Source: Candidatus Hadarchaeum yellowstonense
Lineage (GTDB): Archaea > Hadarchaeota > Hadarchaeia > Hadarchaeales > Hadarchaeaceae
Direction of reading: 5' to 3'
Length of the DNA stretch: 33,771 nucleotides
Assembly: GCA_001515205.2 (NCBI GenBank)
Contig: LQMQ01000065.1
Coordinates: 1 to 33,771 of the forward strand
Shown here: one piece after another, positions 1 to 33,771 of the stretch
How the letters are laid out: every line of letters starts with the position of its first letter
Numbering within the stretch: the stretch's first letter is position 1
Translations under genes and position numbers: made by a program
Notes under the pieces: model-generated
Seen by the model: the letters and a program-made list of their open reading frames with translations, nothing else
What the model was told of the DNA's origin: nothing
Database searches by the model: none

Positions 1-19
1 AGCCAATTTTGGAGGTAGG

Positions 20-214
20 ATGGAAAAAAGTGACCAGTACTTCTTAGTATTTTCCGCAGTCTGGGCATTAGTTTACCTCTTTCTACCATATACGGACCTT
101 TTTGCGAAGAGTCCCACCTTTTTGACATACAACTTTCTGGTGATCTTAACAGTGATCTACATTGTTGTCTTTGTTTTCTATGCGAACAAGTATGTGGAAA
201 GAGTCAAGTCATGA
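20..214 (+). CDS. Small two-helix membrane protein upstream of an SSS symporter
   Basis: This is a 64-residue protein with two predicted membrane helices (about residues 8-25 and 36-54), a short polar link and a basic C-terminus. The ATG follows a strong GGAGGT ribosome site. It ends 9 bases before the symporter gene, so the two are almost certainly co-transcribed. Small hydrophobic proteins of this size often precede sodium:solute symporter genes (YhdT-type or DUF3311-type partners), and I infer a similar accessory or subunit role. I cannot assign it firmly to either family. Its promoter lies outside the window. Confidence 0.8.
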   Translation: MEKSDQYFLVFSAVWALVYLFLPYTDLFAKSPTFLTYNFLVILTVIYIVVFVFYANKYVERVKS

Positions 215-223
215 GGTGAAACC

Positions 224-1693
224 ATGGCTCTTGAGATATCATGGATTTTGGCCACAATAGTAATTTATATTGCAATAGTGTGGTTCATAGGATACATGGC
301 GCATAAGGCCACCAAGAAGAACGATGTGGTGAGCTATGTTGTTGCCGACAGAAAATTATCGCCTTTTGTCACTTTGATGACATACTCGGCAACCTTTTTC
401 AGCGCGTACATGATGATTGGATACGCGGGTTACACGTACGCTAACGGCATCGCCGGAACGTTCGGCTTTGAGATGTTTGTCACCGTGTTCACCGGTAGCC
501 TGCTGATAATTTACGTGGGATACAAGTTTTGGAGCGCTGCTCAAGCAAGGGGATACATTTCATCATCGGAACTTCTCAGAGACAGCTACGGCAGCACCTG
601 GGTCGCCATAGTAGCAACTTTACTGGGAATCATGTGGATCGTCCCGCACTCGATGATGCAGTACCAAGGCATTGCTAAGCTTTTGGATGGTCTGACCGGA
701 GGGGTAATACCTTACCTGTGGGGGATAGCTCTGTTTGCTGTAGTCGCCTTCGTCTATACCGTGGCTGGTGGCGTGCGCGCGGTCGCGTGGACCGATGTCG
801 TCCAAGGAACAATTATGATAGTAGTGGCTTTCTTAGTTATGGGCTTCGTAATCAATGCACTTGGCGGATTTTCTGGATATGTGAACGCGGTTCAAACACA
901 GGCACCTGCCCACCTGACTTTCCCCGGACCGAGCAATCTCTACACCGTCGTGGGCTATCTTTCAATCATAATTCCCTTCGTTTTTCAGCCACTCTGCAAT
1001 CCACAAGCAAACCAAAGGTTCTTCATGACCAACAAGAGAGGGATCAAATATACAGCGTTCGGATTTGCCATTTTTTCCTTTTTATATGCGTTACCGATTA
1101 CAATATTTGCAGTTGGCGGTAAAGTATTGTTCCCTAACCTAAGTGCCGCCGACAGCATTACGCCGACAATATTGACTTCGATTGTTCCACCCATAGTGGC
1201 TCTAATCGCTATGACCGGAGTATGGTCAGCTGCTCTTTCCACTATTGACTCCCAGATGCTGACTCTGAGCTCGATGTTCTCCAGAGACATCTTAAAAAAC
1301 GCTGCCCATCCGAAAATTACAGCGAAAGGCGAAATTCTGTCCATTAGGATATTCATGGTGATCTACATTTTGATAGTGTTTTTCTTCTCAATGACTCCAG
1401 TTCCGTTCATTCTAACTCTTGGAATCCTCTCCGCCGCTGGTGTGAGTACCTTGGCTCCGACTTTGCTGGGCAGTGTGCTATGGAAGAGAGGTACAGCTGC
1501 TGGAGCCCTCAGCAGTATGATCGTCGGTTCTGCAGTCTTGTTAACATTACAGTTGACAAACACTAAGCTGCTTGGCTGGGCCCCTGGAGTTTGGGGAGTT
1601 ATCGTTAGCTTCGTGCTTTACTTTGTAGTATCGCTAGCGACCAAACCCAGACCGGAAAGTACTGAGATCCACAAGCAGAAAACCAAAGGATAA
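224..1693 (+). CDS. Sodium:solute symporter (SSS family) permease
   Basis: A 489-residue polytopic membrane protein, predicted to have about 13 helices, of the SSS family that couples sodium entry to uptake of small organic solutes. The family signature is visible near residues 185-197 (GGVRAVAWTDVVQG). The stretch SAALSTIDSQ (around residue 328) matches the sodium-site helix region with paired small and hydroxyl residues. The N-terminal segment SATFFSAYMMIG fits helix 1-2 of PutP/PanF-like members. The ATG follows GAGGTGA. The substrate cannot be read from sequence; proline, pantothenate or a monocarboxylate are all possible. Base composition is visibly more AT-rich than in the genes from 1.8 kb on, which may indicate acquisition. 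Confidence 0.92.
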   Translation: MALEISWILATIVIYIAIVWFIGYMAHKATKKNDVVSYVVADRKLSPFVTLMTYSATFFSAYMMIGYAGYTYANGIAGTFGFEMFVTVFTGSLLIIYVGYKFWSAAQARGYISSSELLRDSYGSTWVAIVATLLGIMWIVPHSMMQYQGIAKLLDGLTGGVIPYLWGIALFAVVAFVYTVAGGVRAVAWTDVVQGTIMIVVAFLVMGFVINALGGFSGYVNAVQTQAPAHLTFPGPSNLYTVVGYLSIIIPFVFQPLCNPQANQRFFMTNKRGIKYTAFGFAIFSFLYALPITIFAVGGKVLFPNLSAADSITPTILTSIVPPIVALIAMTGVWSAALSTIDSQMLTLSSMFSRDILKNAAHPKITAKGEILSIRIFMVIYILIVFFFSMTPVPFILTLGILSAAGVSTLAPTLLGSVLWKRGTAAGALSSMIVGSAVLLTLQLTNTKLLGWAPGVWGVIVSFVLYFVVSLATKPRPESTEIHKQKTKG

Positions 1694-1828
1694 ATCTAAA
1701 ATTTTTCTTTTTTTATTACACAAACAGTTATTTCTCTATTTCTCTTTTTGCTGACAAAATCATATCTTTTTTAACTTCTTTTGTCAACAAAACGAATTGA
1801 AAATTGAATTACGTGCGAACGGTAACTT
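1694..1828. terminator. T-rich convergent intergenic region with an 8-bp inverted repeat
   Basis: Just after the symporter stop there is a T-run at 1702-1714, the usual archaeal oligo-T terminator. Further on TGACAAAA (1752-1759) and TTTTGTCA (1779-1786) form a perfect 8-bp inverted repeat with a 19-base T-rich spacer. The region separates convergent genes, so termination from both sides is the simplest reading. Confidence 0.55.
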
Positions 1829-3178
1829 TTATAATAATCTCTTCACGCTTTTCGTCGCTTTTCTGAGGATCTCCTCCGCCCGCCCCGGGGTTCTGGCCTC
1901 AACCGTCACCCGAATGTAAGGCTCCGTCCCAGAGGCCCTGACCAACACCCAACCATCCAACAGGTTCACGCGGATGCCATCAACCCTGAGGACGCCGGTT
2001 GCCTCGCTGAATTCTTTCATCAACCTTTTGGAAACCAGCGCCATCACCTTGGCCTTCCGATCCTCGGGACACGGGACCTTTTCCCGCAGCATGTAGTAGT
2101 CCGGCAGCGGTGCCAGCAGCTCCGACATCCTCTTTCCCGAGGTGTTCAGGAGCTCCAAAACCTTTAACGCCCCCAGCAAACCGTCCGGAGCCATGCCGAA
2201 GCGCGGAAATATCCAGGCACCGCAGGGTTCACCGCCGCATGAGGCCTCGTGACGCCTGATTTCGACCGCCACGCTGACATCACCGACCTTTGTCCTGATC
2301 ACCTTGCCACCACGACCACCAACCACCTCCTCGACAACATTGGAAGCATCAACTGTGGTAACCATCTTGTCCCCTTCCCTGTTGAGATGTTCCGCGGCCA
2401 CGAGGGCCAGGATCTCGTCGCCCGGGACCACCACGCCCTTTTCATCCACGACGACCACCCGGTCGGCGTCGCCATCGTGAGCGATGCCCAGATCGGCCTC
2501 GGTCGATCTCACCACGCGGCAAAGCTCGGTCAGGTTCTCCGGGCTGGGCTCAAGCGGCCGCCCCGGGAAGAGGCCATCGGGCTGGGCGTTCAGTGAAATT
2601 ACCTTGCAGCCCACCTCACGGAGAAGAAGAGGGGCCACAACAGAGGCCGCCCCGTTGCCACAGTCGACCACCACCTTATACTCCTTAGTCAGCTGCACCC
2701 TGCCCGCGAGGGTCCCAACATAATCTGGCAAAACATTCAGCTCTTCTACAGCTCCGATCTCATCCCAGTTGACCTGGCGCCACTTTCTCCCCGAATAAAT
2801 CCTCTCTATCCTTCCCTCAAGAACGGGGGTGTACGCCATCCCGGAAGCGTCGAAAAGCTTGACCCCGTTGTACTCCGGAGGATTGTGAGAAGCGGTTATC
2901 ATCGCGCCGGCCTTGGCCCTCAGCATCCTTACGGCAAAACTGACCACCGGGGTGGGCACCACGCCCAGGCGACAGACCTCACAGCCACCGGAGAGCAGGC
3001 CGGAAATCAAACTGCCCTCGAGCATGTCGCTGGAGGTCCTCGGATCCCTGCCGACGACCACGGTGCCGGAATTGCCCAGCTGGGCGGCAAGCGACAGCCC
3101 CAAATCCATGACGAGCTGGGGGGTGATCTGCTTTCCCACGACCCCGCGGACTCCGGATGTCCCGAAGAGCCTGCCCAT
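1829..3178 (-). CDS. glmM: Phosphoglucosamine mutase / phosphomannomutase (alpha-D-phosphohexomutase)
   Basis: A 449-residue cytosolic phosphohexomutase moving phosphate between C1 and C6 of hexose phosphates, probably glucosamine-6-P to glucosamine-1-P for UDP-GlcNAc. All four family motifs are present: the phosphoserine loop TASHNPP (Ser97), the metal loop DGDADR (235-240), the sugar loop GGEPCG (315-320, Cys where Ser is usual) and the phosphate loop RASGTEP (414-420). The ATG at 3178 is preferred over a TTG 12 bases upstream because GGATGGT precedes it and archaeal homologues begin near this GxLFGTSGVRG. It follows eS1 by 23 bases and is the last gene of the serS2-eS1-glmM operon. GlmM versus ManB activity cannot be separated from sequence. 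Confidence 0.92.
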   Translation of the reverse strand: MGRLFGTSGVRGVVGKQITPQLVMDLGLSLAAQLGNSGTVVVGRDPRTSSDMLEGSLISGLLSGGCEVCRLGVVPTPVVSFAVRMLRAKAGAMITASHNPPEYNGVKLFDASGMAYTPVLEGRIERIYSGRKWRQVNWDEIGAVEELNVLPDYVGTLAGRVQLTKEYKVVVDCGNGAASVVAPLLLREVGCKVISLNAQPDGLFPGRPLEPSPENLTELCRVVRSTEADLGIAHDGDADRVVVVDEKGVVVPGDEILALVAAEHLNREGDKMVTTVDASNVVEEVVGGRGGKVIRTKVGDVSVAVEIRRHEASCGGEPCGAWIFPRFGMAPDGLLGALKVLELLNTSGKRMSELLAPLPDYYMLREKVPCPEDRKAKVMALVSKRLMKEFSEATGVLRVDGIRVNLLDGWVLVRASGTEPYIRVTVEARTPGRAEEILRKATKSVKRLL

Positions 3179-3201
3179 GAAACCATCCAATTAAAAATAA
3201 C

Positions 3202-3810
3202 CTACGGGCTCTTAACCTGTTCTGGGACCGGCTCACCGATGACCTTGCTCTTATAAACTTCCACCCGGCGAATGGGGCAGTATTTCTTGGCCTCCTTGTA
3301 GATGTCCGCGGAGAGCTTTCCCAGCACCGCCTCCTGGACAAACTGATCCAGCGTCCTTTCGGCAGCCCTCCCCTCAACGACCTTTCGCATGTCCTTGTGG
3401 ATGAGGTCCAGCTTTGTGCTCTGCACCCGCCTCAGCGTGGTCACCATCGAGGTCACCCGCAGCTTGTAGCCGTCCTTGGTCGTCACCGTGGCAATGTCGT
3501 CGACCTTGCCGGCCCTCCGCCTGACCTGACTCCTGATGTAATCGCGGGCCATCTCATGTCCCACAAATTTCGTCAGCGCCTGTTTGTCCCTGACCTCCTT
3601 GACCTGGAAGTACAGCTTGATGTGCGACTTGGAGAAATCCTGAATGAGGTCTCCCAGCGTGGTCTCAAAGACCCGGCCCAGCAGCTGCTCCGGCTCGGAG
3701 GCCAGCGTCTCCCCTATCTTCTGGCTGCCGAACATCGGCGGCGCCACTACCTCAAACCACTCCTTTTCCCGCCAGGATTTCTTCACCACTCGCTTCTTTT
3801 CTTCTGCCAT
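3202..3810 (-). CDS. rps3ae: 30S ribosomal protein eS1 (S3Ae)
   Basis: A 202-residue archaeal/eukaryotic-type small-subunit protein. The lysine-rich start, the block WFEVVAPPMFG near residues 17-27, the GRVFETTLGDL segment and the central RDYIRSQVRRR region are characteristic. The ATG shares one base with the stop of the upstream seryl-tRNA synthetase (TAATG), so the two are translationally coupled. In many euryarchaea eS1 lies beside rps15, recJ and pcc1; here those genes are a few kilobases away with serS2 and a flavodoxin in between. Confidence 0.97.
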   Translation of the reverse strand: MAEEKKRVVKKSWREKEWFEVVAPPMFGSQKIGETLASEPEQLLGRVFETTLGDLIQDFSKSHIKLYFQVKEVRDKQALTKFVGHEMARDYIRSQVRRRAGKVDDIATVTTKDGYKLRVTSMVTTLRRVQSTKLDLIHKDMRKVVEGRAAERTLDQFVQEAVLGKLSADIYKEAKKYCPIRRVEVYKSKVIGEPVPEQVKSP

Positions 3811-5315
3811 TACTCAACCACCTTGGGTACGGGAGGCAGTGTGCCCACCCGTTTTCTCACCGGCTCGGGCCACCTTGCCGGGTCAAAGCCGTGCTGGGCG
3901 AGGAATCCCACGACCCAGCGGCTCGTCCCGAAGCCGCAGCAGCCCGTCCAAACCTGCCGACCTTTGACCTCCTTTATTTTAAAGGTTTCCACGAACTTGT
4001 CCCTGTGCACGTTGTAGGAGCCGATCTCCAGCCAGCTGTTATCATAGGGCAAAAGCACCTCGATGTCATAGGTGGCCACCTTGCTGCTGTCGCTGCCGTC
4101 GCCGACCACGCCCTCCTTCATGTAGAACGGCGTGGCAACCAGAAGCCGCCACTCCAGCCCCAGTTGATCCACCACCTTGGTGCTTCTTTCCACAACGGCA
4201 TCCCTGATCGAGACGACATCCTCAGGAGATCCCAGAAAGACAAACTCGACGCGGTGGAACTCCTGGGTCCTGACCAATCCCTCAACGCCACCGCCCTCCC
4301 AGCGATATGTCCAGCCGCTGCGGTCAAACTGCTTCACGGGAAGGTCCTCGAGTCTGACGTGGCTGGAGGCAAAGGTCTCATAGAAGGGCTCGCACTGCGC
4401 CGGGGCCAGGACATATGCTGGCTCCTTGAGGACCTTCCTGAGCTCTTCCACAGGCACGCGCTTGGTGAGTTTGAGTTTCTGCTTGAACTCCTTGAAGGCC
4501 TCGGGATCGCGGGGCGGGGGAGAAACGTAATACATGCCCTCAGGCACTCCATCGAGGTAGCCCGGCATCCTCTGCATCACCTCCAGAGGGATGAGCTTGG
4601 GCAGCATGACCTCCTCAAACTTCAGCGGGCGGGCCACCTCCTCGATGATGATGTCCTCAATTGCCCGGAGCAATTTGGCGTAAGGCTCTTCGTAGATCCA
4701 CTGGCCGCGGCCGGGGAAATCCCTGATCCAGCCCAGCCTCTTGGCGACGTCGAAGGGGTTTTCCGTGAAGGGATGGGGGAGCTTTGGACCCTCCCTGACG
4801 ACCTTCGGCTCGGCTGCCCTCGCAGAAACTCGTTTGGTGGTCTCCTCGATCAGGGAGACCAGCCTGTCGACAACCCTGCCCCTCAAGTCGGCCTCGTTGA
4901 GGTCCCTGAGGCGGATCTCAACCGCGGATTCTCCGACCGTCACCTCGTACGGTAGCTTCCTGATTTCAGCCACCGCCTCCGCAGGAGCCTCCGCAATCGG
5001 CAACAAGATCCGGCAATCGCTGGCGGCCATCCTCCTGAGCCCCAGCTTGTGCTTTCTGCCCAGCTCCGTGGCCAAAAGCCTCGCCAACCTGAGAAGGGCA
5101 TCGTGAGCTCTCACATAGCGTCCTGATTCCAGCTCCATCTCCAGCTCATTCCCGGACACCTGCCAACTGATAACCCTCGCGGCCTCCGCTTCCTTTCCCT
5201 TGGGTGCCCCCCTGCTGAGGACGGGGGCGGCCGTCCGGATGACGTCGGCTATGTCCGCCTTCACCTTTTCGATCTCACCGCTGAAGGTGAGCTTGGCTTT
5301 CAGCTCAAACTTCAC
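3810..5315 (-). CDS. serS: Seryl-tRNA synthetase, rare (type 2, methanogen-type)
   Basis: A 501-residue class II synthetase charging tRNA-Ser. It is the rare zinc-dependent SerRS type: it lacks the N-terminal coiled-coil arm of ordinary SerRS and has instead an alpha/beta N-terminal domain (about 1-165). Proposed active-site zinc ligands are visible: Cys308 in APAQCEPFYETF, Glu352 in RTQEFHRVEF (motif 2), and Cys459 or Cys460 in WTGCCGFGTSRW (motif 3). These match the order and spacing of Cys306, Glu355 and Cys461 of the Methanosarcina barkeri enzyme. The GTG start lies close behind a TATA-like element at 5346-5354. It leads an operon with eS1 and glmM. No bacterial-type SerRS gene lies in this window. 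Confidence 0.95.
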   Translation of the reverse strand: MKFELKAKLTFSGEIEKVKADIADVIRTAAPVLSRGAPKGKEAEAARVISWQVSGNELEMELESGRYVRAHDALLRLARLLATELGRKHKLGLRRMAASDCRILLPIAEAPAEAVAEIRKLPYEVTVGESAVEIRLRDLNEADLRGRVVDRLVSLIEETTKRVSARAAEPKVVREGPKLPHPFTENPFDVAKRLGWIRDFPGRGQWIYEEPYAKLLRAIEDIIIEEVARPLKFEEVMLPKLIPLEVMQRMPGYLDGVPEGMYYVSPPPRDPEAFKEFKQKLKLTKRVPVEELRKVLKEPAYVLAPAQCEPFYETFASSHVRLEDLPVKQFDRSGWTYRWEGGGVEGLVRTQEFHRVEFVFLGSPEDVVSIRDAVVERSTKVVDQLGLEWRLLVATPFYMKEGVVGDGSDSSKVATYDIEVLLPYDNSWLEIGSYNVHRDKFVETFKIKEVKGRQVWTGCCGFGTSRWVVGFLAQHGFDPARWPEPVRKRVGTLPPVPKVVE

Positions 5316-5345
5316 TCAATCGCCAAAAACCTAATCGGCTAGGGG

Positions 5346-5354
5346 ATATGAAAA
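5346..5354 (-). promoter_or_regulatory. TATA box of the serS2-eS1-glmM operon
   Basis: On the minus strand TTTTCATAT is centred about 35 bases before the serS2 GTG. Initiation about 26 bases downstream would leave a leader of roughly 10 bases. Motif match only. Confidence 0.4.
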
Positions 5355-5388
5355 GCTTGTCCTCAGGAGCTTGATCTATCCGAAGGGG

Positions 5389-5856
5389 CTAACCCTTCAG
5401 CTGGGCGGCCGTCCTCCTGCCGAATTCCACCGCCCGGGCCAGCTCCTCCTCAGAAACCGGGCCCCTCATCCCCTGCACCTTCACGGAAAGTCCGGGCGTC
5501 AGCACCTTGGCGCCCGGGATTTTCTCCGCAATTCTCTTCTCCAGCTTCTTTACGGCCTTTCCACAATCGCCGCCCAGGTAGGTGTCGAAGGCGAGGAAAG
5601 TTTTGCCGCTGAGGCCAATCTTCCCCAGCTCATCAACAAACTTCTTGACGCCCCGGGTCGGCCCGCCAATGTGGTTGGGTGTGCCAATCAGGATCGCATC
5701 GTAATCCTGAACCCTGTGGAGATCCACCCCTTTTATCTCGACCAGCTCTGCCCTCACGCCTTTCACTTTTTTCATCCCCTCCAAAATTTTTTCAGCGACA
5801 AGCCTGGTGTTGCCGTATTTTGATTCAAAAGTGACCAGCACCTTGACCAAGCCCAT
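5389..5856 (-). CDS. Flavodoxin-like FMN protein
   Basis: A 155-residue single-domain flavodoxin fold protein. The FMN phosphate loop is seen near the N-terminus (ESKYGNTR), followed by alternating strands, the segment IGTPNHIGGPTRG in the loop contacting the isoalloxazine ring, and LAFDTYLGGDCG. It probably serves as a low-potential electron carrier or a small flavin oxidoreductase; the partner is unknown. A TATA-like element at 5885-5892 puts transcription start near 5863, which argues for the ATG at 5856 (or TTG at 5850) rather than the ATG at 5871. The gene lies between pcc1 and serS2, breaking an otherwise informational cluster. Confidence 0.88.
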   Translation of the reverse strand: MGLVKVLVTFESKYGNTRLVAEKILEGMKKVKGVRAELVEIKGVDLHRVQDYDAILIGTPNHIGGPTRGVKKFVDELGKIGLSGKTFLAFDTYLGGDCGKAVKKLEKRIAEKIPGAKVLTPGLSVKVQGMRGPVSEEELARAVEFGRRTAAQLKG

Positions 5857-5884
5857 CACCCGCTCTGCCATCTGTGCTCTTTTG

Positions 5885-5892
5885 AAAAATAA
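5885..5892 (-). promoter_or_regulatory. TATA box of the flavodoxin gene
   Basis: TTATTTTT on the minus strand, centred about 33 bases before the chosen ATG at 5856. This would give a leader of under 10 bases and supports that start. Confidence 0.4.
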
Positions 5893-5936
5893 TCCTTTCG
5901 AGAAAGCGGGAGAGTTCCAGTCAAGGACCAGTTCGA

Positions 5937-6170
5937 CTAAAGCATGGCCTCCGCGGTGATAGCGCAGGCGAGCAGGTCATCAATCGTGGCCAGCAGCGTC
6001 TCCATTCTGCCGTCAAGATTCACCGAGCTGACCACCTTTTTACCGCTGGCAACCGTCGAAACCGAAAGACCATCGGGCAGCCTCAGGTTATCCGGCTCAA
6101 GCGCCCTGGCCACCGCCCGGGCCACCCTGCTGCTCCCGTATTCACAAACAATCCGGGCTGACATCCTCAT
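5937..6170 (-). CDS. pcc1: KEOPS complex subunit Pcc1
   Basis: A 77-residue protein with the KH-like Pcc1 pattern: an N-terminal strand, a helix containing VARAVARALEPDN, strands around LSVSTVASGKKVVSSVN, and a C-terminal helix with the typical TLLATIDDLLACAI. Pcc1 dimerises and binds Kae1 in KEOPS, which makes t6A at position 37 of ANN-decoding tRNAs. The ATG at 6170 overlaps the stop of the upstream DHH gene (ATGA) and is preceded by GGTGAT; a longer in-frame reading to 6245 would overlap that gene by about 80 bases and is unlikely. Kae1 and Bud32 lie about 5 kb away on the same strand. Confidence 0.88.
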   Translation of the reverse strand: MRMSARIVCEYGSSRVARAVARALEPDNLRLPDGLSVSTVASGKKVVSSVNLDGRMETLLATIDDLLACAITAEAML

Positions 6171-7519
6171 TCCATCACCTTGACCGAAGGCTCCTGTCCA
6201 CCTGATGACCCGCTGCCCTGTTGAAACAGCTCCTCTGCCATCCAAAGGAGTTCCCTCATCACAGCATAGATGGGCACCGATTTTCCGGCAAAAAATTCGG
6301 CAGCTGCCACATGGCCGCCTCCCTCAATCCCGGTGCCTGGGGGGAAAAGCCTCCGCAGGCGCTCTGCCAGGCGGGAACAGAATTGGCCACAGTTGATCAC
6401 TCCACCGCCACCGCGCATGGAAACCTGAACACCGATTTCCTTCGGACAGAAAACGATGATTGCCGTCTCCTCATGGCCAAAGGCCCTTTTCAGCGGCTCC
6501 AGCTGCGTGGCTGCGACATGGGGCAGTATTGCCGGAAACGGCGCCGACTGCATGCTTGGGGCCTCCTTGGCAAATGCTAGATAAACTCCAACCCCCTGAA
6601 CCTCGCCCAAAAAAACGGGGCTCTGAACTCTGCCGCTCAGCAGCTCCCAATCGAGATAGAACCGCTGCAAGGTGCGTGAGATGATCGCCCCCGCCGGCAA
6701 CTTCCCCAGAACATCGTCGAGGCTCCTAAATTCCGCCGGGTTCTCACCGCGCCGCGCCAAATCATTAAGGAAGGTAAAAACCAGCTCCGGCCCGTATGCT
6801 CCTCCCCGGGTTTCTGCCTCATAATAATGCGCCAGCGTCCCCGCGTAAGCTGCCTCGGTTATTTGGTTAACGAGGGCCGTGCGCCTTCTGTCCACCAGAT
6901 CGTACATGGTGGGACACCCGAGCCTGGTTCGGAAAAGGCGCGGGAAAAGTTGCCTTGCCCTCTCGACAAAAGGACGGGCAAAATCATCACACCTGTTTTC
7001 CACCGGGTCGAAGACGGCGTCACCCCTGCAGCCGATCAGGGCGACGAGATCATCGTGCTCATCCGTCGGGCCCAACTGCGTGGCCAGCATGTGACACAGC
7101 AGCGCCGTGGCCGTGCCCAACGGATATTCCGGCGCGGGATTGAAAACCGTGCACCTCGTCGGCCTGCCATCCAGTGGGTGGTGATCCAAAATCAAGACAT
7201 TTTCCGCCTTTCTGAAGAAATCATCATAGGAAGCGAAAGTTCCCTTATCGGAGATCAACAGCAGGTCAACGGTCCCCCGGACAGCAGTTTCCAGCTCCTC
7301 CACCAGCAGCCGGAAGCCCTCGGGTAATTTTACCACGACCTTGGCCCCCAACCGGCGGCACAACCGCTGCAGAATAAAAGCGCTCGCTATGCCGTCAACG
7401 TCGTGGTGAGAAAAAACGACCACGCTCGAACTCCGGCGCAGTGATTTCAACAGCTCCACCGCGCCAGCAAATCCCGAGTCCCTTTCCCGCAGAAATTTTA
7501 CCTGCTCCTTATAATTCAT
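6167..7519 (-). CDS. DHH-family phosphoesterase, RecJ-like (second of a tandem pair)
   Basis: A 450-residue DHH/DHHA1 protein related to archaeal RecJ-like nucleases and phosphodiesterases. The metal motifs are in order: SHHDVDG (37-43), the LISDKG strand (Asp91), LDHHP (111-115) and GCRGD (Asp167). The DHHA1 domain ends with a glycine-rich loop (MRGGGG) and GIEGGGHVAAAEF. The ATG at 7519 overlaps the preceding DHH gene by 11 bases; readings further upstream would overlap by over 100. Pcc1 follows with a 4-base overlap. Known archaeal relatives include the GINS-associated nuclease and 3'-5' RNA/DNA exonucleases; substrate and polarity cannot be read here. Confidence 0.9.
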   Translation of the reverse strand: MNYKEQVKFLRERDSGFAGAVELLKSLRRSSSVVVFSHHDVDGIASAFILQRLCRRLGAKVVVKLPEGFRLLVEELETAVRGTVDLLLISDKGTFASYDDFFRKAENVLILDHHPLDGRPTRCTVFNPAPEYPLGTATALLCHMLATQLGPTDEHDDLVALIGCRGDAVFDPVENRCDDFARPFVERARQLFPRLFRTRLGCPTMYDLVDRRRTALVNQITEAAYAGTLAHYYEAETRGGAYGPELVFTFLNDLARRGENPAEFRSLDDVLGKLPAGAIISRTLQRFYLDWELLSGRVQSPVFLGEVQGVGVYLAFAKEAPSMQSAPFPAILPHVAATQLEPLKRAFGHEETAIIVFCPKEIGVQVSMRGGGGVINCGQFCSRLAERLRRLFPPGTGIEGGGHVAAAEFFAGKSVPIYAVMRELLWMAEELFQQGSGSSGGQEPSVKVME

Positions 7520-8924
7520 AAGAACCACTGGAAATGGCCTTTTCCAGTTCCACCACAAAATCCTCGACTCGGTTGCGCGGTATGCGGGCCGCGGCGGAAA
7601 CATCGTGCCCTCCACCATAACCGCCCACCGCCGCCGCGGCCTTGGAGATCGCCCGGCCCAGATTCACCCCCTCCGCCACCAAGCGGGAGGTCGCCCTCGC
7701 GGAGACCTTTACGTAACCATCAGCCGCGTCAGCCATTCCCACCACCGGCTGCTCCATCGGAATCAATGCCGACTCGATGGCCAAGGAGAGGATCTCGCCG
7801 AGAATTGCCGCGTCAACAGCATCGCCGGCGTAAAGATATCTGAAGCCAGCAGCAATCTTGAAGGAGGCGAGCTTCTCGACCAGCCAGCCCATCGCCCTGA
7901 GCACCACTTCCTGGTAGTTGCTGAGGAGGCCAAGTGCATCCATTTGATAGCTTCCATCACCGACGGCCAGAGCAAAGCCAATCTCTGGCCTTTTCATGTT
8001 TCCACAGGCGTCGATGATGGCGGAGTATTCCCCGAGCTCCTTGGGCCCGACCAGATCATCGGTTGCGGCCGTGAGAATTGTCCCCCAGAGGGTGCGACGA
8101 AATTCCTCTTTAACGGCCTGGGCACCGGCCTTGGAAAAGATGGCGTCCGCCAACTTTCTCTCCAACTCCAATCCCAAATCGGAAATCAGGCTGGAATGGG
8201 AAAGACCAAGGGTATCCAGCAAAGAACGGCAGGAGGCCAAATTACCCGAAAGTCCCAGGATATAAGGCCTGGTTGAGGTCCTGAGGCATTCAACAGCTGG
8301 GACCAAACTCCGCCGAACCAGCTTCAGACCCTCGCTTTCACGGACCAGACCCAGATCCACCGCACGCTTCAGCAGGGTGTCGTTTACCCCGGTAAAACCC
8401 GACGATAGCTCCTGCCTGTCCCCAATGGCGCCCACCAGCGCCAGGCTGATGAGCGACCGGAAACGAAGGTCGAGCTGCTCCACCACCGAAAATGTTGCCC
8501 CGCTGGCGCTGACATCAGTGGAGCCGCTGAGCCCACAGAGGTGAGGGTTGAGGCAGGAGAATTTTGGGTGCTCCAAGAACTGCCCCGGGTGGTGGTCGAT
8601 CACGATGACCTCCTTTTGCCTCGCCAGCAGGTGTTTGTTGATCGCGTCCAGCTGACCGCTGCCCTGATCCAAGAAGATATAAAGATCCTGACCTTCCGCC
8701 GCAAGCTGAGCGATGTCCTCCTCGCTCGGCGGCCGGGACAGCTTAACGGAAAAGGGGACATTGTAAGCGTAAAGGCACCTGGCCAGAATCGCGGCGGCGG
8801 CTATGCCATCGGCGTCGGTGTGGGAAATCACCTTGATCCTTGTCTTTCCGTCCAGCCTGGGCTTAAGGAAAACAGCGACCTCCTCAGCCCCCCTTCGAAA
8901 TCTTTTTATTTCCGCCCGGCCCAT
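7509..8924 (-). CDS. DHH-family RecJ-like protein (first of a tandem pair)
   Basis: A 471-residue DHH/DHHA1 protein. Catalytic motifs are SHTDADG (34-40), FLDQGSG (84-90), IDHHPGQ (109-115) and GAIGDRQE (Asp169), with a C-terminal DHHA1 loop YGGGHDVSAAA. It resembles the archaeal RecJ-like/GAN group, which associates with the replicative helicase assembly factor GINS, although that role is inferred from family only. The ATG at 8924 is chosen because GGGAGGT lies 7 bases upstream; a GTG at 8939 has no such site. It heads the recJ-recJ-pcc1 operon, divergent from the thioredoxin-like gene. Confidence 0.92.
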   Translation of the reverse strand: MGRAEIKRFRRGAEEVAVFLKPRLDGKTRIKVISHTDADGIAAAAILARCLYAYNVPFSVKLSRPPSEEDIAQLAAEGQDLYIFLDQGSGQLDAINKHLLARQKEVIVIDHHPGQFLEHPKFSCLNPHLCGLSGSTDVSASGATFSVVEQLDLRFRSLISLALVGAIGDRQELSSGFTGVNDTLLKRAVDLGLVRESEGLKLVRRSLVPAVECLRTSTRPYILGLSGNLASCRSLLDTLGLSHSSLISDLGLELERKLADAIFSKAGAQAVKEEFRRTLWGTILTAATDDLVGPKELGEYSAIIDACGNMKRPEIGFALAVGDGSYQMDALGLLSNYQEVVLRAMGWLVEKLASFKIAAGFRYLYAGDAVDAAILGEILSLAIESALIPMEQPVVGMADAADGYVKVSARATSRLVAEGVNLGRAISKAAAAVGGYGGGHDVSAAARIPRNRVEDFVVELEKAISSGSYEL

Positions 8925-9012
8925 CGCAGAACCTCCCACTCCGAAGTTATTTTCCCAAAAGATGTAATAACCCTTATTAGCGGGTGCGGCTTGAATTGGT
9001 TGGTGCTGCCCG

Positions 9013-9390
9013 ATGAAGATCCAAATCCTCTACACCATGGAATGCCCTTGGTGTCTGAAGACCAAAAAGCTGGTGAGGGAAAGTTTGTCCGAACTTGGCG
9101 TCAAGGCGGAAGTTGAGGAAATATTGATCGACACCGAAGAGAAGGCAAAAAGGCACCACTTCATGGGTTCGCCGACGGTCAGGATCGATGGAAAGGACAT
9201 CCAAGAGAAAGTTAGCAAGGATCGATGCCTGCCCTGCGAAGAACTCGCTGAAAGCGTCAGAAGCACCACCCCTTTTGTCAAACAGCAATGCCACTGCGGT
9301 TGCCGGATTTACTTCTACCGGGGCAAACAGTACCCCTATCCGCCCAAAGGGATGATAAAGGAAGCCATTGAAAAAATGAGTTCAATTTGA
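9013..9390 (+). CDS. Cys-rich thioredoxin/glutaredoxin-fold protein
   Basis: A 125-residue protein with a thioredoxin-like start: a strand MKIQILYT then the redox motif CPWC (11-14), later SPTVRIDGKDI (53-63) with the cis-proline position. The fold is followed by two further cysteine clusters, CLPC (72-75) and CHCGC (93-97), and a tail reading YPYPPKGMIKEAI. The general pattern recalls DUF2703-type thioredoxin-like proteins, but I cannot confirm the family. The extra cysteines could bind metal or act in thiol exchange. It is the only plus-strand gene within the rps15-recJ block, and a stem-loop begins directly after its stop. Confidence 0.8.
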   Translation: MKIQILYTMECPWCLKTKKLVRESLSELGVKAEVEEILIDTEEKAKRHHFMGSPTVRIDGKDIQEKVSKDRCLPCEELAESVRSTTPFVKQQCHCGCRIYFYRGKQYPYPPKGMIKEAIEKMSSI

Positions 9391-9424
9391 CCGCGAGATG
9401 ATCTTGGCCCGCTTCATCCCGCGG
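9391..9424. terminator. Stem-loop between convergent genes (bidirectional terminator)
   Basis: CCGCGAGATGA (9391-9401) pairs with TCATCCCGCGG (9414-9424), an 11-bp stem with one mismatch and a 12-base loop. It starts right after the thioredoxin-like stop and lies 8 bases beyond the rps15 stop. Leaving it in the rps15 direction, the sequence contains a T-run. Confidence 0.55.
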
Positions 9425-9432
9425 GAATAACG

Positions 9433-9849
9433 TCAGCCACGCACCAACAGGGCCGCCCTCTCCCGATCGTATCTCCAGTCGGGGGGCAGGACTCCCTTTC
9501 TCTTGTAGTAAGCCGCCAACCTGTTGACCCTGGCCTCGACCATTTCCAGGGAACGCTTGGTCCGGAAATCCTTGGGGTTCCGGGCAAGGTGATTGGCTAT
9601 CCTCACCGCACTGCGAATGACGTTGGCCAGGTCCTCAGGGAGTCCCGGCTTGATCCCGTGAGCCTCCAGTATCTCCTTCACGCTCTTTCCGGTAGCCTTT
9701 TTGACGTCGGGCACCGCATGCTGATCGCGCAGGATCAGGCCGATTCTGCTCGGCGGGACGCCCTCCCTGCTCAGCTTGACCACGAGTTCCTCCACTTCAG
9801 CGGCGGACAGCTCCGTCCCTTTGCCCGCTCCTGTCTTCCTGGCGGCCAT
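9433..9849 (-). CDS. rps15: 30S ribosomal protein uS15 (archaeal S15/S13e)
   Basis: A 138-residue archaeal uS15. The N-terminal extension typical of archaea/eukaryotes is present (VVKLSREGVPPSRIGLILRD region, residues about 23-43), followed by VKKATGKSV and the conserved core LARNPKDFRTKRSLEMVEAR, ending YYKRKGVLPPDWRY. The start ATG lies 4 bases after the rdgB stop, with that gene's GGGTGA end serving as ribosome site. It is the last gene of the kae1-bud32-rdgB-rps15 operon. In many euryarchaea recJ follows directly; here the plus-strand thioredoxin-like gene intervenes. Confidence 0.97.
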   Translation of the reverse strand: MAARKTGAGKGTELSAAEVEELVVKLSREGVPPSRIGLILRDQHAVPDVKKATGKSVKEILEAHGIKPGLPEDLANVIRSAVRIANHLARNPKDFRTKRSLEMVEARVNRLAAYYKRKGVLPPDWRYDRERAALLVRG

Positions 9850-9853
9850 TTTC

Positions 9854-10417
9854 TCACCCTTTCACTTCTTTGAACCAATTCAAAAAGCTATCTACTGCCC
9901 GGGCGCGGTGGGAAAAAAGGTTCTTCTCCTCAGTTTTCATCTCGGCAAAGGTGCGTCCATCTCCTTCCAGGGCAACGAAGATGGGGTCGAAACCAAAACC
10001 ACCTGTTCCCCTCGCCTCCTCTGCTATCCACCCCTCAACCCTGCCGACGAAGATCATCGGTTCTCCCCCGGGCTCACAGTAGCCCACCGCCGACCTGAAC
10101 TCGGCACGGCGATTCTTCTCGCCATGCATCAGCTTCAGGATCCCGGGGTTGCCAATGGTGCGAAAGACATAGTTGGAATAAGGACCCGGGAATCCGCGGA
10201 GGGAGTCCACAAACAACCCGGCATCCTCAACAAAACAGGGTTTGCCCAGCTTGGCGCTCACCTCCATGGCGCTCAGACGGGCTATTTCCTCCAGCTCATC
10301 GGCCTGTATCTCGGGGTAGCGCCAGTTGTAGTGGACTACTTCCAAGCCTCGCCTCGCGGCCAGCTCGCTGACCTCCCTGAACTTGTGCAGATTGCTCGTC
10401 ACAAACGTCAGTGCCAT
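9854..10417 (-). CDS. rdgB: XTP/dITP diphosphatase (HAM1/RdgB family)
   Basis: A 187-residue house-cleaning nucleotide pyrophosphatase that hydrolyses (d)ITP and XTP to the monophosphates, keeping deaminated purines out of nucleic acids. Family motifs are seen in order: TSNLHKFREV at the N-terminus, VEDAGLFVDSLRGFPGPYSNYV mid-protein (read here as VEDAGLFV plus GFPGPYSNYV), GGFGFDPIF and a C-terminal SHRARA. The ATG overlaps the end of bud32 by 10 bases, showing tight coupling. The link with KEOPS genes is common in archaea. Confidence 0.95.
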   Translation of the reverse strand: MALTFVTSNLHKFREVSELAARRGLEVVHYNWRYPEIQADELEEIARLSAMEVSAKLGKPCFVEDAGLFVDSLRGFPGPYSNYVFRTIGNPGILKLMHGEKNRRAEFRSAVGYCEPGGEPMIFVGRVEGWIAEEARGTGGFGFDPIFVALEGDGRTFAEMKTEEKNLFSHRARAVDSFLNWFKEVKG

Positions 10418-11073
10418 GCCCTCTCCTCCTTGGCCACATATCTCCCCCGGCTTTCTATCTCTTTCGCCCGCCTGATCACTTCCTCGGCCTTCTTCCCCAG
10501 CTCCTCCCGATAGCCGGCAATAACGGCGGCATAGGCCTGGTCCGCAATTCTGAAGTGGATGCTCTGCAGCGCGCGCCTCAGCAGGTGCAGGTCCACCCCC
10601 CTTTCCTCCGTTGACGGGTCATAGCCGCCGAGGCCAAAATCCACGAAGTAAACCTTGCCGTCGGAATTGACTATCATGTTGGAAGTGGTGAGATCCCCGT
10701 GGACCATCCCGGCCCGGTGAAGCCTCGCGATCTGCCTGCCTATCGTTTGACAAAGTTTTCTCCTCTCCCCCTTTCCAAGTTTGTCCAAGACCAGCTTCAC
10801 CTGCCTGCCCTCAATAAACTCCATCACAATTCTCATCCCGATCCTGTCCACCTCGTAGACGATCGGCGTCGGCACACCGGCACGCTTGGCGTCGGAGAGC
10901 AGCTTGGCCTCCAGCGCCGTTCTTGCCTCGCGGAGAATCTGGTCCAGCGCCGGGATGCGGTATTTCTTAGCTATCCTCTCCTTCACCACAACCTTTCCCT
11001 CACCCGCCCGGTGCAGGACTTTGGCAAAAGGTTCCAGGTAAATGTTGGCTTCAGCTCCCTTCTTCAGCAGCAC
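10408..11073 (-). CDS. bud32: KEOPS complex kinase/ATPase Bud32
   Basis: A 221-residue small atypical kinase (PRPK family). The glycine-poor nucleotide loop region GAEANIY opens the protein, followed by the lysine strand VVVKERIAKKYR, the catalytic loop HGDLTTSNMI and the metal motif VDFGLGGYD. In KEOPS it acts on Kae1 as an ATPase and supports t6A synthesis. The start is GTG, the codon immediately after the kae1 TAA and in the same reading frame, so one base change would fuse the two. Many archaea encode Kae1-Bud32 as a fusion. Confidence 0.95.
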   Translation of the reverse strand: MLLKKGAEANIYLEPFAKVLHRAGEGKVVVKERIAKKYRIPALDQILREARTALEAKLLSDAKRAGVPTPIVYEVDRIGMRIVMEFIEGRQVKLVLDKLGKGERRKLCQTIGRQIARLHRAGMVHGDLTTSNMIVNSDGKVYFVDFGLGGYDPSTEERGVDLHLLRRALQSIHFRIADQAYAAVIAGYREELGKKAEEVIRRAKEIESRGRYVAKEERAWH

Positions 11074-12218
<1,145 letters not shown>

Positions 12219-13154
12219 GTGAAAAAAAGCGCTCTGGTGGCAATATCGTTAATTGTGGTGGTATCCCTTTCAGTATCTCTTGGCGCCTTTAGGGGACAAA
12301 ACAGGTTGATCGTGTCCACCACCACTAGCCTCTACGACACCGGGCTCCTGGATTTCATCGCCGAACGCTACTTCCAGCTTTACCACATCAAGCTCGACTT
12401 CATCGCCGCGGGGACGGGACAGGCCTTGGAACACGCCAGGAGGGGCGATGCCGACGTGGTGCTGACGCATTCGCCTTCCTTGGAGCGTCAGTTTCTGACG
12501 GAGAGAGTGGTTGGGGTGAGAAAAATAATCGCCTATAACTTCTTCATCATCGTGGGGCCCGGGGAAGATCCCGCTGGCATAAGGGGGTTGCCGCCTGTGC
12601 GGGCCCTCACCAAAATTGCCACGTCGGGAGTGACCTGGATCTCAAGGGGTGACAACTCGGGGACCCATCTGAAGGAGAAATCACTCTGGGAAAAGGCCGG
12701 AATACAGCCCGCGGGCCAGGCGTGGTACATCGAGTCCGGAACCGGCATGGGGCCGACGTTGCAGATTGCCAACGAGAAGGGGGCCTACACCCTGACTGAT
12801 ACCGGGACTTATCTGAAATACCAAAAAGAGGGCCTGATAAATTTGGCGCCCCTAATCGAAAGTGGGGAGGACCTACTTAACGTCTACAGCGTGATGGCCG
12901 TCAATCCTGAGGAGAACAGACAAGTCAACTTCAGCGGCGCCGTGGCCTTCATAGCTTTCTTAACCTCAGAGGAGGGCCAGAAAACGATTGAGGATTTTGG
13001 AAAGGAGGAATTTGGCGTCTCTCTTTTCAACCCGGCAGTGCAGTTACTCAGGACCGATTCTGCGGTGGCTGAATGGATCCGAGATTACGCTTTCATAGAG
13101 AACGGTGAATGTCCTCCAGAATACCGGCTGGGCCAGGAGGGGCTATACCAATGA
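12219..13154 (+). CDS. tupA: Tungstate ABC transporter substrate-binding protein TupA
   Basis: A 311-residue secreted or membrane-anchored tungstate receptor. It starts with a KK-led signal/anchor helix (about residues 5-24, no lipobox cysteine). The TupA hallmark follows: VSTTTSLYDTGLLD, whose Thr/Ser run binds the oxyanion. Later segments ISRGDNSGTH and YTLTDTGTYL are also typical. The GTG start at 12219 is chosen because it begins the signal peptide and follows an AT-rich TATA element at 12175-12188; an ATG at 12159 would lie upstream of that promoter. tupB overlaps by 4 bases. TupA rather than molybdate ModA or archaeal WtpA is indicated by the TTTS motif. Confidence 0.9.
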   Translation: MKKSALVAISLIVVVSLSVSLGAFRGQNRLIVSTTTSLYDTGLLDFIAERYFQLYHIKLDFIAAGTGQALEHARRGDADVVLTHSPSLERQFLTERVVGVRKIIAYNFFIIVGPGEDPAGIRGLPPVRALTKIATSGVTWISRGDNSGTHLKEKSLWEKAGIQPAGQAWYIESGTGMGPTLQIANEKGAYTLTDTGTYLKYQKEGLINLAPLIESGEDLLNVYSVMAVNPEENRQVNFSGAVAFIAFLTSEEGQKTIEDFGKEEFGVSLFNPAVQLLRTDSAVAEWIRDYAFIENGECPPEYRLGQEGLYQ

Positions 13155-13786
13155 GCGAGCAGCTGCTGGATATCGTGCTCCGCTCGCTATGGATCTCGGG
13201 CACGGCCCTGCTCCTCTCCCTGCTATGGAGCCTGCCCCTCGCGCTTATCTTGGGCCTCAGGAGATTTCGGGGAAGGAACACCATCATCAGCTTCTTTAAC
13301 GCCATGCTGGGGGTGCCGACGGTGGCGCTCGGTCTTTTCCTTTACCTGCTGTTCTCGCGCCGGGGGGCCCTGGGCGCCTTTAGTCTCCTTTACACCCCCA
13401 CCGCAATCATGATCGGGCAGGCCATCCTGATCACACCAATTTTAATCAGCCTGCTGACGAGCGCCATTGAAGCGGTGGATCCAAGGATCAGGGATCTGGC
13501 CAGGACTCTGGGCGCTTCAGAACGTCAGGCTTCCCTCACCATCCTGAGAGAAGCCAGGAAGGGAAGCATCCTCGCTGGCGTCTCGGCCTTCAACCGGGCC
13601 ATCGCTGAACTCGGGATAGCGCTGATGCTCGGCGGCAACATTGAGGGCCTCACCAGAGTGATGACGACCCAAATTGCCCTGGGCGTTAACCGGGGTGAAA
13701 TAATCCTTTCCCTCGAGGCCACCCTAGTGCTCCTGGCGATCGTCTTCACCCTGACGCTCATAGCAAACAGGTTCCGGGGGGATTAG
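13151..13786 (+). CDS. tupB: Tungstate ABC transporter permease TupB
   Basis: A 211-residue inner-membrane permease with about five helices and the ABC-coupling EAA-type loop near DLARTLGASERQASLTILREA. The helix AILITPILISLLTSAIEAV precedes it. The ATG at 13151 lies in an ATGA overlap with the tupA stop and follows GGAGGGG. An earlier in-frame ATG at 13109 would overlap tupA by 46 bases and add a Pro/Gly-rich, non-membrane stretch, so it is rejected. It pairs with TupC to import tungstate delivered by TupA. Confidence 0.92.
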   Translation: MSEQLLDIVLRSLWISGTALLLSLLWSLPLALILGLRRFRGRNTIISFFNAMLGVPTVALGLFLYLLFSRRGALGAFSLLYTPTAIMIGQAILITPILISLLTSAIEAVDPRIRDLARTLGASERQASLTILREARKGSILAGVSAFNRAIAELGIALMLGGNIEGLTRVMTTQIALGVNRGEIILSLEATLVLLAIVFTLTLIANRFRGD

Positions 13787-14506
13787 TTGGCCGTTCACAT
13801 GAAACTGCACAGGGTGACCAGAAGATACGATGGAATCACTGCGCTCAGCGAGGTAGATCTGGAGGTAAAAAACGGCGAGGTCCTGACGATAATTGGCCCC
13901 AACGGAGCGGGCAAGACCACCCTGCTGAGGATCCTGGCGCTGTTGGACGAACCATCCTCGGGAGAGATCAGCTACCGTGGTCAAAGAGTTGACCGCTCCA
14001 GCGTGCAAGAATACAGGAAAAGGATAACCATGGTTTTTCAGCGCCCGGTCCTGTTCAACGACACCGTCTTTGAAAACATCGCTTACGGGCTGAGGTTAAG
14101 GGGTCTGGAGGGGGAGGAAGTTGCCCAAAGGGTTAACGACGCCCTCAGCTCTGTAATGCTGGACGGCTTCGGCTCCCGCCCGGCCAAAAAATTATCAGGC
14201 GGGGAGCAACAGCGCGTGGTTCTGGCGAGAGCCCTGGCCCTGGAGCCGGAGCTTCTGCTTTTGGACGAACCCACCGCAAACCTAGACCCGACCAATGCCC
14301 ACATCGTGGAGAGGATCATCAAGAATCTGCGCGGGAGGACCACCGTTGTGGTCGCCACGCACAACATTTTTCAGGCGAGGAGGCTCTCCGACAGGGTGGG
14401 TTGTCTTTTGAACGGGAAAATCATCGACATCGACAGGCCGAGGAACATCTTCATCAAGCCCAAAAATGAAATCATCAGAAAGTTTGCCCGCGGAGAATTT
14501 TTCTAG
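13787..14506 (+). CDS. tupC: Tungstate ABC transporter ATPase TupC
   Basis: A 239-residue ABC ATPase driving import. Walker A GPNGAGKT (37-44), Q-loop VFQRPVLF (83-90), signature LSGGEQQR (136-143), Walker B LLLLDEP (Asp160, Glu161) and switch His192 (ATHN) are all intact. There is no C-terminal oxyanion-binding regulatory domain of the ModC type. The TTG at 13787 directly follows the tupB stop and sits about 5 bases after GGGGGGAT; the ATG at 13799 is a possible alternative. A short pyrimidine/T-rich stretch after the stop may end the operon. Confidence 0.93.
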   Translation: MAVHMKLHRVTRRYDGITALSEVDLEVKNGEVLTIIGPNGAGKTTLLRILALLDEPSSGEISYRGQRVDRSSVQEYRKRITMVFQRPVLFNDTVFENIAYGLRLRGLEGEEVAQRVNDALSSVMLDGFGSRPAKKLSGGEQQRVVLARALALEPELLLLDEPTANLDPTNAHIVERIIKNLRGRTTVVVATHNIFQARRLSDRVGCLLNGKIIDIDRPRNIFIKPKNEIIRKFARGEFF

Positions 14507-14555
14507 TCCTTCATCCTTTTTAACTGAGCCGGTGAGATTGTAGCAGAGGTTGAAC

Positions 14556-14783
14556 ATGCAGGCGCTGGTTTATATCAGGACTGAGCCCGGCAAGGCGTTA
14601 AAGTTGCTGGACGCAGTCAAGAAGGTGCCCGGGGTCCACGTGGCCTTCGCGACTACAGGCAGATTTGACATCGTTGCCAGAATTGAAGCCGCTGATTTGA
14701 AAACACTCGGAGATGCCATCGTCAGCAAAATTCAGAAATTACCTGGAGTGAAGTACACCGAAACTTCACTCATCGTGGCCTGA
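14556..14783 (+). CDS. Stand-alone Lrp/AsnC ligand-binding (RAM) domain protein
   Basis: A 75-residue protein consisting only of the alpha/beta RAM domain found at the C-terminus of Lrp/AsnC regulators. It has the strand ALVYIRTEPG, helix KALKLLDAVKKVPGV, the strand pair with TTGRFDIVARIE, and the closing GVKYTETSLIVA. There is no DNA-binding helix-turn-helix. Such proteins form ring oligomers that bind amino acids or related effectors and may modulate enzymes or full-length Lrp proteins; the effector is unknown. ATG 14556 follows AGAGGT, and a TATA-like CTTTTTAAC lies near 14515. A TTG at 14550 is an alternative start. Confidence 0.9.
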   Translation: MQALVYIRTEPGKALKLLDAVKKVPGVHVAFATTGRFDIVARIEAADLKTLGDAIVSKIQKLPGVKYTETSLIVA

Positions 14784-14822
14784 CCTCAAGACCTGATTGA
14801 AGGGCTGGCGGGCGAGGATTAG

Positions 14823-14829
14823 CTATATC
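14823..14829 (+). promoter_or_regulatory. TATA box of the MBL-fold gene
   Basis: CTATATC centred 28 bases before the ATG at 14854, which predicts a leaderless message and supports that start over the TTG at 14797. Confidence 0.4.
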
Positions 14830-14853
14830 TCGGCGACTGATGAGTTGAAAGCA

Positions 14854-15705
14854 ATGGTTGAGCTGGTCTTCTTAGGCTCCGGCGGCGGCCGATTTCAGAT
14901 GGTCGGGCAGTACTTCAAAACCGGGGGGTTCAGAATCCACGCCGGAGTGAAGGTGCACGTCGATCCTGGTCCTGGAGCCCTTCTGCTCACCCACCAGTAT
15001 GGGTTAAACCCCTTGGACCTTAGCGGCATCATTGTCACCCATTGCCATCCCGACCACTACACGGACACAGAGGTCCTGATCGAGGCCATGACAAAACACT
15101 CCACGAAAAAAAGAGGTGTCCTGATCTGCAGCCGAAGCGTCATTGAGGGCGTTGGAGACTATGGCCCGGCCGTGTCCAGATATCACCAGAGAAAGCCGGA
15201 AAAAGTGATCATCATGGAACCCGGAGATAAATTCCAGCTTGAAGATCTGGAAATTGAGTCGGTGGTGGCGAAACACAGCGACCCGACCACCTTCGGCATA
15301 ATTTTTCACACAGACAGCGGGGCAATAGGCTACACCAGCGACACCCAGTATTTTGAGGAGATGACAAAATACTACGAAGGGATGAGGATCCTGATCGCAA
15401 ACGTCACCAGGCCGCTGTCGATGAGGATACCCTGGCATCTGTGCTCCGAGGATCTCATAAAAATTTTAGCGGCGGCAAAGCCCGAGCTGGCCGTGATGAT
15501 CCACATGGGCATGTTGTTCTTGGAGCACGAACCGGCAAGGGAGGCCACCAGGATAAAAACAGCGACCGGTGTGGAGACAATTCCCGGTCAGGCGGGTCTA
15601 AGGATAAACATGGGGGAGGAGATTAAGATAACCCGGCCACCAAAACAGCCGACACTGGAGGAGTACATAAGGCCAAGGGTGGAAAATTTCTTTGGGGCTG
15701 AATAA
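14854..15705 (+). CDS. Metallo-beta-lactamase-fold hydrolase
   Basis: A 283-residue MBL-fold protein. The binuclear metal motif THCHPDH (His63, His65, Asp67, His68) is present, with later candidate ligands at KHSDP, YTSDTQYF and IHMGM. The start VELVFLGSGGGRFQM resembles the tRNase Z/phosphodiesterase-like branch that begins with a glycine-rich loop. The specific substrate is unknown. The ATG at 14854 matches this typical N-terminus and has a well-placed TATA element. The gene lies between the RAM-domain gene and the class III aminotransferase, but each has its own promoter-like sequence, so the grouping may be only positional. Confidence 0.88.
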   Translation: MVELVFLGSGGGRFQMVGQYFKTGGFRIHAGVKVHVDPGPGALLLTHQYGLNPLDLSGIIVTHCHPDHYTDTEVLIEAMTKHSTKKRGVLICSRSVIEGVGDYGPAVSRYHQRKPEKVIIMEPGDKFQLEDLEIESVVAKHSDPTTFGIIFHTDSGAIGYTSDTQYFEEMTKYYEGMRILIANVTRPLSMRIPWHLCSEDLIKILAAAKPELAVMIHMGMLFLEHEPAREATRIKTATGVETIPGQAGLRINMGEEIKITRPPKQPTLEEYIRPRVENFFGAE

Positions 15706-15775
15706 TTCTAACGGGATAAATTTTTGCTGAATCCCGACCACGAACCAAAAAGCGCGACAAAATATCCCAAAATCT

Positions 15776-15785
15776 TTTATATAAA
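15776..15785 (+). promoter_or_regulatory. TATA box of the class III aminotransferase gene
   Basis: TTTATATAAA in an AT-rich stretch, centred about 30 bases before the ATG at 15811. One of the best archaeal TATA matches in the window; it predicts an almost leaderless message. Confidence 0.6.
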
Positions 15786-15810
15786 ACACTAAAGGGAAAA
15801 TGGTGCCTAA

Positions 15811-17145
15811 ATGGTGGAGCTGAAATTGGAAAAATCCCGCGCGCTGACCAAGAAGGCCAAAAAAATTCAGGCGGGCGGGACTGGAAGCACTCAGAGGTTG
15901 AAAGTGATAACCCTTGAGGGAACCACTATTTATATGGAGAGGGGAAGCGGTTCCAAAATTTACGACGTTGATGGAAACGAATACATCGATTACTACTTGG
16001 ATTACGGCCCTCTGATAAACGGCCACGCCCATCCCCACATCGTCAAGGCCATCAAGGAGCAAGTTGAGAAGGGGACCATGTATGGAATCAACAATGAACT
16101 CGAGATCAGGCTTTGCGAGAAACTCATCAAACACGTGCCCTGCGCGGAAATGGTGGGATTCCACAGCACCGGCTCGGAAGCGGTGCACACGGCCCTCAGG
16201 TTGGCTAGGGCCTACACTGGAAAGAACAAGATCATAAAGTTTGAGGGGCACTACCACGGATGGTTTGACTCCGTCCATATCTCCTCCTTCAGCCCGCCCA
16301 AGGGCCCGGAGGAGGCTCCGGAACCGGTGCTGGGATCGCCGCTGGGACAACCCAAGAGCGTCCTGCAGGACATTATGGTTCTGCCCTGGAACAACGCGGA
16401 AGTGCTGGAAAAAACCCTGAAAAAACAGGCGAAGGAGGTCGCCGGAATTATCATGGAACCCATCGAGCTGGGTCACGGGATCCTGCCCAAGGAGGGATAC
16501 ATGGAAACGGTCAGGGAACTATCGGAAAAATACGATGTTGTCCTCATTTTCGATGAAGTGAAAACAATGTTCCGGGTCGGGCTAGGTGGGGCCCAAGAAT
16601 ATCTGAAGGTGATCCCAGACCTTTTTGTCTGCTCCAAGGCCATGGGCGGCGGGCTCCCCATCAGCGCCTTCGGCGGTAAAAAGGAAATAATGGAGCTGAT
16701 TACCCAGGGCAAGGTACCGGCCATGGGCACCTACAACGCCAACCCGCTTTCTCTCGCCGGAGCTCTGGCAAACATCGAAGTTCTGGAAAAGGACGGCGGA
16801 AAGGCTTACAAGGAAATGTACCGGGTCGGGGAGAAGCTGATGAAGGGGATCAGGGAAATATTTGAAGAGCTGAAGGTCAAAGCCATAGCCAAGGGTCTGC
16901 CCTGCCAGTTCGTCACCTGCTTCACCGAAATGTCCGCTGAAGAAATCACCAACTACCGGGCCTGGTCAAAAGCGATTGAATCGGCTCCAGAAAAGGGCGA
17001 AAGATTCAGAGTGGAGCTGCTCAAGAGAGGGGTGTTCAGCAGCTACCCCGACTGGCATCTCTCCACCGTCCACAGCGACAGCGACGTGGAAAAAACACTG
17101 GGGGCCGTTGAGGATTCAATCAAGGAAGCTGGCTTGGCAAAGTAA
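15811..17145 (+). CDS. Class III PLP aminotransferase, glutamate-1-semialdehyde mutase-like
   Basis: A 444-residue fold-type I PLP enzyme. The N-terminal GGTGSTQR and YDVDGNEYIDYYLDYGPLINGHAHP, the phosphate-contact STGSEAVHTALRLARAYTG region, the EGHYHGWFD segment, the Asp in FDEVKTMFR, and catalytic Lys276 in CSKAMGGG are visible. This pattern is closest to GSA aminomutase (HemL) and related amino-acid aminotransferases. No other tetrapyrrole gene is nearby and the region after residue 380 is divergent, so I would not call it hemL. A strong TATA box precedes it. The substrate is unknown; an omega- or beta-amino acid is plausible. Confidence 0.88.
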   Translation: MVELKLEKSRALTKKAKKIQAGGTGSTQRLKVITLEGTTIYMERGSGSKIYDVDGNEYIDYYLDYGPLINGHAHPHIVKAIKEQVEKGTMYGINNELEIRLCEKLIKHVPCAEMVGFHSTGSEAVHTALRLARAYTGKNKIIKFEGHYHGWFDSVHISSFSPPKGPEEAPEPVLGSPLGQPKSVLQDIMVLPWNNAEVLEKTLKKQAKEVAGIIMEPIELGHGILPKEGYMETVRELSEKYDVVLIFDEVKTMFRVGLGGAQEYLKVIPDLFVCSKAMGGGLPISAFGGKKEIMELITQGKVPAMGTYNANPLSLAGALANIEVLEKDGGKAYKEMYRVGEKLMKGIREIFEELKVKAIAKGLPCQFVTCFTEMSAEEITNYRAWSKAIESAPEKGERFRVELLKRGVFSSYPDWHLSTVHSDSDVEKTLGAVEDSIKEAGLAK

Positions 17146-17422
17146 ACTACTCACCTCTGATAACCCACGGCAGAGAAAATTTTAACCCGCCATTGTCTAG
17201 AATCAGCTGCCACCAGTTCCTCAACCGGTATTAAAGCTGCAGGCGCTGAACCACGATAACATTGCCCTCGCGGGAGCCGGATGATTTCGATCCCGCTGTG
17301 TTAAAACCATGCCCACAGCCAACGACAGCGCCAACTGAATCACGAACTGATTGTTTTATATCAACAGATTGAAAATTTGTTGAAGGAGCACCGTTGCTTA
17401 AAAATGTGAAGGTCAGATCCGG
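17146..17422. other. 277-base intergenic region with a small hairpin and the valS promoter
   Basis: No gene is recognised here. GCGGGA (17270-17275) and TCCCGC (17291-17296) can form a 6-bp stem with a 15-base loop. I found no tRNA, C/D-box or H/ACA pattern. The last 70 bases hold the TATA element of valS. Confidence 0.4.
17354..17361 (+). promoter_or_regulatory. TATA box of valS
   Basis: TTTTATAT, placing transcription start near 17384 and leaving a leader of roughly 40 bases before the ATG. Confidence 0.5.
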
Positions 17423-20113
17423 ATGGAAATCCCCAAAGAGTATAATCCGCTGAGCGCTGAGCCGAAGTGGCAAAAATACTGGGATGCCCTGGGAATCCAC
17501 CGCTTCAGGCACGACGACCATCGGGCACCCACTTACGTCATCGACACTCCGCCGCCCTATCCCAGCGGTGAATTTCACATGGGCACAGCGTTGAATTGGA
17601 CCTACTTCGACATCGTGGCAAGGTACAAGAGGATGCGTGGTTTCAATGTGCTTTTCCCCCAGGGCTGGGACTGTCACGGCTTGCCCACGGAGGTCCAGGT
17701 GGAGAGAAAATACGGGATCAGGAAGGGGGATCTTCCGGCGGAGAAGTTTCGAGAACTCTGCGTGCAGCTGACTACGGAAAACATCGCCCACATGAAGGAG
17801 GAGATGAACTCCTTCGGCTTCTCCATTGACTGGTCAACGGAGTACCGCACCATGGATCCCAGCTATTATGGAAAGACGCAGCTCTCCTTTGTCCAGCTCT
17901 ACAAGAGGGGGCTGATCTACCGGGGGGAACATCCGGTCAACTGGTGTCCTCGCTGCGAGACCGCCATTGCCGACGCCGAGGTGGAATACCAGGACAAAAA
18001 AACGCTACTTCACTACATCAAATTCAAAATAGCTGGTGAAGGGGGAACTCTGACCATTGCCACCACCCGGCCGGAGTATCTCCCCGCGTGTGTGGTCGTG
18101 GCCGTTCACCCGGACGATCAAAGGTACCGAAGCTACATCGGCAAAAGGCTCGAAGTTCCTCCCTTCGGCCAGTTGGTGGAGATCATCGAGGACGAGGAAG
18201 TTGACCCCAGTTTCGGCACTGGAGTCGTGATGGTCTGCACCTTTGGGGACAAGACCGACGTGAGGTGGGTGAAACGTTACAAGCTGCCGGTCATCAAGCT
18301 GATCGACGAGAAGGGCAGGATGACCGAGGCCGCTAAGAAGTACTCCGGGATGACGGTGGAGGAAGCCCGGCAGGCGATCGTCGCCGACCTGCGCGCGAGG
18401 GGATTAATTGAAAAACAGGAGGAGCTTCCGCACAGCGTTGGCGTCTGCTGGCGCTGCAAGACCCCTGTGGAAATTCTGAGCAAACCCCAGTGGTTTATGC
18501 GCGTGCTGGCCCTCAACGACCGGGTAATCGAAGAGGCGAAAAAGGTCAGGTGGGTCCCCGACTACATGCTCACGCGGTTCATCGACTGGGTGAAATCCAT
18601 GGACTGGGACTGGGTGATCTCGCGGCAGAGGATCTTTGCAACTCCCATCCCGGTCTGGTACTGCGCCAAATGCAAGGAACCGGTTGTGGCCGAGGAGGAG
18701 CAGCTGCCGGTGGTTCCGGCGAGGGACCGACCACCGGTGGCCAGATGCCCGCGCTGCGGCAATGAAAGCTTTGAGCCGGAGCAGGATGTCCTCGACACCT
18801 GGATGGACAGCTCAATAACCATTGCGGCCCACGCCGGCTGGCCCCAAATTGACCCCCGGCTTTTCCCGGCCGACCTGCAGCCCAACGGGACCGACATCAT
18901 CAGAACCTGGGATTACTATTTAATGGTCCGTCACCTCGCGCTGCTGAACCAAGCACCGTACAGAACGGTATTGATCAACGGCATGGTGCTCGGAACCGAT
19001 GGCAGGGCGATGCACAAGTCACTGGGGAATTATGTCGACAGCTCCAAGGCGCGCGATAAATACGGCGCCGACGCCCTCAGGCAGTGGGCGGCAATCGGGG
19101 CCTCGACCGGCGCCGATGTCCCTTTCAGCTGGAAGGATGTGGAGTTCGGCTACAGGTTCATGAGAAAGTTCTGGAATGCGGTCAGGTTTGCCCGACCCTA
19201 CCTGAACTCGGAGATAGCCAGGCGCGACCGGAGCAGGGTCAACCTCAGGCCGGTCGATAGCTGGATGCTGAGTCGGCTGAACAGGCTGATCAAGGAGGTC
19301 ACCGGCTGGCTCGAGGATTTCCAGTTCAACCGGGCGCTGGGCGAGATCCACAACTTTATCTGGCATGAGCTCTGTGACATGTACATCGAGGAGATAAAGC
19401 ACCGGCTCTACAGCGGTGACAAGACGGCTGAGGGGGCTGCCTTCACCCTTTACCACGTCATCCTGACCTCGATCAAGCTGCTCGCCCCCTTCATTCCCCA
19501 CTTCACGGAGGAAGTTTACCAAACGTTTTTCGCCAACTTTGAGGGGCTGCCCAGCATCCATGCCAGCGAATGGCCGAAACCAGATGAGGCGGCCATAGAC
19601 GAAGCCGCGGAAAGTTTGGGTGAAATCACCAACAAGATCGTCAGCGCCCTGCGGCAGTTCAAATCAACGAGGAAGATGGCGCTCAACACCGAGATCCCCG
19701 GACTGGAAATTTACACCCCAACCCGGGAGCTGGCCAAACGGCTGGAGGAAATCGCCGACGATGTCGCAGGCACGATGCAGGTGCGGGAGATCAAAATAAC
19801 CTCGGAGAAACCGGAGCTGGAGGAGCGGCTGATCTCGGTGGAGCCCAACTTCGCCAAATTGGGACCAAGGCTCCGCGGCGATCTGAAAATCGTCGCTGAA
19901 GCCCTGCGCCGGGCCCGGCCAGAGGAGCTATCGGAGCAGCTGAAGAGGGGATTCATCGAGGTGGGGGAGGCGGGAAAGACGATTAAACTCAGCATCGATG
20001 AGCTGAAAATAACCAGGGTGACGGAAAGAAGAGGTCAACGCGTGGAGGTAATCGACCTGGCCGATCCCGCGCTGACGCTGCTCGTCTCGCTAGGCAGGCT
20101 TGGAGAGGAGTGA
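17423..20113 (+). CDS. valS: Valyl-tRNA synthetase
   Basis: An 896-residue class Ia synthetase. The opening DTPPPYPSGEFHMGTALNW, the HIGH-equivalent HMGT (52-55), FPQGWDCHGLPTEVQVE, the editing-domain TTRPEYLPACVVVAVHPDD, the WCPRC knuckle with AIADAEVEY, and the CAKC/CPRC zinc ribbon before DVLDTWMDSS identify ValRS rather than LeuRS or IleRS. The KMSKS-equivalent loop reads AMHKS (529-533): the second lysine (Lys532) is kept, while the first lysine is Ala and the first serine is His. The last 24 bases overlap, tail to tail, a small minus-strand gene. It charges tRNA-Val and edits mischarged Thr. Confidence 0.95.
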   Translation: MEIPKEYNPLSAEPKWQKYWDALGIHRFRHDDHRAPTYVIDTPPPYPSGEFHMGTALNWTYFDIVARYKRMRGFNVLFPQGWDCHGLPTEVQVERKYGIRKGDLPAEKFRELCVQLTTENIAHMKEEMNSFGFSIDWSTEYRTMDPSYYGKTQLSFVQLYKRGLIYRGEHPVNWCPRCETAIADAEVEYQDKKTLLHYIKFKIAGEGGTLTIATTRPEYLPACVVVAVHPDDQRYRSYIGKRLEVPPFGQLVEIIEDEEVDPSFGTGVVMVCTFGDKTDVRWVKRYKLPVIKLIDEKGRMTEAAKKYSGMTVEEARQAIVADLRARGLIEKQEELPHSVGVCWRCKTPVEILSKPQWFMRVLALNDRVIEEAKKVRWVPDYMLTRFIDWVKSMDWDWVISRQRIFATPIPVWYCAKCKEPVVAEEEQLPVVPARDRPPVARCPRCGNESFEPEQDVLDTWMDSSITIAAHAGWPQIDPRLFPADLQPNGTDIIRTWDYYLMVRHLALLNQAPYRTVLINGMVLGTDGRAMHKSLGNYVDSSKARDKYGADALRQWAAIGASTGADVPFSWKDVEFGYRFMRKFWNAVRFARPYLNSEIARRDRSRVNLRPVDSWMLSRLNRLIKEVTGWLEDFQFNRALGEIHNFIWHELCDMYIEEIKHRLYSGDKTAEGAAFTLYHVILTSIKLLAPFIPHFTEEVYQTFFANFEGLPSIHASEWPKPDEAAIDEAAESLGEITNKIVSALRQFKSTRKMALNTEIPGLEIYTPTRELAKRLEEIADDVAGTMQVREIKITSEKPELEERLISVEPNFAKLGPRLRGDLKIVAEALRRARPEELSEQLKRGFIEVGEAGKTIKLSIDELKITRVTERRGQRVEVIDLADPALTLLVSLGRLGEE

Positions 20114-20287
20114 AGACAGTATGATGAAGATAAAGAGGACGATGAAGATCACCAGCATTATCAGCCTCGATCGCTTCATGCTCTTCTGCTGCCGGTTCAA
20201 GATTTCCTCGCAAGAAGCGGAACAGACCGTCTTGTCGGGGTCGGTTGGTTTCCCGCAGACCACGCAGTGCCTGTGATCCTCTATCAC
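20090..20287 (-). CDS. Small Zn-ribbon membrane protein (DUF2116-like)
   Basis: A 65-residue protein with an N-terminal zinc ribbon, HCVVCGKPTDPDKTVCSASC (Cys residues paired as CxxC and CxxxC), a basic segment, and one C-terminal membrane helix of about 20 residues. This layout matches the archaeal DUF2116 family, whose function is unknown. The start is GTG in a GTGA overlap with the UMP kinase stop, so it is co-transcribed with that gene. Its 3' end runs 24 bases into the end of valS on the other strand. Confidence 0.82.
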   Translation of the reverse strand: MIEDHRHCVVCGKPTDPDKTVCSASCEEILNRQQKSMKRSRLIMLVIFIVLFIFIILSSLLSKPA

Positions 20288-20976
20288 TTGCTCACCCTTG
20301 TTATTACAGTTCCCGTGTGTTTAGCACCATTTAAGATTTCCGGTAAACGTTTAATCTCGTGTTTGCCCAGAATCAGCGTCTTGATGTTGAGCCGCTGAAT
20401 GATCTTAACGGCCACGGGGTCCATGATGGTCTTCATCCCGGGCTGAAACTCCGCTGAGCCCACGAGCTTCGCCAGCTCCTCAGGAGTGAGCTGGTCTATC
20501 TTCTTGGCCTTGGGATCCTGCTTGGGATCAGCGGTGTAGACCCCATCAACATTGGTGAAGAAGACCAGGAGCTCCGACTTGCTGGCTTGGGCCAGCATTG
20601 CCGCCACCGCATCCGTGGTCTGCCCGGGAGTAGTTCCACCCATCACCGGAACTTTGTCCCGCAACATTGCCCGGACCGCCTTTTCAAAGGCCGTGACCGG
20701 CGACGGCTCGGCGATGTCGCCCAGGGCGGAAATCAGCAGCTGGGCGTTCAGCTTGGTGGCCGCTATTCCGATCTGGTCCTGGTCAACCCCGGGGACTTCG
20801 AGCTCCCTGGCCGCGTTGATGTAGACCCGGGCTAGCTCCCCACCACCGACCACGATCAGTATTTCATGGTTCCTAGCCTTGAGCTCCCGAACGGCTCGGA
20901 CGATGTCCCTGATGCAGGCCACATCGGGATTGCCGGGAGCAATTATCGAGCCCCCAAAGCAGATCGTTACTCTCAT
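20284..20976 (-). CDS. pyrH: Archaeal UMP kinase
   Basis: A 230-residue amino-acid-kinase-fold enzyme phosphorylating UMP to UDP. It has the short archaeal N-terminus ICFGGSIIAPG, the VVGGGELARVYINAA nucleotide segment, DQIGIAATKLNAQLL, the UMP loop GGTTPGQTTDAVAA and FFTNVDGVYTADPK. Length fits the archaeal branch. The ATG at 20976 follows GTGGGG by 5 bases; a TATA-like element at 21019-21032 lies in the region shared with divergent prf1. A small Zn-ribbon membrane protein follows with a 4-base overlap. Confidence 0.95.
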   Translation of the reverse strand: MRVTICFGGSIIAPGNPDVACIRDIVRAVRELKARNHEILIVVGGGELARVYINAARELEVPGVDQDQIGIAATKLNAQLLISALGDIAEPSPVTAFEKAVRAMLRDKVPVMGGTTPGQTTDAVAAMLAQASKSELLVFFTNVDGVYTADPKQDPKAKKIDQLTPEELAKLVGSAEFQPGMKTIMDPVAVKIIQRLNIKTLILGKHEIKRLPEILNGAKHTGTVITRVSK

Positions 20977-21044
20977 GGAACCCCACGTCCTTTTTTACCC
21001 CATACTATTAATGCCCGCGGTTAAAAATTATCCAGGCGAAGCAG
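20977..21044. promoter_or_regulatory. Compact divergent promoter between pyrH and prf1
   Basis: These 68 bases carry GATAATTTTTAACC (minus strand, 21019-21032), well placed for pyrH, and ACTATTAAT (about 21004-21012, plus strand), well placed for prf1. The two TATA-like elements are only about 10 bases apart. Confidence 0.4.
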
Positions 21045-22298
21045 ATGACAGCCGACAGCAAGGCCATGTACCGGTTCAAAAGGATGCTCGAGGACCTCGC
21101 CAGCAAGCGCGGGCGGGGCACGGAGCTGATCTCCGTCTACATCACCCCAGACACAGATCTGGCCAAGGTCATGCAGCAGCTCAGGGATGAGCAGGGCACC
21201 GCCTCAAACATAAAATCAAAGACCACGCGCAAAAATGTGCTGGCGGCCCTGGAGAGGATAATTCAGTTCCTGCGCACCTACATGGAAACCAACAAAAAGC
21301 CACCCCCTCACGGGATGGCGATTTTCTGCGGCAACGTCGCTGGCCGGGACGATGTCGCCGATATCCAGCTCTACTGGATCGAGCCACCCGAGCCCGTGAC
21401 CGTCAGGATGTACCGCTGCGACCAAGAGTTTGTGCTGGACCCGCTCAAGGAGATGCTGCAGATCAAGGAGACCATAGGGCTCTTTGTGATGGACCGGAGG
21501 GAAACTACCTTTGCCACCCTAAGGGGCAAACATGTGGAAATCCTGAGGAGGCTGACCTCGGCCGTGCCGGGAAAGCACAGCAAGGGAGGACAATCATCGA
21601 GAAGATTCGAGCGACTGATAGAGATAGCGGCCCATGAGTATGCCAAGAGGGTCGCCGAAGCCGCCAACGAGATCTTCTCGCAGATCCCCGACCTGCGCGC
21701 GATAATCGTGGGCGGCCCCGGGCCCACCAAGGAGGACTTCCTGAACAGCGGGCTTCTCCACGAATCGGTCAGGAAAAAGATTGCCGGAGTTCTGGACACC
21801 GGCTACACCGACGAGCAGGGGATCAAGGAACTGGTGAACAAAGCGGGTGAGATCCTCGCCGACCTCGACATCCTCAAGGAAAAATCACTGATGCAAAAGT
21901 TTATGGAGGAACTCGTCGCCGGAAGGGGCCTCGCGGCCTACGGGGACAGCAATATCAGGCAGGCCATCGAACAGGGCGCGGTTGAGCTGCTGCTGGTGTC
22001 GGAGGGGTTGAGGAAGATCCGGGTGACGACAAAGTGTCAGGCTTGCGGGGAGGTTTTCCATGAGGTAGTCGACAACCTAGACCACTATCAGAGACAGCTG
22101 CAGGAGAAAAGATGTCCCAAGTGCGGGGAAGCCAAACTGGCGGTTGTTGAGAGCAGGGATGTCGTCCAGGAGCTGCTGGAGCTGGCGGAAAAGTTCAACA
22201 CCAAGGTTGAGTTCATCTCAACGGAAACTGATGAGGGCAAGCAGCTTTTAACCGCTTTCAAGGGCCTGGCGGCGATTCTGAGGTTCCGGTCGACCTGA
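21045..22298 (+). CDS. prf1: Peptide chain release factor aRF1
   Basis: A 417-residue archaeal class 1 release factor reading all three stop codons. The decoding domain has TASNIKS (52-58) and the YxCxxxF motif (123-129). The peptidyl-tRNA hydrolysis motif GGQ is at 181-183 within KHSKGGQSSRRF. The C-terminal domain contains a zinc ribbon (CQACGEVFHEVV and CPKCGEA), as in many archaeal aRF1 proteins. It ends 123 bases before the convergent chorismate-enzyme gene, with two stem-loops between. Confidence 0.97.
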   Translation: MTADSKAMYRFKRMLEDLASKRGRGTELISVYITPDTDLAKVMQQLRDEQGTASNIKSKTTRKNVLAALERIIQFLRTYMETNKKPPPHGMAIFCGNVAGRDDVADIQLYWIEPPEPVTVRMYRCDQEFVLDPLKEMLQIKETIGLFVMDRRETTFATLRGKHVEILRRLTSAVPGKHSKGGQSSRRFERLIEIAAHEYAKRVAEAANEIFSQIPDLRAIIVGGPGPTKEDFLNSGLLHESVRKKIAGVLDTGYTDEQGIKELVNKAGEILADLDILKEKSLMQKFMEELVAGRGLAAYGDSNIRQAIEQGAVELLLVSEGLRKIRVTTKCQACGEVFHEVVDNLDHYQRQLQEKRCPKCGEAKLAVVESRDVVQELLELAEKFNTKVEFISTETDEGKQLLTAFKGLAAILRFRST

Positions 22299-22345
22299 AG
22301 GATCTTGTGCACGTGTACCGATTAAGGATCAAAAAGTTGCACGCC

Positions 22346-22370
22346 ATTGGGTTCAACGCCAATTGTTTTT
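22346..22370 (+). terminator. Intrinsic-type terminator after prf1
   Basis: ATTGG (22346-22350) pairs with CCAAT (22359-22363) across an 8-base loop and is followed at once by TGTTTTT, a layout like an intrinsic terminator for aRF1. Confidence 0.5.
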
Positions 22371-22387
22371 AAGAAATCTGCCGCACG

Positions 22388-22411
22388 TCAAACGATTTTT
22401 TAAACGTTTGA
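22388..22411. terminator. TCAAACG/CGTTTGA stem-loop between convergent genes
   Basis: A perfect 7-bp inverted repeat with a 10-base A/T loop, 10 bases beyond the end of the minus-strand chorismate-enzyme gene. It is probably that operon's terminator. Confidence 0.45.
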
Positions 22412-22420
22412 TGCCCCGGG

Positions 22421-23827
22421 CTAAATCTCCGCGAGCCATTTCATCTCGGTCCGATCGGCTCCCAGCGCTAGCAGCTGGGCCCGCGACTTGTAGAATGTCT
22501 CCGAGTACTCTGCTTCCGGGAGAGACTGAGAAACAATCCCCGCCCCCACGGGCACGAAGGCCCTGCCTCCGTTGATTAAAATCGACCTGACGATGATCCC
22601 CATATCTAAGTTGCCCGAATTGTCCACAAAACCGAAAGAACCAGCGTAGACCCCTCTGGCGTCGGGTTCAATCTCATCTATCACCTCCATCGCCTTTCGC
22701 TTTGGCGCCCCGGCTATCGTCGCCGAGGGGAAGGAGACCTTCAATAAACTAAACTTATCCGTCGTCCTGCCACTTATCCTCGATACCAGGTGCTGGAAAA
22801 ATGGAAATTTCTTAACCTTAAGTTTCTCCTCAACCCTTACCTCACGGCACACGGATTTGAACTCGGCAAGACACTCATCTAAAAGCATGGCATGTTCAGC
22901 TCTTTCCTTTCGGCTGCTCCTCAGCTCTTGTTCCAGCCGTTTATCCTCGGCGGGGCTGGTGCCTCTCCTTCTCGTCGCAGCCACCGGCCGGCTCTCCGCA
23001 AAGCTGCCGCGCAGGGTCAGGAAGTTCTCCGGCGAAGATCCTAAAACGGCACGATCGCCGGCGCGGAGAAAGAAAAGATAGGGACAGGGGTTTATTTTTC
23101 TGAGTCTAAGATAGACAGCGAGAGGATCATCTGCTTTAACGGAAATTCTACGGGAAATTATCGCCTGCTTGATCTCACCCTTCGAGATGCGTGACTTTGC
23201 CTCGTTGACCATCTTCAAGTACTCTGCTTTCTCGACGTTCACGGAAACATCAGAAAAGCGGGGCTCCTTCAGCCTCCTCGGCTTGGGAAGCGTCAACATG
23301 GCCTCAACCTCCTCAGTTGCCCGGCGGTAGACCCTAATTGGCTCGTCATCAACTGGTGTACAATAAACTGCCCTCAGCGTCCCACTTCTAGCCTGGTAGA
23401 ACCGATTCACCGAAAGGAAGAGGGCATGCGGAAGCGAGACGGGGTCTGGTTCCTTCCATTCCATGCCAAGCATCGGCCTCGCCGCGTCATAGCCCAGATA
23501 TCCGACAACACCGCCGCTGAAAGGCATCGATGCCGGCGGGGCAATTCCACCGCTCAGTAGCGTTGAGAGGAAATCAAAGGGGCTTTCCTCCTGACCCCTT
23601 TCAAAGGCCATTACTCCACCCGCCTGGCCGAAGATTGAGGTTCCGTCCCTTTCAAAGGCGAAGATCGGGTCATCCATCGAAGAAAGGGCAAAAATTGGAT
23701 CTTCTTCAACATCGATTTTTGCGCTGACCGGGATGATGGAGTGTTTCCTAGCTAGCCTGAGAAACTTCTGCAGATCTGGTAGGAAATCCTCAACCAAAGT
23801 CTCACCAATCAAGTTCCAAATGTCCAC
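22421..23827 (-). CDS. Divergent chorismate-binding enzyme (TrpE/PabB superfamily)
   Basis: A 468-residue protein with an N-terminal TrpE-like domain (GYLGYDAAR, 110-118) and a C-terminal chorismate-binding domain. Conserved catalytic residues are Gln221 (lysine in isochorismate synthases), Glu311 in RAEH, His346 in FQHLVS, the AGAPKRKAME loop (372-381) and Glu440. Position 284 is Ala, not the lysine of aminodeoxychorismate synthase. After Glu311 the usual DLGRNDLGRV block is replaced by DECLAEFKSV (317-326), and the tryptophan-sensing LLES motif is not seen. No glutamine amidotransferase partner is adjacent. The gene overlaps the SAH hydrolase gene; GTG 23827, TTG 23812 and TTG 23797 are all possible starts. 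The product is not assignable. Confidence 0.82.
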   Translation of the reverse strand: MDIWNLIGETLVEDFLPDLQKFLRLARKHSIIPVSAKIDVEEDPIFALSSMDDPIFAFERDGTSIFGQAGGVMAFERGQEESPFDFLSTLLSGGIAPPASMPFSGGVVGYLGYDAARPMLGMEWKEPDPVSLPHALFLSVNRFYQARSGTLRAVYCTPVDDEPIRVYRRATEEVEAMLTLPKPRRLKEPRFSDVSVNVEKAEYLKMVNEAKSRISKGEIKQAIISRRISVKADDPLAVYLRLRKINPCPYLFFLRAGDRAVLGSSPENFLTLRGSFAESRPVAATRRRGTSPAEDKRLEQELRSSRKERAEHAMLLDECLAEFKSVCREVRVEEKLKVKKFPFFQHLVSRISGRTTDKFSLLKVSFPSATIAGAPKRKAMEVIDEIEPDARGVYAGSFGFVDNSGNLDMGIIVRSILINGGRAFVPVGAGIVSQSLPEAEYSETFYKSRAQLLALGADRTEMKWLAEI

Positions 23828-25068
23828 GAAGCCGAGTACTCGATCTGCTCCTTGGTCGGCCTCTCAATTTTGATTCCCATGGAGCGCAACTTCAGCTCGG
23901 CAACCATTCGATCAATCTCCGGCGGCACCTCGTAGACCCCCGGCGCCAGGTTCCTGCCCACCCGAACCAGGTGAACCACGCTCAGCGCCTGAAGGGCAAA
24001 GCTCATGTCCATGATCTCCATCGGGTGCCCGAGCGAGCGCTTCCCCGCCAGGTTAACCAGCCTTCCCTCCGCCAGAAGGTAAACCCTGCGCCCGTTCTTC
24101 AGCCGGAACTCCTGAACATCGTCCACGATCTCTCTCCTGCTCACGGCCAAGCGGTTGAGCCCCTCGAGATCAATTTCAACGTTAAAGTGCCCCGAGTTGC
24201 ACAAAATCGCGCCGTCTTTCATCAGGCGAATGTGCTCCGCCCGGATGACCTTGAAGCTACCCGTGGTGGTGATGAAAAGCTCGCCCCACCTCGCCGCCTC
24301 GCTCATCGAGGCCACCATGAACCCATCCATCGCTGCCTCCAGCGCCTTTATCGGGTCGGTTTCGACAACCGTGACCACCGCCCCCAAGCCCTTGGCCCGG
24401 GAGGCGATCCCCCTGCCGACGAAGCCGTAGCCCACCACGACCAGCCTCTTTCCCGCGATGAGGGTGTTTGTCATCCCGGTGATGGCCTGGAAGGTAGACT
24501 CCGCGGTGCCAAACCTGTTATCGAAAAATCTCTTGGAGGGACTATCGTTGACCGCAATTACCGGAAAACTCAGGGCCCCCTCTTTCTCCATGGCCCGCAG
24601 GCGATTGACTCCGGTCGTCGTCTCCTCAGAAGCGCCGATTATTGTGCTCAGCAGCTCCCGGCGCTGGGTGTGCACGGCCGTGATCAGGTCGGCCCCATCA
24701 TCGATCAGGATCTGGGGCTTGGTCTCCAGCACCGCGTTCAGGTTGGAGTAATAATCCTTGGTGCTCTCACCGCGCCAGGCGTAGACGTGAACGCCTTCCT
24801 TGGCCAAGGCCGCCGCCACCTCATCGCGGGTGGAAAGGGGGTTGCAGCTGGTTATCGCCACCCTGGCTCCTCCGGCCACCAGAGTCCTCACCAGCACTCC
24901 GGTCTTGGCCTCGGTGTGCAGGGCGGCCCCAACGGTGACCCCCCGGAGTGGTTTTGTTTCCGCCAGCTCGCGGCGAATCTCGGCCAGGACGGGCATATGC
25001 CGCTCCGCCCATTCCATCATCCGCTTGCCCTGAGCTGCAAGCCTGATGTCCTTCACCTTATAATTCAC
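23809..25068 (-). CDS. ahcY: Adenosylhomocysteinase / probable S-inosylhomocysteine hydrolase
   Basis: A 419-residue NAD-dependent hydrolase of the SAHH family. The NAD loop GYGFVGRG (213-220), catalytic Lys179 and Asp183 in NDSPSKRFFDN, Asp124 and Glu149 are intact. The base-recognition segment reads HTEAKTGVL, so Lys55 stands where human SAHH has Glu59, which contacts the adenine amino group. The C-terminal Lys/Tyr tail of human-type enzymes is absent. Both features fit the archaeal/thermophile branch, of which the Methanocaldococcus member uses S-inosylhomocysteine. The GTG start lies in a GTGA overlap with the upstream deaminase gene and follows GGTGAGG, so the two are co-translated. Confidence 0.93.
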   Translation of the reverse strand: MNYKVKDIRLAAQGKRMMEWAERHMPVLAEIRRELAETKPLRGVTVGAALHTEAKTGVLVRTLVAGGARVAITSCNPLSTRDEVAAALAKEGVHVYAWRGESTKDYYSNLNAVLETKPQILIDDGADLITAVHTQRRELLSTIIGASEETTTGVNRLRAMEKEGALSFPVIAVNDSPSKRFFDNRFGTAESTFQAITGMTNTLIAGKRLVVVGYGFVGRGIASRAKGLGAVVTVVETDPIKALEAAMDGFMVASMSEAARWGELFITTTGSFKVIRAEHIRLMKDGAILCNSGHFNVEIDLEGLNRLAVSRREIVDDVQEFRLKNGRRVYLLAEGRLVNLAGKRSLGHPMEIMDMSFALQALSVVHLVRVGRNLAPGVYEVPPEIDRMVAELKLRSMGIKIERPTKEQIEYSASWTFGT

Positions 25069-26372
25069 TTTTCCTCACCCAGTCGAGAGACCAGATCATC
25101 AGAAGTTCTTTGCGCCAGCTCTAAAACCTTCTCTTCGTCGAGAGTGAGCACCTCGCCGCCTTCCAGCAATATCTTCCCATCAACGATGACCGTGTCAACG
25201 TCACTGCCGGTGGCGCTGTAGATGAGGTGGGAGACCACGTCGTGCAGAGGGGAAAGGTGCGGCTTTTTCAGGTCCACCAGGATCAGGTCAGCCTTCTTCC
25301 CCACCTCGATCGACCCCAGCTCATCTTCCAGGCCCAGGGCCGCGGCGCCGTTCCTCGTTGCCATCTCCAGGGCCTTCATCGCCGGAAGGGCCGTGGGATC
25401 ACGATTGCGGAGCTTGGCCAGAAGCGACGCCAGCTTCATCTCCTTGAACAGGTCGAGGGAGTTGTTGGAAGCGGCCCCATCCGTCCCCAGGGCGACCGGA
25501 ACACCTGCCTGGAGCATCTCGACCACCGGGGCGATGCCGGACCCCATCTTCAGATTGCTCGTGGGATTGTGAACCGGCTTGACTCCCCTTCTCTGAATGA
25601 TCCCGACCTCCCTCTTCGTGACCCAGACACAGTGGGCGGCTAAGACCTCCGGCCCCAAAAACCCTATTGAATCCAGATATTCCACGGGTCGCTTACCATA
25701 TCTTCTGATTGTCTGCTTCACCTCAGCGCTGCTCTCGGAAACGTGAATGTGAATGCCCACCCCGAACTTAGCCGCCAGCTCCTTCACCTTCAACAAACAC
25801 TCCGTGGAACAGGTGTAAGGCGCGTGCGGGCCGAACATGGTCAAGATCCTGCCCCCGGCTTTTCCGTGAAAGGACCTGACAAAGCTCTGGCCGATTCTTA
25901 TCTCCTCCCTCATCTTTTGCTCATCATCCCGATCTATCATTCCGTAAGAAAGAACACCCCTGAGGCCGGCCTTCGCCACGGCCCGGGCAACCTGATCCAT
26001 GTGGAAATAATTATCAGCAAAGCAGGTGGTGCCTGACTTTATCAGCTCCAGCGCTCCCAGCAGCGCCCCGGCATAACAGTCGCGCGGGCCCATTTTCTTT
26101 TCCATCGGCCAGATCCTGTCCGAGAGCCATTTATCCAGCGGCATGTCGTCGGCGAAGCCGCGGAGCAGAACCATAGGGAGATGGGTGTGGCAGTTGATCA
26201 GGCCGGGCAGGACGGCCTTCCCGCGGGCATCGATCACCCTCTCTGCCCTCTCCCTGACCTCACCGACCGCCACAATCCTGTTGCCCTCTATCGCCACCGA
26301 GCCCTTCTCGATCACCTGGCGGCCGGGATTCATCGTGACCAGGAGGCCGCCCCTGACCAAGAGATCAGCCAA
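25065..26372 (-). CDS. dadD: SAH/MTA/5'-deoxyadenosine deaminase (amidohydrolase, DadD-like)
   Basis: A 435-residue TIM-barrel amidohydrolase that deaminates adenosine-containing nucleosides at C6. Metal and catalytic motifs are NCHTHL (His62, His64), GPHAPYTCS (His183), HIHVSES (His210, Glu213), AHCVW (His247) and LGTDGAASNNSLD (Asp298). These are characteristic of the MTA/SAH deaminase group. Upstream and downstream it is coupled to a DJ-1 gene (8-base gap) and to the SAH hydrolase (4-base overlap). Together with the Lys55 variant hydrolase this suggests SAH to S-inosylhomocysteine to homocysteine plus inosine. The start is TTG, with GGTGA 4 bases upstream. Guanine or aminodeoxyfutalosine deaminase is a less likely reading. 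Confidence 0.92.
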   Translation of the reverse strand: MADLLVRGGLLVTMNPGRQVIEKGSVAIEGNRIVAVGEVRERAERVIDARGKAVLPGLINCHTHLPMVLLRGFADDMPLDKWLSDRIWPMEKKMGPRDCYAGALLGALELIKSGTTCFADNYFHMDQVARAVAKAGLRGVLSYGMIDRDDEQKMREEIRIGQSFVRSFHGKAGGRILTMFGPHAPYTCSTECLLKVKELAAKFGVGIHIHVSESSAEVKQTIRRYGKRPVEYLDSIGFLGPEVLAAHCVWVTKREVGIIQRRGVKPVHNPTSNLKMGSGIAPVVEMLQAGVPVALGTDGAASNNSLDLFKEMKLASLLAKLRNRDPTALPAMKALEMATRNGAAALGLEDELGSIEVGKKADLILVDLKKPHLSPLHDVVSHLIYSATGSDVDTVIVDGKILLEGGEVLTLDEEKVLELAQRTSDDLVSRLGEEK

Positions 26373-26380
26373 TATTTCAC

Positions 26381-26908
26381 CTAGCCCCTGAGCGCCTTCG
26401 CGATGGCGCGCCCGAACTCGCGGGCCGCGGTTGGTCCATTCGCGGTGATCACGTTGCCGTCGACCACCACCGGCTTATCCTGGTAGATGGCTCCTCCGCT
26501 CTCAATCATCTCCACGTAATCTCCGGGGAACACTGTTGCACGCTTGCCCTTGAGCACACCCGCGTTGGCCAGGATCACCGGCGCGATGCAGATGGCGCCG
26601 ACCTTTTTGCCCTTCTTGAAGGCCTCGCTGGCGATGGCGAGAGCCCGCCTGTCCTTAAAGTAAACTGCCGCGCCCGATCCGCCGACAAAGACAACACCGT
26701 CGTAATCGTCAACCCTGACCTGATCGAGTGTTATCTCCGGGCTCACCCTAGCACCGAGCATTCCCCGCGCCTCGGCCTTCTTGGCGCTAGCCACCGTGGT
26801 CGTCACCCCGGCGCGCTCCAGCTCCTCCTTGGTGTGGAAAAGCTCCTCGTCCCTGAAGTTCTCAGGAGCTATGATCAACAGCACCTTTCCCGCCAGAGAG
26901 ATCACCAA
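26381..26908 (-). CDS. DJ-1/PfpI-family protein
   Basis: A 175-residue DJ-1/PfpI fold protein. The nucleophile Cys107 lies in the elbow AICIAP, and the supporting Glu16 lies in APENFRDEE. PfpI-type proteases have a His directly after the cysteine; here it is Ile, so a peptidase triad of that kind is not formed. Reported activities in the family include chaperone, glyoxalase and contested deglycase roles; I cannot choose among them. It heads the operon with dadD, ahcY and the chorismate enzyme. A TATA-like element at 26928-26936 places transcription start at about 26906, so translation from TTG 26908 or GTG 26905 would be essentially leaderless. Confidence 0.9.
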   Translation of the reverse strand: MVISLAGKVLLIIAPENFRDEELFHTKEELERAGVTTTVASAKKAEARGMLGARVSPEITLDQVRVDDYDGVVFVGGSGAAVYFKDRRALAIASEAFKKGKKVGAICIAPVILANAGVLKGKRATVFPGDYVEMIESGGAIYQDKPVVVDGNVITANGPTAAREFGRAIAKALRG

Positions 26909-26927
26909 AATAGCTTGGTCCGGAAGC

Positions 26928-26936
26928 TAAAAATAA
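26928..26936 (-). promoter_or_regulatory. TATA box of the DJ-1/dadD/ahcY/chorismate-enzyme operon
   Basis: TTATTTTTA on the minus strand, centred about 26 bases from the DJ-1 start, predicting a leaderless operon message. Confidence 0.45.
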
Positions 26937-27060
26937 CTGCCGACTCCTCAGGAGCAACAGAATTTCCGCCGCGCCTGAACCAGGGAAAAGGGGTTAACGG
27001 CGCCCCAAGGAACCGATCATAATTGGTGATGGCGGCGGGGGCAAAATCATCCTACCCTCT

Positions 27061-27070
27061 AAAATTTAAA
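27061..27070 (+). promoter_or_regulatory. TATA box of the MetRS gene
   Basis: AAAATTTAAA, centred 37 bases before the ATG, with GGGTGG just ahead of the start codon. The rest of 26909-27101 shows no gene. Confidence 0.45.
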
Positions 27071-27101
27071 CCAGTCCCGACCAAATGAGAAGGGTGGGAA
27101 A

Positions 27102-28910
27102 ATGGGCAAATTTTACATCACCACGCCGATCTACTACATCAACTCGGTGCCGCACATCGGTCACGCTTACACCACCGTGATAGCCGACGCCCTCGCCCGC
27201 TGGCACCGGCTACGCGGTGATGACGTCTTCTTCCTCACCGGCCTGGATGAGAATTCGGCGAAAACTCTGGAGGCCGCGAAGGAAAGGGGCTTCAAGGACA
27301 TCCAGGCCTACGCCGACTCCATGGCAAACCTGTGGCTGAGCACCTGGAGGTTGCTGGAGATCAGCAACGATGATTTCATCCGGACCACCCAAGAGAGACA
27401 CCGAAAAAATGTGATCGAGCTTTTCGAGCGCATCAGGTCAAAGGGGGACATCTATAAGGGAACTTATGAGGGGCTATACTGCGAGGGCTGCGAGGCCTAC
27501 TACACTGAGGCCGACCTCATCGACGGAAAGTGCCCCCTGCACCTGACCAGGCCGAAATGGCTCAAGGAGGAAAATTACTTCTTCAGGCTGTCAAAGTATG
27601 CCGACGCCCTGCTGAAGCACATCGAGGAGAACCCCGACTTCATCCAGCCAGAGGCCCGAAGGAATGAGGTCGTCAACTTCATCAAACAGGGGCTGAAGGA
27701 CATCAGCGTCACCCGGCAGAACCAGCAGTGGGGGATCGACGTCCCGGGAGAGCCGGGGCAGAAGATCTGGGTGTGGTTCGATGCCCTGATCAATTACCTG
27801 CTGCCGAAAAAATACTGGCCGGCTGATGTCCACATCATCGCGAAGGACATCATCAGGTTCCACTGCATCATCTGGCCCAGCATGCTCCTCTCCGCGGGAC
27901 TGGAGCTACCCAAGAGAATTTTCGCCCACGGCTTTCTCACCGTTGAAGGGCAGAAGATCAGCAAGTCGCTGGGCAACGTCATTGACCCGGCCTACCTGGT
28001 GGAGAAGTATTCAGCTGATGTCGTCAGATATTTTCTGATCCGCGAGGTTTCCTTTGGCCAGGATGGAAACTTTTCCGAGGCCAGCTTGGAGGCCAGGCTG
28101 AACGACGAACTGGCCGACATCCTCGGCAACTTCGTCCACCGCGTGCTCACCTTCATTCGCGACCGCTTCAACTCCAGAGTTCCCGAGGGAAAGGTTGACC
28201 GGAAGCTGGAGGAGGAGATCCTGCAGCGGGTGGAAAAAATAGAAAGGCTGCTGCTGGAGCTGAAGGTCTCCCAAGCTCTCGATGAAATCATGGCAATCGC
28301 CCGGCGGGGAAACGAGTACTTCCAGTCCTGTAAGCCCTGGGAGGCGATAAAGAAGGAAAAGGAAAAGGCCGCCGACTGTATTCTCTCCTGCGTCAATCTG
28401 GTGAAAATCCTGTGCGTGAGCCTCACCCCATTCATGCCCGAGGCCGCCGCCAAGCTGGCCAAGCAGCTCGCCATCGAGGTTAAGCACTGGAACCAGGCAA
28501 AAGCCTTCGACATCAGGCCAGGCCACGTTATTGGAGAGCCCGTGGCGCTGTTTGCCAAGCTGAAAAAAGCGGAGGGGCCAAAGGAGAAGCTGATCTCCAT
28601 TGAGGAGTTCGGAAAGCTCGACATCAGGATCGGCAGGGTGCTTGCGGCTGAGCGGGTGCCGAAGTCAAAAAAATTGCTCAAGCTGGAAGTGGACCTCGGC
28701 AGGGAGAAGAGGACGCTCGTAGCTGGAATAGCGGAAAAATATGCGCCTGAGGATCTGGTTGGAAAAAATATCGTCGTTTTGGCAAACCTTGAGCCCGCCA
28801 AGCTAATGGGGGTAACCTCTGAGGGAATGCTCTTGGCCGCCGAGGACGAGGCGGGAGTCTCAATTCTGGTGACCGATCGACCGGTCAAGCCGGGCTCAAA
28901 GGTGAGATAG
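27102..28910 (+). CDS. metG: Methionyl-tRNA synthetase, bacterial-type, with fused C-terminal tRNA-binding domain
   Basis: A 602-residue class Ia synthetase. The N-terminus reads TTPIYYINSVPHIGHAYTT, with HIGH at 18-21, then FFLTGLDENSAKT; KISKS is at 285-289. A single zinc knuckle, CxxC (127, 130) plus CxxH (144, 147), is inserted in the connective domain. These are traits of the Bacillus/Thermus-like bacterial MetRS group; typical archaeal MetRS begins with a TSALPYANG-type motif and has two knuckles. From about residue 498 an EMAP-II/Trbp111 OB-fold tRNA-binding domain is fused (EEFGKLDIRIGRVL). TGLDEN replaces the more common TGTDEH. The PHP gene follows with no gap. Confidence 0.95.
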   Translation: MGKFYITTPIYYINSVPHIGHAYTTVIADALARWHRLRGDDVFFLTGLDENSAKTLEAAKERGFKDIQAYADSMANLWLSTWRLLEISNDDFIRTTQERHRKNVIELFERIRSKGDIYKGTYEGLYCEGCEAYYTEADLIDGKCPLHLTRPKWLKEENYFFRLSKYADALLKHIEENPDFIQPEARRNEVVNFIKQGLKDISVTRQNQQWGIDVPGEPGQKIWVWFDALINYLLPKKYWPADVHIIAKDIIRFHCIIWPSMLLSAGLELPKRIFAHGFLTVEGQKISKSLGNVIDPAYLVEKYSADVVRYFLIREVSFGQDGNFSEASLEARLNDELADILGNFVHRVLTFIRDRFNSRVPEGKVDRKLEEEILQRVEKIERLLLELKVSQALDEIMAIARRGNEYFQSCKPWEAIKKEKEKAADCILSCVNLVKILCVSLTPFMPEAAAKLAKQLAIEVKHWNQAKAFDIRPGHVIGEPVALFAKLKKAEGPKEKLISIEEFGKLDIRIGRVLAAERVPKSKKLLKLEVDLGREKRTLVAGIAEKYAPEDLVGKNIVVLANLEPAKLMGVTSEGMLLAAEDEAGVSILVTDRPVKPGSKVR

Positions 28911-29546
28911 TTGCTGCGGCTTGACCTCCACGTGCACACCAATCACTCCTACGATTGCCGTTGTTCCGTCGAGAGAGCCGTCGAAGTCGCCAGAGCCAAG
29001 GGGTTGAACGGAATAGCGATAACCGACCATGACAGCATCTCCGGGCATCAGGACGCCAAAAAAATAAGAGACGATGAATTCATCATCATCCCCGGCGTGG
29101 AGATCTCCAGCGCTCACGGCCACATCCTCGGCCTCGGAATCAGCGAGCCGATCCCGAGGGCGCTGCCCGCAGCTGAGACAGTTGACCTGATCAGAAGCCA
29201 AGGCGGCATAGCCGTTGCCGCCCACCCCTTCGCGCCGGGAAGGCGGGTGGGGCTGGTCTATCAAGCGAGCTTCGATGCCATTGAGGGGCTGAACTCCAGG
29301 GCCATCCTTTTGAGCAATCCATTGGCGCAGAGATTTGCTAAAAAGAATGGCCTGCCCATGGTTGCCGGTTCCGATGCCCACCGGTGTGAGGACGTCGGCA
29401 TGGCTTACACCTTGCTGGACTGTGAGCCAAACCTTGACTCAGCGCTGAAAACAATAAAAAGGGGAGGGACATCGATCGCGGGTCGGACCCTCCCCCTCCT
29501 GAGCTTCCTGTGGAGGGTTCTCCAGAAGGCCCTCCACGGGAGATGA
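28911..29546 (+). CDS. PHP-domain metal-dependent phosphoesterase
   Basis: A 211-residue PHP-fold protein. Metal ligands are seen in order: DLHVHTNHSYD (His7, His9), ITDHDS (Asp39, His40), Glu64, His71, AAHPF (His105) and GSDAH (Asp155, His157). Stand-alone PHP proteins include histidinol phosphatases and oligonucleotide or cyclic phosphodiesterases; this one is too general to assign. The TTG start directly follows the metG stop, and GGTGAG in the end of metG serves as the ribosome site, so the two are co-transcribed. A strong stem-loop follows at 29552-29586. Confidence 0.9.
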   Translation: MLRLDLHVHTNHSYDCRCSVERAVEVARAKGLNGIAITDHDSISGHQDAKKIRDDEFIIIPGVEISSAHGHILGLGISEPIPRALPAAETVDLIRSQGGIAVAAHPFAPGRRVGLVYQASFDAIEGLNSRAILLSNPLAQRFAKKNGLPMVAGSDAHRCEDVGMAYTLLDCEPNLDSALKTIKRGGTSIAGRTLPLLSFLWRVLQKALHGR

Positions 29547-29551
29547 GCGCT

Positions 29552-29586
29552 AGGCGGGAGGACATTCCAAAGGAGGCCTCCCGCCT
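29552..29586. terminator. 10-bp GC-rich stem-loop terminator
   Basis: AGGCGGGAGG (29552-29561) and CCTCCCGCCT (29577-29586) form a perfect 10-bp stem with a 15-base loop, 5 bases past the PHP stop and between convergent genes. It is the strongest hairpin in the window. Confidence 0.65.
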
Positions 29587-29635
29587 TCACCCTTTTGGAG
29601 GCTGGACTGACCGAGGAGGTAGGGTGACCGTGATC

Positions 29636-29821
29636 TCATTTCTCTTTAGCATACTCCATGAGACTCTTCGCCTTTTCGAGGTAGGTCATGGTCCAATCGT
29701 GGACCATCTTGCGGATTACCTCGCTGCGATTCGTCCCATATCCCGACTTTATCAAATCATCGATGATCTTGAGGTAGATGCCGTCGACGAAGACCCGAAC
29801 CTCTCCCTTCTTATCAACCAT
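29636..29821 (-). CDS. Small ribbon-helix-helix DNA-binding protein
   Basis: A 61-residue protein. A strand EVRVFVDGIYLKIIDDLIKSG followed by the turn GYGTNRSEVIRKMVHDW is the classic CopG/Arc ribbon-helix-helix, which binds DNA as a dimer. A short helical tail follows. No toxin gene is adjacent, so it is more likely a stand-alone regulator than an antitoxin; its target is unknown. The ATG follows GAGGGGG. The nearest good TATA element is about 175 bases upstream (29992-29999), implying a long leader unless another promoter is used. Confidence 0.85.
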   Translation of the reverse strand: MVDKKGEVRVFVDGIYLKIIDDLIKSGYGTNRSEVIRKMVHDWTMTYLEKAKSLMEYAKEK

Positions 29822-30250
29822 CCCGAAGCCCCCTCACTAATGGCCCGGAAGAGGTGGCTTGGACACAAGGCCCGGCTGGCGGCTGCACTGAGCCAGAGGG
29901 AACTGTCCCCGCCAAAACCAAGCCCTTGTTTTTCAACATCCACCTGCCTCCCATTCACCATCCAGCTACAATCCAGTTATATGGCAGTTAGTATTTAAAG
30001 GTTTTGTCAATTTATTTTGCTTTCTACATGCTTCAGTTAAAACACAATTGATGACGCTCGACCTCCGCGTTAGCTTGAGCTCGATTCAGGTGGCAAATTT
30101 CCCGTGCGGCCAGTCTTAAACTGCTGGCTCTTCAATTGGGATCTCCAGACCGTTTCTTGACGTGGTGGTTTTGTGCCAGCATTACAACGACACGACTTAA
30201 AATAACAGACGACAAACAATATCAGAAAATGGTTTCAAAGGTGGGGTGAA
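29822..30250. promoter_or_regulatory. 429-base divergent intergenic region with two TATA elements
   Basis: No gene is recognised. On the minus strand TTTAAATA (29992-29999) would start a leader of about 150 bases to the ribbon-helix-helix gene; that leader is GC-rich and could fold. On the plus strand TTAAAATAA (30197-30205) serves the flavoprotein gene, whose ATG at 30251 follows GGGGTGA. Between them, 30001-30190 is AT-richer. GCCAGT and ACTGCTGGC near 30109-30128 can form a short hairpin, but no tRNA or guide RNA pattern was found. Confidence 0.4.
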
Positions 30251-30823
30251 ATGGTCAAGATCTTGGGAATAGTCGGGAGCCCCAGAGTGGGCGGAAACAC
30301 CGAACTTCTCGTCACTGAGGCACTGAAGGCCGCAGCAGCCGAGGGCGCCGAAACCGAGCTGCTGAGGCTGGCCGAAAGGGAGATAAAGCCGTGCGATGGC
30401 TGCCGCTCCTGCAGAAAAACGGGGGAGTGCCGAATCGATGATGATTTCAAGCCGGTTTTCGAAAAGATGGTGCAGGCGGACGGAATAATCCTCGCCTCGC
30501 CGGTTTACTTCAGCTCCGCAACCCCGCAGATAAAGGCCCTGATCGACAGGGCGGGATACCTCTCCATCGCTAGGGGTAGGGTGTTTGAAAACAAGGTGGG
30601 CGGCCCCCTCGTCGTCGCCAGGAGGGCAGGACAGAACTTCACCCTGGCCGAGCTACTGTTCTTCTTCCTTCACCAGGGCATGATCGTTCCGGGTTCAACT
30701 TACTGGAACGTGGCCTTCGGACGGGAACCGGGAGAGGTGCTCGGGGACGAAGAAGGGATGCAGACGGTGAGAAACTTTGGCAAGAGGATGGTCTGGATCA
30801 TCAAAAGGATAAAGGGACTCTGA
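30251..30823 (+). CDS. Iron-sulfur flavoprotein (NADPH-dependent FMN reductase family)
   Basis: A 190-residue flavodoxin-like protein. The FMN loop GSPRVGGNTELL (9-20) is followed by a compact cysteine motif C-x2-C-x2-C-x5-C (Cys48, 51, 54, 60), the [4Fe-4S] motif of the Isf family first known from methanogens, and by ASPVYFSSATPQIKALIDR. Such proteins move electrons from ferredoxin and can reduce oxygen species. The donor and acceptor here are unknown. The ATG follows GGGGTGA, and a TATA element lies at 30197-30205. It converges with the adenine deaminase-like gene, with only 15 bases between stops. Confidence 0.92.
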   Translation: MVKILGIVGSPRVGGNTELLVTEALKAAAAEGAETELLRLAEREIKPCDGCRSCRKTGECRIDDDFKPVFEKMVQADGIILASPVYFSSATPQIKALIDRAGYLSIARGRVFENKVGGPLVVARRAGQNFTLAELLFFFLHQGMIVPGSTYWNVAFGREPGEVLGDEEGMQTVRNFGKRMVWIIKRIKGL

Positions 30824-30838
30824 AGTCCCCTGCCCACC

Positions 30839-32656
30839 TTAATCTATTTTGACGGGAATTATCCTCCGGTGCCTAACATCTACCAAGCCCTTGTCGGTCA
30901 GGCCCAGCTCGGGAACGGTGGGCAGGGAGATGAAGGAAAGCGTCATAAAGGGGGCGTTGAGTTTACAGCCCAGATCTCTGGCGGCCTGATTCAGCTTCTC
31001 CAGCTTCCTCGTCACGACATCTGGCGACCTTTTGCTCATCAAGCCGGCGATGGGAAGCTCCAGCTTTTCCAAAACTTTGCCCCGACCCACCGCCACCAGG
31101 CCGCCCTGAGTTCGCTTGATCTCGTTAACGGCTTTAGCCATGTCCGCCTCGTTGGCGCCGACCACGACTATGTTGTGGTGATCGTGCGCCACTGAAGAAG
31201 CGATTGCTCCTTCCTTCAGCTCGAAACCCTTAACAAAAGCCACCGCGACGTTTCCCGTCCTCTTGTGTCTTTCCACGCAGGCGATTTTCAGGATATCATT
31301 AGCAATATCGACAACCACCTTTCCATCGATGACTTTCAGCTCCGCCCGGATTTCCTTGTTGATTATCTGTCCCTCAATTGTCTGAATCACCCTCACCGCC
31401 TGTACCTCCCTGTCGCTGGTTATCTCGAAATCAGCGGGCTCGACGCTTCTTTTCATCTTAACGGTGTTTGTGCTCCACCCCGGCCACCTGTACTCGCGCA
31501 ACCGGACCAGCAATTTACCCTTTCTCGCCACCACCTGGCCGTTTGCTATTACTATCTCAGGTTTGAACTCCCTGAGATCCCTCACCAGCACAATGTCGGC
31601 AAACCTTCCAGGGGCAATACTGCCAACCTCGTCGTCCAGCCGGAAGTGCTCAGCACAATTGATCGTGGCCAGCTGGACCGCCCTGACTGGATCCAGGCCA
31701 AGGCTTATCGCTTTTCTCACATTATAATCGATGTGGCCCTCCCTCACAATGTCGTTGGGGTGTTTGTCATCAGTGCAGAAGAAAAAGTTGCGCGGGTCTT
31801 GTCCCTTCACGGTAATCAGCTTGATCAGCTCCTCAAGGTTTCTCTCACTGGAGCCCTCCCGGATCATCACCTTCATGCCCAACCTGACCCTCTCCAAAGC
31901 CTCTTCTGCCGTCACGCATTCGTGGTCATCCCCTATGCCCGCGGAAGCATATGCGTTGAGTTCAGCGCCGCTGAGGCCCGCGGCATGGCCAACCCTGACC
32001 TTCCATGACCTCTTTGTGGCCATCACCTTCAACAGATACTCATCTTGAGGCGGGATAACCTTTGAAGGATCTAGCTCACCCAGGCTGGCAACGGTGCTCC
32101 ATTTCACCATCCTGACGACTTCCCTGACTCCCAACACCGCCCCCGTGGTCTCCAGACCCGGTGCCGTGGGGACTCTCGAGGAGATCTGAACGTATGTTTT
32201 CAGCGGCGACCCCCAGGCATCCTTGAGCAGGGAGTTGATGCCCCTCAGGCCCAGCACGTTGGCGATCTCCATGGGGTCGATGAACACGGTTGTGGTCCCG
32301 CATGGCAGAATGATCTTTGCCAGCTGAGTGGGGGTCAACAGCGTTGAATCCAGATGCACATGACCATCCAGTAGCCCGGGCACCGCGTAGTAACCGCTAC
32401 AGTCAAAAAATTTTTGGGCAGGGCCGCTATTTTTTTCGATGCTGGCGACCCTGCCGGCAGCTATGCTAACATCGGTCCTTGTTATTTCCCCGGTGTACAC
32501 GTTGACTAAGTTACAGTCCTTCAGAACCAGCTCCGCTGGCAATTCTTTCAGAGCGGTTCTGATAACCCTTTTTATCGCTGACAGTTCCTCGCGGCCTCGG
32601 TCCACATTATCCCCTTTTATCAGGTCCAGCCACTTCCAGCCGTTCAAAGAATCCAC
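30839..32656 (-). CDS. ade: Adenine deaminase-like amidohydrolase
   Basis: A 605-residue amidohydrolase of the adenine deaminase family, which converts adenine to hypoxanthine and ammonia. Family blocks are GLLDGHVHLDST (His99, His101), GTTTVFIDPMEIANVLG, FFFCTDDKHPNDI and the C-terminal SSVAHDHHNIVVVG. Two departures from the family pattern as I know it: DPMEI (Met129) where DPHEI is usual, and HLDS where HIES is usual. The gene overlaps the upstream enamidase-like gene by 13 bases, and a GTG start after AAGGT is used. It may be a true adenine deaminase or a paralogue with a related substrate. Confidence 0.85.
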   Translation of the reverse strand: MDSLNGWKWLDLIKGDNVDRGREELSAIKRVIRTALKELPAELVLKDCNLVNVYTGEITRTDVSIAAGRVASIEKNSGPAQKFFDCSGYYAVPGLLDGHVHLDSTLLTPTQLAKIILPCGTTTVFIDPMEIANVLGLRGINSLLKDAWGSPLKTYVQISSRVPTAPGLETTGAVLGVREVVRMVKWSTVASLGELDPSKVIPPQDEYLLKVMATKRSWKVRVGHAAGLSGAELNAYASAGIGDDHECVTAEEALERVRLGMKVMIREGSSERNLEELIKLITVKGQDPRNFFFCTDDKHPNDIVREGHIDYNVRKAISLGLDPVRAVQLATINCAEHFRLDDEVGSIAPGRFADIVLVRDLREFKPEIVIANGQVVARKGKLLVRLREYRWPGWSTNTVKMKRSVEPADFEITSDREVQAVRVIQTIEGQIINKEIRAELKVIDGKVVVDIANDILKIACVERHKRTGNVAVAFVKGFELKEGAIASSVAHDHHNIVVVGANEADMAKAVNEIKRTQGGLVAVGRGKVLEKLELPIAGLMSKRSPDVVTRKLEKLNQAARDLGCKLNAPFMTLSFISLPTVPELGLTDKGLVDVRHRRIIPVKID

Positions 32657-33771
32657 TTGTGATACCTTGGCGCTGGCGGCCCAAAAAGATATTCCTCAAC
32701 GTTTGGACCATAAGTGGATAGATCCTTCTCATCGCCGTTAATTTTCACCGCTCGCTGCGTGAACTGGTAATCTCTCCCTTTTATGGCAACCACTCTGCCG
32801 TCGACCATCACCAGAGCCGGTGCACAAACGTCGCCGTGTTTCAAGGCGTCCAAGAAGTCCTTGGCCGCCGACCCATGTGGTTTGTCGGTGATCACTATGT
32901 CGGCCTCCCTTCCCGGCTCGATAATCCCGCGGTTCATGTCAACAAATCGGCTGAAGTGCCTTGCCGCATTTCCAGTAGCCATGGCAACTACCTGTTCGGG
33001 AGGAACGTTGGTCATTGAAGCGACCTGCGCCATCAGCATCCAAAGGGACCCCCACTGCAGGCCCAATCCCACCGCTTGATCAGAACCCATCACGATTCTG
33101 TCCAGCTGCCCCTTTTCTCTTGCATATTCCACTATCTTCAGCGCCATCCTCGTGTTTGACTGTGCACTCAACTCCAATGCCGAGTCCCGCCGCGTCTTGT
33201 CGATTATTTCCTTTATCTCGTCCCAAGAGAGCGGGGTTGAGCCACCGCTGAGATGGGCCACTTTGTCTGGGTCAATCTTTACGATTTTGTCCGGAGACAT
33301 GTGGGAAGACCCTGGAATGGAGCAAGGCGATGCGTGTGCTGAAACATGCCACCCGAACTCCCGGGCCCACTTGATGTACTGCATAACATCTTCGGGTTCC
33401 GAAAGTCCCCCGCCGCCGATCTCCGCTATCAGCCTTACTCCAGCGTCGGTCATCTCCTTGAAATCCTGCTTGGTAAGCCCTCGCACCAGTATCAACGCGC
33501 CACCGACGACCTTCAAAGCACTGCCCGGCATCCAGCGCTTGTATATCGTCGCTTCAGTTATCGTGTTGGCCTTTGTGGCCACCGGGTCATCATAGTATCT
33601 TCCAAGTCCCCAGGCGTGTAGCCCCTCGGATATCAAGGTGGTAATCCCGCAATAAGCAAGATTTTCCATCCAGTTCATCGCTTGGCAGATTGCGGAGTAG
33701 TCATGGAAAGTTATGTGGGCGTGGGTTTCAATCAATCCAGGGATCACCATCATCCCATTGGCATCTATCAC
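32644..33771 (-). CDS. Enamidase-like amidohydrolase (partial, N-terminus beyond window)
   Basis: A 375-residue fragment, open at the window edge; about 50-60 N-terminal residues forming the small beta domain are missing, and the first visible codon is an internal GTG. Metal motifs are GLIETHAHI, VSAHASP, VAHLSGG and MGSDQAVGLG. The closing part, with ATGNAARHF, GREADIVITDKPHGSAAKDF and the final MVDGRVVAIKGRD, resembles enamidase of anaerobic nicotinate degradation, which opens 6-oxo-tetrahydronicotinate to 2-formylglutarate. No other nicotinate gene is in view, so the substrate is open. It is translated just before, and overlaps, the adenine deaminase-like gene. Confidence 0.85.
   Translation of the reverse strand: MIDANGMMVIPGLIETHAHITFHDYSAICQAMNWMENLAYCGITTLISEGLHAWGLGRYYDDPVATKANTITEATIYKRWMPGSALKVVGGALILVRGLTKQDFKEMTDAGVRLIAEIGGGGLSEPEDVMQYIKWAREFGWHVSAHASPCSIPGSSHMSPDKIVKIDPDKVAHLSGGSTPLSWDEIKEIIDKTRRDSALELSAQSNTRMALKIVEYAREKGQLDRIVMGSDQAVGLGLQWGSLWMLMAQVASMTNVPPEQVVAMATGNAARHFSRFVDMNRGIIEPGREADIVITDKPHGSAAKDFLDALKHGDVCAPALVMVDGRVVAIKGRDYQFTQRAVKINGDEKDLSTYGPNVEEYLFGPPAPRYHKWIL

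Follow-up and report, generated by a model that had tools for sequence, protein, structure and literature searches.

The methionyl-tRNA synthetase (MetRS) gene of Candidatus Hadarchaeum yellowstonense lies in a 33,771-nucleotide stretch of DNA that was analysed as a whole, hereafter the window. Our results indicate that the gene is a chimera, in which only the catalytic domain is bacterial-like and the anticodon-binding domain is archaeal and common by descent within the order. We consider it likely that the chimera arose when the 5′ (catalytic) portion of the resident gene was replaced in its chromosomal position, and that the driver was a LAGLIDADG homing endonuclease dedicated to MetRS. The chimeric build, the conserved slot that holds the gene, the repeated changes of type in that slot and one recent swap in a relative, genome G014, can all be read from the comparison of sequences (genomes are cited by number, the window's own being G000).

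The window MetRS scores 723.1 bits over its full length with the bacterial-type NCBIfam model NF008900/PRK12267 (cut-off 598), and 484.9 bits with the archaeal/E. coli-type model NF001100/PRK00133, which is under the cut-off of 587. Its N-terminus reads TTPIYYINSVPHIGHAYTT, followed by the HIGH motif at residues 18-21 and by TGLDENS at residues 46-52. The best matches among solved structures are 2csx and 1a8h, the MetRS of A. aeolicus and of T. thermophilus. The single zinc knuckle reported in the preliminary description is present in the sequence, and the enzyme is presumably functional. The features of the gene and of its neighbourhood are listed in Table 1.

Table 1. Features of the MetRS gene and of the conserved slot in the window
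Feature	Position	Strand	Basis
S-adenosylhomocysteine hydrolase gene, conserved slot neighbour	23809..25068	-	Pfam; gene order
Amidohydrolase gene, conserved slot neighbour	25065..26372	-	Pfam; gene order
DJ-1/PfpI gene, bordering the slot upstream in most genomes of the family	26381..26908	-	Pfam; gene order
MetRS gene, sole MetRS found in the genome	27102..28910	+	ATG start, 602 aa
Catalytic domain, residues 1 to about 335, bacterial-like type A	27102..28106	+	HMM preference; ML trees
HIGH motif codons, residues 18-21	27153..27164	+	Sequence
Codon 34 (Trp); the homologous position in G014 marks the truncation of the resident gene and the start of the endonuclease cassette	27201..27203	+	End of G014/G006 DNA alignment; relic peptide
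Single zinc knuckle, C127-x2-C130...C144-x2-H147	27480..27542	+	Sequence; alignment with solved MetRS chains
KMSKS-type motif, KISKS, residues 285-289	27954..27968	+	Sequence
Junction zone, residues about 300-345, with the switch from catalytic to C-terminal history	27999..28136	+	Sliding identities
Anticodon-binding domain, residues 342-488, archaeal, native to the lineage	28125..28565	+	HMM; ML tree; AU tests
tRNA-binding domain, residues 500-602	28599..28907	+	Pfam PF01588 match 508-600; domain HMM
PHP-domain gene, downstream border of the slot	28911..29546	+	Pfam; gene order
61-aa conserved ORF, slot neighbour, ribbon-helix-helix-like by eye	29636..29821	-	Gene order; no Pfam match

The host of the window is an archaeon of the Hadarchaeota. 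Its genome encodes archaeal EF-2 and archaeal RpoB, both over their cut-offs, a gene with eRF1 domains is present in the window, and the MetRS contig of a genome of the same genus (G001) is base-for-base identical to Hadesarchaea archaeon MAG-18 (Hadarchaeota). The earlier claim that an archaeon carries a bacterial-type MetRS gene is thus upheld. Such a gene is not in itself unusual, since the bacterial-type cut-off was passed in 57 of 394 archaeal genomes, 17 of these being Hadarchaeota. Contamination is an unlikely source, because 17 of the 28 genomes of the phylum searched hold the same type over the cut-off and the surrounding gene order is common to them. The archaeal type was found in three of the 28 (G003 and G007 of the window's family, and the outlying G027), the two types together in none, and neither type in eight, all of which are less than 90% complete and one of which retains a C-terminal fragment. 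The second, archaeal-type metG that the preliminary description proposed to look for was not found in the 95%-complete genome of the window. Nothing there passed the archaeal-type cut-off, and five other weak MetRS hits all fall within three open frames of 903, 968 and 1100 aa, the first of which is ValRS; the other two were rejected as too long.

Across the phylum, the catalytic domain of MetRS is one of three deeply different types, here called A, B and archaeal. In the window's family, with few exceptions, the genes for S-adenosylhomocysteine hydrolase, amidohydrolase and DJ-1 precede MetRS, and the PHP-domain gene and the 61-aa ORF follow it; in family f3 the common neighbours are confined to the downstream side, and some contigs do not extend far enough to reveal both flanks. 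Either type A or type B occupies the slot between these same neighbours, except in G003 and G007, where the archaeal type does. On a species tree built quickly, without bootstrap, from EF-2, RpoB, ValRS and aRF1, the type of MetRS changed at least six times among the 20 typed genomes.

One recent change is preserved in a pair of sister species, G006 (type A) and G014 (type B), which are separated in the marker tree by branches of 0.012 and 0.013. The DNA of the two genomes is 92-96% identical upstream of MetRS, and this identity ends after codon 34 of the A-type gene. The first 34 codons of the A gene persist in G014 as a relic (E 1.6e-20 to the MetRS N-terminus profile), and are followed by a TATA-like box, recognised by eye, and by a LAGLIDADG ORF of 339 aa (LAGLIDADG_3, 23.6 bits, cut-off 22.5). 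A complete MetRS gene comes next, its start overlapping the stop of the ORF. Residues 1-330 of this MetRS have 82-100% DNA identity to type B of G011 and 31-71% to G006 (15-codon windows). From residue 346 the identity is 82-100% to G006, with at least 91% in all windows but one, and beyond about residue 340 the proteins of G014 and G006 are again 90-97% identical. As far as can be judged from DNA of multi-contig assemblies analysed without reads, the catalytic domain alone was exchanged in G014 and the C-terminal part stayed. An earlier reading from the whole-gene tree alone, in which two complete bacterial-type genes had occupied the slot, was given up when the comparison of the sister species showed this mosaic.

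The LAGLIDADG ORF of G014 belongs to a family that is closely associated with MetRS. In overlapping sets of 394, 339 and 311 archaeal genomes, the G014 protein and two relatives, used as queries, matched 19 genomes at 1e-3, 19 at 1e-5 and 15 at 1e-15, respectively. In 18 genomes of 13 archaeal families the endonuclease gene immediately precedes MetRS on the same strand, and the two genes often touch or overlap; in G671 a single frame spans both, so that a fusion is possible there. In the endonuclease tree all 18 MetRS-adjacent copies form one clade (100/100) together with G174, which lies at a contig end. All nine included copies that stand beside other genes, among them those for H+-pyrophosphatase, gatB, rtcB and a radical-SAM protein, fall outside this clade, and none of 500 label shuffles clustered the MetRS-adjacent copies as well. 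The weakest relatives were left out of this tree (for example G046, G054, G105, G138, G151, G238, G263, G317, G322, G374, G401, G422, G435, G441, G152, G479 and G539, together with the second copies of G462 and G544), and an earlier, first tree is the only one that included G012 and G449. No MetRS was found in the flanks of the omitted relatives, as a rule about 1.5 kb a side. The small genome size of the partner archaea, and the kinship of some of their MetRS to those of named Nanoarchaeota and Woesearchaeota, suggest that they are DPANN archaea.

The endonucleases of G014 and its relatives are free-standing, that is, they are located outside any intron or intein and beside their presumed target; cleavage of an allele that lacks the endonuclease is predicted. 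All eight members scanned match LAGLIDADG_3 at E 0.01, with scores near the cut-off, and the profile of the family matches solved homing endonucleases (PDB 1dq3, variants of I-OnuI and I-CreI; best E 1.5e-6). A PDB search with the G014 protein singly gave no match. The endonuclease alignment found no match in 50 named genomes (of the 64 first listed) in a search run without a positive control, and no relative was matched in phages. Two weak relatives were detected in viral contigs, neither directly beside MetRS, and at one of these viral loci a weak synthetase-like hit (31 bits) lies almost 4 kb away from the endonuclease relative.

The MetRS partners of the endonuclease are of several types. 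Those of G431, G464, G544 and G528 are of type A and fall within the A clade (100/100); the window's own catalytic domain sits in a clade with these four. Others are B-like or of other bacterial-like types, and those of G527 and G584 are archaeal. The first seven linked genes had suggested an endonuclease confined to A and B lineages, a notion that was dropped when the later survey added archaeal-type and other MetRS. The endonucleases of G541 and G527 are sisters (100/100, branches 0.12 and 0.21), and one stands beside a bacterial-type MetRS and the other beside an archaeal-type MetRS. The endonuclease tree does not follow the type of MetRS, and the endonuclease therefore need not always carry a catalytic domain with it. 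No relative at E 1e-3 was found in the window's own genome, and no leader motif within 6 edits in the window; therefore, that homing drove the in-place replacement of the catalytic domain in the window itself is something we infer from these relatives.

The main rival of endonuclease homing is ordinary homologous recombination through conserved sequence, with the G014 endonuclease as an unrelated later insertion. We regard it as unlikely, though it has some force: a relative at E 1e-3 is absent from 16 of the 17 Hadarchaeota genomes with type A or B, the junctions fall in conserved sequence, and the slot neighbours are common to the genomes. It does not account readily for the position of the G014 endonuclease, precisely at the boundary of relic and new gene with its stop overlapping the MetRS start, or for the location of all 18 typed members of the clade, in 13 families, 5′ of MetRS. 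A transcriptional role for the LAGLIDADG protein is less probable still. WhiA is a LAGLIDADG-HTH transcription factor, and the N-terminal helix-turn-helix units of the family, along with its tight, often overlapping arrangement with MetRS, would suit a domesticated regulator of metG that is no longer an active homing enzyme. The acidic residues of both LAGLIDADG motifs (GD, DAEG) are, however, invariant in all eight aligned members, the tree conflicts with the type of MetRS, and the copies are patchy in distribution and several of them broken, as is expected of a cycle of gain, decay and loss. A homing endonuclease specialised on MetRS remains our preferred reading.

The mosaic in the sister species led us to analyse the domains of MetRS separately. 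Profiles were trained on 17 archaeal-type rows and on 33 of 35 non-CPR bacterial rows, two Gemmatimonadetes rows being left out, and neither training set contained Hadarchaeota. The catalytic domain of the window MetRS scores 498 bits with the bacterial profile against 233 with the archaeal profile, and its anticodon domain scores 149 bits with the archaeal profile against 97 with the bacterial one. The same division is present in all 17 Hadarchaeota genes of type A or B, whose catalytic domains favour the bacterial profile by 235-269 bits and whose anticodon domains favour the archaeal profile by 36-56 bits. Among 56 bacterial-type rows from other archaea, 11 likewise have an anticodon domain that leans to the archaeal side, joined to a catalytic domain that is bacterial-like or CPR-like. 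The window MetRS therefore resembles the bacterial-type enzymes of PRK12267 in its catalytic domain, its single zinc knuckle and its score over the cut-off, and differs from them in an anticodon-binding domain that belongs with archaeal MetRS. Conversely, it shares the anticodon-binding domain with the PRK00133 enzymes, the type held by G003 and G007 in the same slot, and differs from them in its bacterial-like catalytic domain and its score under the cut-off. Its earlier assignment to the bacterial MetRS group accordingly holds for the catalytic domain and fails for the anticodon domain. The fused tRNA-binding domain, which had been taken as a mark of that group, does not distinguish it, since such a domain is present in 15 of 17 archaeal-type rows as well; no resolved branching was obtained in the tree of this domain.

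Identities along the protein place the change of history between the two domains. In 20-residue windows, type A is 45-74% identical to the donor-like G305 and G431 up to residue 340 and 12-41% beyond it, and types A and B are 21-64% identical to residue 300, 68-72% at residues 301-360 and 46-65% thereafter. Maximum likelihood trees agree with this division. In the catalytic-domain tree (86 rows), type A comprises the window MetRS and nine other Hadarchaeota rows, joined with the archaeon G305 (100/99), and type B comprises seven Hadarchaeota rows (100/100) adjoining G133 and G288 (99/91); a single clade of A and B is rejected by the AU test (p-AU 1e-5). In the anticodon-domain tree, which has 148 columns and many weak forks, these 17 rows group together (100/100), nested in a larger clade of 48 rows that are archaeal-type or chimeric archaeal (100/100). 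For the anticodon domain, a grouping of the A rows with G305 is rejected (p-AU 1e-7), as is a grouping of the 17 with ten DPANN-like bacterial-type rows (AU p 0.006). A p of 0.42, which does not discriminate, came from an AU test that placed the 17 anticodon domains with 38 bacterial-type rows, against 31 archaeal-type or chimeric rows; the question put by that test was only if the 17 can branch in between the two sides, which holds equally if they branch first on the archaeal side, and the tests with p 1e-7 and p 0.006 were posed after this result had been seen.

The nearest relatives of the catalytic domain outside the phylum are other small-genome archaea and not CPR bacteria. The CPR rows used form a separate catalytic clade with some archaeal rows (99/93), apart from the window MetRS, whose catalytic domain scores 448 bits with a CPR profile against 498 with the bacterial one. 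The TGLDENS segment, from which a resemblance to candidate-phyla bacteria had been suggested, is also present in the small-genome archaea G305, G431 and G464, and that resemblance is not supported. The phylogeny called for in the preliminary description has thus given a divided answer, with a catalytic domain that is bacterial-like and outside the CPR clade, and an anticodon domain within an archaeal clade.

That the archaeon gained a complete bacterial MetRS, as was originally proposed, is very improbable in the light of these trees. Whole-gene replacement would explain the 723 bits of the full protein with the bacterial-type model and why no archaeal copy was found in the genome, it draws on the test that did not separate the two sides, and genes with both domains nearer the bacterial profile do occur in archaea, namely in six named rows of Nanoarchaeota, Woesearchaeota, Parvarchaeota and Micrarchaeota (with a margin of only 6 bits in the Woesearchaeota row). 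Against it, the catalytic and anticodon domains have different relatives, the anticodon domain rejects the union of type A with G305, and the swap between G014 and G006 is limited to the catalytic part. The least probable explanation is an assembly or binning artefact in G014, where the assembly is multi-contig, the crossover falls in a conserved stretch and a G011-like strain could co-occur, since the contig would need two separate joins, its endonuclease is absent from G011, and chimeras are present in further genomes, those of type B in six (G005, G011, G023-G026) and those of type A in ten.

We propose in-place replacement driven by homing as follows. A free-standing LAGLIDADG homing endonuclease would cut the resident MetRS gene near the HIGH codons, and repair would copy in the endonuclease gene along with a divergent, presumably uncut catalytic domain. 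A second crossover at the conserved junction before the anticodon domain would complete the exchange, so that the 5′ (catalytic) part of the gene would be replaced in place and the 3′ part and the neighbouring genes kept. The native anticodon domain would keep the recognition of the host tRNA, the imported catalytic domain would do the chemistry, and the endonuclease would be lost later. The most likely source of types A and B is small-genome archaea with bacterial-type MetRS, some of which carry it beside the endonuclease.

Partial replacement of a gene by a foreign segment has been described in other systems; a fungal atp6 case was reportedly presented by Paquin and others in 1994. In Tremella mitochondria, introns with N-terminal duplications are described as causing partial foreign gene replacement (PMC7315562), and there, too, a mobile element imports an N-terminal segment of foreign origin, while part of the resident gene stays behind in duplicate. 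The Tremella case concerns an intron in organelle genes, whereas the Hadarchaeota case involves an archaeal chromosome, no intron and a whole catalytic domain. The G014 swap and the dedicated endonuclease clade also fit the intronless homing known from T-even phages, in which a free-standing endonuclease cuts a relative that lacks it and flanking sequence is co-converted (PMC2988022). The two share an endonuclease outside an intron or intein beside its presumed target. Co-conversion of the flanks would be consistent with G014, which holds the only MetRS relic upstream of an endonuclease among 17 sites scanned, the 18th (G363) starting at a contig end. The T4 enzymes of that account are GIY-YIG or HNH proteins (PMC2988022), and those considered here are LAGLIDADG proteins with HTH units, on archaeal chromosomes beside an essential synthetase. 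Free-standing LAGLIDADG genes are also reported from the glycosylation islands of Haloferax, where they are proposed to move neighbouring genes by conversion (PMC5867893). These are likewise archaeal, but belong to pfam03161, a different family, and the consulted part of that paper describes neither a MetRS neighbour nor the scar of a swap. Among the matches listed in the open-licence literature, judged by titles and the starts of abstracts, none linked MetRS to a homing endonuclease.

Deep descent is traced with essential synthetases, and any replacement of one is usually assumed to involve the whole gene. In the Hadarchaeota, repeated exchange at one chromosomal address has affected the catalytic half by itself, between types as different as the bacterial and archaeal enzymes. 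A selfish endonuclease is a likely agent of this exchange, and exchange driven in this way would give the patchy history of archaeal MetRS a mechanism that can be tested. We suggest tentatively, as a possibility rather than an expectation, that the MetRS-specific endonuclease is a natural cleave-and-rescue drive, which would cut near the HIGH codons, bring a divergent catalytic domain that it cannot cut, and jump between archaeal lineages and between bacterial- and archaeal-type MetRS; it might then be a main reason for the mixture of MetRS types in archaea, the chimera of the window included. Engineered cleave-and-rescue gene drives exist, and if cutting and rescue hold true, the MetRS endonuclease would be their natural counterpart.

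Two other hadarchaeal genes, valS (ValRS) in G016 and gatB in G004, lie downstream of LAGLIDADG-type ORFs, and each carries a short insert near its 5′ end, of 19 nt in valS and 29 nt in gatB. The inserts resemble archaeal bulge-helix-bulge introns, with 3-nt bulges and a 4-bp core. The outer helix of the valS insert is imperfect (2/4 pairs), because of which this insert fails a stricter geometry that 3 and 31 of 231,920 position-length combinations satisfy in the two loci. By the bulge-helix-bulge rule the cut falls after the second bulge base, and the cut predicted at that position restores the open frame in both valS and gatB.

Two essential translation genes, gatB of the hadarchaeal genome G004 and valS of a second one, G016, each lie 3' of an endonuclease-like ORF, and the leader motif of the hadarchaeal endonucleases is common to both ORFs. 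The ORF upstream of valS carries two LAGLIDADG-like motifs as judged by eye, and the leader motif with 4 edits; a Pfam scan of this ORF returned no match. Each gene also contains a short insert, and removal of either one leaves an open frame. The inserts resemble bulge-helix-bulge introns; they may also be sequencing errors. To our knowledge, a free-standing endonuclease whose presumed target carries a mini-intron would be new.

Positions of the inserts, ORFs and related endonucleases within their loci
Feature	Position	Genome	Setting
29-nt insert	L333:4559-4587	G004	gatB, near 5' end
19-nt insert	L199:1839-1857	G016	valS, near 5' end
356-aa ORF	L199:523-1590	G016	5' of valS
Endonuclease and MetRS in one unbroken frame	L383:1480-4077	G671	
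Related endonuclease	L331:15601-16890		convergent with, slightly overlapping, 3' end of H+-pyrophosphatase gene (Pfam)
Related endonuclease	L335:3898-4977		convergent with, slightly overlapping, 3' end of H+-pyrophosphatase gene (Pfam)
Related endonuclease	L379:3198-4409		convergent with, slightly overlapping, 3' end of a long gene
Stand-alone tRNA-binding domain ORF	L346:5936-6229	G341	separate from MetRS frame, just 3' of it
Stand-alone tRNA-binding domain ORF	L215, about 5956-6285	G005	separate from MetRS frame

The single frame in G671 may encode a fusion of the two proteins, or a stop codon between them may be missing. The convergent arrangement with a long gene occurs in three archaeal genomes, the Pfam identification covering the long genes at L331 and L335 only.

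The MetRS slot of two Hadarchaeota, G003 (L180) and G007 (L183), is occupied by an archaeal-type MetRS. Its tRNA-binding domain lies closer to that of the remaining Hadarchaeota, at 55% on average and as much as 68% for the window, than to the archaeal types, at 46-48% on average, and therefore these genes may also be mosaics, like others in the slot. MetRS of archaeal/E. coli type was also seen in Bacteroidota and Ignavibacteriae MAGs (L086 and L101), falling among archaeal rows in a quick whole-gene tree.
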